Source: Paenibacillus pinihumi DSM 23905 = JCM 16419 (GTDB lineage Bacteria; Bacillota; Bacilli; Paenibacillales; Paenibacillaceae). From it: 64,000 bases of DNA. The DNA is taken from the NCBI RefSeq assembly GCF_000422505.1, contig NZ_KE383868.1, positions 196,202 through 260,201 on the forward strand. The letters are read 5' to 3'. Both the position numbers and the translations under genes were made by a program. The notes beneath the pieces were generated by a model, which saw nothing but the letters and a program-made list of their open reading frames with translations, ran no database searches and was not told the DNA's origin. Below are positions 1-64,000 of the stretch, in pieces. Numbering within the stretch: position 1 is the first letter of the stretch; each line of letters opens with the position of its first letter.

Positions 1-2384
1 CATGTTGTCGACCGGTCCATGGCATTCTGCGGAAGCTGCGTCGTCGGCAGGGCGATTCGCACATTTTCAAGCTCATGATCCGCTCCGGTACGAATAATCA
101 TCAGCACCCGTCCGTAAACGTGCAGCATATTGTCGTCATTGTTGTTCAACACGTAAAACTCGGAGTAGCCTTTTTGCAGCTTCGACGTATCCGATTCAAT
201 ATTTTTCATATGCCAGAAGCTGCCCGGGATGATCACTTGATCGATATTAGCCGACGACAGCAGCGGATAGCCATTGTTGCTGAATGCATCCTGTATAGCC
301 CGGGACACATTTTTTCGGTCCAAATCTGCACTGAGCGACTGTCCCATGTCAAATAGATGAACGCCGAACGGCCGGCCGGATACGTTAAGCTTCTGGTCCG
401 CTTCCGCGATATTATAAACCGGATATACCGGGTCGGAGCCGTTTAAGATCGTCCAGCTGCTATTTGGAATGTTTACGGTAACCGTAGCGTTCAGAGCGAG
501 CGGATAGTTGTTGGTCTGAAATTGAGTCCGCAAATCGGACGATATCATCTGATTGTTCAGACCGGCCGCATAAGACATAGACAGCGTGAAAAATGGCCCT
601 TGGTCAAGCGACACGGCCGCATTTGTCAGCACGGCCCCTTGCAAATGCGCCTGGACGAACGATGCCCCCTGTACATTGGCAAAGGCGAGCGACGCGGGCT
701 TTTTACTGACCGAGGTGCGTAAATAAGCACCGTTAAAAATGGTGTCGATCAAAATCGACTGGCTTAACGTACAGCCGTACATGCGAGCCTGCGTGAAATC
801 CATGCTGCCCAAATTGGCGCCCGATAGATTGACATCCTCCAAATCGGCGTTATCGGCCTTGGCGGCAGCACCGTACCAGTTCACGCCTGACATATCGACC
901 GCATACAAATTCGCGTTCGTGAACACCGCATTAGGCATATAAGCCCCGGCCAGCACGGCTGCATAGTGCTCGTTGGAGTAGACCCATACAATTAGCTCTG
1001 AGCTGTTGTTCGTGACCGTATAAATGGTGTTGACATTGGTAATGACCCAGTTCTCATTCGGGATACGCACCTCCACAGCGGCACTGCCCGACAGCGGATG
1101 CCCTCCGTTTTGAAATGCGGTCCGCACGCCCGAGGTGACCGACCCGCTGTTCAAGTCGGAAGCGAGCGATTTATTCATCGTGAACGATGCTTCCTTTGCT
1201 CCAAGCTGCGCGCCGGTGAAATCCGTCGATGTCAATGTCGCGTTGGACAGACTGGCACTGTAGAGCTTTACGCCTCCCGTAAGCTTTGCTTTAGTCAAAT
1301 TGGCATAGCTGAAATCCCCCCCGGTCAGGTCGGTGTTGTCAAGCAGCGCTTCGCTCAGATCAGCGCGCGTGAACGTCACCTTGGGCAGTAAGCAACCGGT
1401 CAGCCGCACTTTTTGCATGCTCGCTCCGGTGAAATTCGTCTTGGCATCGATTTGCGCCGTCCGCAAATCCAGTTCGTCCAACTTGGCCGCGGCAAGCGTA
1501 GCGCCAGGCAGATGAATATCCTCCACACTGGCCTTCCTGAGATCCGCGCGCGTTAGATCGGCATTGTCCAATCTGGCGTTTCTTATTAGCGCTTCGCTCA
1601 AATTGGCGTCGGCCAGATTGCTGTTTTGGACGCGCGCATTCAAGAGCAGCGCCTTGGTCATGTTCGCTCCGGTAAAATTGCTGCCTTGCAGGTTGGCATC
1701 CGACAGCTTCGTACTCAGCATGGTTGAATTGGTCAAATTGGCACCAGGCATCGTCACCTGATTCATGACAGCGTAAGACATAATGGCGTCCACGAACTTG
1801 GCGCGGGATAAATTCGTATCCGTACCCGGAAACTGGGCTCCGTATAAATTGCAACCCGAAAGATCAGCGTCCGACAAATTGGAGTCGGTAAAAATAACCC
1901 GGCTTAAATCGGCGGATGCCATATAAGCCCAACTGAAATCGGAGTCCACCGCTACCTTGAATGCCTGAATGTCGTCAAGCCCAGGCGAGATCGTCTCTCG
2001 GCTTAGCAGCGTACTTGCCGGAGGATTGCTTACCGGCACCCGACTTACCGTACTGCCGCTGACGCTGACATAATACCTCGTGCCGGACGCCTGCTCTACA
2101 AGCCGGACAGAGGCTCCCGATGTCTCCAGTGTAAATAAGGCAGGGGAGCCGGTTCTCGGCTCCGCTGCGGTATATCCGCTCCCCTTATAAGCGACATATT
2201 TCCCGTTATTGCCCTGCAGCCAAAATCCGCTGCCCGTATTGCTGTAGCTGTTGAACCGCTGGTTCCCGCCCGGCGTGGAAGCGCCACCGGCCACAAGCTT
2301 ACCGCTCGCATCCAAGCTAATGTACGAGCCGGCGCTCGTACTGCGCAGCGCCCATTTTCCGATAAACCGTTTATCCGAAGCCAT
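1..2384 (-). CDS. Pentapeptide-repeat protein with N-terminal beta-trefoil-like domain (3' end outside window)
   Basis: The frame is open from ATG 2384 (SD GGGAGGAG) to the window edge, so about 794 residues are visible and the C-terminus is missing. Residues 1-115 look like a fascin or ricin type beta-trefoil strand set (WALRSTSAGSYISLD, FWLQGNNGKYVAYKG). From about residue 150 to 395, and again at about 475-590, the protein is built of pentapeptide repeats of the A(D/N)Lxx type (for example NLSDADLSGCNL, NADLTRADLRKA), which fold as a right-handed quadrilateral beta-helix. Three copies of another module of about 70 residues follow or interrupt these, at about 401-466, 598-666 and 675-755 (core SLASDLNSG, then AFxxNG, then a Trp strand, then YxV and LxVYG). 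The same module occurs in the protein encoded at 5205-9122. There is no signal peptide. It is last in a run of five co-directional genes. Function is unknown; a structural or surface role is inferred. Confidence 0.85.
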   Translation of the reverse strand, partial: MASDKRFIGKWALRSTSAGSYISLDASGKLVAGGASTPGGNQRFNSYSNTGSGFWLQGNNGKYVAYKGSGYTAAEPRTGSPALFTLETSGASVRLVEQASGTRYYVSVSGSTVSRVPVSNPPASTLLSRETISPGLDDIQAFKVAVDSDFSWAYMASADLSRVIFTDSNLSDADLSGCNLYGAQFPGTDTNLSRAKFVDAIMSYAVMNQVTMPGANLTNSTMLSTKLSDANLQGSNFTGANMTKALLLNARVQNSNLADANLSEALIRNARLDNADLTRADLRKASVEDIHLPGATLAAAKLDELDLRTAQIDAKTNFTGASMQKVRLTGCLLPKVTFTRADLSEALLDNTDLTGGDFSYANLTKAKLTGGVKLYSASLSNATLTSTDFTGAQLGAKEASFTMNKSLASDLNSGSVTSGVRTAFQNGGHPLSGSAAVEVRIPNENWVITNVNTIYTVTNNSSELIVWVYSNEHYAAVLAGAYMPNAVFTNANLYAVDMSGVNWYGAAAKADNADLEDVNLSGANLGSMDFTQARMYGCTLSQSILIDTIFNGAYLRTSVSKKPASLAFANVQGASFVQAHLQGAVLTNAAVSLDQGPFFTLSMSYAAGLNNQMISSDLRTQFQTNNYPLALNATVTVNIPNSSWTILNGSDPVYPVYNIAEADQKLNVSGRPFGVHLFDMGQSLSADLDRKNVSRAIQDAFSNNGYPLLSSANIDQVIIPGSFWHMKNIESDTSKLQKGYSEFYVLNNNDDNMLHVYGRVLMIIRTGADHELENVRIALPTTQLPQNAMDRSTT

Positions 2385-2413
2385 CGCTTCTCCTCCCTGT
2401 TTCCAGCCTCCGG

Positions 2414-3124
2414 CTACAACTGATCGACCTGCTCGACGGAAACGGCTCCGCTCCTTCCGGTAATCCCCGGTGTCCCCGGTGTGCCGGACACGCCGTTTGC
2501 CCCGTCGCTAGCGCCGGACGGCGGCTGGCCCGGCGTTGTGCCGTTCAATCCTCCCGGACCGCCGACACCTGCACTCCCCGCAGGGCCGCCTGCCCCGCCG
2601 ACACCGCCGGATGAATTGCCGGAGACAGGGCTTAGCAGCGAAGTCGTCACATACCGGACGGTAATATCCCCGCCGTTCCCCCCATTGCCCCCGTTACCTC
2701 CGTGTCCCGCGTTGCTGCCGTTGCCGCCGACACCGCCAAGTGCTGCCGGAAGCGAGTCCTGGCACTTGGAATCCTGCTGTCCCGCACTGCCCCCGGCGCT
2801 TCCATTGCCCCCGTTGCCGCCCCGTCCGCCGCTTCCGCCATTGCCTCCACGGCTTTCAATTGTAATCATCGACTGCGTCACGAACTCCTGCACCCGCAGC
2901 ACAAAATCAAAGCCGTTGCCGCCCGCGCCGCCGTTTTCCCCGCTTATACCTGCTGATATCGCGTTTTGTCCGGGCTGTCCGTTGGTTGCCGGAGTGCAGT
3001 GCGGATTGTCATTTTTATTGTAAGAACCATTCTGGCCTCCGGCTCCGTTTTGTGTCGCGCTTTGCCCATCCGTACCGTCCGCTCCGTCCGCCCCTTCAGG
3101 CGGTTGAATTATAATATCGTACAT
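2414..3124 (-). CDS. Glycine-rich GGNGG-repeat protein
   Basis: A 236-residue protein dominated by Gly, Asn, Ser and Ala in runs such as GGNGGSGGRGGNGGNG and GGNGGNGGNGGDI. The pattern recalls polyglycine-II sandwich domains of phage adhesins and mycobacterial PGRS segments, and is less regular than collagen Gly-X-Y. The N-terminus (MYDIIIQPPEGADGADGTDG) and a short beta segment (FDFVLRVQEFVTQSMITIESR) are the only non-repetitive parts. It ends close to SVEQVDQL. The start ATG follows CTTATAAGGAGAGG, a leader nearly identical to the one before the gene at 4522-5082. There is no signal peptide. The gene lies 29 bp upstream of the pentapeptide gene and 105 bp after the related Gly-rich gene. 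It probably forms an extended glycine-rich scaffold; the biochemical role is unknown. Confidence 0.8.
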   Translation of the reverse strand: MYDIIIQPPEGADGADGTDGQSATQNGAGGQNGSYNKNDNPHCTPATNGQPGQNAISAGISGENGGAGGNGFDFVLRVQEFVTQSMITIESRGGNGGSGGRGGNGGNGSAGGSAGQQDSKCQDSLPAALGGVGGNGSNAGHGGNGGNGGNGGDITVRYVTTSLLSPVSGNSSGGVGGAGGPAGSAGVGGPGGLNGTTPGQPPSGASDGANGVSGTPGTPGITGRSGAVSVEQVDQL

Positions 3125-3229
3125 AAACTCATTCCTCTCCTTATAAGTTCAGTCTGGCTCCGTGCTTTTCGGCTTACCGTCTGCCAGAAAAGCGCAGGCT
3201 GCCGATGCCCGCTTACCTGTCAACATCGG

Positions 3230-4471
3230 TTAATTGAGCGGCACATTGTTGACATACACTTTGCCAAGCGTGCCGCTGACGCCGTTCTGGCCGACGCTGC
3301 CGGCACCGCCACCGCCGCCGTTCGGGTTTCCTTGACCTGCGGAACCGCCGTTGCCGCCCCGTCCGCCTTGACCGGCCTGCCCGTAACCGGATGGCGGAAT
3401 AACCTTGAATGATCCGCCCGGAGCTAATGTGGAATATGTAATGTTAATCGTCCCTCCGGCCCCGCCATTGCCGCCTTTACCGCCGTTTCCTCCACCGCCT
3501 CCATTTCCGCCCCTGCCTTGCGCCCCCTTTGAGCAATTGCCCGTTGCGGGCCCTCCCGGTCCCCCAGTCCCCCCGGTACCTCCGTTGCCCCCGTTGCCTC
3601 CATTCCCGCCATTGCCGCCTACTGAAGCGACAAGCACCTCGCCATTGACGGTATCAAGCGTGAGCACGACCGGTGCAGCATCTCCGCCATTGGAGCCATT
3701 TCCGCCAGCGCCCCCAGGATTGCCTGTACCTCCGGTTCCTCCTTGTCCCGGCTGCTTGTCACAAGAGTTTTTCCCGCTCGATCCCGAGCTTCCTGTTGAT
3801 CCCGTGGTGCCGGTGCCGCCATTGCTGCCCGAGTTGCCCGGGGTTCCTGTCGTTCCCACATTAAGCATCGTGTAGCTGCCGGTGCCCGGCTCCTGAGTCA
3901 ATACATTCGTGATCAGCTGAATATTGCCCGTAGCCATAAGCTTTCCGCCGGCACCAACTGTCACCGAACTATAATCGTGGACAACAGGCTGGTTCGTGCC
4001 TCCTTGCAGGGTTACCGTCTGCCCCGGCGGCACGTTCAGGCTGCCCGCGGCCAATATCGCCAGCTTTGTAGGGAAGAAATATTTCTGAATCGCTTCCTTG
4101 TACGATCTCACTTTCTTTGAATTGCCGCTGATATAGGCCGTATACGCTTTGCAAATTGCCGTTCTCTCCTGCGGCGTCAGATCATCGTATGCCAGTGCCG
4201 TTCTCCCCGCAGGCCACGGAGCAGGCACCTCGTGTCTTTCCTCCAAAGCGCCGTTCTCGAACAAATAATCCGGCTGGCCGCCAAATTCCTTAAACTCGTC
4301 AAGGGTATTGATCGTAACGTAAACCGGCTTTACCGGAGACGGCGCGTCCGGGTCGGCGGAAATAATGACAGGATTCGGTCCCTGGGCATTAATATCGATT
4401 CTTGGAAGCATCTCTTCCGTAAGACCGTAACGGGACATAAACACTTGGCGAAAACGATTCACTTCACTCAT
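3230..4471 (-). CDS. Two-part protein: conserved N-terminal domain plus glycine-rich GGNGG tail
   Basis: A 413-residue protein. Residues 1 to about 185 form a non-repetitive domain with PAPWPAGR, LTPQERTAICKAYTAY, SYKEAIQKYFFPTK and a beta-rich end (TVTLQGGTNQPVVHD, SSVTVGAGGKL). This domain is clearly paralogous to the whole protein at 4522-5082, which has PEPWPHVR, LNESEERAVYAAL and SYTDLVKRRYFPMK in the same order. Residues of about 200-413 are Gly, Asn and Ser rich with many GGNGG and GGTGG runs, interrupted by two short beta segments (APVVLTLDTVNGEVLVAS and INITYSTLAPGGSFKVI). The closing stretch GTLGKVYVNNVPLN looks like a terminal cap. SD AAGGAGG is 9 nt before ATG 4471. Two Cys occur in the linker region. 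The family is not recognised. Confidence 0.8.
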   Translation of the reverse strand: MSEVNRFRQVFMSRYGLTEEMLPRIDINAQGPNPVIISADPDAPSPVKPVYVTINTLDEFKEFGGQPDYLFENGALEERHEVPAPWPAGRTALAYDDLTPQERTAICKAYTAYISGNSKKVRSYKEAIQKYFFPTKLAILAAGSLNVPPGQTVTLQGGTNQPVVHDYSSVTVGAGGKLMATGNIQLITNVLTQEPGTGSYTMLNVGTTGTPGNSGSNGGTGTTGSTGSSGSSGKNSCDKQPGQGGTGGTGNPGGAGGNGSNGGDAAPVVLTLDTVNGEVLVASVGGNGGNGGNGGNGGTGGTGGPGGPATGNCSKGAQGRGGNGGGGGNGGKGGNGGAGGTINITYSTLAPGGSFKVIPPSGYGQAGQGGRGGNGGSAGQGNPNGGGGGAGSVGQNGVSGTLGKVYVNNVPLN

Positions 4472-4521
4472 GGCATGGCGCCTCCTTGATATTCAATAAT
4501 TGGTTTTCGTTTCAACAAAGT

Positions 4522-5082
4522 TTACTTTTTAATAAATTGATTAGCCGTAATAATGACGGGAGCATGGCAGATGATTTGTCCTTCCGGCTCCAGCGTTATC
4601 GAGTTGGCTGCCACGATGACCGGATCATGGCCTTGCGGCTCGATGACAAGCGGATTGTCCTTGGTCACGACGATATCTTCGGCCGCATACACGACAGCCT
4701 TCATCGGGAAATACCGGCGCTTTACCAAGTCTGTATAGCTGGACACCTCCTCCTGCTTTCCGGCCAATATGGCGCGCAGGGCGGCGTATACGGCCCGCTC
4801 CTCCGACTCGTTCAGCCCCTTGGGGTCGACTTCTCTTCTCACATGAGGCCAAGGCTCGGGCAACCTCGCCGGTGCGCCTGTCCCGGCAAACCCGCCAACA
4901 ATGTCCTGCAGTTCCTCCACAGTTGCAATTGAAACCAGCTTGGCCTTCAGCGCCGACGGAAACTGTTTCTTGGCCGACAAATACGTCGGGCGTGCGGTGC
5001 CTTTGGTGGTCAGCGTGCCTTGATGGATGTCCGCTTTGGTCAAACCGAGCCGGCTGGACGTTTCTTTGAATAGATCGACCAC
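4522..5082 (-). CDS. Short paralog of the Gly-rich protein's N-terminal domain
   Basis: A 186-residue protein starting at GTG 5082 after CTTATAAGGAGGAG. It aligns by eye along its whole length with residues 1 to about 185 of the product of 3230-4471: a helical start (SRLGLTK against SRYGLTE), PxPWPxxR, an LxxxExxA helix, (R/K)YFPxK, then paired beta strands (NPLVIEPQGHDPVIVAANSI against the NQPVVHDYSSV region). It lacks the glycine-rich tail. The pair therefore probably arose by duplication, with the Gly-rich part gained or lost. It sits 50 bp before the longer paralog and 122 bp after the 1305-residue gene, with a terminator-like hairpin in that gap. There is no signal peptide and no known fold was recognised. 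It may be a capping or assembly partner. Confidence 0.75.
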   Translation of the reverse strand: MVDLFKETSSRLGLTKADIHQGTLTTKGTARPTYLSAKKQFPSALKAKLVSIATVEELQDIVGGFAGTGAPARLPEPWPHVRREVDPKGLNESEERAVYAALRAILAGKQEEVSSYTDLVKRRYFPMKAVVYAAEDIVVTKDNPLVIEPQGHDPVIVAANSITLEPEGQIICHAPVIITANQFIKK

Positions 5083-5119
5083 GTGTTCTCCTCCTTATAA
5101 GTGGAACTATATATTTATG

Positions 5120-5176
5120 AAAAAGTCCCTGCCGGGCTTTAAGTGCTGTACCATGATGAAGCAGGCAGGCAGGGAC
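5120..5176 (-). terminator. Terminator-like hairpin after the 1305-residue gene
   Basis: On the minus strand the 9-bp stem GTCCCTGCC/GGCAGGGAC (5168-5176 and 5125-5133) is followed by TTTTT. The loop is long (34 nt) and can pair further. It lies just past the stop at 5205, so it may reduce read-through into the four downstream genes. Confidence 0.5.
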
Positions 5177-5204
5177 GTTTCATACGGTAATTTGAGACCA
5201 GCTC

Positions 5205-8200
5205 TTACGATGCCGGAATGCCGTATACTTGCAGGCTGCTGCCGCTGCGGATGACATCATACGTTTTGGATCCGTCGATGACGTACCAGAATCCGCTCTC
5301 GTTCACGGTTTCGATCCTTGTGGAGGTACTTAGCGTAATTCCGTTCGCTGCAAAATCCGCCCGTATGGCATTCACATTATGATTGTCGAAGTCCGGCTGC
5401 TTCTCCAGCGGAAGATCAAAGAGCGGCGGAGTCGGCGTCCAGTGGCTGATGCTCGGCTCCGTCCGGTTGTTCGCCCCGACGATTGCTTCATAGTTGAGCG
5501 TGTATACGCTGCGCCAGACATCGATGACGAACTTCGCCGCGCTTATATATTGCGGATTTGCCGGCTGCAAGCGGGAGTTTGGCGTCCGCACGAGGAACGA
5601 GCCGTCCGGGTTGTAAATATCCATGCTGTAATTGCTGACCACACTGCCGCTGGACACATACGAGAGCACATAGATATACCCTTTTGCCTCTACAGCGACA
5701 TCGAGATACGTAATGTCCGTCCGCCCGTCCGGATTGTAGAGCTTCATATGCGGCAAATAGCGGTTCACATTCAACTGCTTGTTGTTCGTCTCATCCTTGG
5801 CAATATAGTAAGATTTCGCACCGGCGCTATCCTCCAAGACCCAAGTGCTGCCCTCAGCGCGCACATCAATCGTAACATCTGTCAGCGCATGATTGACGTT
5901 CAATACGTTGCCCGCTTTTTGGATGTCATAGACGGCACTGCGCGTCGGGTCGGTAATTTTCCACTGTTGGCCCTGCACGACAATCGTCACAAAAGCGCTG
6001 ATATTATGATCGTTCATGTGCTCTTTGTCGTACGCGAGATATACGCCTTCATCGGCGAAGGCATCAATCAAATAATCGGTCAGTACGCCCGAGTTCAAAT
6101 CAGAAGCCAGCGAACCGGCCAAATCGAAAATATGCGTCAAGCCGTTCGCTTGGAACTGCTGCTGCAGCGCTGCGGAAAATTGCCCTTTGTCTAAATCGGC
6201 GGCATAGCCGGAGGCCGGCAGTGTAAACAATTTTTCACCCAGGAAGCTGGCTACCGGGTTTCCTTTCGTATCGAACGACTGAATGCGCTGGTTGACGGTT
6301 TCGAGAATGAGCACACGCCCGTCCGGGGTCACCGCCAGCGCCCGTGGTCCGTTGAGCAGTCCTTGCCTCACACCAAGCCCGGATACCATCTGCGCATCCT
6401 CCGCCTTATTGTCATCTGACGGCGCCTCAGGAATTTGCAAAATTTCCATTTTGCTGTCCCGCCAGCTGACGGCAATCACCGCACCGTCCGGATGCACCAC
6501 GACTCCGTCGATATTGGACAAATTGAATTTGCCCCAGCTTTTCAAATTCGAATCGTTCAAACCGAAGCCCGGCTTGTTATCCATCAAATCGACACGGCGC
6601 AAATGGAACTGGTTATTTCGCGTATCGACAATAAAGTTATTCAGGCTGACCTCCCGCTCTTGCCCTTCCTTCGGCTCGACGCCAAACTGGTCATAAGCGA
6701 TGGCCGGCTGAACGGGAAACGCTGTCTCGGACAGCTTGAAGCGCGACTGCGGATCAGCCAGCACAGACAAGTTTTGCGCCAAATAATTTTGGCTGCTGGC
6801 GCTCCATACATAGCCAACCTGATACGCCTGTCCGTTCAGCGTCATGCCGACCGGCTTGCACAGCCGGTTGCCCCCGCTGCTGCAATCAAGACTCGCCACC
6901 GTCGCTGTCGGCAAATCGCCCGCATGCCAGACGTGCTTTTGACTCGGAGCGTCGTACACGATTTTTTCCTTATAGTTGTACTGCGTATCCTGCGTGAGCG
7001 GGACGAGAATTTCCGTAATGTTGCCGGAAATCTGCAGCGAGGTTGATCCGTCGTCCGGGAAAGCGGGCAGCCATTCACCCTGGTATTTGCCGCATAGCCA
7101 GCCGCTCTCGGAGTAGATGCCTGACATAATTTGCAGCTTGCCTCCGACCGGAATGTCCGCAAACGTCAGCTTAAGCGGCGTGCTGGACGTCGTCTCCGGC
7201 ATTCTGCCCTTCAGGACGAAGTTCGTTCCGCCCTCATACTGCACGGTCACCTGATAGTGATGCGAGACAGCAGGCCAGACGGCCGTCTCCGGATGTCCCG
7301 CTTCGCCATGCTCCGGGTCCGGCTTCAAGGTGAACTCCAAATCCATGGAACGGGCTACGGTAGCTGACAGTGTCGATGGGGAGGACAAAATTTCGCCCGT
7401 TGTAACCGCCATGGCTGCGATATTAATCGCCATATTCGCCGCACGCAGCGCCCAGCCTGCAAACGGAATGTTGGTCGCAAGCGCAGCGACTGTAATTTCG
7501 CCCGCAATTTTCAGCGCGAGCTTCTCCAGCCCTTTTTGTACCAGCATTCCTGCAACTGCATTGGCTACGGTGGACAGCGCCCACTTCGTTTGGTCAAACG
7601 CAGATGCCGTCGCTACCCCTCCACCGACAATTGGGAAGGCGACGCCCAATACGGCGACAATGTTATCCCAATCCTCGACGAATTCGTTATACCATTTCGA
7701 GCTTTTAACCGCTGCTCCCGCTACAAGGAAGATGGTCGGGATGCCGTACTGCATGATGCCCGTCATCAGCGATCCAACCAGTGCAACGTCCTTATCCCAC
7801 TGAGACGTGCCCAGCCCGCCGAACAGCAGTTTGAGGCTTGTTGCATCGCTTGGAAATTGGAACGACAGCGTTTTAGGATCGGTCGGCATCGGTATGCCCA
7901 TCACCGAGTTGACCGCCGAGACGGGTGTAATGAATTTTTTGTAATCCGTCTCGAACCAGCTTCTCATAAATTCCGGAAGCTTCTCTTCCCAGCCCGCCGG
8001 ATTTTTGATCGTTTCGCCTTTCTCGTTAAAAAACTGCGCAAACGCGCCGAGCGACCTCAAATATGTATTTTTTACTTTGATGGAAAACGTGCCGTCCGCA
8101 TGGAACTTCAGTGAGCCCGCATCCACGCCCAGGCCGTGATTCGGTGTCAGTTCCTTCACGGTCCACTTGAACTGAGGTGCGGCAGTCTCCACGGCGGCAG

Positions 8201-9122
8201 CGTACGCTCTGCGAACGGTGACGCTGCCCGATCCGCTGTTGTCTTGATGCTCGCTCGCCGTCTTGCCCTGGTTTACGCTCCATGTCTGGTTTTGCAGCGA
8301 GGTATCGTTGCTCGCCGTCTGCATGGCCCCGCCGTTGGGTGCTGTGGCTTCATCTGTCGTCATTTCCGACCATTTGTACTCCAGAACACGGTCACCTGTT
8401 TTGCGGTCGTCTAAATCAAACTCGAAATAAAGCGGGTTGCCGTCCTTATCGACGGAATCGGTAATGGTCGCCCATCCGCCAGTCGAAGTGGCCTGGCCTT
8501 GTTTGCTGATGATGGTTGCCAGTTGGCGAACGCGGTTGTATTGCTGCGGATTAATGATTTCCGACGGGTAAATATGATCGTGGGTCACAATGGCGGCCGT
8601 ATGCGGCCGGTTGGAAGCCAGCTCCGGATTGGAGAACAGGATCGAGATTGCAATATCTAATGGTGTCTGCAGCAATTCAGCATCGACACAGGCCTGAATG
8701 AGCTCGCTTGTGCTCAAAGTATTGGATAGTTTGGCAAGGCCCAGTGCGCTCAGCTTCGGGTGGTGGTACATGCCGCTTCGCGCCATTTTGCGCTCATAGT
8801 ACCTTCTTCGGTGCCGCTCAGGGATATGGATTGAAACGTGATGCAGAGCAGGAAGATAAATATCTGGATCGGGATCAGGAGATGTGACCCGGATGCGGGT
8901 TAAATGATTGGTCGGGAGCAGCTTTTCCGGAATTTCCGCATAGTGGGTGAACAGACTTTGACTCGTTCCCGGGAGCAGCGTGAGCGCCCGGTTGCCCGAA
9001 ACAGCATTGCGAAGCGTATGCGGGGTATGCGCTTTTACAGCAACCTTTTCCGTGCCTACCCAAGTGGTTAGTTCCTGGTCCGTGTAGCCCTCTACGAGTT
9101 GGAAATGAAATGTTTTTGCCAT
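5205..9122 (-). CDS. Very large multidomain protein with hydrophobic core, NHL-like strands and repeat modules
   Basis: A 1305-residue protein; SD AAAAGGAG before ATG 9122. Visible layout: residues 1 to about 440 are soluble and mixed, with Gln/Asn/Thr-rich stretches and no signal peptide. About 450-580 is strongly hydrophobic, with several possible membrane helices (IPTIFLVAGAAV, IVAVLGVAFPIVGGG, MAINIAAMAVTT) rich in Gly and Ala. About 600-860 is beta-rich. About 870-960 resembles NHL or beta-propeller strands (GPRALAVTPDGRVLILETV, then NQRIQSFDTKGNPVASF). From about 962 onward come copies of the module shared with the pentapeptide protein (IFDLAGSLASDLNSG, then AFADEG, QQWKI, AVYDI, VLNV), and the protein closes with YDVIRSGSSLQVYG. 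A buried hydrophobic segment in an otherwise soluble giant recalls pore-forming or contact-delivered proteins, but no toxin family was recognised. A structural surface protein is an equal possibility. Confidence 0.75.
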   Translation of the reverse strand: MAKTFHFQLVEGYTDQELTTWVGTEKVAVKAHTPHTLRNAVSGNRALTLLPGTSQSLFTHYAEIPEKLLPTNHLTRIRVTSPDPDPDIYLPALHHVSIHIPERHRRRYYERKMARSGMYHHPKLSALGLAKLSNTLSTSELIQACVDAELLQTPLDIAISILFSNPELASNRPHTAAIVTHDHIYPSEIINPQQYNRVRQLATIISKQGQATSTGGWATITDSVDKDGNPLYFEFDLDDRKTGDRVLEYKWSEMTTDEATAPNGGAMQTASNDTSLQNQTWSVNQGKTASEHQDNSGSGSVTVRRAYAAAVETAAPQFKWTVKELTPNHGLGVDAGSLKFHADGTFSIKVKNTYLRSLGAFAQFFNEKGETIKNPAGWEEKLPEFMRSWFETDYKKFITPVSAVNSVMGIPMPTDPKTLSFQFPSDATSLKLLFGGLGTSQWDKDVALVGSLMTGIMQYGIPTIFLVAGAAVKSSKWYNEFVEDWDNIVAVLGVAFPIVGGGVATASAFDQTKWALSTVANAVAGMLVQKGLEKLALKIAGEITVAALATNIPFAGWALRAANMAINIAAMAVTTGEILSSPSTLSATVARSMDLEFTLKPDPEHGEAGHPETAVWPAVSHHYQVTVQYEGGTNFVLKGRMPETTSSTPLKLTFADIPVGGKLQIMSGIYSESGWLCGKYQGEWLPAFPDDGSTSLQISGNITEILVPLTQDTQYNYKEKIVYDAPSQKHVWHAGDLPTATVASLDCSSGGNRLCKPVGMTLNGQAYQVGYVWSASSQNYLAQNLSVLADPQSRFKLSETAFPVQPAIAYDQFGVEPKEGQEREVSLNNFIVDTRNNQFHLRRVDLMDNKPGFGLNDSNLKSWGKFNLSNIDGVVVHPDGAVIAVSWRDSKMEILQIPEAPSDDNKAEDAQMVSGLGVRQGLLNGPRALAVTPDGRVLILETVNQRIQSFDTKGNPVASFLGEKLFTLPASGYAADLDKGQFSAALQQQFQANGLTHIFDLAGSLASDLNSGVLTDYLIDAFADEGVYLAYDKEHMNDHNISAFVTIVVQGQQWKITDPTRSAVYDIQKAGNVLNVNHALTDVTIDVRAEGSTWVLEDSAGAKSYYIAKDETNNKQLNVNRYLPHMKLYNPDGRTDITYLDVAVEAKGYIYVLSYVSSGSVVSNYSMDIYNPDGSFLVRTPNSRLQPANPQYISAAKFVIDVWRSVYTLNYEAIVGANNRTEPSISHWTPTPPLFDLPLEKQPDFDNHNVNAIRADFAANGITLSTSTRIETVNESGFWYVIDGSKTYDVIRSGSSLQVYGIPAS

Positions 9123-9141
9123 TCACATTCTCCTTTTCAGC

Positions 9142-9204
9142 TTATACTTCTGAGATGGAAAATTTGTGGGATAGGATATCAGAAGCGTAATATCCTTTTT
9201 TCAC
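9142..9204 (-). CDS. Candidate 20-residue leader peptide upstream of the giant gene
   Basis: A GTG start at 9204 is preceded by a very good SD (TGGAGGTGCATA) and opens a 20-codon frame, MKKGYYASDILSHKFSISEV, that stops at 9142, 19 nt before the start of the giant gene. The SD is the main evidence. It may be a leader peptide or simply chance. No family was recognised. Confidence 0.35.
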   Translation of the reverse strand: MKKGYYASDILSHKFSISEV

Positions 9205-9227
9205 TATGCACCTCCAATTACTGGGAA

Positions 9228-9271
9228 ACAACTTGACTTATGACAACGAGTTAATCTTATGACAACTTGAA
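9228..9271. repeat. Short direct repeats in the leader of the giant gene
   Basis: CTTATGACAAC occurs at 9237-9247 and 9256-9266, and CAACTTGA occurs on either side of the pair. On the minus strand each copy reads GTTGTCATAAG. This spacing of about two helical turns could be a binding site for a regulator of the 9122 gene or overlapping promoter parts. The rest of 9205-9400 holds no other recognisable feature. Confidence 0.4.
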
Positions 9272-9402
9272 TTCCGCTAGAACACAAAATCCGGACATGA
9301 CAAAACAGGTCAGCCAAAAGAATGGACTGGCCCAGTAATATGAAAGCGCTGTCTAAAATGAGCTTTCCTTTTCCAGTTATACTTGCCGGGTTACTTTAAC
9401 GA

Positions 9403-9433
9403 CAGCTTAAAAGGCTGCCGATGACCGGCAGCC
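9403..9433 (-). terminator. Terminator of the methyltransferase gene
   Basis: The perfect 8-bp stem GGCTGCCG/CGGCAGCC with a 5-nt loop is followed by TTTTAAGC on the minus strand, 26 bp beyond the stop at 9459. Confidence 0.8.
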
Positions 9434-9458
9434 CTGTAATTGAACGTAAATGGATCTC

Positions 9459-10226
9459 TTACTTTCTTGCCCTCATAATCATAAAGCTCTGGTCAGGATT
9501 TACTTCAAGCACAGAATAATCACCATAAATGGAAATGTCGTTGAATCCGGCCTTTTCAAGCATCATCATGAATTCATACTTACCAAACCATCTCATTTTA
9601 GTCGTGCTGTATCGGGTATCCATCAGGACACCGTCTTTGAAAATTTCATACCGTTCCAGCTTGCTGTGAATTTGTTCCAGGAAATCGATTTTTGTTTTTG
9701 AGCTTACGACAACTTCAGATCCGTCACTTCTCTTCCCCTTGAATCCGGGCATCCATTCATCATCTTTATGATTAAACAGATGTTTAGGTATAAATAGAGG
9801 AATTAGAGTTTGTCCGCCATGCTCAAGATGCGCATAGATTCTCCTTAAAGCCTCCATGGCGTCCTCTCTTTCATATAAAAGCACAAATGAAGCTGCGGGT
9901 ATATAAATCGTCATATACTTTTTAGGTAAATGGAGCTGCTCCATAGATTGCTCATATAGAACGGGATTCTGCCCATCGATCTGCGCCTTGGCTCTGCATA
10001 TTTCCAACATTTCTGTAGAGCAATCCACCCCATCAACATCCATCCCAGCCGCCAAATAAGGCAACAACAATCTACCGGTACCACATCCAAGCTCTAATGC
10101 TGCCCCTGGAACCTCCAGGATCAATTGCCTGAAAAACTCGTGATCATGAGCCTCATTACCGGCAAATCGCATATCGTAGGTTTCGGCAAGGATACCTTCA
10201 TAAGTTTCAACTTTATTAAACGACAT
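9459..10226 (-). CDS. Class I SAM-dependent methyltransferase
   Basis: A 255-residue cytosolic enzyme predicted to transfer methyl from S-adenosylmethionine to an unknown small molecule. Motif I is LELGCGTGRLLLPYLAAG near residue 55, followed by acidic motif II (VDGVDCS). The C-terminal half has the beta strands usual for this fold (YEFMMMLEKAGFNDI). ATG 10226 is chosen because GGAGG lies 10 nt upstream; an in-frame ATG at 10268 lacks an SD. It lies about 220 bp after the AraC/GyrI regulator gene on the same strand, so it may be its target, but a promoter between them was not resolved. Confidence 0.8.
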   Translation of the reverse strand: MSFNKVETYEGILAETYDMRFAGNEAHDHEFFRQLILEVPGAALELGCGTGRLLLPYLAAGMDVDGVDCSTEMLEICRAKAQIDGQNPVLYEQSMEQLHLPKKYMTIYIPAASFVLLYEREDAMEALRRIYAHLEHGGQTLIPLFIPKHLFNHKDDEWMPGFKGKRSDGSEVVVSSKTKIDFLEQIHSKLERYEIFKDGVLMDTRYSTTKMRWFGKYEFMMMLEKAGFNDISIYGDYSVLEVNPDQSFMIMRARK

Positions 10227-10448
10227 TTGGTTGTTCCCTCCATGATTTGAAATAGCTTTAACATCCATGGAAGGTTAACAATACGACGATTAGATTAACC
10301 TTCCCGTACCTCGAAATAGATTGTTTTTTCTGCGTCACCATATGTATTCACCATGATCAATCACTCGCTTCCATATTTGGTAATTTAAATATAGTTCATA
10401 ATGTCGTCCATGTCTATTAATGAACCGGATTATGTTCAATGTCCTGCC

Positions 10449-11366
10449 TTAGGATTCCTCTTTAATCACTGGCAATAAATAATCAAGAATAATTTTCTGC
10501 CCTTTTTCCAGCGGTGTGCAGTATCTGTCGTAAGTGTAAACATCACACCAGTAAAAGTTTTCTATATCAATTTTGTATCCTGTTTTCTCGATCGCTTCGG
10601 AACAAATTAAATAGGCGCAATCAATAATATCATCAAGCTTATCGGCTTCAATCCATATTTTTGCAACTGTCCCTCCCGGGATATGCTCTGCATACATGTT
10701 CTCAGGTACAGGCGCATCAGGGTCTACAAATTTGCCTATTATGTATTGGAAATTATCTTTGCCAGCGAATTTGCTCATATGTCCAAGGCCAATGTAATCA
10801 TCAATATCTGTGCAAACCCAACTTTCAATTTCTTGAATTCTGTCCAAAACGCCTTCCTGAAATGCTGGACCCCAGCACTCTTCACCTGCTTTTTGAAACG
10901 AAGTCATTTTCATCATGCCTACAATTTTACGAGCTCCAAAGTTTGCATACTCGATTTTTTTAAGTTCTGCCATAATTCGTTTCCCTCCTACAATTCTAAT
11001 ATTTGTAAAGGAGGTGCGAGGATAATCATAAAGATGTTCTCCATTGTTTCTGATACTGGAAGGTGAAGCCTTGTGATGCTCTTTGAATGCCCTTGTAAAA
11101 GCAGCATGCGAATTAAAACCATATTTCATGGCGATATCGATAATTTTTTCACTGCTGTTCCGGATATCATAGCCTGCCAGCGTCAACCGGCGTTTCCTCA
11201 AGTATTCGTGGATTGTAATTCCGGTTATATATACGAAAATACGTTGAAATAACGGTGCCGGACAGCCTGCTAATTTAGCAATGACATGATAGTCAACCTC
11301 TTCCGGGGTAGGAATAATACGTTCCAGATACTCCACTACACACTCAAAAGTATGAAAGCTATCCAT
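10449..11366 (-). CDS. AraC-family regulator with GyrI-like effector domain
   Basis: A 305-residue transcription factor. Residues 1 to about 105 are an AraC-type double helix-turn-helix (TIHEYLRKRRLTLAGYDI, then AMKYGFNSHAAFTRAFKEHH). Residues of about 125-305 are a GyrI/SOUL-like domain of the multidrug-sensing type (YIGLGHMSKFAG, IPGGTVAKIWIEA, FYWCDVYTYDRY). Unlike classic AraC proteins, the DNA-binding part is at the N-terminus, as in Rob, SoxS and BltR-like sensors. ATG 11366 (MDSFHTF) is preferred over GTG 11375, because that GTG overlaps the AGGAGG SD. Probable role: sensing a hydrophobic drug-like ligand and activating nearby genes, such as the methyltransferase downstream. Confidence 0.85.
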   Translation of the reverse strand: MDSFHTFECVVEYLERIIPTPEEVDYHVIAKLAGCPAPLFQRIFVYITGITIHEYLRKRRLTLAGYDIRNSSEKIIDIAMKYGFNSHAAFTRAFKEHHKASPSSIRNNGEHLYDYPRTSFTNIRIVGGKRIMAELKKIEYANFGARKIVGMMKMTSFQKAGEECWGPAFQEGVLDRIQEIESWVCTDIDDYIGLGHMSKFAGKDNFQYIIGKFVDPDAPVPENMYAEHIPGGTVAKIWIEADKLDDIIDCAYLICSEAIEKTGYKIDIENFYWCDVYTYDRYCTPLEKGQKIILDYLLPVIKEES

Positions 11367-11505
11367 TTCACGCACCTCCTCTCAAATAGAAATTATAGGA
11401 AATGGCTGGCCATATCACTTTACAGGAAGTGTGCATTTTTTGTAAAGCAAAATAGGAATGAAGGCTTGGAGCCGGCTAATACGGTTACCCTGCTATCTGT
11501 CACGG

Positions 11506-12351
11506 TCAGTCTCGCCCTGCCTCGTACAGCTTCTGCGCTATCATCGCGGGCCTTGTGAACGCATCCGTAAAGTGGTCTCCGTCCCCGACGATCAGACGGA
11601 ACAGGCCGAGCCTTATCGACATATGCGGGTTCCAGCCATAGCCCTCTCCTTGTGGAAGTGCATTGTCCTGATAAAAATAGACATAGCTTTTTGGCGTAGC
11701 CAGTGTGTAGAACACTTTAAGATCCAGCTTCTCAAAAAGCGGCTTAGCAGGTTCCGGAGTGACGCCTGCATACATTTCTTTGGCTTCCTCCAATGTGGCT
11801 GTATTCACGAATAAATCCCGAAACACCGGAAAAGGAAGCATGATCGTATCGTCCGGGGAGTCGGCTCTGAGCTGCTCAAAAACCTGCCTCGTTTGGGGTG
11901 GAAACTCGTCGGCAGCCGACTCGCCGTCTTTCAGTACGAATGCGTCCCAGAATACGAGACGTTTAATGCGATCCGGCACCTGTTCGGCTACCTTCTGAAT
12001 GACGGTTCCGCCGAAGCTGTGCCCGACAAGAATAATATCATGCAGATTCAGTTGCGTAATAAAATCGACGACGGATGTGGTAATCATAGCATGCGTGACG
12101 TTTTTGTTCGGATCTTTGCCATGGCCTGCATATTCCGGTGTGTAAACGATATGTCCTTTGCTTTTCAATACCGCCGCTACGCGGTCCCAGAAGCTGGCAT
12201 CGGCCCACGAACCATGCACAAGCACGAAGGTAAGCCTCTGCTGTGCAGGAAGCCGGTAATTTTCGCCATAAGGAGTGTAATAATATCCGCCAGGCATATA
12301 CGGATAATATGAACCCTGGAATTGATGAATTCCTGTGTGATAAGGAAACAT
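11506..12351 (-). CDS. Alpha/beta hydrolase (EstC/salicylate-esterase-like)
   Basis: A 281-residue hydrolase. The oxyanion strand is FVLVHGSWADASFWDRV, the nucleophile elbow is GHSFGGT, and a late GDGDHF supplies the catalytic His. The first 35 residues are Tyr, Gly and Pro rich (YYPYMPGGYYYTPYG), an unusual extension before the fold. Substrate unknown; esterase or lactonase activity is inferred from the family. SD AGAGG precedes ATG 12351. The gene stands alone between the AraC/GyrI regulator and an acetyltransferase terminator. Confidence 0.8.
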   Translation of the reverse strand: MFPYHTGIHQFQGSYYPYMPGGYYYTPYGENYRLPAQQRLTFVLVHGSWADASFWDRVAAVLKSKGHIVYTPEYAGHGKDPNKNVTHAMITTSVVDFITQLNLHDIILVGHSFGGTVIQKVAEQVPDRIKRLVFWDAFVLKDGESAADEFPPQTRQVFEQLRADSPDDTIMLPFPVFRDLFVNTATLEEAKEMYAGVTPEPAKPLFEKLDLKVFYTLATPKSYVYFYQDNALPQGEGYGWNPHMSIRLGLFRLIVGDGDHFTDAFTRPAMIAQKLYEAGRD

Positions 12352-12423
12352 ATATAACCTCTTCTCAAATTGATATGGATCAACTTATGCCCATTTCATT
12401 TGAGGGGTTCCCGGTTTCCGCAC

Positions 12424-12456
12424 CAAAAATAAAAAAGCCGCGAAATACGCGACTTT
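12424..12456 (-). terminator. Terminator of the acetyltransferase gene
   Basis: The AAAGCCGCG/CGCGACTTT hairpin with a 5-nt loop has T-rich flanks on both strands, so it can act in both directions. It lies 25 bp past the stop at 12481. Confidence 0.75.
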
Positions 12457-12480
12457 GTTTTTATATTGGCCAGCATGTAT

Positions 12481-13104
12481 TCATGTATATAGATTGGTTA
12501 CTTTTTCCGCGGCATACTTCACATTCAGCAGGTAATACAGATTCGATTTCACCTCTGGCCATTCGGCATCCAGGATGCTGTAAATGACGTTGTCATGGAT
12601 CGTACCGTCAGACTTCATCTTTTGCCTGCGCAGGACGCCTTCCTTGATTCCGCCAAGACGTTCGACAGCTCTTTGCGATCTTAGATTATAACTGCTGACC
12701 GAGAACTGCACCCGCAGCAGCCTCAACTCTTCAAAGCAATAATGCAGCAACAGGGATTTGGCTTCCGTGTTGGCCCTGCTCCTCCAAAATTCCGGTGAAA
12801 TCCAGGTGCAGCCTATTTCCGCGTTAAGGTGAGTCAGATCCGGATGGATAATGCGTGTGGTGCCGATAATGCGTCCGGTTTCCTTTTCAATCATCGTAAA
12901 AGGCATGGCTGTTCCGCTCGTCTTGTTGTCCAGCGCTGTTAAGATAAGCTGCTCCGCCTGCTCTATAGTCGTAATTCTTCTCCAGGTGAATTCCCAAATC
13001 TCCTTGTTTCCCAGCACTTGAATCAAAGCTGTAATATGACTTGCATCCATAGGCACTAGATCGATGTACTCGCCTTCAAATATACGGGTCTGGTTGATGT
13101 GCAC
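12481..13104 (-). CDS. GNAT N-acetyltransferase, RimJ/RimL type
   Basis: About 207 residues. The fold of RimJ/RimL and YnaD acetyltransferases is visible: IDLVPMDASHI at the start, FTMIEKETGRIIGTTRI, then EIGCTWISPEFWRSRANTEAK for acetyl-CoA binding, and SYNLRSQRAVERLGGIKEG near the end. These enzymes acetylate protein N-termini or small amines; the substrate here is unknown. GTG 13104 gives an 11-nt spacing from AAGGAG and is slightly better than TTG 13113, which is too close to the SD. Monocistronic, with its own terminator. Confidence 0.8.
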   Translation of the reverse strand: MHINQTRIFEGEYIDLVPMDASHITALIQVLGNKEIWEFTWRRITTIEQAEQLILTALDNKTSGTAMPFTMIEKETGRIIGTTRIIHPDLTHLNAEIGCTWISPEFWRSRANTEAKSLLLHYCFEELRLLRVQFSVSSYNLRSQRAVERLGGIKEGVLRRQKMKSDGTIHDNVIYSILDAEWPEVKSNLYYLLNVKYAAEKVTNLYT

Positions 13105-13245
13105 TTCATACAACGCTCCTTTGTAGAAAGCTGCTTACAGGCTAATTGTATAACCGCTGTATAAAATGTGCTCATCAATGATGTAAAATTTGAGTTTACG
13201 TTGGCCTTTTTTTAAAAGCCCCAGCGCTCGCGAAAGCCGGCATAT

Positions 13246-13548
13246 TTACCCTTCCACCACATCAGCTTGCAGATCAGTTGCAATTTCAATCATTTTGGGC
13301 ACGATAGCTTCGTTTGAAATCGCCACATATATATCTCCCATGTAAAGCCGGAAAGGAATTTCCACGTTCAAAAGCTTCCACATAAAAAAATCGCCTTCAA
13401 TGGACATGGTGCTCTCGGGCCCTTTTACCGTAAGCACCTGGGAGTATGTAAAGTCAGGCTTGGATGCAAAATATTGTTTGCACTCTTCCAAAGAAATGGA
13501 TTGCTCCGCTTCTTGCATCGATCGTGTGATACGAAAACGCTGATTCAT
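13246..13548 (-). CDS. Conserved-looking 100-residue protein of unknown function
   Basis: ATG 13548 follows TGGAGGCC with a 5-nt spacing, so an upstream in-frame start is rejected. The product (MNQRFRITRSMQEAEQSISL...) has an alternating beta/alpha composition with the strands YSQVLTVKG, EIPFRLYMGDIYVAI and a C-terminal helix (VPKMIEIATDLQADVVEG). There is no signal peptide or membrane segment. No family was recognised. It is a single gene between an acetyltransferase and the MFS terminator. Confidence 0.65.
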   Translation of the reverse strand: MNQRFRITRSMQEAEQSISLEECKQYFASKPDFTYSQVLTVKGPESTMSIEGDFFMWKLLNVEIPFRLYMGDIYVAISNEAIVPKMIEIATDLQADVVEG

Positions 13549-13621
13549 GAATAGGCCTCCAAAATTGTATTGTAAGATGCTACAAAACAATATTTTCTCA
13601 TTCTCTGCGTCCACTGTCAAA

Positions 13622-13666
13622 AACAAAAAAAGAGGATATTAGCTCGTCATGAACTAATAATCCTCC
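13622..13666 (-). terminator. Terminator of the ALA-synthase operon
   Basis: On the minus strand GAGGA(T)TATTAG pairs with CTAATATCCTC and is followed by TTTTTTTGTTTTT. It lies 17 bp past the stop of the MFS gene, which closes the four-gene operon 17737-13683. Confidence 0.85.
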
Positions 13667-13682
13667 ATTTAAACGTTCATCT

Positions 13683-14849
13683 TTAATGATACTCAGCGGC
13701 CTGTTCTTTCCCCGCTTTGCTCCATGCAAGTAGTAGTCCCTGCCCGATCAGCGCTGCGGCTGCAAGACCCCCGGCCAAGTAAGGCAGGTGTGATGGTGAA
13801 AATCCGATCAGCAGCACCGCTCCGCCAAGCGAAGCACCGACAGAGCTGCCCAAATAATTGGCTGAGCTGTTCAGAGCTACAGCGGCCGGCCCTTGCTGCG
13901 GCTGCAGCTGCAGCAGCGTATGCTGCTGCGGCGCTTGTGAGGCCCATCCTGTCACGCCCCACAAGAAAAAGGGAATGAAGCCGAGCACTGCATAATGAAG
14001 GCTGAACGGCAGGCTGAACATCGCGATGGCCATGATTGCCAGAATGCCGGCCATCAGTATTGCCGGTTGTTTGGTGCGGTCAATCAGAGAACCAATAAAA
14101 AAGCTGCCGGCCACACCCCCGATTCCCCATACCCAGAGATAGGCTGTAATCGTATGAATCCCGGCCAAATCCAGCAGAATGGAGGACACATACGTGTACA
14201 GTCCCAAGCTGGCTACGCTGGTCAGAAATGTAATGCCCACTGTGGCAGCCACCCGCCTGTTAGCCATCATAATCAGACGCTGGCGCAGGTTAGGAGGCGC
14301 GGATACAGGAAAATCCGGAAAACGGAGCAGGATGCTCACGATTGCAACTGCACCAAGCGCAGTAATAACCCATAGTGTTCCCCGCCATCCGGCTTGCTCG
14401 GCAATCAACAGGCCGACGGGAACGCCGATTACCGTCCCCATGCTCATGCCGCCGAGCGTTGTTCCGAGCGCACGTCCCCGCTTCTCCGGAGAAACCAGAG
14501 ATGCAGCGGCAGCTGCGGCCAGTGGGGAATACAGCCCGGCGCCAATGCCTGCTATAGCCCGTGACAGAAGCAGCAGTGTAAAGCTTGAAGCCGCCGCCGT
14601 GACGGCATTGGCCACTGTGAACACGGCGAGCGCGATCAGAAGCGTACGGCGCACGGGCTTGCCTGCGAGCAAAGTGGCAAATATCGGAGCGGCCAGTGCA
14701 TAACAAAGCGTAAAGACGCTGACCGCCTGCCCCATTTGGGATGTCCCAAGCTGGAAATCTGCTTCCATCAGCGGGAGAAGGCCCGCAATTACGTAGGCAT
14801 CCAATCCAAGCGCGAACATGCCAAATGAAAGAAGAAAGACTTTTTGCAT
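13683..14849 (-). CDS. MFS exporter (DHA1, AraJ/PbuE-like), last gene of the ALAS operon
   Basis: A 388-residue polytopic membrane protein with the 12-helix MFS pattern. Motif A-like and helix 4/5 signatures are visible (LLLSRAIAGIGAGLYSPLAA, SPEKRGRALG, then MSMGTVIGVPVGLLI), typical of drug/H+ antiporters of the AraJ group. It lies 58 bp after the oxidoreductase gene and precedes a strong terminator. Its position suggests export of the metabolite made by the upstream ALA synthase, acetyltransferase and oxidoreductase; this is inference from gene order. Confidence 0.85.
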   Translation of the reverse strand: MQKVFLLSFGMFALGLDAYVIAGLLPLMEADFQLGTSQMGQAVSVFTLCYALAAPIFATLLAGKPVRRTLLIALAVFTVANAVTAAASSFTLLLLSRAIAGIGAGLYSPLAAAAAASLVSPEKRGRALGTTLGGMSMGTVIGVPVGLLIAEQAGWRGTLWVITALGAVAIVSILLRFPDFPVSAPPNLRQRLIMMANRRVAATVGITFLTSVASLGLYTYVSSILLDLAGIHTITAYLWVWGIGGVAGSFFIGSLIDRTKQPAILMAGILAIMAIAMFSLPFSLHYAVLGFIPFFLWGVTGWASQAPQQHTLLQLQPQQGPAAVALNSSANYLGSSVGASLGGAVLLIGFSPSHLPYLAGGLAAAALIGQGLLLAWSKAGKEQAAEYH

Positions 14850-14907
14850 GCCTAGTTCCTCGCCTATTTCATAATAGTCAGACTAGAGCTGGCTTAAAAC
14901 TGCAATC

Positions 14908-15981
14908 TCAGCCAAGTCGCTCCAGGTTGCTTTCATCATAATAAGACTCTCTCTCAGCGCCTACTACATATTGCACAGGGCCAAGTGTCCTGGAGCTGTC
15001 ATCAATATGGTTAAGCAGCCTTTGCAGCTTCAACGCTGTTTGTAGATCAGCAAATGGCTGTGCGGGCGCCTTCCCGCTCCGGGCAAAATGCGCGGCATCG
15101 GATGCCAGACGAATCAGCTTGCGGATCGTAAGCAACTCCGGCCGGGCCTCCTCCTCCCCGGTCTGAATATCCAGAATGATCCGGTCTCCCGTCACGCTTT
15201 TTTCCCAGACCCGCAGCCGGTCGAAATCCCAGGCAGGGGTATCGTAGATCAATGACGCGTATACAAGCCGGTCATCGGGCGAAGCAAACACAAGATCGAT
15301 TTCCCGCTTGCGGTTAATGTTCACAAAGCTGCTGTATCCGGTAATAACGGCTTCTTGAAGCTCGGCTGTAATTGATGCGCTGTCGAGCACATCGTCTCCG
15401 GAAATGGAGAAATCAGAACGGATGCCCTGGCTTCCTTTCAGCTGCAGCTCCGCCTCCGGGGCGCAGATCCACTGTACAAGATCAAGCGGGTGGATAATTT
15501 CGCTGATCACGCCGCTGGTCGGTCTAAGATCATGAATCCGGTCTTTTCCCCAGTAAAAATTGCCCCGCAGCAGCCGCAGCTGTCTTTTGGCCACATATTG
15601 CTTCAATGCAATGGTGGCATCCGAGTAACGCTCGACAAGGTCAAGAGCAAAGCCGGAAGTATGCCCCAGACTGGCTTCCAGCACATCCAGGTTGTCGTGT
15701 ACGCCGGCGAACGGCTTTTCACAAATGACAAAGCCCTTATAATTGCTAAGCTGGGTAATGACCTCCGCATGGCTGCCGTCATTCACACTAACCACAACAA
15801 TTTGCGGCTCGAATTCTTCAAGCGCGGTGGCAATGCTCGTATAATAAATGAGATCCTTCCGGCGTTGTCTTCTGCCAACATATGCAATGTCGATCTTTTC
15901 CTTGCCGGGCAATTCGATATTTTTGAAAGCATTGTAAAACCTTGTTCCCGCATACCCCAATCCGATGATGAGCACGTTCAT
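14908..15981 (-). CDS. Gfo/Idh/MocA-type NAD(P)-dependent oxidoreductase
   Basis: A 357-residue enzyme. The N-terminal Rossmann fold has LIIGLGYAGTRFYNAF; the family's EKP motif is present as FVICEKPFAG near residue 97, followed by the substrate domain with GVISEIIHPLDLVQW (catalytic His region). Family members reduce or oxidise sugars, imines and amino-carbonyl compounds. It lies 18 bp after the GNAT gene and 58 bp before the MFS exporter, so it is the third gene of the ALAS operon. A plausible job is reducing a ketone or imine on an ALA-derived intermediate. Confidence 0.85.
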   Translation of the reverse strand: MNVLIIGLGYAGTRFYNAFKNIELPGKEKIDIAYVGRRQRRKDLIYYTSIATALEEFEPQIVVVSVNDGSHAEVITQLSNYKGFVICEKPFAGVHDNLDVLEASLGHTSGFALDLVERYSDATIALKQYVAKRQLRLLRGNFYWGKDRIHDLRPTSGVISEIIHPLDLVQWICAPEAELQLKGSQGIRSDFSISGDDVLDSASITAELQEAVITGYSSFVNINRKREIDLVFASPDDRLVYASLIYDTPAWDFDRLRVWEKSVTGDRIILDIQTGEEEARPELLTIRKLIRLASDAAHFARSGKAPAQPFADLQTALKLQRLLNHIDDSSRTLGPVQYVVGAERESYYDESNLERLG

Positions 15982-15999
15982 TTCTGTATCCCTCTTTCT

Positions 16000-16500
16000 T
16001 CACGGCAGTTGTTTGTATAAAAGGTCCTCGCCTGTTTCCTCAAATCCCAGCTTTCCGTATAAAGTTTTGGCAACTGCGGTTGTTTGCAGGACAATTTTTC
16101 CAACCTCTTGTTCTTGAAACCATGACAGCAGGTAGTTCATGACCTTCTCCCCTACTCCTTGCCCGCGCCAATTTGGATCTACAACGACCGTTTGAACCCA
16201 GCCGGAACGTCCGTTTAATATCCCCTTCATCGGGGCTCTCTCATCAATAATCCCAATTGCGCATGCGATAATTTCGTCTGCTTCGTCTGAAGAAGCCACA
16301 GCAACAAGTATGAGCGGGTTATCCTGCAAATTTTTGTACAGCCAAGCACGATAGCTGTCTTGCCAAGCCGATTCCTCTTCAGGGGATTGTGCGGCATAAT
16401 GCCCTGCTCCTCCGCTAAGGAGATGCTTTCTCAGCTCAATCAGCCTCTCGATATCCGCCTCTTCGGCTTTTCTTGCCACTACAGGGCTTTTTGTCTGCAT
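16000..16500 (-). CDS. GNAT N-acetyltransferase, second gene of the ALAS operon
   Basis: A 166-residue GNAT protein. Acetyl-CoA binding is shown by VQTVVVDPNWRGQGVGEKVM (R/QxxGxG/A loop) and the end by LYGKLGFEETGEDLLYKQLP. It starts 19 bp after the ALA synthase stop and ends 18 bp before the oxidoreductase, so tight co-expression is expected. In this context it may acylate the amine of aminolevulinate or a derived compound, or act as self-protection. The substrate cannot be read from sequence. Confidence 0.85.
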   Translation of the reverse strand: MQTKSPVVARKAEEADIERLIELRKHLLSGGAGHYAAQSPEEESAWQDSYRAWLYKNLQDNPLILVAVASSDEADEIIACAIGIIDERAPMKGILNGRSGWVQTVVVDPNWRGQGVGEKVMNYLLSWFQEQEVGKIVLQTTAVAKTLYGKLGFEETGEDLLYKQLP

Positions 16501-16519
16501 GTTTGTGTCCTCTCTCTAA

Positions 16520-17737
16520 TTACACTGCTACTGCCGGGGTCTGGATTTCAAAATAGTCAAAGACCTCCGCCAGCGAGTCAACCAGATGCCGGATTTGTTC
16601 ATCCGTATGGTTGGGTGTGACGTTGACGCGAAAGCGTTCTGTACCCGCTGGTACCGTCGGAGAATTGATCGGCTGAAGATAAATTCCATGATGCTCAAGC
16701 AATCGCTTCGCCGCAGCTTTGCATTTCTCCGCATTTCCAATCCTGATAGGCAGAATATGTGTTTCGCTTGATGCCATAACAGCGATTCCCTTTTTGGCAA
16801 GAGCCTCTCTCAACCTTTTCGTCTTCTCATGCAGGCCGCTTCTTTCCCGCTCCGAATGTTTAAGATGCTCCACGCTGGTCAGGCAAGCTGCGACGATGGC
16901 CGGAGGAAGCGAGGTTGTGAAGATGAAGCCGGAAGCGAAGGAACGGACAGAATCGATCAATATGGCTGAAGCAGCGATAAAACCGCCGATAACGCCAATG
17001 GCTTTTGCCATCGTACCTTGAATAAAATCAATTTGATCCGCTACGCCGAGCTGAGCGGCAATACCGGCTCCGTATGGGCCATACATGCCGATGGCATGTA
17101 CTTCATCCAGAAAGGTTAATGCATTATATTTTTTGGCCAAGGCCACAATTTCCCGAATAGGCGCTACATCGCCATCCATGGAGTATACGGACTCGAACAG
17201 AATGATCTTGGCTCGTTCTTTGGGAACAGAGGCGAGCAATTGTTCCAGATGACGGACGTCGTTGTGCCGAAAAATCAGCTTGTCTGTCTTGGAGGCGCTG
17301 ATGCCATTAATGATAGAAGCATGATTCAACTCATCGGAGAGGATCAGGCAATCCGGGAAAATGCGCGTCAGGCATTGAATCGTAGCATCATTGGAGCCAT
17401 AGCCGGTCGGGAACACCAGTGCGGCCTCTTTGCCATGCCATTCCGCGAGCGATGCCTCCAGCTGTGCATAGTAATGATGGGTTCCTCCAATGTTTCTTGA
17501 ACCGCCTGAGCCCGCGCCATACAAATCAATCGCTTCATGCATAGCCTGAAGCACTTTCGGATGCTGCGACATTCCCAAATAATCATTGCTGCACCATACG
17601 ACTACCGGGCGGCCTTCCTGCTGATTCACATTAGCGAGTGGATACTGTGAGCACAGACGGTTAATGGTTACAAACTCCCGGTAATGCCCTTTGCTTTTTA
17701 GCTGGTTAATCTTTTGTTCAGCAAGCTCAGCATACAT
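16520..17737 (-). CDS. 5-aminolevulinate synthase (alpha-oxoamine synthase family)
   Basis: About 405 residues, the usual length of ALAS. This PLP enzyme condenses glycine with succinyl-CoA to give 5-aminolevulinate, CoA and CO2. Family signatures are present in order: WCSNDYLGMSQHP, GSRNIGGTHHYY, LSDELNHASIINGI, SVYSMDGDVAPI, FLDEVHAIGMYGPYGAG, QGTMAKAIGVIGGFIA (PLP lysine near residue 245), FIFTTSLPPA and the carboxylate-binding PINSPTVPAGTERFRVNVTP. These match ALAS better than 8-amino-7-oxononanoate or glycine C-acetyltransferases. Most Firmicutes make ALA from glutamyl-tRNA, so this copy is probably for secondary metabolism rather than heme. ATG 17737 is chosen because the upstream ATG 17743 abuts the GGAGG. 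First gene of a four-gene operon. Confidence 0.85.
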   Translation of the reverse strand: MYAELAEQKINQLKSKGHYREFVTINRLCSQYPLANVNQQEGRPVVVWCSNDYLGMSQHPKVLQAMHEAIDLYGAGSGGSRNIGGTHHYYAQLEASLAEWHGKEAALVFPTGYGSNDATIQCLTRIFPDCLILSDELNHASIINGISASKTDKLIFRHNDVRHLEQLLASVPKERAKIILFESVYSMDGDVAPIREIVALAKKYNALTFLDEVHAIGMYGPYGAGIAAQLGVADQIDFIQGTMAKAIGVIGGFIAASAILIDSVRSFASGFIFTTSLPPAIVAACLTSVEHLKHSERERSGLHEKTKRLREALAKKGIAVMASSETHILPIRIGNAEKCKAAAKRLLEHHGIYLQPINSPTVPAGTERFRVNVTPNHTDEQIRHLVDSLAEVFDYFEIQTPAVAV

Positions 17738-17869
17738 TCTCATCCCTCCACTGTTTTTGTTATCTTATCTATTCTAAGTTGTATTATCCGTAATTTACCA
17801 TCATATACCCGATTTATCCAATAGGAATTATCTATTTAAAATAAATAAATTCTATCCATTCCGGTACTG

Positions 17870-17922
17870 CAATAGAAAGAGGATCGTTTCACGTCCGCAG
17901 CTTGGGGTGTGAAACGATCCTC
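17870..17922 (-). terminator. Long perfect hairpin after the second MFS gene
   Basis: A 14-bp perfect inverted repeat, GAGGATCGTTTCAC/GTGAAACGATCCTC (17879-17892 and 17909-17922), is followed by TTTCTATT on the minus strand, 59 bp beyond the stop at 17981. It is best read as a terminator, although the stem is unusually exact. Confidence 0.7.
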
Positions 17923-17980
17923 CGGATTACTCCATTCATGGATTAATTTGAAAAAATGTGCCCATATTTTGCTCAGCAGG

Positions 17981-19144
17981 TCAGGAGGCCGCCTGCACAG
18001 CCTGATCTTTCCGGCTGATGGCATATAGGCTCGTGATCAGCCCAAGCAGTATGAGGAAAGAGCCAACCCATCCTGTATGGATGACTGACGATTGACTAAT
18101 CACGACGCCTCCAATGTAGGTGCCAAGAGCAATGCCCGCATGCGCCATGCCGGAATTGGTACTAATCAGCGTTTCGTAGGTATTTGGCGCCAAATGAATA
18201 ATCAAGCTGTTCTGCACCGGGGTTACCATCCAGCTTAATGCGCCCCAGATGCCCAGCAAGCCCAGACAGAGCGCCAAAGGCAGCTTCACGCCAAGCGGCA
18301 CCGCTGCCATGCTGAGCATAAACATTGCCAGTACGATGACGATCGCCTTTGCCGGATGAAGCTTGTCGGAGAGAAAGCCGCCAAGCCCTCCTCCCGCCAC
18401 AGCCGCAATGCCGTACATAACGTAGATGAAGGCAACCATGGTGGATGTAGCTCCGAGTGCCTCTTGCAGAAACGGTGTGAAATAGGCGTACAGCGTGAGA
18501 GAGCCGGCCAATACCAGCAGCGTAGTCAGATGAATTGCCGCCATCTTCCGGTTCAGCAGTGCGGACAGCTGCATCTTCAAAGGCACAACCGGAACAGGCT
18601 GCATCCGCCCCATCGTCAGACCAACTGTCAGGATTACCACCCCTGTCAGCACAGCAATAAAAAGGAATACCTCACGCCAACCCGCCAGATTGCCAATAAA
18701 GATGCCCAGCGGCACGCCAACGATCAGGGAAGCGCTGCCCCCTATAGCAATCATGCCTACGGCCCGGCCCTTGTACGCCGGTTCAACCATCCGAGCTGCA
18801 AGAACCAGCGATAGTACAAAGATCAACGAGCCTGAAGCTGCACCTATCACCCGGCCAAGCATAAGCATTCCGAAGCTGTGGCTGAAGCCGGAGATGATAT
18901 TGCTGATGAAAAACACGGCCAGGGTCCACATGTATACCTGCTTGCGTTCATATTTGGCTGTCAAATTCAGCAGAACCGGAGCGGATATTGCATACACCAA
19001 TGAAAACATGGAAATGAAATGACCTGCCTCGGTCAGAGTCAGGTGAAGATCCGCTGCGATCAAATCCAGAATACCTCCTAATATGAGTTCCACCGTGCCG
19101 ACCACAAAGGCAGCAATCGCCAAAATATATACTTTTTTATTCAC
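17981..19144 (-). CDS. MFS transporter (DHA1, AraJ-like) with palindromic operator
   Basis: A 387-residue 12-helix transporter (VELILGGILDLIAADLHL, MLMLGRVIGAASGSLIF, GGSASLIVGVPLGIFIG, SWMVTPVQNSLIIHLAP). GTG 19144 is chosen because TAGGAG lies 7 nt upstream; an in-frame ATG at 19204 has no SD. It probably exports a drug or sugar. Immediately upstream, a 24-bp palindrome overlaps the likely -10 box (see 19162-19204), so it is expected to be induced through an HxlR- or MarR-type repressor not found in this window. It is separate from the ALAS operon: a strong terminator and about 140 bp lie between them. Confidence 0.85.
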   Translation of the reverse strand: MNKKVYILAIAAFVVGTVELILGGILDLIAADLHLTLTEAGHFISMFSLVYAISAPVLLNLTAKYERKQVYMWTLAVFFISNIISGFSHSFGMLMLGRVIGAASGSLIFVLSLVLAARMVEPAYKGRAVGMIAIGGSASLIVGVPLGIFIGNLAGWREVFLFIAVLTGVVILTVGLTMGRMQPVPVVPLKMQLSALLNRKMAAIHLTTLLVLAGSLTLYAYFTPFLQEALGATSTMVAFIYVMYGIAAVAGGGLGGFLSDKLHPAKAIVIVLAMFMLSMAAVPLGVKLPLALCLGLLGIWGALSWMVTPVQNSLIIHLAPNTYETLISTNSGMAHAGIALGTYIGGVVISQSSVIHTGWVGSFLILLGLITSLYAISRKDQAVQAAS

Positions 19145-19161
19145 TCTACCAGCTCCTATAA

Positions 19162-19204
19162 AAGTTACTACTAAGATAGTAACTTCAATGAAGAGATAAT
19201 TCAA
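19162..19204 (-). promoter_or_regulatory. Promoter with 9-bp perfect inverted-repeat operator for the MFS gene
   Basis: AAGTTACTA/TAGTAACTT (19162-19170, 19177-19185) surrounds a 6-nt centre. On the minus strand TTGAAT (19199-19204), 17 bp, and TACTAT (19176-19181) form a -35/-10 pair whose -10 is inside the palindrome. GTTACT...AGTAAC resembles operators of HxlR/MarR-type repressors. Confidence 0.65.
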
Positions 19205-19277
19205 GCACTATTTCTTAAGGTCTGTAAGTACGTTGTGAATTTTTCGCCTTGTATAAATAAAAAAGGCCTTCCCTTAT

Positions 19278-19395
19278 GAACTGAACTGTAACCCAAGTTA
19301 TAGAACCGAGAGAATCAGGCAGCCTTTCTGTACCTAAGTTCGCATTCATTAGGTGTGAGGTAGCCGGTGGTCGAATGAACTCGTTTGGCATTGGA
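19278..19395 (-). mobile_element. Truncated 3' end of an IS3-family insertion sequence
   Basis: In one minus-strand frame the region encodes the C-terminus of an IS3-type OrfB (...NAKRVHSTTGYLTPNE..., ending RYRKAA then stop at 19317), matching the usual end of these DDE transposases. Past the stop is an IS end starting TGAACTGTAACCC (plus strand, from about 19278). The coding frame is broken by a stop just upstream of about 19400, so only the last 25 or so codons and one terminal repeat remain. Confidence 0.7.
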
Positions 19396-19587
19396 AAAGC
19401 AGCTTTAAAAGCTGTTGCAAATGTTTTGCGCGGTGGTGGAAAAGCCCTCAGCGAGCTGATGGCTAAAAAATCATCTGTTGCTGAGCAAGTTATAATTGAC
19501 ACGATTTCTGGCGCATTATACGATTTAGGTGTCCCTCTTTCTGTAGCAAGAACCGTGGCAAATGTTTTCACCTTTCTTGCCTTCTAA
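19375..19587 (+). pseudogene. Small hydrophobic-tail ORF fused to the IS remnant
   Basis: A 70-codon plus-strand frame (MNSFGIGKAALKAVANVLRG..., ending TVANVFTFLAF). It is Lys/Ala/Gly rich, with an amphipathic N-terminus and a hydrophobic C-terminus, like small membrane-active peptides. The ATG and first seven or so codons lie inside the IS3 remnant and there is only a weak SD (GGTGG), so this is probably the 3' part of an older gene cut by the element rather than a native full gene. No family was recognised. Confidence 0.4.
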
Positions 19588-19648
19588 GTTATAATCCAAA
19601 TCGTTTGACGGAAGTCTCACCCAACTTCTTAGTAACTAGGAGAAAAAA

Positions 19649-20056
19649 ATGAACAATGAAGAGCGAATTATTAAACTGGAAGATACAGTCAATAGATTAG
19701 AATACTACATTGATCTATTAAGAGACTACGCCACTGATCCAGAAACATTTTTGTTATGGGACTGGGCAATTAGTAAACGGCTCAATCGTGAACAAGTAAG
19801 GAAAATAATTAGTAAATCTCAAGAATTTAACAAGAGAATTAAGGAATTAGATAATGCGCCGAAATTTGCAGAGTTTAGAACAGAAATTGAAAAAATACTA
19901 CTTTTACAACCTGATTTAGAGATAGAAGTAGATGACAATCTTATTCTGCAATTGCTAAAAAGAATATCTAATATGGGAATGATGCTGGAACTAACGAAAT
20001 ATTACTTGCAAGATGACAAGAGTGAGCCATTATCAGACACTAAAGACCAATTGTAA
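19649..20056 (+). CDS. Small coiled-coil protein, possibly DUF1878 (YhaI-like)
   Basis: A 135-residue acidic, AT-rich gene with a good SD (AGGAG, 6 nt, ATG 19649). The N-terminus (RIIKLEDTVNRLEYYIDLL) is helical with heptads; LNREQVRKIISKSQEF and LQLLKRISNMGMMLEL follow. The RLEYYI(D/Q)LL start and overall plan recall Bacillus YhaI/DUF1878, an unsure match made by eye. The gene is on the plus strand against the trend, has lower GC than its neighbours and sits beside an IS remnant, which suggests transfer. Function is unknown. Confidence 0.7.
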   Translation: MNNEERIIKLEDTVNRLEYYIDLLRDYATDPETFLLWDWAISKRLNREQVRKIISKSQEFNKRIKELDNAPKFAEFRTEIEKILLLQPDLEIEVDDNLILQLLKRISNMGMMLELTKYYLQDDKSEPLSDTKDQL

Positions 20057-20242
20057 TATGCAAAACGACGAGTGTTTATGAATAACTTAACAGCTTATAC
20101 TTTGAACTCCGATTTGTAGGTTATGGCTTTTTCAGAGATATGTACAACATCAGAATTTAGACTCCAGCAGTCTCATTTATGTTGACTTGAAAAGACGTTT
20201 CGACATGATGTTGTTGCCTCATTTCACTGTAGTTTGTTTATT

Positions 20243-20297
20243 AAAACACAAAAACCCGAAAGACAGGCACTTTTTTAAAGTGTCATCTTTCGGGTTA
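20243..20297 (-). terminator. Terminator of the TrmB-like regulator gene
   Basis: The long stem AACCCGAAAGA...TCTTTCGGGTT, with an inner CACTTT/AAAGTG stem, is followed by TTTGTGTTTT on the minus strand, 24 bp past the stop at 20321. Between 20057 and 20240 no gene was recognised. Confidence 0.85.
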
Positions 20298-20320
20298 CAG
20301 TTCACTAAAGGAAAAGCCTT

Positions 20321-21079
20321 TTAATAAATGAGGCGGGACATCAGTCTGGAGATTTCCTCGTCCTTTAGCAGCTGGTCACCGTATTTTTTAAAAATCTGCG
20401 TCAATGCTACATCGTGGTAGAAATAGTCGGTGAGCGCTTTGACGATTGGCCGGGACATCGTTTTGATGGCTTTCCAGGCATCATGCTCCAAACCTGCGAA
20501 CATCATGTACGTGTCATCAACGATAACCAGTTGTAACGGCTCCAAGGGGTTGCCTTCAACCCGTGGGATCAGCGAATACGTGTAGTTTAATGTTGTATTC
20601 GTATCTCCAACCGTGTGGATTTCAACATGAACACCTTCTGCTTCCTTGCGCTCCAGCAGCTCGAGGTACTTCTCCATATGCTCGCTCCACGCCAGAAACA
20701 AAACGGACGTTTCCGCTCCGGCAATCAACTCCTCAATTTGGGCCGCTATCGCTGCTTCGTCTTTTAAAGTCCAGATATGCTCATCATTGAATGACCGTTT
20801 GAAGCGGTAGTTTCTAAGCTCCTCCAGATCACGATCAAAATCGGCCTTCAGCTTGAGAATAATCGTTTGCAGGTCCACGGCCGTGTACAATTTCTTCTTG
20901 CCATGCATCGTCGTAAGAACAGCACCCTTGTCGATGAGCCTGTTCATCACTTCATAGATTTTGGCCTTGGGGACGCTCGAGTAATTGACGATGGATGTAG
21001 CGTCAAGCGGTTTCTCCTGTGCCATGATTGCTTCGTAGACTTGGCTTTCATATTGGGTAAAGCCGAATTTTTGCAACAT
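20321..21079 (-). CDS. TrmB-family transcriptional regulator
   Basis: A 252-residue regulator. The N-terminal winged helix is GFTQYESQVYEAIMAQ, then DATSIVNYSSVPKAKIYEVMNRLIDKGAV. A dimerisation helix (LKLKADFDRDLEELR) and a phospholipase-D-like sensor domain follow (IAGAETSVLFLAWSEHMEKYLELLERKEAEGVHVEI, and DDTYMMFAG). TrmB proteins sense sugars and control transporter genes. ATG 21079 has AGGA 5 nt upstream and gives the normal N-terminus; upstream in-frame ATGs at 21118-21103 lack an SD. The target is unknown: the neighbour downstream is the AT-rich island and upstream is the iron permease operon. Confidence 0.85.
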   Translation of the reverse strand: MLQKFGFTQYESQVYEAIMAQEKPLDATSIVNYSSVPKAKIYEVMNRLIDKGAVLTTMHGKKKLYTAVDLQTIILKLKADFDRDLEELRNYRFKRSFNDEHIWTLKDEAAIAAQIEELIAGAETSVLFLAWSEHMEKYLELLERKEAEGVHVEIHTVGDTNTTLNYTYSLIPRVEGNPLEPLQLVIVDDTYMMFAGLEHDAWKAIKTMSRPIVKALTDYFYHDVALTQIFKKYGDQLLKDEEISRLMSRLIY

Positions 21080-21238
21080 GATTTCCTGGTGTCCCCCCTT
21101 CATTATATTTTTCATCAAATCTATCCGAATGCTTTAGTGCCCATTGGTTGACCAGTCAATTCCATATCAACTACATTACCATTAGACAGGAGCAAGCCTC
21201 AAGTAAAATATGTGTCCCATGTCCTTTGATTCATAAAT

Positions 21239-21279
21239 AACCCTCAGCTTGCTGTCTAAAATTCAACAAGCTGAGGGTT
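21239..21279 (-). terminator. Hairpin after the iron permease operon
   Basis: A perfect 13-bp inverted repeat, AACCCTCAGCTTG/CAAGCTGAGGGTT (21239-21251, 21267-21279). The minus-strand flank is only moderately T-rich (ATTTATG). It lies 89 bp past the permease stop at 21368 and is probably the operon terminator. Confidence 0.6.
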
Positions 21280-21367
21280 TGAACTTACGAATACGCCGTC
21301 CTCTTTTAGCAGCTTCCCCGCCTGCAATCGTTAAACCCTCATTCAAGCTCCTCCTCCATAGCTTTAA

Positions 21368-22405
21368 TTAGCTCCCTTGTGGCATTCTTTTTCTGGTCAA
21401 TAAATACACAAAATAAGGCACACCAATAATTGAAATGACGATTCCTACAGGCAACTGGGCTGGAGCAAAGATCGTCCTGCCGATAAAATCAGCAGCAAGT
21501 ACCATCAGCATGCCGACTACGCCGCATACAGGGAGCACATATTTATACGGAGTGCCAACCAGTCTTCTTGTAATATGAGGGGCAATCAGGCCAACGAAGC
21601 CAATGCTTCCCGATACCGCCACACATGCGCTGACAAGCCCCACACAGCATAATAGAAAAATCATTCGCTCCCTATCTTTCCGCAAACCAATACCCGCAAC
21701 CGTCGTCTCATCCAATTGCAGGAGATTCAATTTGTAAGATCTCCACCACATGACGGGAATTAGCACGACCAGCCAAGGAAGCACTGCCAACACCTGTATC
21801 CAGTCCGTGCTGTATATACTGCCGGCAAGCCATACGGTGGCCATCTCAAAATCCTTCGGGTCCATTTTAAGCGAGACATATAACGTAACTGCCCCAAAGC
21901 CCGCGCCAAAAGCTATACCAACCAAAATTAATCGCTGAGGGTCGATAGTCCCGCGATGACGGGCAAATAGCAGAAGCAGCAGTGCAGCTGCTGTCCCGCC
22001 AATCCAGCCGAACACTGGCATCGATAATACAGACAACCAGCTAGCATTTTTTACCGTGCCCTGCACAAAAAACATATAGAGAACAATACTCATGCCCGCA
22101 GCTGCATGAATGCCGAGAATTCCGGGATCTGCCAGCTGATTGCGCGTCATCCCCTGCAGGACTGCGCCAGCAACCCCCAGAGCAAAACCGACCAATGCTC
22201 CAATCACAATGCGTGGAAGCCGAAAATCAAATACGACCAAATCATAGTCCCCCGATGTATGGATACGCAGCAGTGTCTTCAGCACGTCCAGCGCCGATAT
22301 ATCAAAGGTTCCATTCGTAACACTGATATACATCACAACAATCGACAGGATCACCGCCGTTATCAGCACGATCAAAAAGCGGGTCTGGTGCCGGAAACGT
22401 CTCAC
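21368..22405 (-). CDS. Iron-siderophore ABC transporter permease (FecCD family), second subunit
   Basis: A 345-residue inner-membrane permease with ten or so helices. FecCD family signatures: FRLPRIVIGALVGFALGVAGAVLQG, NQLADPGILGIHAAAGM, and near the end SGSIGFVGLIAPHITRRLVG, then PAQLPVGIVISIIGVPYFVYLL. GTG 22405 is the start: its GTGA overlaps the stop of the first permease and AGGAGGAAAGAGCGC lies upstream. A much earlier in-frame ATG (22819) would run through the first permease gene and is rejected. It pairs with the 22402-23406 permease as the heterodimeric pore. No ATPase gene follows. Confidence 0.9.
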   Translation of the reverse strand: MRRFRHQTRFLIVLITAVILSIVVMYISVTNGTFDISALDVLKTLLRIHTSGDYDLVVFDFRLPRIVIGALVGFALGVAGAVLQGMTRNQLADPGILGIHAAAGMSIVLYMFFVQGTVKNASWLSVLSMPVFGWIGGTAAALLLLLFARHRGTIDPQRLILVGIAFGAGFGAVTLYVSLKMDPKDFEMATVWLAGSIYSTDWIQVLAVLPWLVVLIPVMWWRSYKLNLLQLDETTVAGIGLRKDRERMIFLLCCVGLVSACVAVSGSIGFVGLIAPHITRRLVGTPYKYVLPVCGVVGMLMVLAADFIGRTIFAPAQLPVGIVISIIGVPYFVYLLTRKRMPQGS

Positions 22406-23406
22406 GCGCTCTTTCCTCCTCTCGTCTTGATCAGATACAGGAAGTAAGGAACACCTACAAGTGCGGTTACCACGCCGATTGGTGTCTCGAACGGATAATT
22501 TAAAAACCGGCTGATGACATCTGACCAGGCGAGGAACAGCGCGCCGATGATCGCGGCATAGAAAATGATTTTGCGGTAGTTCTGCCCCACAAGAAATCTC
22601 GTAATATGGGGAACGACCAATCCAATAAAGGCGATTTTGCCCGCCATAGCTACCGATATACCAGTCAGAATGACGACACTGAGCATGGTCAACACCTTCA
22701 TGAGCACCAAATTGATTCCAAGTCCTTGTGCAACCTCTTCTCCAAGCGCCACGGTTGTGATAGAACGAGAGACCGCAGCAGCCAACACCAGGCCCGCAAT
22801 TGCGAACGGAATTGTCCATTTAATCAATGTCGGGTCCATTTGATGCAGTCTGGCGTTATACCAGAAGCTAATATTTTGCGATACCTGATAATAGGTAGCC
22901 AGTGCTTGAGAGATACCGCTCAGGAAGGTGCCAATGATCGTACCCAGAATGGCTAAGGTAAGGGGCGACATGCCATTAGGCAGCAGTCTGGCAATCGAGA
23001 ATACCAATATGGCGCCAAGTGCGGACCCTATTAATGAAAATATAATCAAGGTCTTCGAAGAAGCACCCGGCAACAGAATGACACAAAGCGTAATGACGAA
23101 TACTGAGCCGTCGGAAACCCCCATAATGGAAGGAGAAGCCAGATAATTTCTTAACAACCCCTGCATCAGGGCACCCGATACTGCCAGAAAGCCCCCGATG
23201 AGCAGTGCGCCCAATACGCGCGGGAATCGTGATGTGTGAATAATCAAATGGTCCATATTTTGAGCATCATAATCAAACAATGATTCCCACACGGTCATAT
23301 AGCTTATCGATTTAGAGCCTAATGAGACCGACACTGCAATCGTAATGGCAAATAAAATGAGAATGAAACCAGCCAGAGTAAATTTCTTGATTAACCATGA
23401 GCACAT
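22402..23406 (-). CDS. Iron-siderophore ABC transporter permease (FecCD family), first subunit
   Basis: A 334-residue inner-membrane permease of the BtuC/FecCD family: SRFPRVLGALLIGGFLAVSGALMQG, NYLASPSIMGVSDGSVF, SMAGKIAFIGLVVPHITRFLVG, ETPIGVVTALVGVPYFLYLI. It imports a ferric-siderophore complex together with the second permease, with which it overlaps by 4 nt, and the binding lipoprotein 15 bp upstream. Its regulation by iron is expected from the Fur box before the binding protein gene. Confidence 0.9.
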   Translation of the reverse strand: MCSWLIKKFTLAGFILILFAITIAVSVSLGSKSISYMTVWESLFDYDAQNMDHLIIHTSRFPRVLGALLIGGFLAVSGALMQGLLRNYLASPSIMGVSDGSVFVITLCVILLPGASSKTLIIFSLIGSALGAILVFSIARLLPNGMSPLTLAILGTIIGTFLSGISQALATYYQVSQNISFWYNARLHQMDPTLIKWTIPFAIAGLVLAAAVSRSITTVALGEEVAQGLGINLVLMKVLTMLSVVILTGISVAMAGKIAFIGLVVPHITRFLVGQNYRKIIFYAAIIGALFLAWSDVISRFLNYPFETPIGVVTALVGVPYFLYLIKTRGGKSA

Positions 23407-23421
23407 TGCTCCCGCTCCATT

Positions 23422-24453
23422 CTATTTCTGTTCGAGCTGCTTCATTATCGCTTCCAGGAATATGTTCCGGCTGAAGGCTGGGCCTCCCTCTAACAGTGGA
23501 TCTACGACATTAACAAAAACATGCCCATCTTTGACTGCCGCAATATTTTGGAAAATTGCATTTTTTTTCAACTCATCGTAGGCACTTTGAGTCTCGCTGC
23601 TCTCACTCGTCGAGAACTGGATAAACAAATAGTCCGGATTCATTTCCGCGAGCTGCTCGATCGAAATTACCTCTTGTGTTTTGGCCTTGCTTACCGCTTC
23701 AGGAACATCCAGACCGATTTCGTCGTACAGCACAGGATTAAAGTAGACGTCTTTCGGATAGACATAGGCTTGTGTACTGCGAATTCGAATTGTAGCAACC
23801 GTCTTTCCCTTCAGCTTTTCTTGCAGGGTAGATTTGGCCGCTTCGCTGTCTGCCTTGTATTTCGCTATGATTTGATCCGCCTTTGCTTCCTTGCCGGAAA
23901 GCTCGCCCATCAGCTTCAAATTGGCTTCCCAATTCGTCGAAATGTGGGAAACGAGAATCGTAGGTGCAATTTTTTGCAGCTTCTCATGCATTTCCTTCTG
24001 GAATTTGGTTGATCCCAAAATAACGTCCGGCTTCAATTGCAAAATTTTCTCCAAGTCCGGCTGAATTTTCTCGCCGATGGATTCAGACGCCGATGTCACA
24101 GAAGCAAATATCTCAGGAAACTTGCCGCCAATCGAAATAGCGCCTGTCGGACGCACATCCAGCGAAGCCGCATCCTCCATCGCTTCCATCGCACCGGTAA
24201 TCACGATTTTCTCTACATGTTTTGGAACCGTGTAGCTTTGACCCAAATACTCAATCGTTCTAGTCTCGCCTGCTGCGTTGGTATGATCCTTACTGTCAGC
24301 TTCATCCGTGCCTTTGTTCTCTGCTTGGGATACATTTTGCCCGCTGGTGGTTCCACTGCCAGATACAGGGACACTTTGCTTATTTCCTCCACAAGCCGTC
24401 AACATAAGCAAGAAGAGCGCAATACAACCTAGCGTTATCAATCGTTTATTCAT
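23422..24453 (-). CDS. Iron-siderophore substrate-binding lipoprotein
   Basis: A 343-residue lipoprotein: signal peptide with lipobox LLMLTAC at Cys 21, a Ser/Gly/Asn/Asp-rich linker to about residue 65, then a periplasmic-binding fold typical of FecB/FhuD/YfmC-like proteins (ERIVITGAMEAM-like start, PDLEKILQLKPDVILGS, then TVATIRIRS, YDEIGLDVPEAV, IEQLAEMNPDYLFIQ, KDGHVFVNV). It is anchored on the outer face of the membrane and presents Fe-siderophore to the two permeases. A Fur box at 24501-24515 lies 48 bp upstream. The exact siderophore cannot be read. Confidence 0.9.
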   Translation of the reverse strand: MNKRLITLGCIALFLLMLTACGGNKQSVPVSGSGTTSGQNVSQAENKGTDEADSKDHTNAAGETRTIEYLGQSYTVPKHVEKIVITGAMEAMEDAASLDVRPTGAISIGGKFPEIFASVTSASESIGEKIQPDLEKILQLKPDVILGSTKFQKEMHEKLQKIAPTILVSHISTNWEANLKLMGELSGKEAKADQIIAKYKADSEAAKSTLQEKLKGKTVATIRIRSTQAYVYPKDVYFNPVLYDEIGLDVPEAVSKAKTQEVISIEQLAEMNPDYLFIQFSTSESSETQSAYDELKKNAIFQNIAAVKDGHVFVNVVDPLLEGGPAFSRNIFLEAIMKQLEQK

Positions 24454-24500
24454 TTTTCTTCATATCCCCTTTCAAAAAATTTCCCTCTATTCATAGAAAA

Positions 24501-24515
24501 TGATAATCATTATCA
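24501..24515 (-). promoter_or_regulatory. Fur box of the siderophore uptake operon
   Basis: TGATAATCATTATCA is a perfect 7-1-7 palindrome identical to the Bacillus Fur consensus. A -35-like TTGATA overlaps it. It also contains the stop codon of the monooxygenase gene (24513-24515), so regulation of the permease operon is built into the end of the preceding gene. Confidence 0.9.
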
Positions 24516-25832
24516 ATTTTTATGTATACCCAGGTGCTCCCTGAGCGTTGTACCCGTATACTCGCTTCTAAACAAGCCAAGCTCAACCAGTTGCGGCATT
24601 AGTTGTTCAAAGAAGAGCAGCATCGAACCCTCTGAACCCCCAGGAAGAGCTATAAATCCATCAATCGCTCCTGCCTCAAAATGCTTGATAATATCAGCCA
24701 ATACATCAGCCACGGTGCCAATCGATACCCAGTGGGCCGATCCTAGCACTTCCGGCCGGCATAATACTTCTTCGACTGTAGGTTCATTCTTGGCGATAAA
24801 ATGCCGCAGAAGCTCCGCATGCGTGCGGCTCCGAACAGGCAGATTGGGGTCTGGCAGCATATCTGCCGTGACGCGGTCCTCAGATGCAAAACCGCTTAAA
24901 TCAAGGCCCAGAACAGTTATCAAAGCTGCATTCCTGTATTCAAAGCTCATATGCGCGTGCGTGGCTTTGTACAATTCATAGGCTTCCTCGCGTGTATTTC
25001 CCAGGAAGAAATACAATCCCGGCAGAACCCGGATATCGTCCCCGCTGCGCCCCTGCTCCTGAGCCCGTCTTCTCAAATCCTTGCGCAGTTTAACTCCTGA
25101 TTCCAGATCAGGCATTGCAGCAAAAATGGCATCAGCCTGCGAAGAAGCGAAATTTCGTCCGGTATCGGATGCCCCGGCTTGAAATAACGGAATACTCCCG
25201 GCTTGGTGCCCTGGCACAGTAAGCGGACCTTTAACACTAAAAAACTCGCCTGAGTGATCGATGGCTTTCACTTGCTTCATATCAACGAAGACACCTGACT
25301 CCCGATCCACACGAAGCGATTCATGCGGAAAGCTCATCCACAGCTTGCGGACCACCTCCGTAAATTCCCTTGCCTTGGCATATCGCTCCTGTGGAGACGG
25401 CATTGGCGAATCCCCGAAGTTTTCTGCCCCCTCGATCGAGGTCACTATATTCCAGCCGGTGCGCCCATTGCTGAGCCAGTGCAGGGATTGAAGCTGTCTT
25501 GCGACCACATATGGCGGGTTAAAGGTTGTGGACACAGTCGTTACGAGCCCTATTCTTTTAGTCTCGCGGGCTATCGCAGCAAACATCAGCGTAGGGTCCG
25601 GGCTGCCAAAGCTGGCAACTTTTCCGATCATCTGCGGGCTCACATAGAGATAATCAGCCCGGAAAAGGAAATCGAGCTTGGCCTTCTCCGCCAGCTTGGC
25701 CAACCCGATATAAAAGTCAATCGTAGCCATTTTCTCTACATCGCTGTCCGGTTCCCGCCAGCCCTGCCCCTTCATCCAGGTTGTCGACAATGAAAACCCG
25801 ATACACAATTGTCGCTGTGCTGTCATTTGCAT
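24513..25832 (-). CDS. FMN-dependent monooxygenase of the NtaA/SnaA/DszA family
   Basis: A luciferase-like flavin monooxygenase of about 439 residues. Family marks: LAEKAKLDFLFRADYLY, SPDPTLMFAAIARETKRIGLVTTVSTTFNPPYVVARQLQSLHWLSNGRTGWNIV (split in sequence; the FMN-binding region), QAGASDTGRNFASSQADAIFA, and near the end FIALPGGSEGSM. Relatives (NTA and EDTA monooxygenase, DszA) oxidise chelates, sulfones and related compounds with reduced FMN from a partner reductase. A Fur box lies about 110 bp upstream, and another covers its stop codon, so it belongs to the iron response. A role in opening a ferric chelate after uptake is plausible. Start at ATG 25832 or 25826; both follow AAGGAAGG. Confidence 0.85.
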   Translation of the reverse strand: MQMTAQRQLCIGFSLSTTWMKGQGWREPDSDVEKMATIDFYIGLAKLAEKAKLDFLFRADYLYVSPQMIGKVASFGSPDPTLMFAAIARETKRIGLVTTVSTTFNPPYVVARQLQSLHWLSNGRTGWNIVTSIEGAENFGDSPMPSPQERYAKAREFTEVVRKLWMSFPHESLRVDRESGVFVDMKQVKAIDHSGEFFSVKGPLTVPGHQAGSIPLFQAGASDTGRNFASSQADAIFAAMPDLESGVKLRKDLRRRAQEQGRSGDDIRVLPGLYFFLGNTREEAYELYKATHAHMSFEYRNAALITVLGLDLSGFASEDRVTADMLPDPNLPVRSRTHAELLRHFIAKNEPTVEEVLCRPEVLGSAHWVSIGTVADVLADIIKHFEAGAIDGFIALPGGSEGSMLLFFEQLMPQLVELGLFRSEYTGTTLREHLGIHKN

Positions 25833-25942
25833 CAACCTTCCTTCTAAGAATACATATAGTATCCTAGTACTTTAGATAACCTGTGATTCATCACATTTCC
25901 GTCTTATTAAAGCTCCAAACTTTTCGGATCAGCAAATAATAA

Positions 25943-25957
25943 TGATAATCGTTATCT
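25943..25957 (-). promoter_or_regulatory. Second Fur box, upstream of the flavin monooxygenase
   Basis: TGATAATCGTTATCT matches the Fur consensus with 7-1-7 symmetry, except for one outer base. It lies 111 bp before the monooxygenase start and downstream of the AraC gene stop, so it probably controls the monooxygenase. Confidence 0.8.
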
Positions 25958-26066
25958 TTTTGTATTTTAGCAAGGACCTATACAAATGAAAATACACAAA
26001 TAACGAATGCGATATGAACAATTATCTAAAACTTTCTCCTTTCGATAGAGAGATTAATATGGAGAG

Positions 26067-26885
26067 TTATTCATTTTTCTCCAGATAGGAAGATGGAGTA
26101 ATACCTAATTTCTTTTTAAACAGCCTGCTGAAATATAATGGATTCGTGTAGCCGACACTGGCAGCAATATCCCGTATAGGAAAATCCCCTGTCTGCAGCA
26201 GCTCTCTTGCCCTCTCCATCCGGTAATGGATGACATAATCAATCGGGCGGAATCCGGTATACTTGTGGAAGTAATAAGAGAATTGCTTGGGGTTCATAGC
26301 ATGCAGCTCCGCCAGCTCATCAAGCGTCAGCATTTCCATATAGTGTTTTTTAATGTAGGCAATCGCTTCATCGATAACCTTTTTGCTTGGTGAAGTGCCG
26401 CGGCTGTGGTGCAGATGACTCCCTAAGACTTGATGCATGATGCTTAAAAACAGCTCCTTTGCACGAAGCTTTCCCATCCCTCCGGGTGTGCGGACATGCT
26501 CATGAAGCATCAGCAGCGAATCAATGATTCTTGGAAGTGCCCCATGCTCCAGCTTGAAATGGGCGTTGCATACATGCTTGTATTCCTCTTCGCTTCTCTT
26601 TTCCGGGCTATAGAACACCGAGTAGTATTCCAGCTCCGATTCGCCCACGACCCTTGAATCCATTTGCATGAAGGGCGCGGCGTGAAATACTGAACCCGGT
26701 TGCAATTCATAAGTAACTCCATTCACACGCAACCTGGCCTGCCCCTGAATAATAAACAGAAAACCGTACTTTTCCGTTCTAAACTCCCGCAGCACGCTTT
26801 TCTGCTGAATAACCAAACGGTAAACTTCCTTTATCTTATAGGAGCTGCAGGCTAACGCCTCTGCTAGCTGATCAACATTGATCAT
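26067..26885 (-). CDS. AraC-family transcriptional regulator with cupin domain
   Basis: A 272-residue regulator. The N-terminal cupin sensor (LRVNGVTYELQPGSVFHAAPFMQMD) is followed by an AraC double helix-turn-helix at the C-terminus (TLDELAELHAMNPKQFSYYFHK; DIAASVGYTNPLYFSRLFKKKLGITPSSY). This order is the normal AraC one, as in Bacillus Btr, which activates siderophore uptake when bound by siderophore. ATG 26885 is chosen because GGAAGGAAAG precedes it; the frame extends upstream without an SD. Placed directly before the Fur-controlled monooxygenase and uptake genes, it probably activates them. A terminator lies between it and the UvrA-like gene. Confidence 0.85.
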   Translation of the reverse strand: MINVDQLAEALACSSYKIKEVYRLVIQQKSVLREFRTEKYGFLFIIQGQARLRVNGVTYELQPGSVFHAAPFMQMDSRVVGESELEYYSVFYSPEKRSEEEYKHVCNAHFKLEHGALPRIIDSLLMLHEHVRTPGGMGKLRAKELFLSIMHQVLGSHLHHSRGTSPSKKVIDEAIAYIKKHYMEMLTLDELAELHAMNPKQFSYYFHKYTGFRPIDYVIHYRMERARELLQTGDFPIRDIAASVGYTNPLYFSRLFKKKLGITPSSYLEKNE

Positions 26886-26917
26886 GATACTTTCCTTCCT
26901 CAATACAATGTGAACAA

Positions 26918-26946
26918 ATAAAAAACAGCCTTCAGTTACGAAGGCC
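26918..26946 (-). terminator. Terminator of the UvrA-like gene
   Basis: The GCCTTC/GAAGGC stem with a 6-nt loop is followed by TGTTTTTTATT on the minus strand. It lies 93 bp past the stop at 27039 and just upstream of the AraC start, so it separates the two genes. Confidence 0.75.
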
Positions 26947-27038
26947 GCAGCTTTACAATAAGAACATATCGCACATCTAATAATTGGGCAAGTGGAAGCC
27001 AGCTGTCCCATAGCTCTAATTTTCCGGGATTTTAAGAA

Positions 27039-29294
27039 TTACTTCAAGTATCTTCCTGTGATCGACTGCTCCGCTTGGATAATATTGGTTGGGGTGCCCT
27101 CGAACACGACTTGCCCTCCCTTGCTTCCCCCGTCCGGTCCCATATCGATGATCCAATCCGCCCGGCTGATCACATCGAGGTTGTGCTCGATGACAATCAC
27201 TGTGTTGCCAGCATCAACGAGCCGGTTCATAATCTCCAGAAGGTGTCCGATATCGGACATGTGCAGGCCGGTCGTCGGCTCGTCCATCACATAAATGCTG
27301 CCTTTTTTATGCAATTCACTCGCCAGCTTGATACGCTGGCATTCCCCGCCTGATAGTGTGCTTAACGGCTGGCCGAGGGTAATATAGTTCAGCCCCACAT
27401 CACTCATCGCCTGAAGCTTGCGCACCACCTCTTTCAGCTGGAAAAATTCCAATGCCTGCTCCACGGTCATTTCCAGCACTTCGGCAATTGACTTTCCGTT
27501 CAGCTTGTACTCGAGCACTTCTTCCTTAAAACGTCTGCCCCCGCATACTTCGCACGGCAGCTTTACACTTTCAAGGAAAGCAAGATCTGTATACACAACG
27601 CCTAGTCCTTGACAGTTCTCACAGGCCCCCTTGGAGTTAAAGCTGAATAAGCCTTGATTCACCTTGTTTGCGGAAGCAAACGCCTTGCGCACATCATCCA
27701 TAATGCCCGTATAGGTTGCGGGATTTGAGCGTGTAGACACGCCTACCGCAGACTGGTCGATGACAATCGCATCCGGATTCTGGCTCAGGAATACGTCGTT
27801 AATCAGCGTACTCTTGCCCGACCCGGCAACACCGGTAACGACGGTCAGAATTCCGGTTGGGATATCTACACTCACGTTTTTCAGGTTGTGCAATGTAGCA
27901 TCCTGGATGCTCATTGTGCCGGATGGCTGCCTGATATCGTGCTTCAGCTCCAGCGGCCGCTTCATATGGGTGCCCGTCAACGTATCTGCTTCCAGAAGGC
28001 CGAGGTAGCTCCCTTCATACACGATCGTACCGCCGCGGTTCCCAGCATGAGGCCCGACGTCGACAATATGATCTGCCACCTTGATCACATCCGGATCATG
28101 TTCGACCACAATTACCGTATTGCCCTTGTCGCGCAGCTTTTGCAGCAATTCATTCAAGCGGTGTACGTCACGGGGGTGCAAGCCAACGCTCGGCTCATCG
28201 AAGATATAAGTGACATCCACCAGACTTCCGCTCAGGTGCTTCACCATCTTGACACGCTGCGACTCACCGCCGGACAATGTATCTGTCTCACGATCCAGCG
28301 TCAAGTAGTCCAGTCCAATATCGACCAGATGCTGCAGCCGCTCTGTCAGCGATTTAACAACTGGGGCGCCGACAGGATTGTCGATCTCACGAATGACGCG
28401 AATGAGCTGGCCGACTTCCAAGGAGGACATCTCCGCAATGTTGAGTCCGTTGATCCTGCAGCTCAGCGCAGCCTGACTAAGTCTCGCGCCGCCACAGCTG
28501 GTGCAGGGACCCTCGGTGATGTAGGGTGCAACCGCTTTTTGCGTTCGTTCAGACATCGTCTTTACGTCCCGCTTGATGTACTTGTTGGTGAACTTCTCAA
28601 TGACGCCTTCCACTGTAATGTTCACTGTCTTCCCGCCGAACTGTACCTCTAATTTCTTCGCTTTGCCATACAGAAGCTGCTCAAGTTCCTCGTCTGAGTA
28701 ATCGGTCAGCTTCTTGTCAGGATCGAAGGGCCCGGACTGAATGACCATTGTCCAGTCAAAGCCGTTCACCGGATAATCCGGCAGCATAATTGCACCTTCA
28801 TGTAATGATTTTGATTTGTCCAGAGCCATGCTCATGTCAACAGCTAATTTGCGCCCAATTCCGTTGCATTCCGGACACATGCCTTGCGGATCGTTAAACG
28901 AGAACATATTAGCTTGTCCAATATAGGGATGCCCCACCCTGGAGAAGAGCAGACGGAGAATAGGAGAGATATCGGTAATCGTGCCCATCGTGGAGTGGGA
29001 ACCGCCGCCAAGACGCTTCTGATCGACAACAACAGCCATGCTCAGATTCTCGATCGCATCCGCATCCGGCTGTGGATAGCGCGGCAGGAAGTTGCGGACG
29101 AACATGCTGAAATTTTCGTTCAGCAAACGGGTAGATTCAGCGGCAATTGTATCGAAAACGATCGATGATTTCCCGGAACCGGATACCCCGGTGAAAATCG
29201 TAATCTTCCGCTTGGGAATGCGCAAGGATACATTCTTAAGATTGTTTTCCCGGGCAGCCGATATGACGATATATTCCTGATAAGATTCGTTCAT
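27039..29294 (-). CDS. UvrA-like ABC-type ATPase (UvrA2/DrrC-like, drug-resistance type)
   Basis: A 751-residue protein, shorter than repair UvrA (about 940). It has two ABC modules: Walker A GVSGSGKSSIVFDT and GVAGSGKSTLIND, signatures LSGGESQRVKM and LSGGECQRIKLA, with DEPSVGLHPRD and DEPTTGLHMSD; Zn sites CPECNGIG/CTSCGGARL and CENCQGLG/CEVCGGRR. The loss of about 190 residues relative to UvrA suggests a missing UvrB-interaction part, as in the UvrA2/DrrC group linked to antibiotic or DNA-adduct resistance. ATG 29294 has SD GGAAGGG. It is monocistronic and precedes the AraC gene on the same strand. Repair by itself is unlikely; protection from an intercalating drug is inferred. Confidence 0.85.
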   Translation of the reverse strand: MNESYQEYIVISAARENNLKNVSLRIPKRKITIFTGVSGSGKSSIVFDTIAAESTRLLNENFSMFVRNFLPRYPQPDADAIENLSMAVVVDQKRLGGGSHSTMGTITDISPILRLLFSRVGHPYIGQANMFSFNDPQGMCPECNGIGRKLAVDMSMALDKSKSLHEGAIMLPDYPVNGFDWTMVIQSGPFDPDKKLTDYSDEELEQLLYGKAKKLEVQFGGKTVNITVEGVIEKFTNKYIKRDVKTMSERTQKAVAPYITEGPCTSCGGARLSQAALSCRINGLNIAEMSSLEVGQLIRVIREIDNPVGAPVVKSLTERLQHLVDIGLDYLTLDRETDTLSGGESQRVKMVKHLSGSLVDVTYIFDEPSVGLHPRDVHRLNELLQKLRDKGNTVIVVEHDPDVIKVADHIVDVGPHAGNRGGTIVYEGSYLGLLEADTLTGTHMKRPLELKHDIRQPSGTMSIQDATLHNLKNVSVDIPTGILTVVTGVAGSGKSTLINDVFLSQNPDAIVIDQSAVGVSTRSNPATYTGIMDDVRKAFASANKVNQGLFSFNSKGACENCQGLGVVYTDLAFLESVKLPCEVCGGRRFKEEVLEYKLNGKSIAEVLEMTVEQALEFFQLKEVVRKLQAMSDVGLNYITLGQPLSTLSGGECQRIKLASELHKKGSIYVMDEPTTGLHMSDIGHLLEIMNRLVDAGNTVIVIEHNLDVISRADWIIDMGPDGGSKGGQVVFEGTPTNIIQAEQSITGRYLK

Positions 29295-29392
29295 GATTAA
29301 CACCCTTCCGGTATTAATTTGATAAGTTCTATTTCTACCTGCATCATAGCATTTGATTGTGTAAACCTCATCCCGACCCGCCATTAGCACGC

Positions 29393-29427
29393 ATAAACCG
29401 GCTGCAAGCAGGCTGCAGCCGGTTTAT
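29393..29427 (-). terminator. Hairpin after the AHSA1-domain gene
   Basis: A perfect 14-bp stem, ATAAACCGGCTGCA/TGCAGCCGGTTTAT, 22 bp past the stop at 29449. There is no T-tract, so it may be a weaker terminator or a processing stem. Confidence 0.55.
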
Positions 29428-29448
29428 AGCAGTTCAAGATCGTACCCA

Positions 29449-29847
29449 TTACTCCGCCAATACTTTTTCGAGCTTGCCGCTCCATCCGCTCCATCCGTAT
29501 TTGGCACCTTCAAGTCCTTGAGCGTTGGCGAACCCGGTTTGTTCGAGATGAAGATTAACCTTCCCGTCTCCTAAATCCTTCAGCGTCCAGGTCACGGTAT
29601 GCTGCTCCCCGGCACTGGCCCAAGTATAGGACAACTCGTTTGGCGCCTCTACGGTCAGCACTTCACCGGTAATGATGCCATCCCACCACTCATTTGGCTC
29701 CGTACGAAACTGAAAACGGTACCCAACCTCGGCCTTGAAGTCATTGGACATGACCCACTTGGCAAGCTTGCCTGATTCCGTTAAAGCGGACCAAAGCTTT
29801 TCAATCGTTGTCGTGTACTGAAAATCCAGAGTTAATTTTAAACTCAT
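29449..29847 (-). CDS. AHSA1/SRPBCC-domain protein
   Basis: A 132-residue protein of the START/SRPBCC fold: FQYTTTIEKLWSALTESGKLAKWVM, then NEWWDGIITGEVLTVEAPNELSYTWAS, HTVTWTLKDLGDGKVNLHLEQTGF and a C-terminal helix (GWSGWSGKLEKVLAE). Its start overlaps the ArsR gene stop by 4 nt (ATGA), which is the classic arrangement of ArsR repressor plus AHSA1 protein in Bacilli. The ligand is unknown. ATG 29847 has SD GAGGAGG. Confidence 0.85.
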   Translation of the reverse strand: MSLKLTLDFQYTTTIEKLWSALTESGKLAKWVMSNDFKAEVGYRFQFRTEPNEWWDGIITGEVLTVEAPNELSYTWASAGEQHTVTWTLKDLGDGKVNLHLEQTGFANAQGLEGAKYGWSGWSGKLEKVLAE

Positions 29848-30173
29848 TCTTCTTCCTCCTCTAAGAGCTTGTTTAAGCGCAGCATATTCATACTCCAAAA
29901 TTTACTGTAAAAGCCCACCCAATCTTGAACTTCTCTGAGTGGCAAGGCATTTAGTCTGAATAGCGTTTCTCTGCCAACCTTCCGGTCAAATACCAATTCG
30001 GCTTCTTTTAGAACTGTCAAATGCTTGGATACCGCAGTGCGTCCCATTTGAAAATGCTCCGTTAGCTCATGAAGCGGTCTTTCATCTGTCTCTGCCAACA
30101 ATTGAATTAATTGGCGCCTGGTGGGGTCTGCAATGGCGTCATACACATCCCGTAAATGTTTATTATCACTCAC
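29844..30173 (-). CDS. ArsR-family winged-helix repressor
   Basis: A 109-residue regulator with IADPTRRQLIQLLAETDE, then LHELTEHFQMGRTAVSKHLTVLKEAELVFDRKVGRETLFRLN, the full winged helix of the ArsR/SmtB fold. It lacks obvious metal-binding Cys sites and belongs to the YuzN/SdpR-like group that pairs with AHSA1 proteins. GTG 30173 is chosen because AGGAG lies 8 nt upstream; a longer frame from 30281 has no SD. It is co-transcribed with the AHSA1 gene. Confidence 0.85.
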   Translation of the reverse strand: MSDNKHLRDVYDAIADPTRRQLIQLLAETDERPLHELTEHFQMGRTAVSKHLTVLKEAELVFDRKVGRETLFRLNALPLREVQDWVGFYSKFWSMNMLRLNKLLEEEEE

Positions 30174-30317
30174 AACAACTTCTCCTAAATAGTATTTCCA
30201 AGGGATAACTATTAATTTCAATATTTTCTCATAATCGTTTACATTTAACTTAACCAGGAAAAAATATTCAAACAAATACACCTAATAAGACAACATTTAG
30301 TGATAATTTTATTTTAG

Positions 30318-30333
30318 GACACCACTTGGTGTC
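30318..30333 (-). terminator. Weak hairpin in the gap after the glycosyltransferase gene
   Basis: GACACC/GGTGTC with a 4-nt loop is followed by CTAAAATAAAATT on the minus strand. It is 166 bp after the glycosyltransferase stop. Besides this stem the gap 30174-30498 shows no clear feature. Confidence 0.35.
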
Positions 30334-30498
30334 TCGTCAATAATCTGATCGTTTTCACATCAACACTGTAATCTGGCTATATTATCCGCTATTATTGTGG
30401 CTTCATTTGCTCCATGACTTTAAGTTAAAAAGCCTCAGCACAATAATGCGGAAGCTTTGGTTAATACATGGGACCCGCTATTCGGATAAATTTGATAT

Positions 30499-31701
30499 TT
30501 AGATTTGATATCGTATTTTGAATGCGAAAATCTCATCCGCAGCTTGGTGATACCCGCCCGACTTCCGAAAGGAATCCCCCAGGCTTTTAGCAGCTTTCTG
30601 GTAACATGTGAGACTAGACACATGATCAACGGCACCACGCAGCTGGCTTGCAGTCAGGCTTTTCATTTGCAATTGAATACCTGCCCCGAGAGCGGCGACT
30701 TGTCCGGCAATTATGGGCTGATCTGCGCTTTGTGGGATTACAATTAAAGGAACGCCAAAATAAAGACCTTCATGGGCACTGTTCATTCCCCCATGCGTAA
30801 TAAATAATTTCGTGTATTGCAGGATATCGGTTTGCGGAACATAATTTTTCACAATGAAGTTTTCAGGAATTTCTCCTAAATCAGATATCACGGTTTTATT
30901 TCCTATAGCCATGATGATCTTATGCCCGGTGTTCCTGAATGCTTCCAAACAAAGCTTGTAGAAATCAATGGCCCGATTAAAGACTGTACCGAGGGAGATG
31001 TAAACCGGATTTTCCCCCTTGATTGCAGCCAAGTCGAAGCTGGTTTGTGTGAATCGTGACGAAATGGACGGACCTGTAAATTTATACGTTTCGTCAAAGG
31101 TTTCTCCATCCGGCTGAAATTCCTTTGTTGTATACACGATGGTTAGTGGTGCAGGATTACAAAACACTTCATAAGGAGAATCGATCTCCACATCGTATTT
31201 TTCCTTCAGCATTGCCGTCAGGCTTTGAAATTGACCGGTGATAGGATCTAATATTTCTATAGGGACATCCTTATGAAGTTCTTCCAGCATGCTGTCGAAT
31301 TCTGCTTTTGTCTGTGCAAATGTTGTGCAAGAGCTGATTGCAGGAAGCTTAAGAATTTGAGCAAGCAACCGTCCGCAACCAAACATAGAATCATGGATGA
31401 TATAATCAAAATGCTCTCCTTTGATTTGTTCGAGAACGCTTGGAATGACGATATCCGCCGTAAGTAAAAGCCCGTTGACTCTTTCGAGCAAATAATTTCT
31501 TCCGCCTGAAATAAAGGCTTTTATAAATTTTTGATCGTCAAATGTTCGTACGGAAGCCCCAGTCTTCTCCATACGCTCCCGAAAAGCTTCTATAGAAAAA
31601 TATACAACCTCTTCCCCGCGCGAAATAAGCTCTTGCACAACACCGACCGTTGGATTAATATGTCCCTCTGAACCTGCATTCACAAATAAAACACGCGCCA
31701 T
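30499..31701 (-). CDS. UDP-glycosyltransferase, macrolide (MGT/YjiC) type
   Basis: A 400-residue GT-B enzyme of family GT1. N-terminal acceptor half: VLFVNAGSEGHINPTVGVVQELISRGEEVVYFS. C-terminal donor half: PVYISLGTVFN and the GT1 signature LFITHGGMNSAHEGLYFGVPLIVIPQSADQ (DQ contacts the sugar). Close relatives (YjiC, YdhE, OleD) glycosylate macrolides, flavonoids and other phenols, often to inactivate them. ATG 31701 has SD AAGGAG 8 nt upstream. Monocistronic, with a decayed VOC gene upstream. Confidence 0.85.
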   Translation of the reverse strand: MARVLFVNAGSEGHINPTVGVVQELISRGEEVVYFSIEAFRERMEKTGASVRTFDDQKFIKAFISGGRNYLLERVNGLLLTADIVIPSVLEQIKGEHFDYIIHDSMFGCGRLLAQILKLPAISSCTTFAQTKAEFDSMLEELHKDVPIEILDPITGQFQSLTAMLKEKYDVEIDSPYEVFCNPAPLTIVYTTKEFQPDGETFDETYKFTGPSISSRFTQTSFDLAAIKGENPVYISLGTVFNRAIDFYKLCLEAFRNTGHKIIMAIGNKTVISDLGEIPENFIVKNYVPQTDILQYTKLFITHGGMNSAHEGLYFGVPLIVIPQSADQPIIAGQVAALGAGIQLQMKSLTASQLRGAVDHVSSLTCYQKAAKSLGDSFRKSGGYHQAADEIFAFKIRYQI

Positions 31702-31734
31702 CCCGACCACTCCTTATGGCAACTGAATTCTAGC

Positions 31735-31925
31735 AACAGCACCAAGTACCACTCTTTTGCCGCTTGCAAGTCACGAACGCCGATCGATGTCCATGAAGGG
31801 AAAAATCCATCCTCCGTCAGGGGATTGTCTCCCTGTTAAGGTTTGCCCTCGTTTCCATCCCATATACTTGCCGCACCAGGCAGCTGCTTGCTCATGATTA
31901 TCATATAGGACATCGCCCTTTTTGA
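31735..31925 (-). pseudogene. Decayed VOC/glyoxalase-family gene
   Basis: In two different minus-strand frames there are VOC-like strings: YDNHEQAAAWCGKYMGWK (about 31850-31905) and TSIGVRDLQAAKEWY (about 31750-31795), separated by frame shifts and stops. These match the start of strands of glyoxalase-fold proteins (DLxxAKEWY; HExAxxWYxxxxGW). No intact frame joins them. The 31702-32211 gap otherwise shows no gene; it ends in the terminator at 32111-32138. Confidence 0.45.
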
Positions 31926-32110
31926 ATCGGTTCGACCATATCTACTCCCCTGGCCGCGTAAGTACATTATACAAAACACAAACACATGTTCTTGTTATAT
32001 TTTACCATTGTCTGCAATATAAAAACAAGGGCTATTTAAAATAATATATTCCAACAGTGTTCCTGAGACTTTAACCACACTTTCTTCCTGTGAGAACAAC
32101 TTTGTACAAG

Positions 32111-32138
32111 AAAAAAAGCCGCAGCGTGTGCGGCTTTT
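32111..32138 (-). terminator. Terminator of the BtpA-PfkB transport operon
   Basis: The AAAGCCGCA/TGCGGCTTT stem with a 5-nt loop has a long T-run on the minus strand, 74 bp past the stop at 32212. The core is shared with several other terminators in this window. Confidence 0.8.
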
Positions 32139-32211
32139 AAAATCTATAAGTTTTTATATGCCAACATTTGCCCTCGCCCTTTATGTGCCCAGGAACGATT
32201 AGAGATCAGCT

Positions 32212-33138
32212 TCATTTCTGTTGAAGCCACTCCATTTCATTTAACTGGGCTTGATGCGGCAGCCCGGTCCGGGCACCTGCCACGGCTACTGCCCTCGTGC
32301 CCAGTTCAATCCCCAAGCGCAGCACCTGCTCTGCAGGCCAACTACGGGATAGGGCGTATAATACGCCAGAAGCAAAAGCATCGCCTGCGCCTGTCGAATC
32401 CACAGCTTCAACCGGCAAAGCAGGATGGTAGAGCGAACGTACCCGCCTATCTTCAGCCGTATAGCTATACATTGCCCCCTGCGAGCCAAGTTTGACAAAC
32501 ACATGGCCAATGCCCAGCTTGTGCAGCTCTTGTACAGCATATCCACGCTTCTGTTCAGGGAATAAATCATGCAGCTCCGCTTCATTCAAGAACAGAATGT
32601 CCGTCTGCCTGAGAAGCGGCAGCAGAAATACAAGTCCTCTGCCTGTAAGCAGCTTGCTCGGATCAAGCGACAGCCTGAGCTTGTGCCCCTCCGCCTTCAA
32701 TGAAATCAAATGTTCAAGACTGGATGCTGCCGGGCTGCTTGCGTGCAAATAGTCAAGACGGTCAAGGAAGTCCTTAGGTACCAAACTCCAATCATAGTGC
32801 AAATTCGCGCCAGGGTACGTATAAAGTGTGCGCAGTCCCACGCGGTCGACGATAACCATAACCGTGCCGGATACAATGCCGGGTATCGTCTGTAAATAAT
32901 CACAATTGACATCCTCCAGCTCTTTCTTCAGCAGGGACGCGTATCCGTCATCCCCTATAGCTCCAAGAAAGAACGCCTCTTGACCGAGCCTGGCGAGGCC
33001 GACTGCGACATTGGCAGCCGAACCTCCTGAGAACACTTGAACGCCCTCCAGCTCTGCTTCCTCGTCAGCACCTGCAAAAGCAGCTGTTTTGCCTACAAGA
33101 TCTACGTTAATAAATCCATGGACTGCTATTGCGGCCAT
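32212..33138 (-). CDS. PfkB-family carbohydrate (or nucleoside) kinase
   Basis: A 308-residue ribokinase-fold kinase: GFINVDLVG, FSGGSAANVAVGLARLGQEAFFLGAIGDDGY, FLNEAELHDLF, and the ATP/anion hole motif AVDSTGAGDAFASGVLYAL with the catalytic Asp. It phosphorylates the imported sugar or nucleoside with ATP. SD TTAGGAGGG before ATG 33138. It is the last gene of a six-gene operon (RbsB, RbsA, RbsC, BtpA, PfkB downstream of the GntR gene), 11 bp after BtpA, so it probably acts on the BtpA substrate or product. Confidence 0.85.
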   Translation of the reverse strand: MAAIAVHGFINVDLVGKTAAFAGADEEAELEGVQVFSGGSAANVAVGLARLGQEAFFLGAIGDDGYASLLKKELEDVNCDYLQTIPGIVSGTVMVIVDRVGLRTLYTYPGANLHYDWSLVPKDFLDRLDYLHASSPAASSLEHLISLKAEGHKLRLSLDPSKLLTGRGLVFLLPLLRQTDILFLNEAELHDLFPEQKRGYAVQELHKLGIGHVFVKLGSQGAMYSYTAEDRRVRSLYHPALPVEAVDSTGAGDAFASGVLYALSRSWPAEQVLRLGIELGTRAVAVAGARTGLPHQAQLNEMEWLQQK

Positions 33139-33149
33139 ATCTGACCCTC

Positions 33150-33989
33150 CTAACGCAGTTTGGCGACCTGGTCCATAAACCGTTGTACACGCTCTAACTC
33201 AACAGGCCCCCACCAGTTGCCGTCCACCTTCAGGCAGCTGCCTACAATTGCGCCATCCGCTGCGGACAAAATGGATACTGCATTGTGCTCGGTCATTCCG
33301 CTCCCGACGATAACAGGAAGGCTCGTATGATTGCTGATGCCGTTGATTTCGTCCAGCTCCGTCTCGTCTCCTGTCCGGTTGCCCGTTGCGATCAGAATAT
33401 CTGCATCGAAAAACTCATTGTCACGCGTCTGCTCCGCCAGGCTCCGGTCAGCTACAATGGAGTGGCTGCCATGCTTAACATGCACATCCGCCATGATTTT
33501 AATATCATCGCCGAACAGACTTGCTTTATACCGCATCGCCCGCGCAGAGGCACCCTCAATGAATCCCTCATTGGCAATATAAGCGTTAACCCATTGATTC
33601 GAGCGCACCCAGGTCGCTTTACAGCCCTTGGCAATGGCGATCGACGGAAGAACGGCATTTGCCAGACAGTTGACGCCTAGTGGCAGCTTGCTCGCCTTGC
33701 GTATTTCAACCCCTATTGCTGTCATCGCTGCCACCGTCTCGATGCCGAAATCCTCCGGTTTAGGGAATGGAATATCCCAGGCATTCTCGATTTGCAGTCC
33801 GTCTACGCCGCCTTCAACTAGCACACTGACATCCTTGAGCGCAAATTCGATAATTTCGTCCATGCTCTCGCCTTTATAATGCGGCGCTCCAGGTAGCGCT
33901 TTCAAATGAACCATGCCAATAATCGGCTTTTTAACGCCAAACAACTCATCAAGTGCATTCTTTTTCGTTGGAAAAATTCCTCCGCTCAT
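33150..33989 (-). CDS. BtpA/SgcQ-family TIM-barrel protein
   Basis: A 279-residue protein. Family marks: KPIIGMVHLKALPGAPHYKG, VDGLQIENAWDIPFPKPEDFG, PLGVNCLANAVLPSIAIAKGCKATWVRSNQW, KIMADVHVKHGSH, LIATGNRTGDET, PVIVGSGMTEHNA, and DGAIVGSCLKVDGNWWGPVE. The BtpA family is a (beta/alpha)8 barrel often linked to sugar or nucleoside operons; the catalytic activity is still poorly defined. It lies 45 bp after the permease gene and 11 bp before the PfkB kinase. A nucleosidase-, hydrolase- or isomerase-type step between uptake and phosphorylation is inferred from the position. Confidence 0.85.
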   Translation of the reverse strand: MSGGIFPTKKNALDELFGVKKPIIGMVHLKALPGAPHYKGESMDEIIEFALKDVSVLVEGGVDGLQIENAWDIPFPKPEDFGIETVAAMTAIGVEIRKASKLPLGVNCLANAVLPSIAIAKGCKATWVRSNQWVNAYIANEGFIEGASARAMRYKASLFGDDIKIMADVHVKHGSHSIVADRSLAEQTRDNEFFDADILIATGNRTGDETELDEINGISNHTSLPVIVGSGMTEHNAVSILSAADGAIVGSCLKVDGNWWGPVELERVQRFMDQVAKLR

Positions 33990-34034
33990 TTCTCTCCATC
34001 ACCTTTACTGTTTATTTTTTTATATTTAATCGAA

Positions 34035-35027
34035 TCAAGCAGCTGAAGCCCTTCTACTCTTCATCGAGTTAAACCACACAGCAGCCAAAATTACGATCCC
34101 TTTAATCATCAGCTGATTGTAGGAAGGGACATCAAGCAGATTGAGACCATTGTTCAGAATGGAAATAATAGCGACTCCCATCAATGTGCCGACAATTTTT
34201 CCCTCTCCGCCGAAAAGATTTGTACCACCCAGCACAACTGCCGCAATGGCATCCAGCTCGGAGCCGGTTCCCGCATTGGGAGATCCGGTCGACAGACGCG
34301 AAGCCAGCAGAATTCCCGCTATGGCCATCACCATGCTGCCAAACACATAAATGCCGGTTTTGACCCAATTCACCCGGATGCCGCATAAGCGGGCCGCTTC
34401 TTCATTCCCGCCGATCGCGTAAATGAATCTTCCGAAGCGGGTATGGCTGAGCAGCAGATGACCAATAATGGCAACCACAACCATGATGATGATCGGTACC
34501 GGAATCGGGCCGATATAGCCCCGTCCGAGCGACCGGAAAAATGCATCATTGATCGGAATCGGATTCCCTTCCGTGTAGACGAAAGCGACACCACTTAAAA
34601 TGGTCAGCATCGCGAGCGTCACGATAAACGGAGGAATCTTTTGCGTTGAGATGACGGTTCCGATAAAGAAGCCAATCCCCGCTCCTACTGCAATCGTAAT
34701 GATAATCGCGAGCAGTACCGGTACCCCTGAAGCAATCAGTCCTGCCGCAATGACACCGCTTACAGCAATTTGAGAGCCTGCGCTAAGATCAATGCCGCCG
34801 GATATTATGATGAAGGTCATCGCAACCGCCATAATACAAAGCACCGCTGACTGCCTGAATACATTCAGTAAATTGTCTACCGTCAGAAAATCACTGCTGG
34901 CAAATGACATCAGAACGAAAAGAAGAATAAGTCCAATCGCCGTGCTGCCTTTGTTAAACAAAAAGGCCGAAATCTGTTTCCATTTTGCCTGTCCCTGTTC
35001 CTGTGCAATCACATTCGCTTTAAGCAC
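34035..35027 (-). CDS. RbsC-like ABC sugar permease
   Basis: A 330-residue inner-membrane permease of the RbsC/XylH group: AIGLILLFVLMSFASSDFLTVDNLLNVF (split), TFIIISGGIDLSAGSQIAVSG, IGFFIGTVISTQKIPPFIVTLAM, and GTGSELDAIAAVVLGGTNLFGGEGKIVGTLMGV. GTG 35027 is chosen: it overlaps the RbsA stop by 8 nt and follows GGGGGGG. It forms the membrane channel with a dimeric copy, driven by the upstream RbsA-like ATPase. Confidence 0.9.
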   Translation of the reverse strand: MLKANVIAQEQGQAKWKQISAFLFNKGSTAIGLILLFVLMSFASSDFLTVDNLLNVFRQSAVLCIMAVAMTFIIISGGIDLSAGSQIAVSGVIAAGLIASGVPVLLAIIITIAVGAGIGFFIGTVISTQKIPPFIVTLAMLTILSGVAFVYTEGNPIPINDAFFRSLGRGYIGPIPVPIIIMVVVAIIGHLLLSHTRFGRFIYAIGGNEEAARLCGIRVNWVKTGIYVFGSMVMAIAGILLASRLSTGSPNAGTGSELDAIAAVVLGGTNLFGGEGKIVGTLMGVAIISILNNGLNLLDVPSYNQLMIKGIVILAAVWFNSMKSRRASAA

Positions 35028-36522
35028 TGGTAGCCCCCCCAAAAGCAAGTTTCAAAATATGATCCGGCGTAATCATCGATTTCTCCAGCATCCCAGCCAT
35101 ATGGCCTTCCTTCATCACCATAACCCGGTCACTCATCCCGACAATTTCTTGAATTTCCGACGAAATCATCAAGACGGTCACACCCTGCTGTGCCAGCTTG
35201 CTTATCTGGGCAAAAATTTCCGCTTTGGCTCCCACATCCACCCCACGGCATGGCTCATCTAAAATCAGAATACGCGTCCCCTGAATCATCCAGCGTGCCA
35301 AAATCGCCTTCTGCTGATTGCCTCCGCTAAGATTGGAAATGGTCTGTTCAAGTGTTGTTGTCTTGATGTTGAGCAGCTTGCGGTAAACCTCCGCAGCACC
35401 TGTTTCTTCCTTGCGATTGATCCACAAAAACCGGTCGAACTGCTTGAGTGTCGGCAGTGTCATATTTTCTCTGACGCTCATTTTCAGCGTAAGTCCCGTC
35501 TCCTTGCGGTTCTCCGTCACAAAACCGATACCAAGCTTTATCGCATCGCGTGGTCCGCGGATATCCACCGGCTTGCCATCAATACAGATGGTACCGCCAT
35601 CCTTCTTTAGCAGTCCGAATAGCGCCATTGCAATTTCGGTCCTTCCCGATCCTACCAGTCCGGCTACACCGAGAATTTCGCCTTTTCTCAGCTCGAAGCT
35701 GATATTATGGAGCACTCCCCGCTTGTTAAGCCCTTCAACCTTCAACACCGGCTCGCCAATCGGTGCCTCCACCTTGTTAAAGTAGTCAGCGACCTTGCGG
35801 TTCGCCATCAGTTCAACGAGTTCATCCACACCGCTGACTTGATTCAAAGGCATTGTCTTAATATGCTGCCCGTCTCGCAATACGGTAACGGTATCGGCAA
35901 TCCGGAATATTTCATCCATCCGGTGAGAAATGTAGAGAATTCCAATACCCTGCTGCTTCAATTCTTCTATTAAAGCAAGTAAAATTTCAATCTCACGGTC
36001 GGAAAGCGATGATGTCGGCTCATCCATAATTAATACCTTTGCTTGCTGGGAGATCGCTCTGGCAATCTCGATCATCTGCTTCTGGGCGATGCTGATTTCA
36101 CGTACCAGTTGTTTTGGATCAATCCGAAGCTGGAGGGAAGCAAAGATGTCCTTCGTATCGCTGTTCATCTTCTTCCAATCGATTAGACCAAACTTATTGA
36201 CCGGCTGATTGCCAAGGAATACATTTTCCGATACTGTCAGATCATTTGCCACATTCAATTCCTGATAGATACAGTGGATACCAAGCTTCTTGGATACCAT
36301 CGGGTCCATCTGGCTAATGGGCTGGCCTTCAACATAGATTTCTCCGCTTGTTTTGGAATACGCACCAGTCAAAATTTTGATGAAGGTAGACTTGCCCGCC
36401 CCATTCTCGCCGACAATGGCATGCACACTGCCGGGCATCAGCGTTAATGAGACATTAGACAAAGCACGGTTGCCGAAAAACTCCTTGACGATATGTTTCA
36501 GTTCAAGAATTGGCTGATTCAA
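35020..36522 (-). CDS. RbsA-like ABC sugar ATPase with two nucleotide-binding domains
   Basis: A 500-residue double ATPase typical of RbsA/XylG. First domain: GENGAGKSTFIKILTGAY (Walker A), EISIAQKQMIEIARAI (degenerate signature), LIMDEPTSSLSDREI. Second: GLVGSGRTEIAMALFG (non-canonical Walker A, normal for RbsA domain 2), NLSGGNQQKAILARW, and ILDEPCRGVDVGAKAE. A TTG start at 36522 is used: SD GGGGAATGG lies upstream and the nearby ATG is out of frame. It overlaps the permease gene and lies 21 bp after the binding protein gene. Confidence 0.9.
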   Translation of the reverse strand: MNQPILELKHIVKEFFGNRALSNVSLTLMPGSVHAIVGENGAGKSTFIKILTGAYSKTSGEIYVEGQPISQMDPMVSKKLGIHCIYQELNVANDLTVSENVFLGNQPVNKFGLIDWKKMNSDTKDIFASLQLRIDPKQLVREISIAQKQMIEIARAISQQAKVLIMDEPTSSLSDREIEILLALIEELKQQGIGILYISHRMDEIFRIADTVTVLRDGQHIKTMPLNQVSGVDELVELMANRKVADYFNKVEAPIGEPVLKVEGLNKRGVLHNISFELRKGEILGVAGLVGSGRTEIAMALFGLLKKDGGTICIDGKPVDIRGPRDAIKLGIGFVTENRKETGLTLKMSVRENMTLPTLKQFDRFLWINRKEETGAAEVYRKLLNIKTTTLEQTISNLSGGNQQKAILARWMIQGTRILILDEPCRGVDVGAKAEIFAQISKLAQQGVTVLMISSEIQEIVGMSDRVMVMKEGHMAGMLEKSMITPDHILKLAFGGATSA

Positions 36523-36543
36523 AGGCCATTCCCCATTTCTGTA

Positions 36544-37506
36544 TCACTTTGCGAAATGCTCATCGACGTTGCTTTTATCCAAAAGTACAACCGGAATGCT
36601 AATATTCTTCTCAAGCTGCTTGCCGTTAATGGCATCCAGTGCGGCTTCAATGGCTTTCTCCCCAATAAGCTGCGGCTGCTGCTGGATCAGCGCATAGATA
36701 TGACCGTTTCGGATACCGTCTGCGGCCTCTGGCGTCGGGTCGAAGCCAACGATCTGGATATTGGATTTATTGGCTGATTCGAGCGCAGCAAGCGAGCCTG
36801 TGACGCTGTTTTCACTCGTTGCAAAAATATAGCTCACATCCGGATTCGCCTGAATAATGTTTTCAACTGTAGCCATCGATTCCTCGCGGTTGTATCCCGG
36901 CTGCTCATTCAAAAACTTGACACCCTTCACATCAGCAAGCGCATCTTTAAACCCACGCAGACGCTCCTTCTGAACAAAGGATTGCTTCCAGGTCACAATG
37001 GCAATCGTTGCTTCTTTGCCGTCCGCCTCGATTTTCTTCTTCAACTGATCGCCGATCAGCTTGCCCGCTTCATAATTCTCGGTGCCAATAAATGTATCGA
37101 CACTATCTGAATCAACGACATTGTCTGCTGTAATAATCGGAATGCCCTTGCTCTTGGCTTCCTCGATTGCCGGAATAACACCTGCGTTATCGGTTGCCAG
37201 AACAATCAGGGCATCCACGCCTTTTTGCATATAATCCTCAATTGCCGATACCTGCTTGGACAGATCCAGATTCGGGTCATTCGACAGTACCGATATGCCC
37301 TCCTCCTCGGCCTTCTTGTTTACACCCTTGCTAATATCAATGAAAAACTCATGTCTAAGCGTTGTATAGGTGACCCCAACAACCAGCTTCTTGTTCCCAT
37401 CTGACTTGTTTCCTTCTGTCTTGCCAGGCTGACCGTTGGAACCGGAACTGCATGCCGACAGCAATGTTAGCGCTACCAAAAGTGCGGCAAACAACGCTTT
37501 TTTCAC
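36544..37506 (-). CDS. RbsB-like sugar-binding lipoprotein
   Basis: A 320-residue lipoprotein: signal peptide with lipobox LTLLSAC, then the pentose-binding fold (VGVTYTTLRHEFFIDISKGVNKKAEEEGISV split; ALIVLATDNAGVIPAIEEAKSKGIPIITADNVVD; TFIGTENYEAGKLIGDQL; IVGFDPTPEAADGIRNGHIYALIQQQPQLIGEKA). GTG 37506 is chosen with GGGGG upstream. It presents the substrate to the RbsAC transporter. The ligand could be ribose, another pentose or a nucleoside-like sugar; the BtpA and PfkB neighbours do not settle it. Confidence 0.9.
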   Translation of the reverse strand: MKKALFAALLVALTLLSACSSGSNGQPGKTEGNKSDGNKKLVVGVTYTTLRHEFFIDISKGVNKKAEEEGISVLSNDPNLDLSKQVSAIEDYMQKGVDALIVLATDNAGVIPAIEEAKSKGIPIITADNVVDSDSVDTFIGTENYEAGKLIGDQLKKKIEADGKEATIAIVTWKQSFVQKERLRGFKDALADVKGVKFLNEQPGYNREESMATVENIIQANPDVSYIFATSENSVTGSLAALESANKSNIQIVGFDPTPEAADGIRNGHIYALIQQQPQLIGEKAIEAALDAINGKQLEKNISIPVVLLDKSNVDEHFAK

Positions 37507-37542
37507 TTGGATTACCCCCATCAATTTTTTAATTTATTGAGA

Positions 37543-37585
37543 AGAATCTACAGATTTGCGCGCGCTATCTTCATCTGCAGATTCT
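37543..37585 (-). promoter_or_regulatory. Inverted repeat in the leader of the sugar operon
   Basis: AGAATCT-A-CAGAT pairs with ATCTG-C-AGATTCT, a 12-bp stem with one mismatch and a GC-rich 17-nt loop, between the GntR stop and the binding protein start. It could be a partial terminator that lowers expression between regulator and transporter, or a GntR site. Confidence 0.45.
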
Positions 37586-37621
37586 ATCAACCGGAAGGAA
37601 ATAAAGTGATGCTCGTTAAAG

Positions 37622-38356
37622 TTAGTCCATTGTCTTCAGTACGTTCACATATTGGAACTTGTCAGGCAGGAAATACATTTTCGTAAATTCGATCGGGCCC
37701 TTGTCTGTTTTGGTGACGCGTTCGATATACAGCAGCGGAGATCCGACCGGAATGTTCAACACTTGTGCCAGCTGCTCGTCAGCCAAAACAGCCTTAACTT
37801 TCTCAACTGCTTCAGTCAGCACAATTCCTGCATCCTGCTTCATGGTTTTGTACAACGACCGCTCGGCGAAATCATACTTGTTCAAATCAATGGTCAACAG
37901 GTTGTTGCGGATGTAAGCCTCCTGCAGACCGATAATTTCATTATTGACCAACCTGACTCTTGTCAGATGGTACACGGAATCTTCCCAGATCAGTTCCAGA
38001 TTGCGGACGATTTCATTCGTTACCGGGACAGCCCCGGCTTGAAGCACTGTGCTTCTCACCGTATGCCCCTTCTGTTCAAAGTCCTCAAGCAGACCAAGCA
38101 GCTTTGGCCGTTCTCCTTGAAGGGAATGATCCGCTACAAAAGTGCCACTGCCTTGAATTCTATAAAGTACACCTTCATTAACCAGTTCTGCCAATGTCAG
38201 CCGTACGGTAGTTCGACTTACTTTAAACAACTCGCACAGTTCGCCTTCACTCGGAATCTTATCCCCGATCTGCCAATGCCCGTCTTGAATTTGTTTTACG
38301 ATGACATCTCTGAGCTGATAGTATAATGGGCTGCCTTTTTTGCTTCGGTCAAGCAT
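37622..38356 (-). CDS. GntR-family (HutC/UTRA) transcriptional regulator
   Basis: A 244-residue repressor. N-terminal winged helix: PLYYQLRDVIVKQIQDGHW, KIPSEGELCELFKVSRTTVRLTLAELVNEGVLYRIQGSGTFVAD. C-terminal UTRA effector domain: EDSVYHLTRVRLVNNEIIGLQEAYI, LNIPVGSPLLYIERVTKTDKGPIEFTKMYF. UTRA binds phosphorylated sugars or histidine-like effectors; here it probably senses the kinase product. SD AAGGAG precedes ATG 38356. It leads the operon and a consensus-like promoter with palindrome lies immediately upstream. Confidence 0.9.
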   Translation of the reverse strand: MLDRSKKGSPLYYQLRDVIVKQIQDGHWQIGDKIPSEGELCELFKVSRTTVRLTLAELVNEGVLYRIQGSGTFVADHSLQGERPKLLGLLEDFEQKGHTVRSTVLQAGAVPVTNEIVRNLELIWEDSVYHLTRVRLVNNEIIGLQEAYIRNNLLTIDLNKYDFAERSLYKTMKQDAGIVLTEAVEKVKAVLADEQLAQVLNIPVGSPLLYIERVTKTDKGPIEFTKMYFLPDKFQYVNVLKTMD

Positions 38357-38395
38357 GGCTAATCTCCTTTCAGAAAAATCGTTATGTCATAGTGT

Positions 38396-38426
38396 TGTTA
38401 TAACATATTTTCATTTTGCTTGTAAA
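38396..38426 (-). promoter_or_regulatory. Promoter and palindromic operator of the GntR gene
   Basis: TTTACA (38421-38426), 18 bp, TATAAC (38397-38402) give a sigma-A-type promoter on the minus strand. The perfect palindrome TGTTATAACA (38396-38405) overlaps the -10, so binding of the GntR protein here would autoregulate the operon. Confidence 0.65.
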
Positions 38427-38540
38427 GCGTTTTCAAAAAAATGATTTGGTGTACTATCACCTTGTAGCCTCTAGCAACTGTTACCGGAAAATGAGCTGCT
38501 GCGTGAAGAATAGTCGCTCTAGAGTATTCCAACGAGCTGC

Positions 38541-38581
38541 AACGTTAAAAAAGCCGCCATTTCAGCGACTTTTTTAACGTT
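38541..38581 (-). terminator. Bidirectional terminator after the HAD gene region
   Basis: AACGTTAAAAAAGcCGC pairs with GCGaCTTTTTTAACGTT around a short loop, giving poly-T on both strands. It ends the minus-strand HAD/38607 transcript and insulates the GntR promoter. Confidence 0.8.
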
Positions 38582-38606
38582 ACTTTAGTTATCCTGCATT
38601 TTGGGC

Positions 38607-38810
38607 TTAATCCTCATATTCACCTTGTTCTTGGAAGAAAAAAGTTTTCCAAGCTTTAGCTGCCAGCCTGTCACAAATTTCTTCACTGCGTCCAATAAGA
38701 ATATTATCTAGTGCAGCTCCAAATAATTCATTATAAGCGGGTGTACGAATGATTTGGAAACACAATGCCGCAACACTTATTATGCTCGTTTTATTCGGGG
38801 CAGATATCAT
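38607..38810 (-). pseudogene. 67-codon ORF overlapping the HAD gene end (uncertain remnant)
   Basis: The frame (ending KAWKTFFFQEQGEYED) starts inside the 3' end of the HAD phosphatase gene, with no SD. The C-terminal part (RTPAYNELFGAALDNILIG) looks like protein but could be the tail of a lost gene. Its reality is doubtful. Confidence 0.2.
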
Positions 38811-39480
38811 ATAATTCCACTAAGTTTGTGATTATGAACGTGCTCTGGATAACTTCAGAATGTTCTTCTGACTTTTTGTTCACCCAGCAAGTATCGATTC
38901 CTGACAGGATGCCGCCTTGTATATCCGTGTTTAATGAATCCCCAATAATAAGTGCTTCCTTACTATTAAAATCTTTAATATGCCTCGTCACATAATCGAA
39001 AAAATGTCTGGATGGTTTTTGAAATCCAATGCTTTGAGAATCAAAAATATCTTCAAAAAAATCGTATAAGCCGGACTTCTTCAATCGCTTTATCTGGGTT
39101 TGAGTTATACCGTTCGTAATTACAAACAGTCTGTGGGATGCAGATAATCTCTGACAGACTTCCAAAGCTCCCTCTATAAGAAGCTGTTTTTCATTGCCCA
39201 ACAGTTCTCTATACGTATTTTCCCATACAGTGCCATCCACTACTTCCCCGAGTCTTAACATTGTTTCGGAAAATCTTGAGTTTAGAACAACCTCCAACCC
39301 AATCTTTCCGTTTTCATAATCGGTCCAAAGTTGTTTGTTGACGGAATTGTATACTTGAAACAACTCATCGGAAAACGTATACCCGTGATGCTGGAACAGT
39401 TTGTTTAAGGAATCCGTTTCACAGGCGCCGAAATCCAACAATGTATCATCTAAATCAAATAGAAGTATTTTATAGCTCAT
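38791..39480 (-). CDS. HAD-superfamily phosphatase, YjjG-like nucleotidase
   Basis: A 229-residue HAD hydrolase with all four motifs: I LLFDLDDTLLDF, II FVITNGITQTQ, III QKPSRHFF (Lys), IV IIGDSLNTDIQGG. A helical cap lies between motifs I and II. This matches YjjG/YfnB-type house-cleaning pyrimidine 5'-nucleotidases, which hydrolyse (d)UMP and non-canonical nucleotides. SD AAGGTG before ATG 39480. Confidence 0.85.
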   Translation of the reverse strand: MSYKILLFDLDDTLLDFGACETDSLNKLFQHHGYTFSDELFQVYNSVNKQLWTDYENGKIGLEVVLNSRFSETMLRLGEVVDGTVWENTYRELLGNEKQLLIEGALEVCQRLSASHRLFVITNGITQTQIKRLKKSGLYDFFEDIFDSQSIGFQKPSRHFFDYVTRHIKDFNSKEALIIGDSLNTDIQGGILSGIDTCWVNKKSEEHSEVIQSTFIITNLVELYDICPE

Positions 39481-39558
39481 TGATCACCTTATAATTAGAA
39501 AGTTTAAACAACCAATCCCCGTATATAGTCTTGTACACAGGAATTGGCCAACATCATG

Positions 39559-40020
39559 TTATTTACGTACGGCGGGTTGATAGTCTCCAGGCACCATGCC
39601 AGTTGAGATCGCTATCCGATTCCAAGAGTTAATCGCATTAATTGCCATAATCAAATCGACAAATTGCCCCTCATCAAAATGTTTGCGGACTTGCTCATAC
39701 AATTCCTGTGGCACACCAGCATTTGAAATTTGGGTCACAGCTTCTGTTAATGCAAGTGCAGCCCGCTCTTCTTCCGTATAAAACGGAGCTTCCCGCCATG
39801 CGCTAAGCATATACAACCGCTGCTCTGTCTCACCAGTCGCGCGGGCATCTTTCGTATGCATATCCAGGCAGTAGGCACACCCGTTAATTTGCGAGGCACG
39901 AATTTTAATCAGCTCCCACAGTTTGTGGTCAAGACCGCTATTTTTCGCATAACCTTCCAATTTCAATAGTGTTTGCAAAGATTCAGGGCGTACCTTCATA
40001 TAGTTCAGTCTCAATTCCAT
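39559..40020 (-). CDS. AhpD-like carboxymuconolactone decarboxylase-family protein
   Basis: A 153-residue all-helical protein. The AhpD core motif is QINGCAYCLDMHTKDAR (CxxC with His), which in AhpD relays electrons to peroxidases. Before it lies LDHKLWELIKIRASQ; after it WREAPFYTEEERAALALTEAVTQI. These proteins act in peroxide or quinone handling. ATG 40020 is 11 nt after AAGGAG; GTG 40032 abuts the SD. Divergent from an Rrf2-family gene, with a perfect palindrome in the intergenic region that overlaps its likely promoter. Confidence 0.85.
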   Translation of the reverse strand: MELRLNYMKVRPESLQTLLKLEGYAKNSGLDHKLWELIKIRASQINGCAYCLDMHTKDARATGETEQRLYMLSAWREAPFYTEEERAALALTEAVTQISNAGVPQELYEQVRKHFDEGQFVDLIMAINAINSWNRIAISTGMVPGDYQPAVRK

Positions 40021-40236
40021 GTGTTTATACACTCCTTCGTTTTTAGTGGATCACTAAGTGTCCGTTCAAATCAAACGTAATCGGCTTAAGGCTATTATCA
40101 CGGGTCATTAACTTATAATCGGTTGCTTATTTGTTGTACCAGCAATCTCGGCTGCCGGAAGACTGAATTTGAAGCAGCAATCCTATAAGTATCTCCTCCA
40201 TGAAAAAATAATTGTAGCCGGCTTGCTCAAGATTAA

Positions 40237-40271
40237 CGTCGATAATATTAATCGACGATTAACTTTGTCTA
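40237..40271 (-). promoter_or_regulatory. Palindromic operator overlapping the AhpD-like gene promoter
   Basis: A perfect 7-7-7 palindrome (CGTCGAT, AATATTA, ATCGACG; 40237-40257). On the minus strand TAGACA (40266-40271), 18 bp, TATTAT (40242-40247) gives a -35/-10 pair with the -10 inside the palindrome. The Rrf2 protein encoded divergently is the obvious binder. A 217-nt leader to the AhpD-like start remains unexplained. Confidence 0.65.
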
Positions 40272-40415
40272 TAATATAGCGCTTAAGTTTATGGTTGTCA
40301 ACAAAAATAAAGCGCCATTCAGCTGGAAATGCCTAAACCGTCCTATTTGACAAAGGTTTTAAATCAACCTAAGATGGTTATTAGTGACTTTTTTATTTAG
40401 AAAGTAGGTGTTTGC

Positions 40416-40919
40416 ATGCAGTATGGTATTGGTGTTGAATATGGACTGCATTGCCTGGTATATTTAATTGATATTCCACCTGATGATACGGTTGGTATAA
40501 AAGAACTTTCTGCATTTCAAGGGGTTTCGGAAACTTATCTTTCGAAGATTTTTGGTAAATTAGCAAAGGCTGGTATTGTAAGCTCTGTTCCTGGTGTGAA
40601 AGGCGGCTATAGATTAGCCAAGCCTCCTGCGGATATTTCCTTTTGGGATGTAGTTGAGGCTATTGAAGGCACTACTCCCATTTTTCAGTGTAAAAACATT
40701 AAAAATAATAGCTATTTATGCCGTGATGAAGAATATTTAGCATGTACTAAAGCTTCTCCCTGTATCATTAATTTAACGATGCTCGAAGCCGAAGAAAGTA
40801 TGCGCAATGTGCTGCGCAACAAGTCATTGACCTGGTTGAATGAAGAGCTTGATCGTGTATTAACTCCTCAATCGCGAAAGGAAACGCGTGAATATTTTGC
40901 TAATAGCAAAAATGTTTAA
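40416..40919 (+). CDS. Rrf2-family transcriptional regulator with C-terminal cysteines
   Basis: A 167-residue winged-helix regulator on the plus strand: VEYGLHCLVYLIDIPPDD, IKELSAFQGVSETYLSKIFGKLAKAGIVSSVPGVKGGYRLAKPPADISFWDVVEAIEG (split). The sensing region contains FQCKN, YLCRD, LACTKASPC, four Cys in about 27 residues, which is the layout of Fe-S or thiol-sensing Rrf2 proteins (NsrR, IscR, CymR). The start ATG 40416 follows AAAGTAGGTG. It is divergent from the AhpD-like gene, which it probably represses through the palindrome at 40237. Confidence 0.85.
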   Translation: MQYGIGVEYGLHCLVYLIDIPPDDTVGIKELSAFQGVSETYLSKIFGKLAKAGIVSSVPGVKGGYRLAKPPADISFWDVVEAIEGTTPIFQCKNIKNNSYLCRDEEYLACTKASPCIINLTMLEAEESMRNVLRNKSLTWLNEELDRVLTPQSRKETREYFANSKNV

Positions 40920-40983
40920 TATGAAATTCAACAGAACGTTAGTGATACATGCGTTTCATAATCAGAATGTACATTCCACTAAG

Positions 40984-41029
40984 ATTCCTGGACATGTAGC
41001 AGTTGTTGGACTGCGACATGTTCAGGATT
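40984..41029 (+). terminator. Terminator of the Rrf2 gene
   Basis: ATTCCTG-ACATGT-GCAGT pairs with ACTGC-ACATGT-CAGGATT (17 of 20 pairs) around a 6-nt loop, and TTTCACGTT follows on the plus strand, 65 bp past the stop at 40919. Confidence 0.65.
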
Positions 41030-41044
41030 TTCACGTTAATATAA

Positions 41045-41068
41045 AAAGCCGCATAAAAATGCGGCTTT
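41045..41068 (-). terminator. Terminator of the cydABDC operon
   Basis: AAAGCCGCA/TGCGGCTTT with a 6-nt loop is followed by TTTTTATATT on the minus strand, 41 bp past the cydC stop. Confidence 0.8.
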
Positions 41069-41108
41069 CCAGTCCATATGCTCTTCTCTTCAGACAATTG
41101 CCCGCGAC

Positions 41109-42842
41109 CTACCGGAATTCACCGTTTACCCCAATCATTTCCTGCTCTAATAATTTCATTTCATAAAAATACCCCTGCTGCTCCATCAGCTCCGTATACG
41201 TGCCTGCCTCAACGACTCTCCCCTGGTCAATGACCAAAATGCAGTCCATTTCCTCCAGTCCGGTCAGCCGGTGGCAAATCAGAATTAACGTATCGTTGGC
41301 GGCCTCTTTCATCAGATGCCGGAAAATATGCTTCTCCGTGATGTAATCCACTGACGACGTCGGTTCGTCGAGAAGCCATAACCGCCCTTTCCTCAACATG
41401 GCCCGTGCCAAAGCCAGGCGCTGCTTCTCACCGTCAGACAAGTTTTCTCCTTTTTCAAATACCCTATCATCCAGTGATTTATTGGGCAGCTGGGCTTTAT
41501 CCAGAATAGCCGACAGTACTTCATCGGGATACTCTTCCTCATCCAGCAGCAGATTGTCCCGGATGGTCCCCCGAAAGAAATGGCTTTGCTGCAGCACAAC
41601 ATTTGATGCTCTCCAGATGCTGGCTTCATCTAGCTCCTCTGTCAAAACACCATTAATTCGAATCTGGCCACCCGTAGGCGTACGCAGCTTGAGCAGCAAT
41701 TCGATAATGGTTGTTTTTCCGGAACCGCTCGGTCCGACAATAGCCGTTTTAGAACCGGCTGGGAAATGAAGAGAAATGTCTCTTAGCGCCGGACGCCATT
41801 CATCTTCATACTGGAATGATACTCCGTCCAGCTCTATTGAGATGCCCTGATTGACAGAAAGGACACCACTTGGCTGTGAAGGCAGTATTGGGGCAGCATG
41901 AACCGTTTCCGAAAGCCGTTTGGCCGCATGTTCGCTTTCCTGCTTATAGGCTGGCAGCGTGGCCATTGGCGCAGCTTCTTCAAATACCGTAAGCGAAGCC
42001 ATGATCAGCATGGCGAGATACACGCCAGCAAGAGAGCCGTCCATAATCAAATAGCTGCCAAGAGCGAGTACGCCCCAGGAGATCAAGTAGCTTACAAAGG
42101 TATGAAGGGATTGTCCGCGCAGCAGATTACGGGCTGCTGTTTCCTGTTCAGCCGCCAGTGCGGCGGAGGCACGCTGCAACTGATGATCGCGTTTATTTAA
42201 TTGCCCATATACTTTCAGGTCCCGGAATCCGTAAAGAAACTCGGTCACTTCGGCAGATAGCAGCGCCCGCTGACGGATAACACGGCCATGAATCTTTCTT
42301 TGCCCGAGCAGAACAAGCCCTGGAACCACAAAGGCAGTTGTGAGCATCCCAAGAACAAACAGACCAGCCATCCAGAATGAAAAAGCTGAAGTAAACACCA
42401 CTGTGGCCAAAAATACCATAACAACAATGACAGGCGGGTAAGCGACACGCAAAAAATAATGCTGCAAGCTTTCAACATCTCCAACGATGCGTGCGAGCAG
42501 CTCCCCGCTTCGCTTTTTGCCCAATATCCCTGGTGCCAACGGCACAAGCCTGGAAAAAAATGAGGTCCGCAAACGGCTGAGCAGTGAGAACGTCGCCCGA
42601 TGGGAATACAAGCGCTCGGCGTAACGGCTTGCCGCCCGCAGCAGACCAAGAATTTTCACCAGAGACGTCAGTACAATTAAAGTATAAAGAGGCGGTGCAA
42701 ACACCGTCTGGGAAATCATATATCCGCTTGCGGAAAAAAGGATGACTCCTGCCAGGCCGGCAATGAATCCGCCGATGATTGCAAGCGCAATATCCTTCCG
42801 TTCCTGAATCATCGCTTTTGTTAAAATAGCAAGCTCCTTCAT
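41109..42842 (-). CDS. cydC: Heterodimeric ABC exporter subunit CydC
   Basis: A 577-residue ABC half-transporter with six helices and a C-terminal ATPase: Walker A GPSGSGKTTIIELL, Q-loop VVLQQSHFFRG, signature NLSDGEKQRLALARAML, Walker B LWLLDEPTSSVD, H-loop ICHRLTG. With CydD it exports glutathione/cysteine-type reductants (known for E. coli CydDC) needed to assemble the heme-containing bd oxidase. The signature is LSDGE, not the usual LSGGE, as also seen in many CydC proteins. It overlaps cydD by 4 nt (ATGA) and is the last gene of cydABDC, before the terminator at 41045. Confidence 0.9.
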   Translation of the reverse strand: MKELAILTKAMIQERKDIALAIIGGFIAGLAGVILFSASGYMISQTVFAPPLYTLIVLTSLVKILGLLRAASRYAERLYSHRATFSLLSRLRTSFFSRLVPLAPGILGKKRSGELLARIVGDVESLQHYFLRVAYPPVIVVMVFLATVVFTSAFSFWMAGLFVLGMLTTAFVVPGLVLLGQRKIHGRVIRQRALLSAEVTEFLYGFRDLKVYGQLNKRDHQLQRASAALAAEQETAARNLLRGQSLHTFVSYLISWGVLALGSYLIMDGSLAGVYLAMLIMASLTVFEEAAPMATLPAYKQESEHAAKRLSETVHAAPILPSQPSGVLSVNQGISIELDGVSFQYEDEWRPALRDISLHFPAGSKTAIVGPSGSGKTTIIELLLKLRTPTGGQIRINGVLTEELDEASIWRASNVVLQQSHFFRGTIRDNLLLDEEEYPDEVLSAILDKAQLPNKSLDDRVFEKGENLSDGEKQRLALARAMLRKGRLWLLDEPTSSVDYITEKHIFRHLMKEAANDTLILICHRLTGLEEMDCILVIDQGRVVEAGTYTELMEQQGYFYEMKLLEQEMIGVNGEFR

Positions 42843-44659
42843 GCGAATCCCCCTTTCCTCCCGGCATCCACCATTTCAGCATATTGAGGCAGACGCGCCA
42901 GCAGCTCTTTGTGGCTCCCACTGTCCAGAATGGCTCCGTTATCCATAACTATGATGCGGTTGGCATGCCGGATTGTGTACAAGCGGTGAGCCACAGTAAT
43001 CATGGTCGCCTTGCTTGCCAGCTCTGCGATTGACTGTTGAAGAATGCGCTCGGTTTGCAAATCCAATCCAACCGTAGGCTCATCGAACAAAATAACAGCA
43101 GGCCGTTTCAGGAAAGCCCGTGCCAGTGCAAGCCGTTGCTTTTCTCCCCCTGATAAACCTCTTCCCCCTTCACCGACGAAGGTATCATAACCCTGCTCCA
43201 ATTCGGCTGCCAAGGCAGCAAGCCCGGCGGCCTCTGCCGCCTGCACAACTTCGGATCTGGTGACATCCCGACCCGACCCAATCGCAATATTGTCGGCAAA
43301 TGTACCGGAAAAAATATAAGGGTGCTGAGTAATATAACCGACATGATCAAACCATGAGGCCTCCGTGTATTGCGCAAGCGGATACCCATTTACCAGCACC
43401 TCTCCCGCTGTCGGCTTCAGCAGCCCGGCAATGAGATGCAGCAATGTTGTTTTCCCGGAGCCGCTTTTTCCGACAATGGCGATATGCTGCCCCGGTTCAA
43501 AAGCTAACGAGCTGGCTGAAAGCTTGAAGGAATCTGGAGCATATTGGAATCGCACGTCCTTCATCCCGATGGATAGAGGCATTCGAAGCACGTCTAAATT
43601 GGGTCTCTCAGGCTTGTCTGCTTTATCTGCCAGATCAATTTCAATGCTTCCACCTGTTTTCCCTGTACCCGAATCCCCATCCGTTGGCGCTTCTCCTTCC
43701 CTTATGCCCGTAAGCATTTCCTCCACTTTACGTACCGCCCCCATACTGGTGCGGCCATTATGGAAAGCAGTTCCGGTGTTTTTTAACAGACTATAATACT
43801 CCGGCACAAGCAGCAGGATCAAAAAAGCGGTATGGAACGAAAGCGATTTGAAAACCAGCAGCTGAAGCGCCAGCTCAAGGGCAACAATGCCAATGCTCAG
43901 CATTACGATCGATTCGAGCATGAAGGTGTTGGTGAATGCAATCCGTAAAATGCCCATCGTCGCATCCCGGTAGCCGAGACTGCTGCGTTCAATTTCCTGC
44001 TGCTGGTGATGAGTCCGGCCAAACAGCTTCAACGAGACGAGCCCTTGCAGGGAACCAAGGAACGTACCGGAAAAATCGGCGAGCTGGGTAAATTTCTCCT
44101 CCGATTTGTTCTTCGTTGTAAGCCCCACAAGCACCATAAATATCGGGATAAAGGGAGCGGTTATGAGCATAATCAGACCGGAATTCACATGCTGGCTGAA
44201 CACAATGGCCAATATCAGAATTGGAATGACCGCAGCTTCTATCATTCGCGGCAAATACTGGCTGAAATAACTGTCTGACTCATCCACGGCATCCAGCGTC
44301 ACGCTCACCTTTCCGCCCGTTTGCCCGCGAAGTGCCACAGGTACCGAAGCATGGGCCAGCTTTCGCAGCACTGCGGCCCGCATGGCTGTCTTTGCCCGGG
44401 CAGCCATGTACAAGCCGATTCGCCCGTTCCCATACGACAGCAGTGTACGCACCGCCATAACTGCAAGCAAAACGCCAAGTACGGCAGCAACGGATGAAAA
44501 GGAAGCGCGCTGTACAAAAATTTTCTCGACGGCTTCCGCAAGCAGTGCCGCCTGCGCTGAAATGGCTGCACCGAGCACAAGCGATATGCCAGCCAAGAAA
44601 ACAAGCGATTTCCTTTGCGCAGCCCGCAGCTCAGAAATAAGTCCCCTTTTCCTCTTCAC
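42839..44659 (-). CDS. cydD: Heterodimeric ABC exporter subunit CydD
   Basis: A 606-residue half-transporter with the CydD pattern: RTLLSYGNGRIGLYMAARAKTAMR, then PVALRGQTGGKVSVTLDAVD, LITAPFIPIFMVLVGLTTKNK, and an ATPase domain with Walker A GKSGSGKTTLLHLI, signature GRGLSGGEKQRLALARAFLK, Walker B VILFDEPTVGLD. A Gly/Asp-rich linker (GEAPTDGDSGTGKTGGS) separates the domains. GTG 44659 has SD AGGAGGGG. It partners CydC, 4 nt overlap; 57 bp after cydB. Confidence 0.9.
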   Translation of the reverse strand: MKRKRGLISELRAAQRKSLVFLAGISLVLGAAISAQAALLAEAVEKIFVQRASFSSVAAVLGVLLAVMAVRTLLSYGNGRIGLYMAARAKTAMRAAVLRKLAHASVPVALRGQTGGKVSVTLDAVDESDSYFSQYLPRMIEAAVIPILILAIVFSQHVNSGLIMLITAPFIPIFMVLVGLTTKNKSEEKFTQLADFSGTFLGSLQGLVSLKLFGRTHHQQQEIERSSLGYRDATMGILRIAFTNTFMLESIVMLSIGIVALELALQLLVFKSLSFHTAFLILLLVPEYYSLLKNTGTAFHNGRTSMGAVRKVEEMLTGIREGEAPTDGDSGTGKTGGSIEIDLADKADKPERPNLDVLRMPLSIGMKDVRFQYAPDSFKLSASSLAFEPGQHIAIVGKSGSGKTTLLHLIAGLLKPTAGEVLVNGYPLAQYTEASWFDHVGYITQHPYIFSGTFADNIAIGSGRDVTRSEVVQAAEAAGLAALAAELEQGYDTFVGEGGRGLSGGEKQRLALARAFLKRPAVILFDEPTVGLDLQTERILQQSIAELASKATMITVAHRLYTIRHANRIIVMDNGAILDSGSHKELLARLPQYAEMVDAGRKGGFA

Positions 44660-44716
44660 GCGACTCCCCTCCTTTATATGAATGCTAATGAGATACTACC
44701 ATAGCAGGAATGCAAA

Positions 44717-45730
44717 CTATTTTTTTCCTTTTACATAATCCGCATCAAACAGGAATAGCTTGAACACAAGAATGAGAGACGGAATCAGCAGGCAAAGGCC
44801 GCCGATAAAGGCAATGACAAGCGCAATGCCCATTGACTCTTGCGTAGCCCCGCTCTGAATGGTAATGTACGGGTCCAGAATATAAGGATACTGCCCGATG
44901 CCATAAGCAAAAAAGGCGCTGAAAAATTGCAGCATCACACAAATAAAAGCCAAACCATAACGCCGCCCGGTGTACAGCAACCACATTGCGATCATAAAGA
45001 AACCAACGGAAAGCGCCAGCAGCCACCATAAATCCATCATGTTCTGAAAATGCCGCTCATTATGCTGACTAAGGTAAATAAACGCTGTTAGCGCAGCAAT
45101 TATCGTTGGCGTACCCCAGAATAAAGCGTAGGTCCGCACCAGTTTTAGCGCTGGCTGATCGTCCGCCCGGGACGCATAGAAGGTCAGGAACGCACTGCTG
45201 ATAAACAATACGGATACGATAGCCAGGGCCACAATTATCCATGACAAGGGGCTGCTGATTAGCTTCAAATATTCAAGTGTAACAGCTCCTCCTTCCTCCA
45301 CGATAAAACCGCCTTCGGACAGCGTCAGTGCAACCGACAGGGAAGCCGGGATCAGCAAGCCTGTAGCCCCATACAAAAACAGATACACGCTGTTTTCTTT
45401 GGAGCCGTAATTCTCAAATGCGTAGAAGGAACCGCGAATCGCAAGCAGAATAACAGCAATACTTCCCGGCACCAGCAGCGCAGAACCATAATAATAGGCT
45501 GTATCGGGGAAAAATCCGACGATGCCGACGTAGAAAAAAACAAGAAACACATTGGTAATTTCCCAAACTGGCGATAAATAACGGGATATTAAACGATTAA
45601 TCAGATGGTCCTGCTTCGTCAGACGGGCGTAGAAGGCAAAAAAGCCAGCGCCGTAGTCTATGGAAGCAACAATTAAATAACCGTACAAAAACAGCCAAAG
45701 CACCGAGATGCCTATCAACTCATAACTCAT
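44717..45730 (-). CDS. cydB: Cytochrome bd quinol oxidase subunit II
   Basis: A 337-residue polytopic subunit that pairs with CydA in the terminal oxidase reducing O2 to water with menaquinol. N-terminus VLWLFLYGYLIVASIDYGAGFFAFYARL matches the CydB start; other helices include WEITNVFLVFFYVGIVGFFPD and ASLSVALTLSEGGFI. It overlaps cydA by 4 nt (ATGA). Membrane-embedded, not heme-binding. Confidence 0.9.
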   Translation of the reverse strand: MSYELIGISVLWLFLYGYLIVASIDYGAGFFAFYARLTKQDHLINRLISRYLSPVWEITNVFLVFFYVGIVGFFPDTAYYYGSALLVPGSIAVILLAIRGSFYAFENYGSKENSVYLFLYGATGLLIPASLSVALTLSEGGFIVEEGGAVTLEYLKLISSPLSWIIVALAIVSVLFISSAFLTFYASRADDQPALKLVRTYALFWGTPTIIAALTAFIYLSQHNERHFQNMMDLWWLLALSVGFFMIAMWLLYTGRRYGLAFICVMLQFFSAFFAYGIGQYPYILDPYITIQSGATQESMGIALVIAFIGGLCLLIPSLILVFKLFLFDADYVKGKK

Positions 45731-47091
45731 ACCGGTTCACTCTTTTCCATAGATTGAACATTTTTCTCTTTCACCAGCTTTGCCAGCTCGGCTTCTGCCG
45801 GTTTATTACGGAACAAGCGTCTCAGCACAAGGACACACATAACTCCCAGCACGATATATAACAGGAGGAAGAGGAAAAAGAGAATCCTCACATTCGGTGA
45901 TGAAGTAGCCGCTTCCTCTACGCGCATGTATCCGCGGATAATCCATGGCTGCCGACCGACCTCTGCATAGAACCAGCCCATTTCAACGCCCAAAAATGCC
46001 AGCGGTGTACTCACAACAATCGCCCGCAGCAGCCACTTGTTGAGTTCATTGCGTTTCTTCCAAAATAAGAAGAGGAAATACAGCAATGCAACGGCTAAAA
46101 TTACAAAACCGATTCCGGCCATGAAATCAAACAAATAATGCACCACAAGCGGCGGCCATTCATCAGGGGGAAACTCCTCAAGCCCTTTCACCTCGGCATT
46201 GAAATCCCCAAATGCCAGAAAACTGAGAACTTTCGGGAAGTGAAGGGCCCCCATTATCTTATGCTCCGCATTAAGCCAGCCCAGGAAGATCAAATCCGCT
46301 CCGCTTTCTGTTTCAAAATGCCATTCCGCTGCCGCCAGCTTCTCCGGCTGATGCTCTGCCAAAAACTTGGCCGATACATCCCCGGCGATCGTGGTCAGCA
46401 AGCTGAACACTAGAACAACTCCCATCATGAGCTTCAATGCTTTTTTGTAATATGCGGATGTCCCTTTTCTTAAGATGACGTAGGCAGCGATTCCGGCCAG
46501 CAGAGCTGCTCCCGTTAAATAGGCTGACGTTAATACATGGAATACTTTCGAGGGTGTCGCTGCATTAAACATCGCCTGCAGGGGATTAACTGCTGTAAAA
46601 TGACCGCCTTCCATTACAAACCCGCCGGGCTGATTCATAAATCCGTTCACCGTTGTAATAAATAATGCGGACATGCCTGCCCCGGCAACAACAGGCAACG
46701 TCAACAGAAGATGGATATACGGATTGCGGAACCGGTCCCACGTATACATATAAATCCCCAGAAAAATGGCTTCAAAGAAAAATGCAAAAACCTCCATAAA
46801 TAACGGGAGTGCAATCACATTCCCTGCCAATTGCATAAAGTTGGGCCACACGAGCGCCAGCTGTAAGGCAATCGCCGTTCCTGTCACCACCCCTACGGCT
46901 ACCGAAATGACAAATCCTCTTGTCCATCTTTTGGCCATGAGTATGTAATGCGGGTCCTTCTTGCGTATACCGACAAATTCTGCAATGGCAATCATTAAGG
47001 GTACACCGACGCCAACCGTGGCAAAAATGGAATGAAACGCCAAGGTCATCCCTGTCAGCAATTTACTCCACAACACCGTATCTACAACCAC
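45727..47091 (-). CDS. cydA: Cytochrome bd quinol oxidase subunit I
   Basis: A 454-residue heme-binding subunit. Conserved points: FHSIFATVGVGVP (axial His near residue 20), YTWDRFRNPYIHLLL, FHVLTSAYLTGAALL (the second His), ADLIFLGWLNAEHKIMG region, GWFYAEVGRQPWIIRGYMR. The short Q-loop is typical of Firmicute bd oxidases. GTG 47091 with SD AGGAGG, 9 nt. First gene of the cydABDC operon, expected to be induced in low oxygen; no clear Rex or ResD box was confirmed by eye in the 293-bp leader. Confidence 0.9.
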   Translation of the reverse strand: MVVDTVLWSKLLTGMTLAFHSIFATVGVGVPLMIAIAEFVGIRKKDPHYILMAKRWTRGFVISVAVGVVTGTAIALQLALVWPNFMQLAGNVIALPLFMEVFAFFFEAIFLGIYMYTWDRFRNPYIHLLLTLPVVAGAGMSALFITTVNGFMNQPGGFVMEGGHFTAVNPLQAMFNAATPSKVFHVLTSAYLTGAALLAGIAAYVILRKGTSAYYKKALKLMMGVVLVFSLLTTIAGDVSAKFLAEHQPEKLAAAEWHFETESGADLIFLGWLNAEHKIMGALHFPKVLSFLAFGDFNAEVKGLEEFPPDEWPPLVVHYLFDFMAGIGFVILAVALLYFLFLFWKKRNELNKWLLRAIVVSTPLAFLGVEMGWFYAEVGRQPWIIRGYMRVEEAATSSPNVRILFFLFLLLYIVLGVMCVLVLRRLFRNKPAEAELAKLVKEKNVQSMEKSEPV

Positions 47092-47174
47092 GCTGCACTG
47101 CCTCCTTCCAAATCCTGATCATGCATTTATCGGAATTGCCCCCAACCCTGGCAAGCACATCTCGATATTTAAAA

Positions 47175-47202
47175 ATTATAATAACTGAGCAATGTCTCAA
47201 AA
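47175..47202 (-). promoter_or_regulatory. Possible promoter of cydABDC
   Basis: A perfect TATAAT (47175-47180) is preceded, 16 bp upstream, by a poor -35 (TTTTGA, 47197-47202). The -10 lies about 85 bp before the cydA start. The weak -35 fits activator dependence. Confidence 0.4.
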
Positions 47203-47320
47203 GGAATTACCCAAGCTTCTATGTTCAAAATAGAATCAAATCTTTCTGACAACTCGGTGAAAGACACAAAAAAGACTCGATCGAGTTATTGCCCACGCAT
47301 CTGATGTGTGGTATTCAAAG

Positions 47321-47350
47321 CAAAAAAAGCCGCATTTTATGCAGCTTTCT
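47321..47350 (-). terminator. Terminator of the acetyltransferase gene at 47385
   Basis: AAAGC(T/C)GCA stem with loop TAAAA and a T7 run on the minus strand, 35 bp past the stop. Same core as the terminators at 32111 and 41045. Confidence 0.75.
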
Positions 47351-47384
47351 AAGGGTATAGGAATGTAATCGTTTATAATTTCAG

Positions 47385-48323
47385 CTATGAATTCGCGGGA
47401 ATATACATCCTTTGTAACTCCTGCACACCCGGAACAAAGCCAAGATTAAAATAGACTGACTCTGCATCATTGCCTTCCATGACGTACAGCCTTAACAGCG
47501 GATAGTTGCCTTTGAGCTCAGACAAGGCTCTTTGGAGCATACGTGTAGCGAGCCCTCTTCCCCTATAAGCGGGCAGGACACCAATACTGTAAACGGCTGC
47601 CTGATTGTCTTGCAGGCAAAGACGGCAATTTGCAATCAACTGGCCTGTATCCTTATCATAGACAAGTGTGGATGCTTTGGTTAATATCTCATTTGTATAA
47701 TTCGGATCTTCATCAGGCATGAAATCTTCAAGAGAGGACTTTTTTCTTCTTACGGCTTCAAAACCTCCTGCAAAGCTATTAAAGTCGCAAAGAGCAATTT
47801 CATCTTGATTCACGAACTGCTTGGCACCGATCTCATTAACTATAATTTCAGGATACTTAATGATCAGATTTTCATCCCAGTTAACATTGAAATGCTCTGC
47901 GGGGCGCTGCATCCAGCGGCATCTGAACTCATCCGGCCAAAATCCTGCCCTTGCAAACAGATGTACCTGATCGGGAAGAATCTCGAAACTTATTATAGGC
48001 TGAGTACGATCCGACCATTCCATTAAAATGTTTTTTAGAAGCTTTAATACCTCGAATGAATCCTGGAACGGGGGAATGAAGAACAAATGATAGATTCTGT
48101 TTGGGGCCATCCGCACTCCGCCTATTCTGGTTTTCCCTTGATAAATCCAAAACTCATTTTTTCGCGGAGCGTTAAAGCCCTCCTCCCTAAAAAAGCCAAT
48201 ATAACGCATATTATAATAAACGGAACAATAGATGCCCCACTCTTCAGGCTCTGCCTGTCGAATCAAATATTCGCTTGATAAACCATATTCATGAATATGT
48301 TCGGACCAATCCGCTAATTGCAT
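47385..48323 (-). CDS. GNAT N-acetyltransferase, two-domain type
   Basis: A 312-residue protein. The C-terminal GNAT fold is clear: TGQLIANCRLCLQDNQAAVYSIGVLPAYRGRGLATRMLQRAL, then LRLYVMEGNDAESVYFNLGFVPG. The N-terminal 150 residues (IRQAEPEEWGIYCSVYYNMRYIGFFREEG, then RIGGVRMAPNRIYHLFFIPPF) look like a second, degenerate GNAT domain. The start overlaps the stop of the serine hydrolase gene by 10 nt and has SD GGAGG, so the two are coupled. Substrate is unknown. Confidence 0.8.
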   Translation of the reverse strand: MQLADWSEHIHEYGLSSEYLIRQAEPEEWGIYCSVYYNMRYIGFFREEGFNAPRKNEFWIYQGKTRIGGVRMAPNRIYHLFFIPPFQDSFEVLKLLKNILMEWSDRTQPIISFEILPDQVHLFARAGFWPDEFRCRWMQRPAEHFNVNWDENLIIKYPEIIVNEIGAKQFVNQDEIALCDFNSFAGGFEAVRRKKSSLEDFMPDEDPNYTNEILTKASTLVYDKDTGQLIANCRLCLQDNQAAVYSIGVLPAYRGRGLATRMLQRALSELKGNYPLLRLYVMEGNDAESVYFNLGFVPGVQELQRMYIPANS

Positions 48324-49558
48324 TCGTTATTCCTCCCCATTGTCCCCATCTCCTGCAACCTGCCGGAAATAGACTCGCTTTCCGGAAAAATTGCGGCAGC
48401 ACAGGTCAGAATGCGAAAAGCATCATCTTCATGGCCGTGCCAGCGTAATGCTTCCGTGATGCGCATAAATTCAAAATCCACTGCATAATACTTGTCTTGC
48501 TCCATGCCAGTAATGCGGTGATATTCTTTCATTGCCTGCTCCGCGCCTTGGGATACAGCGATGCTGGCAACTTTGTGGGCCATAGATTGTTTGATATGGC
48601 GAATGTCCATACCAAGGATTTGGTCAAGTATTGGATAGGTCACGCTTCCCAGCCATACATAGTCACAATTGGTCATCACAGAAATCGCGATATTGTCATC
48701 AGGCAGCAGAATCAGATCACTCAGAAAACCGGTATCCCATCCCGAGTGTGAGAGGATACGGCGACCCTTATATTCGCCCAAAAACCAGCCCAGACCGATT
48801 TGTGAATTTTCTTGTCCATATGCAGTAGCCGCATGAGGCTTCCACATTTCATCATAAGTGCCCGGCTGCAAGGCATTAAATCCATCCTTTGCCCTTCCCT
48901 GGTTGAGGTGCATCAGCATGTATTGGCACATTTCTTCCACATTGGTATATAGAGTGGAACTCGGTCCATGGAACTGGATTGCATCCCGGACGGTATAAAA
49001 ATATTGGTTTTCATATAACTGCTCAAAGCTCATTCCGCTAACTTTTGCAATCAAGTCCCCCAAAATCTCGTAGCCTATATTACTGTAAGCAAAACAGGTA
49101 CCCGGTTCGCTCAAAAGCTTGTAGCGACGAATATTTTTTACATATCGTTCAAGACTTTGCTCGTCGTATTCCGGGCGGTCCCAAGCATAATCTTCTTCAT
49201 CCGGCATGCCGGAAGTATGATTCAGAAGCTGTCTTACAGTGATATCCTGGTACCGCTTATCCTCCATCTGAAAGTAAGAGAGATATGTCGTAATCGGTGA
49301 ATCCAGCTTTACTTTTCCACACTCAACCAATTGCATAACGGCCGTAGCAACGAATGTTTTGGAGACGGAGGCTTGATGGAACAGCATGCTGCGGACAGCA
49401 GGATCACCAGTCGTTAAATTCGCTGTTCCGTATTCACCAGTAAAGTACACCTGGTTATCCTTCACTATGCCAACGGCTAATGCCGGAAAAGGTCCATTTT
49501 TAATAAAATCAGTTATCATTGTGTCAAGTGGAAGATCTTTCTTCTGATATGTATGCAT
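48314..49558 (-). CDS. Serine beta-lactamase/D-alanyl carboxypeptidase-like hydrolase
   Basis: A 414-residue class C-type serine hydrolase. SxxK: HQASVSKTFVATAV (Ser 64, Lys 67); YxN: CFAYSNIGYEILGDLI; KTG-like: RRILSHSGWDTGF. Between the YxN and the LYTNVEEMCQYM element the usual segment carrying the PLGM motif appears shortened (YENQYFYTVRDAIQFHG), which may alter the active-site cleft. No signal peptide is seen, so it is probably cytosolic, more esterase-like than a penicillin-resistance enzyme. SD TTGGAGG before ATG 49558; coupled with the GNAT gene downstream. Confidence 0.85.
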   Translation of the reverse strand: MHTYQKKDLPLDTMITDFIKNGPFPALAVGIVKDNQVYFTGEYGTANLTTGDPAVRSMLFHQASVSKTFVATAVMQLVECGKVKLDSPITTYLSYFQMEDKRYQDITVRQLLNHTSGMPDEEDYAWDRPEYDEQSLERYVKNIRRYKLLSEPGTCFAYSNIGYEILGDLIAKVSGMSFEQLYENQYFYTVRDAIQFHGPSSTLYTNVEEMCQYMLMHLNQGRAKDGFNALQPGTYDEMWKPHAATAYGQENSQIGLGWFLGEYKGRRILSHSGWDTGFLSDLILLPDDNIAISVMTNCDYVWLGSVTYPILDQILGMDIRHIKQSMAHKVASIAVSQGAEQAMKEYHRITGMEQDKYYAVDFEFMRITEALRWHGHEDDAFRILTCAAAIFPESESISGRLQEMGTMGRNNECN

Positions 49559-49675
49559 ATGTTGTCCTCCAATCAGTCAGCATCATCATTTCATATGTCC
49601 ACGATATCATTTCCTGTATTCCTATCAAATAGAAAAAATGGTTTGAGTTAAACTCATCCGTAGGATGCCTGGGCA

Positions 49676-49713
49676 CAACAAAAAACCACAAATGAACGTC
49701 GTTCATCTGTGGC
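49676..49713 (-). terminator. Terminator of the DUF2975-XRE pair
   Basis: CCACA(G/A)ATGAAC stem on the minus strand is followed by TTTTTTGTTGTG, about 75 bp past the stop at 49786. Confidence 0.75.
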
Positions 49714-49785
49714 TCCAAAATCTGCTGAAGAGTCTGTACCGTTAACATACATATGTAGCTGAAAAGGCGTGTGATGTCCTAAACT

Positions 49786-50001
49786 TTAACCCTCCTCATC
49801 ATTTTTGTATTCTAAAATATCTCCAGGCTGACAGTCTAATGCCTTACAAATGGCCTCTAAAGTGGAAATCCGGATTGCTTTTGCCTTTCCATTTTTTAAT
49901 ATGGAGAGATTCGCCATTGTAATTCCAACCCTCTCGGATAGTTCGGTTACGCTCATTTTCCTCTTCGCCAACATTACATCAATATTAATTATAATCGCCA
50001 T
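49786..50001 (-). CDS. Small XRE/Cro-type DNA-binding protein (YozG-like)
   Basis: A 71-residue helix-turn-helix protein: IDVMLAKRKMSVTELSERVGITMANLSILKNGKAKAIRISTLEAICKALDCQPGDILEY (split here for reading) covers the whole HTH_3 fold. It is the partner normally found after a DUF2975 membrane protein. ATG 50001 with GAGGTG 6 nt upstream; the upstream gene stop is inside the SD, so translation is coupled. Probably regulates its own operon. Confidence 0.85.
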   Translation of the reverse strand: MAIIINIDVMLAKRKMSVTELSERVGITMANLSILKNGKAKAIRISTLEAICKALDCQPGDILEYKNDEEG

Positions 50002-50011
50002 GTGATTCACC

Positions 50012-50488
50012 TCAAACCGTTAAATCATTTTCTGATTTTATATCGATGGCACTTTTTAATAATTTTTGAAGAACAGCAGCAAAAACCGCGATTACGATTG
50101 CGGCAAAAACAATGACGAATCCAATTGCCAAAATACCTGGAGCGTCATCCTGATCTGCCATGAAATACAAGAACGGGAGAGCAGCGATGTACAAAGCGCT
50201 GATTGCAAGGGCACAGTATTTAATTTTCTTGAGGGCCTTTACAGATAACTCAGAGAAAGCGTTGTTGTTGTCAATATAGCTTAACAGTCTTAAAGCCTGA
50301 TACAATGCAATGAAAAACGGAATCGCTGCTGCATACATAATGCTAAAAACAGGATATAGCCAGTAAGCCGGAAAATGTTCGGCTGCTTCACCAGCAATCG
50401 ATGGCAAGCCAAAAATACATAAGGCAAGAACCGGAATGGCTATAAGAAAGACGGTTACCTTTAAAAAGAGTGTTGTACCTCGTTCCAT
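50012..50488 (-). CDS. DUF2975-type membrane protein
   Basis: A 158-residue membrane protein with about four helices (FLKVTVFLIAIPVLALCIFG, YPVFSIMYAAAIPFFIALYQALRLL, YCALAISALYIAALPFLYFMA, AIGFVIVFAAIVIAVFAAVL) and the typical DUF2975 element LSYIDNNNAFSELSVKALKKIKY. ATG 50488 with SD TGAGGTG; an earlier in-frame ATG at 50533 has no SD. Its partner is the XRE gene immediately downstream. Function is unknown; a sensor or modulator role with the XRE protein is inferred. Confidence 0.85.
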   Translation of the reverse strand: MERGTTLFLKVTVFLIAIPVLALCIFGLPSIAGEAAEHFPAYWLYPVFSIMYAAAIPFFIALYQALRLLSYIDNNNAFSELSVKALKKIKYCALAISALYIAALPFLYFMADQDDAPGILAIGFVIVFAAIVIAVFAAVLQKLLKSAIDIKSENDLTV

Positions 50489-50626
50489 AATGCGCACCTC
50501 ACTTGATTGTTTATCTATTTGAATGTAACACATTATTTATCGTTTTACAATATATTTTAACTGTTATCTAATATATTTCGATTGTTTTTGAAGTGTCAAT
50601 ATGCTGTGCGCCCGCTACACACATGG

Positions 50627-50665
50627 AGTCCTTTCGCGTCGCATTTCAGCGACACAAAAGGACTA
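50627..50665 (-). terminator. Hairpin after the methionyl-tRNA synthetase gene
   Basis: AGTCCTTT-GTCGC pairs with GCGAC-AAAGGACT with a short internal bulge, 15 bp past the metRS stop. There is no clear T-run, so efficiency is uncertain. Confidence 0.55.
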
Positions 50666-50679
50666 TTGTGACAGTCTGA

Positions 50680-52329
50680 TCAAATGCGATCCAATTGATT
50701 TTTAAGACGTTCTTCCTCCTCCTGAATCTTATCCGTAGAGATTCGCTCGAACAAGTGAATGACGTTTTTAATCGCTCTCCCTGCCGGCACTTGAACAGTT
50801 TCCCACTTTGGATCATACAGAGAGAGAAATGATCTAACTTTTCCACTTGATTCCGGTATAAAAGGGTCCAGCAGATTTCCCAGGTTGGCGATGATTTGAG
50901 TACAAATGAATAAAGTCTGGCCGCAGGCTTTGGGATTTTCCCGGTAAGTCACCCACGGCCGTTCCTCGTCAAAAAATTTGTTCGCCTTTCGGATGAAGAC
51001 AAAAATGAATTCCAACGCTTCCTTGAACCGACCGCCTTCTATCCGTTCTCCCGAATCACAGTATAGGGCCTCAAATTCCGCTGACCATTCAGAATCAAGG
51101 ATTCCCTCCGGTACCCGGGAGTCGAAAGATTTTACAATAAAAGCTAGCGTCCGGTTCACGAAATTGCCGAATGCTCCGAGCAGCTCGCCATTGTGGCTGT
51201 GTATGAACTCTCTCCATGAAAAGTCGGTATCCCGTTTCTCCGGCCCGTTGGCAATCAGGAAATAGCGTATAGAATCTGACGGATAGCGCTCCATAATATC
51301 GGGAACCCACACAGCCCAATTGCGGCTTGTAGAGAACTTTTTGCCCTCCAGTGTCATATACTCGCTGGAAATGATTCGATCAGGCAGATGCAAACCACCG
51401 ACTGCTGACAAAATAGCAGGCCAAATTAAGGAATGAAACGGGATGTTGTCCTTACCGTGAACATAATAGGCAACAATATCCTCCCCGTTCCCACTTTCCC
51501 AAAATGGCTTCCAGTCCTTTCTCTGTTCTTCTGCCCATCGAATGCTTGCCGACAAGTAGCCGCTCACGGCTTCAATCCAGACGTAAATCTTTTTCCCCTC
51601 GAAGCCTGCAACCGGAACGTCAACTCCCCAATCCAAATCCCTGGTTACTGCCCGATCCTGGAGTCCTTCATGCAAATACCTTTCGGTCAAATGAAGAGCA
51701 TTTTCCCGCCAGCCGGCAGCGCTTCTATAATAGTTCTCAAGTTCCCCCTGCAGCTTGGATAAAAGCAAATAGTAATGCTCAGTCGGCCGGTCAATTGGTG
51801 TATTCCCACAGAGCTTGCATCTTCTGTCTTTCAGGTCAGAAGGGTCCAGCAGTGTAGAGCAGAAGTCGCATTGGTCTCCGCGTGCTTGCTGGCCACATAC
51901 AGGGCAGGTTCCCTCTACATAACGGTCAGGGAGATACCTGGCATCTGTTTCACAATAGGTTTGCAGTACATGCCTTGTCTCCAGATATCCGTTTTTCAAA
52001 AGTCTCAGGAATAAATCTTGTACGATACGGTGATGTTGTTCTTCATCTGTTCTTGTATACAAATCAAATGTGAAGCCTAATTTGGAAAAGCATTGGACAA
52101 ACTCATTATGATACTGATCTGCAATTACCTTCGGTTCAACCCCATTTTGTGCAGCCTGAACGGCCACTGGAGTACCGTGGCAATCGCTGCCGGATACGTA
52201 GAGCACATGGTCACCTTTTGCCCGATAGTACCGGGCCAGTACATCTCCAGGCAATATGCTCGCCAGTCTGCCCAAATGAAGCGATCCATTGGCATAAGGC
52301 CAGGCGCCTCCGATAAAGATATTTGTCAT
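50680..52329 (-). CDS. Methionine-tRNA ligase, four-cysteine type without C-terminal tRNA-binding domain
   Basis: A 549-residue class I aminoacyl-tRNA synthetase. HIGH motif as NGSLHLGRLAS, KMSKS as GKKFSTSRNW, Met-pocket ISGSDCHGTP-like VSGSDCHGTPVAVQ. The connective peptide has two Zn knuckles (CPVCGQQARGDQCDFC and CKLCGNTP), as in archaeal/E. coli-type MetRS rather than the single-knuckle B. subtilis MetS. The Trbp111-type C-terminal domain of MetS is absent. Bacilli with this MetRS often also have MetS, and the second enzyme (MetRS2) is known to resist inhibitors of MetS. A T-box with an ATG specifier precedes it. ATG 52329 has SD AGGAGG. Confidence 0.9.
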   Translation of the reverse strand: MTNIFIGGAWPYANGSLHLGRLASILPGDVLARYYRAKGDHVLYVSGSDCHGTPVAVQAAQNGVEPKVIADQYHNEFVQCFSKLGFTFDLYTRTDEEQHHRIVQDLFLRLLKNGYLETRHVLQTYCETDARYLPDRYVEGTCPVCGQQARGDQCDFCSTLLDPSDLKDRRCKLCGNTPIDRPTEHYYLLLSKLQGELENYYRSAAGWRENALHLTERYLHEGLQDRAVTRDLDWGVDVPVAGFEGKKIYVWIEAVSGYLSASIRWAEEQRKDWKPFWESGNGEDIVAYYVHGKDNIPFHSLIWPAILSAVGGLHLPDRIISSEYMTLEGKKFSTSRNWAVWVPDIMERYPSDSIRYFLIANGPEKRDTDFSWREFIHSHNGELLGAFGNFVNRTLAFIVKSFDSRVPEGILDSEWSAEFEALYCDSGERIEGGRFKEALEFIFVFIRKANKFFDEERPWVTYRENPKACGQTLFICTQIIANLGNLLDPFIPESSGKVRSFLSLYDPKWETVQVPAGRAIKNVIHLFERISTDKIQEEEERLKNQLDRI

Positions 52330-52359
52330 GGTTATGAACCTCCTAGTGTAATTGAAATA

Positions 52360-52668
52360 AAAACAAAAAAGACCCTCATCCCAAAAGGGACGAGAGTCTA
52401 TAGCTCACGTGGTACCACCCAGTTTCATCAATGTCTTGCGACATTCACCTCTTCAAGTACGCCGCGGAATGCGGATATACTCTAGCACGATAACGGGTGC
52501 AGGTACCCGGCGCAGCCTACTTCCTGATGAGGGTTCGATGCGCGGCTCAGAGACCATATTCACAAGAGATACCTTAACTCCTTTTCACCTGACGGAGCTC
52601 TCTGGATAAGTTACCTTCCTGTTACTCTTTCTCTTCCATGCCTTTATTTTATTGTTATTTATTGGATA
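52360..52668 (-). promoter_or_regulatory. Methionine T-box riboswitch of the MetRS gene
   Basis: The minus-strand leader has the T-box core GGGTGGTACCACG (52420-52408), which pairs with uncharged tRNA ends, preceded by stem I. The specifier triplet appears as ATG at 52557-52555 in the context GAATATGGTC, so tRNA-Met is the ligand. The terminator AGACTCTCGTCCC...GGGATGAGGGTCT with TTTTTT is at 52399-52365. Low charged tRNA-Met should open read-through into metRS. Confidence 0.9.
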
Positions 52669-52674
52669 GTGTAG

Positions 52675-52704
52675 ATTATATAAAATCATTTCAGGAAATG
52701 TCAA
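52675..52704 (-). promoter_or_regulatory. Promoter of the T-box MetRS transcript
   Basis: TTGACA (52699-52704), 18 bp, TATAAT (52675-52680) on the minus strand: a perfect sigma-A consensus, about 7 nt before the start of the T-box leader. It overlaps the 3' end of the HD-CHAP gene region's flank. Confidence 0.85.
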
Positions 52705-52726
52705 GTTGTTATGTTATATCTCCTTC

Positions 52727-53824
52727 CTATCCCGCTAAATATTCGGATTGTAAACTACCATCAAACTTAAACTGGTAATCTTCGTTGATCCGTATATATC
52801 CAAGAACGCAATGCTTTCTATCCCTGCGAAAAACACTGGAGTAGTTCTTATTATCTCTATTACCTTCTGCAACTAGAATTTCGTTTTCATCACAAGCTAA
52901 AATAATTCCGATATGATCGTGAGCGTGGTCAGATAAAAGCTTCTCATAGATAACGATATCGCCGCGCTCTGGTGTGAAGTCCTCCTGCCCGTCATAGCTG
53001 AAAAATTGATTTTCAGGGAGTTGAGCCCACTCCAGCCATGCGCCTACGCCAGCAAACCGGCAAAAACCGTTTGGATAACGAATGGGCAATTTAATCCCTG
53101 CTTGCCGGGAACAATGATACACGAAGGCTGCACACCAGCTGCCTCTAATGGCTTGATAGATGCCGGTATCCGGCCAGTACTTGCATATTTCACGATATTG
53201 CTCGTCTCCCGGCAAGCCGATAATGTTGCTCCCCGCGAGCTCTTCTGCTATATCCGCCAGCTTACGGCGTTTGTTGCCCAAATGATCAAGCATCCCTGAT
53301 TTCTCATTCTGACAAACTTCAAATTCGCCTGGAATATCCAACTCAGGGAGCAGTTTTTGCAGTCTTGGTGCATCTGGCCCGGATATGTTCTTGCCCGCTG
53401 TCTGAAAGAAGCTTTGCAGTACAATCGCATCTTTTATGATTTCTTCCTCTGGCCCGTGAACTTGATTTCTATCGTCATGATAAAAAATGGCCCGAAGAAT
53501 GATTATGCGTTCTTCTTCTGAAAAAAGCTGGCTATCCCTTAATAAAGGTCTCACCGCTTCTGCGCTATTAGCGCCTGCAAAATCGGTAATTCCTGTCTTA
53601 TAGCCATAATACCGGTGAAGCAAGCCAGCGATTGCAGCGAGTTCGGTATTCTGGCCCCTCTTCATTGCAAGCATAGAAGCAAAAGCGGATACCCCGTAAA
53701 GATAAATACCCGCTTCTTGTCTTTCAGTAAGGCTATCCATCGTTTGCAGCATTTCATGAACAAGCACTCGAATACTTTCAAGCCTTGTTGCAGCATGATG
53801 CTCTAATTTTCTAATCGTATCCAT
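52727..53824 (-). CDS. HD-like domain fused to a CHAP (cysteine peptidase/amidase) domain
   Basis: A 365-residue protein. N-terminal half (to about 190) is all helical and HD-like: YLYGVSAFASMLAMKRG, AAIAGLLHRYYGYKTGI, ILRAIFYHDDRN (HD pair). C-terminal half (about 215-345) is a CHAP domain: SWCAAFVYHCSRQAGIKLP with the catalytic Cys, GDIVIYEKLLSDHAHDHIGIILACDENEILVAEGN with the His and Asn/Glu. There is no signal peptide, so the CHAP would act inside the cell or on an imported or mother-cell substrate. The combination is unusual. ATG 53824 with SD GGAGG 5 nt upstream. Confidence 0.8.
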   Translation of the reverse strand: MDTIRKLEHHAATRLESIRVLVHEMLQTMDSLTERQEAGIYLYGVSAFASMLAMKRGQNTELAAIAGLLHRYYGYKTGITDFAGANSAEAVRPLLRDSQLFSEEERIIILRAIFYHDDRNQVHGPEEEIIKDAIVLQSFFQTAGKNISGPDAPRLQKLLPELDIPGEFEVCQNEKSGMLDHLGNKRRKLADIAEELAGSNIIGLPGDEQYREICKYWPDTGIYQAIRGSWCAAFVYHCSRQAGIKLPIRYPNGFCRFAGVGAWLEWAQLPENQFFSYDGQEDFTPERGDIVIYEKLLSDHAHDHIGIILACDENEILVAEGNRDNKNYSSVFRRDRKHCVLGYIRINEDYQFKFDGSLQSEYLAG

Positions 53825-53913
53825 GTCTGCCTCCATCTTTAATTTCATCCGTCAGGTATGAACGGCTAATCATTCAACACTTAATAAAAATACGGGAAAT
53901 TTTGGAGAAAGTA

Positions 53914-53942
53914 TAGACTTATAATTTTCTGGCGGTTATAAT
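53914..53942 (+). promoter_or_regulatory. Possible plus-strand promoter in the 53.9 kb gap
   Basis: TAGACT (53914-53919), 17 bp, TATAAT (53937-53942). It faces away from the HD-CHAP gene. No gene with an SD follows, but two terminators do. Confidence 0.45.
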
Positions 53943-53948
53943 ACTATT

Positions 53949-54045
53949 ATGGATGTCAAGGACACCCTTGTTGTATTAAATTATGCCAAAATTAGATATG
54001 TACGAAGCTGTAGTGCCAATGGCATTGCAGCTTTTTGTGTTTTTC
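53949..54045 (+). ncRNA. Candidate small RNA or orphan transcript
   Basis: From the promoter above, a roughly 95-nt transcript would end in AGCTG...TGCC/GGCA...CAGCT followed by TTTTTGTGTTTTT (54006-54045), a strong plus-strand terminator. A 101-codon frame begins at 53949 but has no SD and crosses this terminator, so an untranslated RNA is more likely. Untested. Confidence 0.35.
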
Positions 54046-54051
54046 AAGCGA

Positions 54052-54112
54052 AACAGCGACAGCCCTGGACACATAAATCAAGTCCTGGACCATCGCTGTT
54101 TTCTTCATTTTT
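54052..54112. terminator. Second, bidirectional terminator before the hydrolase gene
   Basis: AACAGCGA/TCGCTGTT outer stem with CCTGGAC/GTCCTGG inner stem; T-rich on the plus side (TTTTCTTCATTTTT) and moderate on the minus side, 73 bp past the stop at 54185. It closes the hydrolase transcript and the plus-strand RNA. Confidence 0.65.
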
Positions 54113-54184
54113 CGCCACGTTTCCAGCCTGGGTTACCCATCCCAAACATTGCCACCGTCACTTACTTGAATTCATCGAACCGGT

Positions 54185-55045
54185 TTATTTCGTTTTATTT
54201 ACACCGCCCGTTAGAAACGGCAGTATACGATCCGTCAAATTGATAAGAACATGACCATATTCATGCAGAAGATTAATGTTGGCATCAGGCAATATTCTGG
54301 ATAGTCTCTCGACTGTCTTTATGGAATCGAGCATAACGTCTTTGGCGCCAACGATCAACATTACAGGCATATTCAAGCCACTAAGCTCTTCATCTTTAAA
54401 GATAGGCACAGTTTCAGACCGATAATTGAAGTTAGCCGCGATTACTTTCGTATTTTTTATCGCTTCTTCCGGAACCTCCGGGTTGCCATTTACGAGACGT
54501 GAAAGCTTATCTCTTCCTTTTTCTCCAAACAGCATATAAGGGATAGCCTTAAAAATAAATGAAGCTCTCTGGGGGCCAATCCCCGAAGGAGAAATGAGCA
54601 CGATTTTCTCCACTTTCCCAGGGTGCTTCACAGCATAATTTACAGCCATCCAAGCTCCAAGAGAAATGCCAATAAAAGTTGCTTTTTCAAGCTGCAACGC
54701 ACGAAGAACATCATCCATCCATTCCGAATATGCCGTACTTTTGAGGGAATATTGTTTTTCTTCACTCTTTCCGGGATCGCCGGGGATATCTACGGCAAAA
54801 ACGCTGTAATGTTTGGAGTACTTTGCAATATCTTTAATCCACATCGTTGCATTTGAACCGGAGCCATGCAATAGAATGAGCGGCGGCAATGAGGGGTCCC
54901 CGCTTGCCAGGACATGAGTTGCTCCATAACCCGTGTTCAAAACGAATTCTTCATATGGAACCGTAAATTTTGCTAACAATTGATTATATTGATTTAGAAT
55001 GGCTGCTTTCCCTGCTTCTGATTTGTACAGCGATTTTTGATGCAT
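54185..55045 (-). CDS. Alpha/beta hydrolase (YbfK-like carboxylesterase)
   Basis: A 286-residue hydrolase: LILLHGSGSNATMWIKDI (oxyanion loop), nucleophile GISLGAWMAV, acid region IVGAKDVMLDS and the catalytic His in EYGHVLINL. It fits the BioH/YbfK group of carboxylesterases. The start at ATG 55045 is 12 nt after AAGGA; ATG 55057 directly abuts that SD. Just upstream lies an 18-bp perfect inverted repeat, and the MMPL gene is upstream on the same strand, so the gene may be part of the same regulon. Confidence 0.8.
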   Translation of the reverse strand: MHQKSLYKSEAGKAAILNQYNQLLAKFTVPYEEFVLNTGYGATHVLASGDPSLPPLILLHGSGSNATMWIKDIAKYSKHYSVFAVDIPGDPGKSEEKQYSLKSTAYSEWMDDVLRALQLEKATFIGISLGAWMAVNYAVKHPGKVEKIVLISPSGIGPQRASFIFKAIPYMLFGEKGRDKLSRLVNGNPEVPEEAIKNTKVIAANFNYRSETVPIFKDEELSGLNMPVMLIVGAKDVMLDSIKTVERLSRILPDANINLLHEYGHVLINLTDRILPFLTGGVNKTK

Positions 55046-55078
55046 GATGTATATCATTCCTTAAAAATTCAAATTTGA

Positions 55079-55118
55079 TATCAATACCATATGTTAAAGA
55101 TAACATATGGTATTGATA
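55079..55118 (-). promoter_or_regulatory. Perfect 18-bp inverted repeat between MMPL and hydrolase genes
   Basis: TATCAATACCATATGTTA (55079-55096), 4-nt loop, then its exact complement (55101-55118). A possible -35 TTTACA and -10 TATCTT on the minus strand overlap it. It can be an operator controlling the hydrolase or a terminator of the MMPL gene; the lack of a clean T-run favours an operator. Confidence 0.6.
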
Positions 55119-55143
55119 ATGTAAATGAATAGAAAGAAAAAAA

Positions 55144-57249
55144 TTACCGGACGCCGGGTGCCCACCAGTTCCATTTGCCAAGCAGCTTCATTAAAGATGG
55201 AACCAGAATCATTCTTATTACCGTTGCATCAATAAAGATCGCAATTGCAATGCCGATCCCCAATTGTTTCACGCCAATCACCTCTCCGAATGCAAACGGC
55301 ACTGTAACTGCGATCATAATGGCGGCTGCCGAACTGATAATCCGGGCAATTGACGCTAGCCCTTCCTGTACTGCATAATCATTATCCCGGGTTTCCTGAT
55401 AGATCTCGAAGATCCTCGATATCATGAATACTCCGTAATCCATGCTGATTCCAAACACCAGGCCGAAAATAAATACAGGAATCATGATTGCAATGCTGCC
55501 CGGTTCGATACCAAACTGCCCCTCCCGAAATATCCAGCTCAAGATACCGAATGATGCCCCCAGGCTCAGAAGATTCATGGCTATCGTTTTTAACGGAATA
55601 AGTATGGACCGGAAAGCGATAAACAGCACAATATAATTGGAAACTAAAATAAACAGGAGCACGTACTTGATATTTTGAAAGATAGCATCAAAAACCTCCT
55701 GCTGGTATTTCGCTTCTCCCCCTAACAGAAAATGAACGGCGGAAGATGCTGCCTCCCCCTCCCAATGTCTAAGCCAATTTCTAACCTCTTTCGATGACGG
55801 TTCTCCCTTTAAAGTGACTTGAATGAGCATTTGATTTCCCTTGACATATTGCTCCATGGCCGGTTCATATTTCATTTCAGAAGGTTGGCGAAGGCTCGAA
55901 AAGATAGAATCCACTTTGTCTACATCGGGATCGATCTGTAATTTACGGACAAGGGAATGAATATTCAACAAATCCTCTTTATTCAACGCATCTCTTCTCC
56001 CTTGTACAACGATATACACATCAGTCTGGTTTGGAGACACGAATCCTGTCTGATAAGCTTCAAAGGCCTGCCGTGAAGAATAGCCTTGCGGCAGGGAGGT
56101 TGCATCCGGTATAGCCAGTTCCATCTTGCTCAAAGGCAGGAGCCAACAGATTAACAATATGGAAGCGAGCGCCCCCATTCGTACAGGCCTTCTCATCACA
56201 TACAGGGAAACGGTGTGCCAAACGTTCTTTTTCTTCCGGTTATATAATGTTTTATTTTCTGCCAGAATAGCACGCCAAAATAGGAACAAGAGTGACGGAA
56301 CTAATGTTAAACTTAGCAACACCGAAACCGTTAACACCATCATGGCTCCTAAAGCAATGGAAGAAAACATAGGAAGCGGAATCAGCAGAATTCCCGTTAA
56401 ACCCAAAAAGACACTAAGTGCTGAGAATAGGACAGCTCTTCCGGCCGTCTGCATCGTGGTCACCAGTGCTTGTGTCGCAGGCTGTTTATGCAGTTCTTCG
56501 CGAAAACGGCTGACCAGTACTAACGCAAAATCAATACTAAGTGCAAGTCCCGCCATCGGAATGACATTCAACACAAAATTAGACAACTCGATCTCTTGGC
56601 CCAGCCAATACATCATTCCCATTGTACCGCTAACTCCAATCACCCCAATAAATATGGGGATCATAGCGGATACCAGGCCTCCAAAAGCAAGCCAAAGGAT
56701 AATGAAAGCAGCTGTGATGCCTATCCATTCTGCTTTTTTCAGATCATTTTTACTCGCCTGGTTCACATCTGCCTGAACGACAGCTTTCCCCGTCATATTC
56801 ACCGAAATTTCATTATGCATCGGCAGTCGTGTTTGCATATCGGCAAGCACAGGGTTCATCTTATGGGATTCTTGTTGAAAAGCAAGCAGCGCATAAGCGA
56901 AATTGCCTTTGAGCATCCCTTCCCTTTGCAGCGGTGTTATGATTTCGGTCAGACCGTCCATTCCATGGAGTTGAGATAATGTGTGCAGAATGTAGCGCTG
57001 AAATTGTTCCTTAGATATGAAATCTTTTTTTTCAAACACAAGAATTACAGGGTCCTCGGGAAAGTGGAATTCAGAAGAAAGGATCTGTTGGACCTTGGCA
57101 TAAGATCCATCCGGAAATAAGCCATGATCCTTCAGGACGGTAGACAATTTCGGGGCAGAAAAGCTGAACATGAGGACAAACAAAGTCCAAAACAGGATAA
57201 TCGTTTTGGGATATCGAAGCGAGATATGAAGAAGATTTGGAAATCTCAT
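55144..57249 (-). CDS. MMPL/RND-family lipid transporter
   Basis: A 701-residue membrane protein with two RND-like halves. First half: PKTIILFWTLFVLMFSFSAPKLSTVLKDHG, then GITAAFIILWLAFGGLVSAMIPIFIGVIGV and ALSIDFALVLVSRFREEL (the conserved D of MMPL). Second half: LILVSNYIVLFIAFRS-like LLFILVSNYIVLFIAF, FGISMDYGVFMISRIFE (second D). MMPL proteins export lipids, siderophores and surface polyketides. It lies 30 bp after the FAD oxidoreductase gene, so it belongs to the type III PKS operon. ATG 57249 with SD AAAGGAG. Confidence 0.9.
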   Translation of the reverse strand: MRFPNLLHISLRYPKTIILFWTLFVLMFSFSAPKLSTVLKDHGLFPDGSYAKVQQILSSEFHFPEDPVILVFEKKDFISKEQFQRYILHTLSQLHGMDGLTEIITPLQREGMLKGNFAYALLAFQQESHKMNPVLADMQTRLPMHNEISVNMTGKAVVQADVNQASKNDLKKAEWIGITAAFIILWLAFGGLVSAMIPIFIGVIGVSGTMGMMYWLGQEIELSNFVLNVIPMAGLALSIDFALVLVSRFREELHKQPATQALVTTMQTAGRAVLFSALSVFLGLTGILLIPLPMFSSIALGAMMVLTVSVLLSLTLVPSLLFLFWRAILAENKTLYNRKKKNVWHTVSLYVMRRPVRMGALASILLICWLLPLSKMELAIPDATSLPQGYSSRQAFEAYQTGFVSPNQTDVYIVVQGRRDALNKEDLLNIHSLVRKLQIDPDVDKVDSIFSSLRQPSEMKYEPAMEQYVKGNQMLIQVTLKGEPSSKEVRNWLRHWEGEAASSAVHFLLGGEAKYQQEVFDAIFQNIKYVLLFILVSNYIVLFIAFRSILIPLKTIAMNLLSLGASFGILSWIFREGQFGIEPGSIAIMIPVFIFGLVFGISMDYGVFMISRIFEIYQETRDNDYAVQEGLASIARIISSAAAIMIAVTVPFAFGEVIGVKQLGIGIAIAIFIDATVIRMILVPSLMKLLGKWNWWAPGVR

Positions 57250-57280
57250 CACGATGCTCCTTTTACACTGTTCTGGACAC

Positions 57281-58426
57281 TTATGATCCGCTTTCTTTTA
57301 GCCTCGTAGCTTGAACCAGTTTATATGCGAGTTCCGGTGCAAAGTGTGCGGCTCCTAAGAGCAGCCTGGGCAAAAACGGTACGCCGAACAGCCATTGAAG
57401 CCTGCGTCCCCATTGTAAGGGACCGTTAAACTGGTGCTGAATCGACCGCGAATACGATTCCTGCCACCCTGCGAGTGTCAGGTTCCCGGATAAAAAACTG
57501 TCTGCCAGCGGAGCGCATAATTGGGCTGACCGGAGCGCCATCGACATTCCATCCCCGCACAACGGCGGTAGCATTAGCGAAGCGTCCCCCACTTGAGGAA
57601 TCAACTCCCAGGAAAGCGGCTTACGGTTCAGCTCGACCGGGGCAACGGCTGCCTGCGTACCGGGAACGGGAATGGCATGAGCCAGCTTTTGAGCCAGCTT
57701 CGAATTTCTGCGGCAAGCGGCTTCAATCAGTCCAGAGACAGACTTCCCAGTTTGCTCTAGTGTATTTCGTTTCAGTAGCGCAGCAACATTGACGGAACCA
57801 TCTTCGACCGGAGATATTCCCAAATAACCGCCATCAAACAAATAAAGCTCAACCACCGGCTCCATATCTATCCCTTTAAAATGAGATTTCACACCGATAT
57901 ATGTAGGCTTCAAGTTGCCTGAAGGACGGTGGCCAGGAAGTCCGGCACGGCAATTCGCGCCCCATGCAGCAATAACAGCCCGCGCTTCGTACGTTTGGGT
58001 TTTCTTCCCCTGTTTGGTCTCCACGGTGAATCCTCTACGGCTGGGATATACCGAAGTTACCGTTGTCCCAGTCTTCACATGCACACCGGAGCTGGTTGCC
58101 GCTTTATGAAGCGTGGAGTCCAGCGCATACCGGCTCAAGCCCAAAGCAGTGCCCGGCAGCGGAATTTCCAGCGGCGTCCCATGATCGAAGATTAACCGTG
58201 CCTTATTGATCAAACGGGGCTGAAGCGATCTCACAGCTTCATGGAGTCCAAACTGCTGCAGCATGCTTTGGGATTCAGGAGAAAGGAACTCTCCGCATAC
58301 CTTATGCCTGGGAAAATGCTTGCTGTCGATTAGCACGGTCTCCCAACCGCGGTCCGCTAATGATTTTGCCAAACTGCTGCCCGAAATTCCTGCACCGAGA
58401 ACAGCTACATCTTGAATGTGATTCAT
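57281..58426 (-). CDS. FAD-dependent oxidoreductase (geranylgeranyl-reductase/halogenase-like)
   Basis: A 381-residue flavoprotein. Dinucleotide motif VAVLGAGISGSSLAKSLADRG; FAD-binding RHKVCGEFLSPES; second motif AVIAAWGANCRAGLPG; and VGDASLMLPPLCGDGMSMALRSAQ. This matches the GGR/halogenase/hydroxylase group that oxidises or reduces polyketides and isoprenoids. ATG 58426 is 9 nt after the CGGAG SD and 5 nt after the methyltransferase stop. In this context it most likely hydroxylates or oxidises the methylated polyketide. Confidence 0.85.
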   Translation of the reverse strand: MNHIQDVAVLGAGISGSSLAKSLADRGWETVLIDSKHFPRHKVCGEFLSPESQSMLQQFGLHEAVRSLQPRLINKARLIFDHGTPLEIPLPGTALGLSRYALDSTLHKAATSSGVHVKTGTTVTSVYPSRRGFTVETKQGKKTQTYEARAVIAAWGANCRAGLPGHRPSGNLKPTYIGVKSHFKGIDMEPVVELYLFDGGYLGISPVEDGSVNVAALLKRNTLEQTGKSVSGLIEAACRRNSKLAQKLAHAIPVPGTQAAVAPVELNRKPLSWELIPQVGDASLMLPPLCGDGMSMALRSAQLCAPLADSFLSGNLTLAGWQESYSRSIQHQFNGPLQWGRRLQWLFGVPFLPRLLLGAAHFAPELAYKLVQATRLKESGS

Positions 58427-58431
58427 CCGAT

Positions 58432-59163
58432 TCAACTCCGATGGTTTGAATTGGCTTTGCTTTTCCGAATGACAACCGCATACCGGAACAAAGGCCTCCA
58501 GGCATAGAACAGGCTGGATACCCCCGGAACAGTCTCGAGATTCTTCCAGTCCTCTGATCGAAAGCCTTTGGCAACGGACAGCGGGCCGTCGTTCAAGATA
58601 TACCGGTTATTGGAGATCAATCGTGTGGTCAGCCATACTGCAGTCCAGGGAATCCAGTGCCGGTGGATGTCATTGACTACGATACCCCATCGGGACGCCT
58701 TGAGCATGCTTTCGATAACGCTTGGAAGCTCATGATCAGCAAAATGGTGCAAAAATTGCGTCCCCGTTACCACATCCACATTATTTTCCGGAAGCTCAAA
58801 TAAATCACTTTGCATCACATGGATTCGCGGCTCGTTATGAAAAAGCTGTCTCGCCTCATCGCAGGCTTCTTCTGTCATGTCGGCCAGCGTAATTTTGAGG
58901 TCGATCCGGTTTCGGTCCGCCCATTTCAGGATGTGCCGGTTTACATCTCCGGAACCTGCTCCAATATCCAGGATGGAGAATTGACTTGGCTTGCCTGCCT
59001 CCACCCATAAACGCCGCACTCCGTATAAGGTAGGCGAAGCAGCAGCAAAAATCCGGTTGAGCCTGCGAAGATGCTGCAGTGCTTCCCGCAGCTCCAGTTG
59101 GCCTGTTGAAAAATCATCCATTAATTCATGCTCTACTGCACGCTGCTTAAGACGATTAAACAT
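58432..59163 (-). CDS. Class I SAM-dependent methyltransferase of the type III PKS operon
   Basis: A 243-residue methyltransferase: ILDIGAGSGDVNRHILKWADRN (motif I), ITLADMTEEACDEAR, MQSDLFELPENNVDVVTGTQFLHHFADHELP (post-I region). It resembles UbiE/COQ5-like and PKS-associated O- or C-methyltransferases. The start overlaps the PKS stop by 8 nt, so the two are translationally coupled. Likely substrate: the polyketide product. Confidence 0.85.
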   Translation of the reverse strand: MFNRLKQRAVEHELMDDFSTGQLELREALQHLRRLNRIFAAASPTLYGVRRLWVEAGKPSQFSILDIGAGSGDVNRHILKWADRNRIDLKITLADMTEEACDEARQLFHNEPRIHVMQSDLFELPENNVDVVTGTQFLHHFADHELPSVIESMLKASRWGIVVNDIHRHWIPWTAVWLTTRLISNNRYILNDGPLSVAKGFRSEDWKNLETVPGVSSLFYAWRPLFRYAVVIRKSKANSNHRS

Positions 59164-60307
59164 AGGCTTTACCCAGAGGCTGATGCTGAATCGTCATGGA
59201 TGGCAGATACGTGATTTGGATCATCTCACAGGTAAGGCCCGGCCCGAATGCAATGGATACACCGTGGACGGGTCCGGATTCACGCTGTTTAAGCTGCTGT
59301 CTCATTTCATGAAGTACAAATAATATCGTAGCAGACGACATATTCCCATAGTTGCGCAGCACGCTGCGGCTGGGGCCCGTTTGTTCATCTGTTAGTCCGA
59401 ACATGTCTTCAAGTGTATCGATGATCCCCTTGCCGCCGGGATGAATGGCCCATAATTGAGGCTTCTGATCTTCGGTGATCAGGTGTGCAACTTGCTCTGG
59501 AATAAATTTGCCTATCATTTTAGGAATGTTTGGGGAAAGGTATAAATCGAATCCATGATTTCCCACCTCCCAAACCATTTCCCCCGCAGAGTCCTGCAGA
59601 AGCACAGAATGTTCCTTGCCTAATTGAAAGACGCCATTGTGCCCAGCTCCGACAGTACCGACAATACAGGCTGACGCTCCATCACCGAAAAAGGAAGCGC
59701 CGAATAAAGCCTCACGCTCTGTAGACGGCTGAATGTGCAGCGTACATAACTCCACGCAGACGATTAAGATTTTGGCTGCAGGGCTGCCCGATACGATTTG
59801 ACGTGACATGCAAACAGCTTTAAGGCCCGCAGCACATCCTAAAAAAGTAAGCGGAATACGGTTAACGTTTACAGATAACCCCAAACGCTGCACTAATTCT
59901 GTATCCAATCCCGGGAGGAATTGTCCTGTACAACTAACCGTGATCAGATGCGTAATCCCGGATGCATCCACATTCCCGTCCAAGAGGGCTTGTCTCGCAG
60001 CATGTAAACCAAGCGGGACAGCCTCCCTCTTATAGACCTTCATTCGATCAGCAGTTGATGGAACTTGCCGATTGGATACCCGGGGGAAATAATGACAAGC
60101 GTCAGCAGGCTCCAACAAGTTCGATTCACAGGTATATCTTGTCTCCACTCCACATTGCTTGAATATACGCTTTGCCCAACGCATGGAGTCGGGATGCTCA
60201 CTTAAAGCTTGGGCTAATCTTTGTGAAGTATCCGTTTGATCCAGGCGATAGTCCGGTACAGCAGTTCCGATTCCGAGGATCGCAGTCAGTTGATTGGCTT
60301 GTTCCAT
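59156..60307 (-). CDS. Type III polyketide synthase (chalcone/stilbene-synthase-like)
   Basis: A 383-residue homodimeric condensing enzyme. Catalytic triad: Cys 158 in TFLGCAAGLKAV, His 289 in LWAIHPGGKG, Asn 322 in VLRNYGNMSSATILFVL; the PKS-III loop is IAFGPGLTCEM. It extends a CoA starter with malonyl-CoA to make pyrones or resorcinols, as Bacillus BpsA does from fatty acyl starters. The starter cannot be predicted from sequence alone. It lies 107 bp after the Tat-nitroreductase gene with its own promoter-like sequence, and directs the following methyltransferase, FAD enzyme and MMPL exporter. Confidence 0.9.
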   Translation of the reverse strand: MEQANQLTAILGIGTAVPDYRLDQTDTSQRLAQALSEHPDSMRWAKRIFKQCGVETRYTCESNLLEPADACHYFPRVSNRQVPSTADRMKVYKREAVPLGLHAARQALLDGNVDASGITHLITVSCTGQFLPGLDTELVQRLGLSVNVNRIPLTFLGCAAGLKAVCMSRQIVSGSPAAKILIVCVELCTLHIQPSTEREALFGASFFGDGASACIVGTVGAGHNGVFQLGKEHSVLLQDSAGEMVWEVGNHGFDLYLSPNIPKMIGKFIPEQVAHLITEDQKPQLWAIHPGGKGIIDTLEDMFGLTDEQTGPSRSVLRNYGNMSSATILFVLHEMRQQLKQRESGPVHGVSIAFGPGLTCEMIQITYLPSMTIQHQPLGKAYV

Positions 60308-60364
60308 CCCTGATATTCAACTCCTTTTACAATCATCTTGGCTTAATTGGACAATCTTTACTTA

Positions 60365-60392
60365 ACTATATCTATTCGTATATTCATATCAA
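60365..60392 (-). promoter_or_regulatory. Likely promoter of the type III PKS operon
   Basis: TTGATA (60387-60392), 16 bp, TATAGT (60365-60370) on the minus strand, 58 bp before the PKS start, within an AT-rich stretch with the small palindrome CATATtgATATG. Confidence 0.55.
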
Positions 60393-60413
60393 TATGATAG
60401 GAAACAAAGTGAT

Positions 60414-61610
60414 TTATAGTAACACATCCGCAATATCACGCCGCGGGCTGGGCAAAGCCTCCGCTTCAGGATATCCAATGCGGAAGGTGAACACGCTCTC
60501 TTTTCCTGTGTGCCCCAATAATTTGCGATAATCTGAAGCAACTGCCTCTGCCAGCCCCAGCTGTCGCTCACGGTCTATTCTCTCATTAGGCTGGTTCATA
60601 GGCTGCATGGCCAAACCGTTGGCTGTCCCCCACAAATGCATCCGTTGCCATAGTCTGCCCGTCTCGATCAACTGCCTGCGGTCTGATGCATCCTGGATCG
60701 TAATGCTTCCAAATGCTGAAGCTGTCGGGATCTGTATGTCCTTTGTTGCCCTATACCAATATTGATTGGCGGTCTGCTCCGAGACGGGAATCATCTTGCC
60801 AAAAGCACGGATCAAAAAAGAGTTCCCCGTCGCATCCAAAGTTGTACCATCTCTGTGAATCTGTAATTCGTCCCAATTTTGCCGATACCAGCGATGGCTG
60901 TCTCTTGCCTGATCCGGATCATTAACTATCGTTTCTGTAGCCATGTCAATAAGCTTGCCAATATTCTCCTTGTCAGCTTTCTCATGCCACCAGATTACCT
61001 CAGGATCATGGTTTGCAATTTTAAGGGCACTTAACTTATTTAAAGTTTCCAGGTTGACCTTCTTATCCGTATAAGCGCCCCGATTCGTATGGCGGAGCGG
61101 AATGGCTTCATACAATTCAGGATGGGCTCCTTTGCCAGGCTTCATCGTTACGTTCCCCACGTGCACCTCATTAAAGGCCCCATTATAAAGAGATTCATCT
61201 AATATGTAGCCATGTGCGGCAGCTGTTATATGCAGATTTTCCAAAAAGCATCCCAAGCTGATATACATCTCTCTATAAAATGGATCCATCGTTCCAATGT
61301 TACGGGAGAGGTCTGCATACAAATTGAGTTCATTCTCCTCTACTTTTACTAGCCATGGTTGCGTGTTATGGGCATTGGATGCCAGGATTGAAGGATATAT
61401 AAAAGACTTGAGCAGACTGTCATCACCAGTTTCCTCTGGCCTCCAGTTTGCCCAGCCTTTATAAGCAGGTCCCTTGCCTGTCGAAAATACCCCTTTGCCA
61501 ACCGCACCCCATAAACCTCCAGCCGCAAGTAAAATACCCCCGCCCGTCAGTGCTTTCATAAACGTTCTGCGGGACATCTGCTGTTCCGTCTTATGCTCAG
61601 GCTTTCCCAT
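60414..61610 (-). CDS. Tat-exported nitroreductase-family protein (Acg-like)
   Basis: A 398-residue protein with a twin-arginine signal, MSRRTFMKALTGGGILLAAGG, followed by a nitroreductase fold: YPSILASNAHNTQPWLVKV (the SxxNxQPW FMN site) and later NGLAMQPMNQPNERI, RIGYPEAEALPSPRRDI. Such proteins bind FMN/F420 and reduce quinones or nitro compounds or store the flavin (Acg in mycobacteria). The start overlaps the TetR stop by 14 nt, so they are coupled. Exported outside the cytoplasm, it may act on quinones made from the PKS product. Confidence 0.85.
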   Translation of the reverse strand: MGKPEHKTEQQMSRRTFMKALTGGGILLAAGGLWGAVGKGVFSTGKGPAYKGWANWRPEETGDDSLLKSFIYPSILASNAHNTQPWLVKVEENELNLYADLSRNIGTMDPFYREMYISLGCFLENLHITAAAHGYILDESLYNGAFNEVHVGNVTMKPGKGAHPELYEAIPLRHTNRGAYTDKKVNLETLNKLSALKIANHDPEVIWWHEKADKENIGKLIDMATETIVNDPDQARDSHRWYRQNWDELQIHRDGTTLDATGNSFLIRAFGKMIPVSEQTANQYWYRATKDIQIPTASAFGSITIQDASDRRQLIETGRLWQRMHLWGTANGLAMQPMNQPNERIDRERQLGLAEAVASDYRKLLGHTGKESVFTFRIGYPEAEALPSPRRDIADVLL

Positions 61611-62202
61611 TATTGTCCCCTCCTTTTTTCAAATAGGGACGCAAAACAGTCATAAGAACTGCAATGCCTTCATCCATTTGTTCTGTAGTGATCTCTCCTC
61701 CATTCATCTCTACAAAGGCAAGCCAGTTATTCGTAATCAGCCAGCACGCAGAGAGCAGCCTTTCCCTCTCTTTCGGGTCTGTAGGTCCTGTCAGGATACC
61801 CGCTCTAATAATGTGGGTTGCAAATTGATCCTGATCAATTAATCGCTGTTTTGTGATCGACATGTGGCGGTATTTAAGCTCTTCATCCATTTCAAGCAAA
61901 ATCACAGCTTCCCGGTAAAAAAAGCGATACTCCCATAACAAACCAAAGTTGTGTTTTAATCTCTCAAAAAAAGATTCCAGCGTAAGCGGTTGATCCTCCG
62001 CAAAGTACCATACTTCATCCCATCGAACATACATCTGTTCTAATATGGAATGAATAATCTCCGCTTTATTTTTGTAGTGGTAGTACAAATTTCCCGGACT
62101 GATGCCTGCTTCGCGTGCAATATGATTCGTGGATACCTGGGCAGTTCCCTGTTGGTTAAATAAATGTATAGCCGCGGCAAGGATGCGTTCTTTCGTATTC
62201 AT
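61597..62202 (-). CDS. TetR-family transcriptional regulator
   Basis: A 201-residue repressor. N-terminal HTH: ERILAAAIHLFNQQGTAQVSTNHIAREAGISPGNLYYHYKNKAEI (split). C-terminal ligand-binding domain is helical and diverse. ATG 62202 has SD GGAGGG. It overlaps the nitroreductase start by 14 nt and lies next to a consensus promoter with a palindromic operator, so it probably represses itself and the nitroreductase, and maybe the downstream PKS operon. Confidence 0.9.
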   Translation of the reverse strand: MNTKERILAAAIHLFNQQGTAQVSTNHIAREAGISPGNLYYHYKNKAEIIHSILEQMYVRWDEVWYFAEDQPLTLESFFERLKHNFGLLWEYRFFYREAVILLEMDEELKYRHMSITKQRLIDQDQFATHIIRAGILTGPTDPKERERLLSACWLITNNWLAFVEMNGGEITTEQMDEGIAVLMTVLRPYLKKGGDNNGKA

Positions 62203-62217
62203 AAAGCCCTCCAAATC

Positions 62218-62265
62218 AATTAGAGTAATTGCTCTAATTCTATAGAGTAACATTTTGATTGTCAA
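62218..62265 (-). promoter_or_regulatory. Promoter and TetR operator
   Basis: TTGACA (62260-62265), 17 bp, TAGAAT (62237-62242) on the minus strand. Just downstream, AATTAGAG/CTCTAATT is an 8-bp perfect repeat with a 6-nt centre (62218-62239), and further TAGAG/CTCTA half-sites overlap the -10. This is the normal layout of a TetR autorepressor. Confidence 0.8.
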
Positions 62266-62317
62266 CAGGCTATTCCTCCACACTTTGGATGAATCAAGAC
62301 GACTTTCGTTAATTTAA

Positions 62318-62348
62318 CGTAAAAAAGCCCTTAAACAGAGGGCTTTTA
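62318..62348. terminator. Bidirectional hairpin upstream of the TetR promoter
   Basis: AAAAGCCCTC/AAGGGCTTTT stem with short loop, T-rich on both strands. It probably ends or insulates the methyltransferase transcript at 62536. Between 62349 and 62461 no other feature is seen. Confidence 0.65.
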
Positions 62349-62461
62349 CATACAGATTCAAGCGAAGTATTCCCTTTACGGGATTCCGCTGCTCCGCCTT
62401 CAAAGTCGATCCAGCATGTACCTTCTCTCACCTAACTTGCAACAAGCAGCAATAAAAATAA

Positions 62462-62497
62462 GCAGCCGCTTCCCGATTAGCGTCGGGAAATGGCTGC
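62462..62497 (-). terminator. Terminator of the 62536 methyltransferase gene
   Basis: CAGCC-TTCCCGA / TCGGGAA-GGCTG stem with a 6-nt loop, followed by CTTATTTTTATT on the minus strand, 39 bp past the stop. Confidence 0.8.
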
Positions 62498-62535
62498 AGT
62501 TTTATTTATGTTTTTTAATGATCGAATTTAGAGTT

Positions 62536-63147
62536 TTATGAGACGTCTTTCTTTTTCAATAAATGAACATACCACTTCAATCCTGCATGATGATTGAACA
62601 GGCTTACCTTGTCCACAACATCAAAATGCTCATACTGTTCGATTTCTTCAATTTTGCGCTCAATCATTGTATAATCCGGATCTTGCTTATTTTTATGAGA
62701 ATACAGAGAAGAAATGATTACGCCATCGGGGGTTAAAAACCGGGAATATTCAAGCAACTTCTGTGGGGTGTTTGGTACATACTGTAAAGATTCATTAAAA
62801 ACAATGACATCGTAGTGCTTCTCAGGGATATATTCATTAATGTCTCCGCAGCGAAAATTTTCGGCCGAAGACTTGGCAGTTGCGATTTTAACGGCCTCAT
62901 GAGAGAGGTCCACACCCAGATACCCTTCCTTTTCCTTGTCCAATAGCATATCAAATAATATACCCGTGCCGCAGCCCATATCTAGAATTCCTTCACTGGA
63001 AAGGAATTTACGGATATATCCGTAAACGACCGAGTATCTGGCATACTCTGTTATGCCGGAAAGATAATCCCACATTTGCGACTGATACTCCTCATCCCAT
63101 TGCTGCTGCGTGCTTTCGATATAATCGGGTACTTTCATGCTTTCCAT
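62536..63147 (-). CDS. Class I SAM-dependent methyltransferase
   Basis: A 203-residue methyltransferase: MWDYLSGITEYARYSVVYGYIRKFLSSEG, motif I ILDMGCGTGILFDMLLD, motif II VDLSHEAVKIA, post-I IVFNESLQYVPNTPQKLLEYSRFLTPDGVIISSLYS (split). ATG 63147 is chosen because AGGAGG lies 6 nt upstream; an in-frame ATG at 63186 has none. Substrate unknown. Monocistronic with its own terminator. Confidence 0.85.
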   Translation of the reverse strand: MESMKVPDYIESTQQQWDEEYQSQMWDYLSGITEYARYSVVYGYIRKFLSSEGILDMGCGTGILFDMLLDKEKEGYLGVDLSHEAVKIATAKSSAENFRCGDINEYIPEKHYDVIVFNESLQYVPNTPQKLLEYSRFLTPDGVIISSLYSHKNKQDPDYTMIERKIEEIEQYEHFDVVDKVSLFNHHAGLKWYVHLLKKKDVS

Positions 63148-63341
63148 TACGATTCCTCCTGTCTGATGGTGAAATGAATTTTTCATGATACCAATGAAAT
63201 AGAGAAAAGATGGGTTGAAGCATACTGTCGAAGAAAATTGGAAGGTAAATGAAAAAATGGGGTGTTAAGATTATAGTTCTAAATTCTATGATAGATACAT
63301 AGTCATGCTTTGTCAAATAATGGGTAGATTTGAACGGATAT

Positions 63342-63389
63342 AAAAAGACGCAGTTGCTCGCCTTTGGCGAAACAACCGCGTCTTTTTTT
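63342..63389. terminator. Bidirectional terminator after the TM2 genes
   Basis: AAAAGACGC-GTTG-CGCC pairs with GGCG-CAAC-GCGTCTTTT, T-rich on both sides. It lies 10 bp past the stop at 63399. Confidence 0.85.
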
Positions 63390-63398
63390 AAGTCAGGA

Positions 63399-63794
63399 CT
63401 ATCGTGTATTCATAATACGACGAATAATTTCATGCTCCTTCTCATTGTTCAGATTCTCAATTCGTCCGTTCAAAAAGATCGCATCAACCCAACTCCATAT
63501 TACAGAGCCAATCAGCATAATAACGGATAGCCACAGAAAGAAAAGGGCAGGTCCATCCCCGCTATCTTGCATAATCAATATCATGATAATTACGATTGGG
63601 GCAGCACTAGTAAATAACATCCAGGACGCATAAACATAATTTTCAGTGTAAAATCTGTGCGCTCCAAAAAAGGACATGCAGAGCCAAAGTGCCCACGCAG
63701 CTTCCTTAGTCTTTCTTAACTTATGCATCTCTGTGTCCAAAATACCTAATTCTTCTAATGTAAATGTACGTTTGTCATGAATATTATCTTTCAT
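63399..63794 (-). CDS. TM2-domain membrane protein
   Basis: A 131-residue protein with the TM2 pattern: a charged N-terminal helix (LEELGILDTEMHKLRKTK), first helix AAWALWLCMSFFGAHRFYTENYVYAS, second and third hydrophobic parts (MLFTSAAPIVIIMILIM, ALFFLWLSVIMLIGSVIWSWVDAIFLNGRI). The FGAHRFY turn is the TM2 hallmark. The C-terminus (NEKEHEIIRRIMNTR) matches the end of the upstream gene in pattern, so the two are tandem paralogs. Function is unknown; TM2 proteins are small membrane modulators. Confidence 0.85.
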   Translation of the reverse strand: MKDNIHDKRTFTLEELGILDTEMHKLRKTKEAAWALWLCMSFFGAHRFYTENYVYASWMLFTSAAPIVIIMILIMQDSGDGPALFFLWLSVIMLIGSVIWSWVDAIFLNGRIENLNNEKEHEIIRRIMNTR

Positions 63795-63806
63795 ATGTCT
63801 ACCTGA

Positions 63807-64000
63807 TTATACTTGAGCTGCAGCTCTGGAATTAGCTTCAGCACGCTTAATCAGACGGAGTTCTGATATAATTTCATTCTCAATCTGTTCATTAGCGTTC
63901 CGAATCATGCCGGACAACAAGAACAAATCAATCAAGGACCAAATTCCCAATAGGCCCAGCGTCAATAACATCAGTACGCCAGTCCCGTATTTTCCAAGAT
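63807..64000 (-). CDS. TM2-domain membrane protein, 5' end outside window
   Basis: The last 63 codons of a minus-strand gene whose start lies past the window edge: LLTLGLLGIWSLIDLFLLSGMI, then NEQIENEIISELRLIKRAEA, ending AAAQV. The WSLIDLFLL segment aligns with WSWVDAIFL of the downstream TM2 gene, so these are tandem duplicates, 12 bp apart. Confidence 0.8.
   Translation of the reverse strand, partial: LGKYGTGVLMLLTLGLLGIWSLIDLFLLSGMIRNANEQIENEIISELRLIKRAEANSRAAAQV

Follow-up and report, generated by a model that had tools for sequence, protein, structure and literature searches.

The locus described here looks like it encodes an undescribed surface or secreted assembly, and the five genes with which it begins in the analysed stretch of DNA (64 kb, hereafter the window) are only the first part of an operon that extends beyond the window. 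A sequence-only reading had claimed five neighbouring repeat-built genes; these were confirmed as real genes at the head of this operon (Table 1). In this operon, which represents the large form of the locus, the gene order is GIANT, SHORT, GGN1, GGN2, TPP, MINI and a type I PKS, followed by a second GIANT and TPP. MINI, located between TPP and the PKS, is giant-like.

Table 1. Genes and parts of genes of the operon, with position in the window, strand and description.
GIANT1	5205..9122	-	1305 aa; N-terminal part followed by a hydrophobic helical region, beta strands and an NHL propeller into which modules are inserted
GIANT1 hydrophobic helical region	7368..7787	-	about residues 446-585, positioned by eye on the family alignment
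GIANT1 NHL propeller region	5424..7007	-	about residues 706-1233, estimated; modules break into the propeller
GIANT1 shared module copy	5892..6131	-	E 4.6e-23
GIANT1 partial module copy	6138..6230	-	E 8.3e-6
GIANT1 C-terminal module copy	5223..5423	-	E 3.6e-20
SHORT	4522..5082	-	186 aa; paralogous to the N-terminal domain of GGN1 but lacking glycine repeats
GGN1	3230..4471	-	413 aa; GGxGG repeats preceded by an N-terminal part that has helices and is rich in strands
GGN1 predicted polyglycine-II bundle	3284..3835	-	inside residues 213-396
GGN2	2414..3124	-	236 aa; glycine-rich
TPP1	1..2384	-	839 aa when complete, final 136 bases beyond the window; putative trefoil-like part and pentapeptide repeats
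TPP1 module copy 1	984..1184	-	E 4.8e-24
TPP1 module copy 2	378..593	-	E 3.8e-25
TPP1 module copy 3	114..356	-	E 5.6e-22
PKS	outside the 64-kb window		operon gene 7

The order of the large form was kept in nine of 10 records (from Paenibacillus, Tumebacillus, Mucilaginibacter and a megaplasmid of Xenorhabdus bovienii), and its gene set is conserved across three phyla. The core of the system consists of GIANT and TPP, which were fused or present in a single gene run in 31 of the 35 loci, from at least seven phyla; P. lupini has the two-gene form. The four loci without TPP (L071, L081, L083 and L086), which were kept in the denominator, are close to the end of a contig or on a short one: two of them are on contigs of less than 5 kb, L071 has about 6 kb upstream without TPP and a downstream flank of only 0.8 kb, and L083 has 5.6 kb downstream without TPP and no upstream sequence. 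The search with GIANT gave matches in 18 of 394 genomes, of which 12 were clear (E < 1e-60), one (G273) was a remnant (E 4.7e-20) and five, with E values between 5e-5 and 1e-3, were dropped as weak. A phylum-wide GIANT profile matched 54 of 398 genomes; these were not counted, the matches listed being short stretches of the NHL region except in the genome that contains the window.

That the genes constitute one system is supported by fusions between its parts, correlated distances, dN/dS values of 0.07-0.18 and a module that GIANT and TPP have in common. The suggestion that they do so had been made on the understanding that it would be refuted if the genes never occurred together elsewhere. 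The genes were found together in other genomes, so that it was not refuted, and it is borne out by the conserved order, the fusions and the distance correlation. The probability that these are unrelated genes that are neighbours by chance is negligible, and this explanation was rejected given the order conserved in three phyla, the fusions and the exact co-occurrence of the genes. A set that is intact in three phyla and has fusions is very probably a working machine, and horizontal spread is the best reading of its distribution.

The structure model of a GIANT homologue (27% identical to GIANT1 in the alignment) predicts an NHL propeller and a hydrophobic helical bundle, the hydrophobic helices being residues 388-507 of the homologue; the propeller was effectively the only part tested in the fold comparison. 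Column hydropathy identified the helical region as the main hydrophobic block of the GIANT family. Because the model confidence across the bundle is only 57-79 per block, it may instead be a soluble core. GIANT differs from the NHL propeller proteins TRIM-NHL, PknD, PAL and the teneurins in that it has no RING or kinase family according to Pfam, and a very limited comparison gave no counterpart for its helical bundle and modules. In TPP1, pentapeptide repeats of the type A(D/N)LXX scored above the Pfam cut-off (E 1.8e-59), and the Pfam pentapeptide match was present in all 19 of 19 relatives. The N-terminus reached 22.4 bits against fascin-like beta-trefoil (cut-off 23.1), with a match in one of the 19 relatives. 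The same pentapeptide repeat is present in HetL, Alr5209 and Qnr, but every NCBIfam match of TPP remained under its cut-off (the nearest being Alr5209, 116.9 of 125 bits), and TPP differs from these proteins by further N-terminal sequence, by its modules and by a conserved tail that bears a cysteine. The module common to GIANT and TPP, which comprises about 70 residues, gave no convincing sequence match in PDB or Pfam (best Pfam E 0.0038, RicinB_lectin_2, in one of 14 members).

For GGN1 the model predicts a bundle of GGX repeats packed as polyglycine-II (PGII)-like helices, interleaved with strand pairs, which resembles the snow flea antifreeze protein (fold comparison with 53 chains; gp38 was absent from the compared rows). 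The claim that GGNGG segments form polyglycine-II is in line with this model, in which the bundle is joined to beta-helix-like strands. The antifreeze proteins of snow flea and springtail are small animal proteins, whereas GGN1 is encoded in a seven-gene operon and has additional parts that are helical or rich in strands. A second likeness, that of a PGII bundle with a beta-helix, is to gp38 of Salmonella phage S16, whose beta-helix turns continue as glycine-rich PGII helices that form a bundle, according to the available part of PMC6851490. However, gp38 sits at the tip of a tail fibre and contains hypervariable segments; the gene-wide dN/dS of GGN1 was 0.077 for the single pair compared. Unlike a gp38-type phage adhesin, GGN1 occurs in a bacterial operon and not with phage tail genes. 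GIANT had no match among 50,697 phage records, on which ground a phage origin was rejected; GGN1 itself had no match in PHROGs. Homology of GGN1 with Gram-negative glycine-rich proteins is not claimed, the hhalign result of 94.8% spanning the glycine-rich stretch only.

The operon PKS is one type I module (KS, AT, DH, KR and ACP) with conserved active-site motifs, to which no thioesterase domain was matched. No NRPS gene was noted among the ORFs inspected by eye around the operon in its own genome. It belongs to the same family as the single-module type I PKSs of Bacillota PKS-NRPS clusters (KS 53-57% identical), but differs from these in being accompanied by repeat-protein genes. The KS of the Mucilaginibacter and Xenorhabdus operons is 55-56% identical to that of the own genome, as against 53-57% for the PKS-NRPS clusters, and the remainder of the Mucilaginibacter PKS (31-34% identical) is more distant than the PKSs of these clusters (37-40%). 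Since the Mucilaginibacter and Xenorhabdus PKSs are no closer to that of the own genome than those of the clusters are, the operon PKSs may not form one clade, and the PKS may have joined more than once. The distances of GIANT and PKS were correlated (r 0.97, n=7; 3 of 2000 permutations). Within the flanks covered, a PKS was absent in 28 of 35 loci, which implies that the core is independent of it. In two related loci the gene run contains, in place of the PKS, a gene of the TULIP (lipid-binding) type; the one in L078 matched the LBP/BPI/CETP domain (38.1 bits, cut-off 23), and that in L063 was assigned only as a relative of the L078 protein (E 3.4e-32). The TULIP-type protein had no match among PDB sequences. 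Bacterial TULIPs are treated in PMC6791001, in the part available; with regard to P47/OrfX as a parallel, pentapeptide and NHL are unmentioned in the available part of PMC7020563.

Tat-like signals, recognized by a regular expression for an RRx[FL]-type motif with a hydrophobic stretch behind it, were present in seven of 36 giants, five of which also have a lipobox and are lipoprotein-like; Pfam TAT_signal matched two of 34. Pattern matching thus points to some giants as candidate Tat-exported lipoproteins, and the branch that has these signals is probably extracytoplasmic. No accepted signal peptide was found in the proteins from Bacillota, Bacteroidota or Xenorhabdus (for the large form seven records were scanned, and the partners in the own genome, G372 and Xenorhabdus were inspected by eye). 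Of the location proposed earlier, a place outside the cytoplasm is supported for one Gram-negative branch by Tat- and Sec-like signals and is not extended to Paenibacillus. Two signal flags in TPP were discounted: in L069 the reading frame begins within GGN2, and the protein of L079 (an actinobacterium) is without a cleavage site.

We tentatively read the gene set, as a possible rather than a probable solution, as an extracytoplasmic scaffold or adhesin that has spread horizontally and, in its large form, produces an acyl or polyketide ligand for itself. GIANT and TPP would join into one assembly, in which the NHL propeller would be the docking platform, the beta-helix of TPP the rod and the shared module the joint, and which the hydrophobic helical bundle would keep at or in the membrane. 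The GGN proteins would be rigid polyglycine-II/beta-helix elements with a binding partner outside the cell. The PKS would yield a reduced acyl or polyketide chain as the lipid-like ligand, anchor or cargo of the assembly, the site of action of which would be outside the cytoplasm. No description of this gene set was found in the open-access literature, and the Xenorhabdus literature, in the parts available, did not seem to cover the operon locus. The set unites polyglycine-II bundles, a pentapeptide beta-helix, an NHL propeller, a module absent from Pfam and PDB, and a PKS. Were the assembly indeed to carry the PKS product, bacteria would thereby have a new means of arming or anchoring a protein structure. 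It is doubtful whether a new class is represented, in which a mobile cassette encodes a PGII/beta-helix/propeller structure together with a PKS for the molecule that it carries or that anchors it, PKS and TULIP being alternative supplies of a lipid-like ligand.

The same parts could act against insects or competitors as a secreted toxin or carrier complex, in which the helical bundle of GIANT would enter the target membrane and a polyketide or lipid would be the cargo. The hydrophobic nature of this bundle, the patchy spread, the existence of the TULIP-type variant, the plasmid-borne large form in the insect-associated Xenorhabdus and the NCBIfam cross-matches of TPP (all under cut-off) to PipB2 and similar pentapeptide effectors agree with this explanation. 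We consider it unlikely nevertheless, as no toxin family scored above its curated cut-off (Pfam; NCBIfam on the own proteins only) and the Tat-lipoprotein signals in one branch suggest retention on the producer cell. Moreover, the C-terminal parts of GIANT and TPP are alignable and conserved and have no variable tip, which also speaks against a contact-dependent toxin with a variable C-terminal toxin domain as a form of the contact-dependent complex suggested before. No immunity gene beside a toxin gene was noticed among the ORFs listed (those below 80-100 aa left out), and a defence system was rejected, PADLOC having given no match. That the large form stays inside the cell, its repeat proteins organizing the synthase in a cytosolic scaffold or compartment, would suit the correlation of GIANT and PKS distances and the large-form records, for which no signal peptide was accepted, but is rather improbable given the loci in which the core has no visible PKS and the relatives that appear to be exported.

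An ice-binding or cold-protection system has very little probability, because it leaves the PKS and the propeller unexplained, the same type of bundle is known from a phage adhesin (PMC6851490, available part) and the CfAFP matches are probably cross-matches of pentapeptide repeats. A spore-coat or exosporium structure made by the mother cell, also put forward from the sequence, is highly unlikely, even though glycine-rich proteins are present and the proteins are signal-less in the spore formers Paenibacillus and Tumebacillus. The large form is not confined to spore formers, as it occurs in Mucilaginibacter and Xenorhabdus, which we take to be non-spore-formers. A generic scan for promoters and terminators remained at chance level. 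In 16 upstream regions, of which two were short, nothing matched the patterns for sigma-E, sigma-K and sigma-H, and a single sigma-G-like match, which would favour the spore-coat explanation, was located upstream of GIANT1 of the own genome.

The sequence-only reading had described five co-directional repeat-protein genes with short gaps, and all five were recovered, on one strand, in the order GIANT, SHORT, GGN1, GGN2 and TPP, with intergenic distances of 122, 50, 105 and 29 bases. The repeat content of the proteins of the window far exceeds the shuffled expectation. GIANT, for which a propeller and a helical bundle are predicted, matched NHL in Pfam below threshold. TPP contains pentapeptide repeats (Pfam, E 1.8e-59) and a below-threshold match to Fascin. 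The glycine-rich GGN1 and GGN2, as well as SHORT, a paralogue of the GGN1 N-terminal domain, gave no Pfam match at E up to 1. The same-strand run goes on past the window edge, along contig C7 of our genome, with the end of this TPP (TPP1), the giant-like MINI, a type I polyketide synthase (PKS) and a second pair, GIANT2 and TPP2. GIANT1 is 67% identical to GIANT2 and about 30% to MINI, which lacks the first part and the inserted modules of GIANT1. The PKS has KS, AT, DH, KR and ACP domains; the domain search matched no thioesterase family, and the sole match named enoyl reductase (adh_short_C2) falls on the KR domain. Downstream of TPP2 (C7:176345-178978) lies a PEP-synthase-like gene that presumably resembles rifampin phosphotransferases.

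Positions of the genes of the window, of the continuing operon and of features in other loci
Feature	Record	Position	Strand
GIANT	window	9122..5205	-
SHORT	window	5082..4522	-
GGN1	window	4471..3230	-
GGN2	window	3124..2414	-
TPP	window	2384 to window edge	-
TPP1 end	C7	196066	same as window genes
MINI, 849 aa	C7	193364-195913	same as window genes
PKS, 1870 aa	C7	187721-193333	same as window genes
GIANT2, 1309 aa	C7	183610-187539	same as window genes
TPP2, 870 aa	C7	181017-183629	same as window genes
Large form, X. bovienii CS03 megaplasmid (L148)	NZ_FO818638.1	149465-177250	
Degraded GIANT, P. forsythiae	L041	6136-8706	
TULIP-type (BPI-like) gene	L078	14271-15932	
Relative of the TULIP-type gene	L063	13853-15565	
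TAP-like alpha/beta hydrolase	L066	16764-18584	
TAP-like alpha/beta hydrolase	L087	9713-11356	

A giant was present in one of the seven genomes of the genus, and 18 of the 394 family genomes had matches at E<=0.001, 12 of them clear. The check proposed with the original claim was to look for this gene order in Paenibacillus genomes; in all 12, a TPP-type gene lies within the same co-directional run as the giant. In the two-gene form TPP adjoins GIANT directly; in the large form the SHORT and GGN genes come between. A single peptide pattern, run against one genome for each species, yielded 35 named loci, 31 of which hold GIANT and TPP in one run or one reading frame; in the remaining four the contig is short or its end is near. 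The Sphingobacteriales had a giant in 3 of 400 genomes, each time with a TPP, and a search of 72,556 plasmid records gave one further giant record, the Xenorhabdus bovienii CS03 megaplasmid. The pair occurs in Bacillota, Bacteroidota, Acidobacteriota, Pseudomonadota, Myxococcota, Actinomycetota and Nitrospirota, and also in a Helicobacteraceae MAG beyond these seven labelled phyla. Because the TPP profile includes generic pentapeptide repeats, the position beside GIANT counts as part of the evidence. TPPs share a C-terminal tail across phyla, TTCPNG-like and then often WExMMTA..PPxPPxC (alignment A5), which may act as a signal for processing or attachment; that of TPP1 falls outside the window, past its low end.

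SHORT and GGN genes were found in ten records, namely our own genome, G276/L057, G184/L058 (P. forsythiae), G314/L059, G372, L060, L061 (Tumebacillus), L062, L069 (Mucilaginibacter) and L148 (Xenorhabdus). A search of the 394 family genomes with the SHORT domain gave five matches, and these are precisely the genomes in which the large form occurs. All ten records contain a PKS gene, whole or partial, some being cut by contig or locus ends, and none was seen in the examined flanks of 28 other loci of the 35. The order GIANT-SHORT-GGN1-GGN2-TPP-(MINI)-PKS is kept in nine of the ten. MINI is intact in six and a 105-aa remnant in G276; it is absent from L069 and L148, and none was seen in P. forsythiae. 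There, the large-form genes are rearranged across contigs, with a degraded GIANT containing stops beside SHORT and GGN2 and a second, intact GIANT on another contig. On the Xenorhabdus megaplasmid the GIANT end and SHORT are fused as one gene, and transposase genes flank the operon on both sides.

The eight operon PKSs compared (one record partial) all show active-site motifs of KS, AT, DH, KR and ACP, with the Mucilaginibacter PKS deviating most (e.g. GYSAG in AT). KS identity to the PKS of our genome is 70-80% among Bacillota operons, 55-56% for Xenorhabdus and Mucilaginibacter and 53-57% for three PKSs of PKS-NRPS clusters. Outside KS, the Mucilaginibacter PKS reaches 31-34%, versus 37-40% for the PKS-NRPS relatives. 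These identities do not show the operon PKSs to be one clade, the KS of Xenorhabdus and Mucilaginibacter being no closer than that of PKS-NRPS clusters, so recruitment or replacement of the PKS may have happened repeatedly. Repeated recruitment would still indicate a functional link. Single-module relatives lie in PKS-NRPS-like runs (L142, L143, L144) of P. plantiphilus (G314) and Tumebacillus (G786), from which the operon PKS may have come.

In the giant tree (quick method, some long branches) the phyla are interleaved, and one clade unites TULIP-type Hymenobacter with the giants of PKS-type loci in Bacillota, Xenorhabdus and Mucilaginibacter. Distances of GIANT and TPP correlate (r 0.96 for 27 loci, 0.83 for 15 representatives; 0/2000 permutations each). 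For GIANT and PKS r was 0.97 (7 records; 3/2000 permutations), a value largely driven by the close Bacillota group. The genes are under constraint, with dN/dS of 0.069-0.177 over nine comparisons, seven of them between genes of P. plantiphilus and P. oenotherae (PKS partial) and two of our GIANT2 and TPP2 against P. forsythiae. GIANT and TPP also share a module of ~70 residues, without convincing sequence relatives in Pfam or PDB. TPPs of Paenibacillus, Tumebacillus and Hymenobacter hold three copies, some others one or two, and several giants two to five, partial ones counted. The module occurs in PKS-type loci and in L063, L064, L065, L076 and L078, and in none of the two-gene Paenibacillus loci. 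All 12 copies in our genome (profile search, E<0.001) are in the two GIANTs and two TPPs.

Other forms of the system were also seen. Paenibacillus, Humibacillus and a Myxococcales MAG have a two-gene-only form. GIANT and TPP are fused in Nitrospira defluvii (L091, one 1783-aa frame), and a 2170-aa frame in L090 contains both. Acidobacteria and Burkholderiales (L064, L085, L087) have the order glycine-rich protein, TPP, GIANT, and in L065 and L089 a pentapeptide or TPP protein itself contains the glycine repeats. The glycine-rich proteins of these loci are related to one another as well as to the one that L082 encodes upstream of TPP. Between GIANT and TPP, a Clostridia MAG and Hymenobacter have a gene of TULIP (lipid-binding) type; that of L078 matched LBP_BPI_CETP_C (E 1.5e-9), and the middle gene of L063 is its relative (E 3.4e-32). 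TAP-like hydrolase genes directly adjoin GIANT/TPP in L066 and L087.

In the assembly that we propose, GIANT and TPP would bind one another, the helical bundle of GIANT would contact a membrane and the GGN proteins, of which GGN1 has a predicted polyglycine-II bundle, would act as stiff binding elements. The PKS product could be a ligand or anchor of the assembly; this is the boldest step, based on the three-phylum linkage and the TULIP-type variant. No description of this combination of features was found in the portions of the open-access literature covered, where pentapeptide and NHL repeats came together in a single paper, on kinases, and Paenibacillus with coat led to a single polymorphic-toxin paper. 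As far as these searches go, the system is new and its component folds are already known.

With respect to location, signals were called by pattern and hydropathy tests rather than a trained predictor, start codons on GC-rich contigs being uncertain, and by eye only for the proteins of our genome and the Xenorhabdus partners. The hydrophobic stretch of the L067 giant lies in a TTG-started extension lacking in its relatives L068 and L070 and is probably a start-codon artefact. Signal flags of two TPPs were discounted, as the L069 frame begins within GGN2 and a cleavage site is absent in L079. In 7 of the 36 giants examined a hydrophobic stretch comes after a Tat motif, with a lipobox in five (L071, L082, L084, L087, L089) and without in L083 and L085; the start of the L077 giant resembles a Sec lipoprotein. 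Sec-like starts were found in the TPPs of L064, L077, L082, L085 and L087 and the glycine-rich proteins of L085 and L087. Judged from these sequence signals in giants and partners, the one branch that carries them, which is not that of the window, probably acts outside the cytoplasm.
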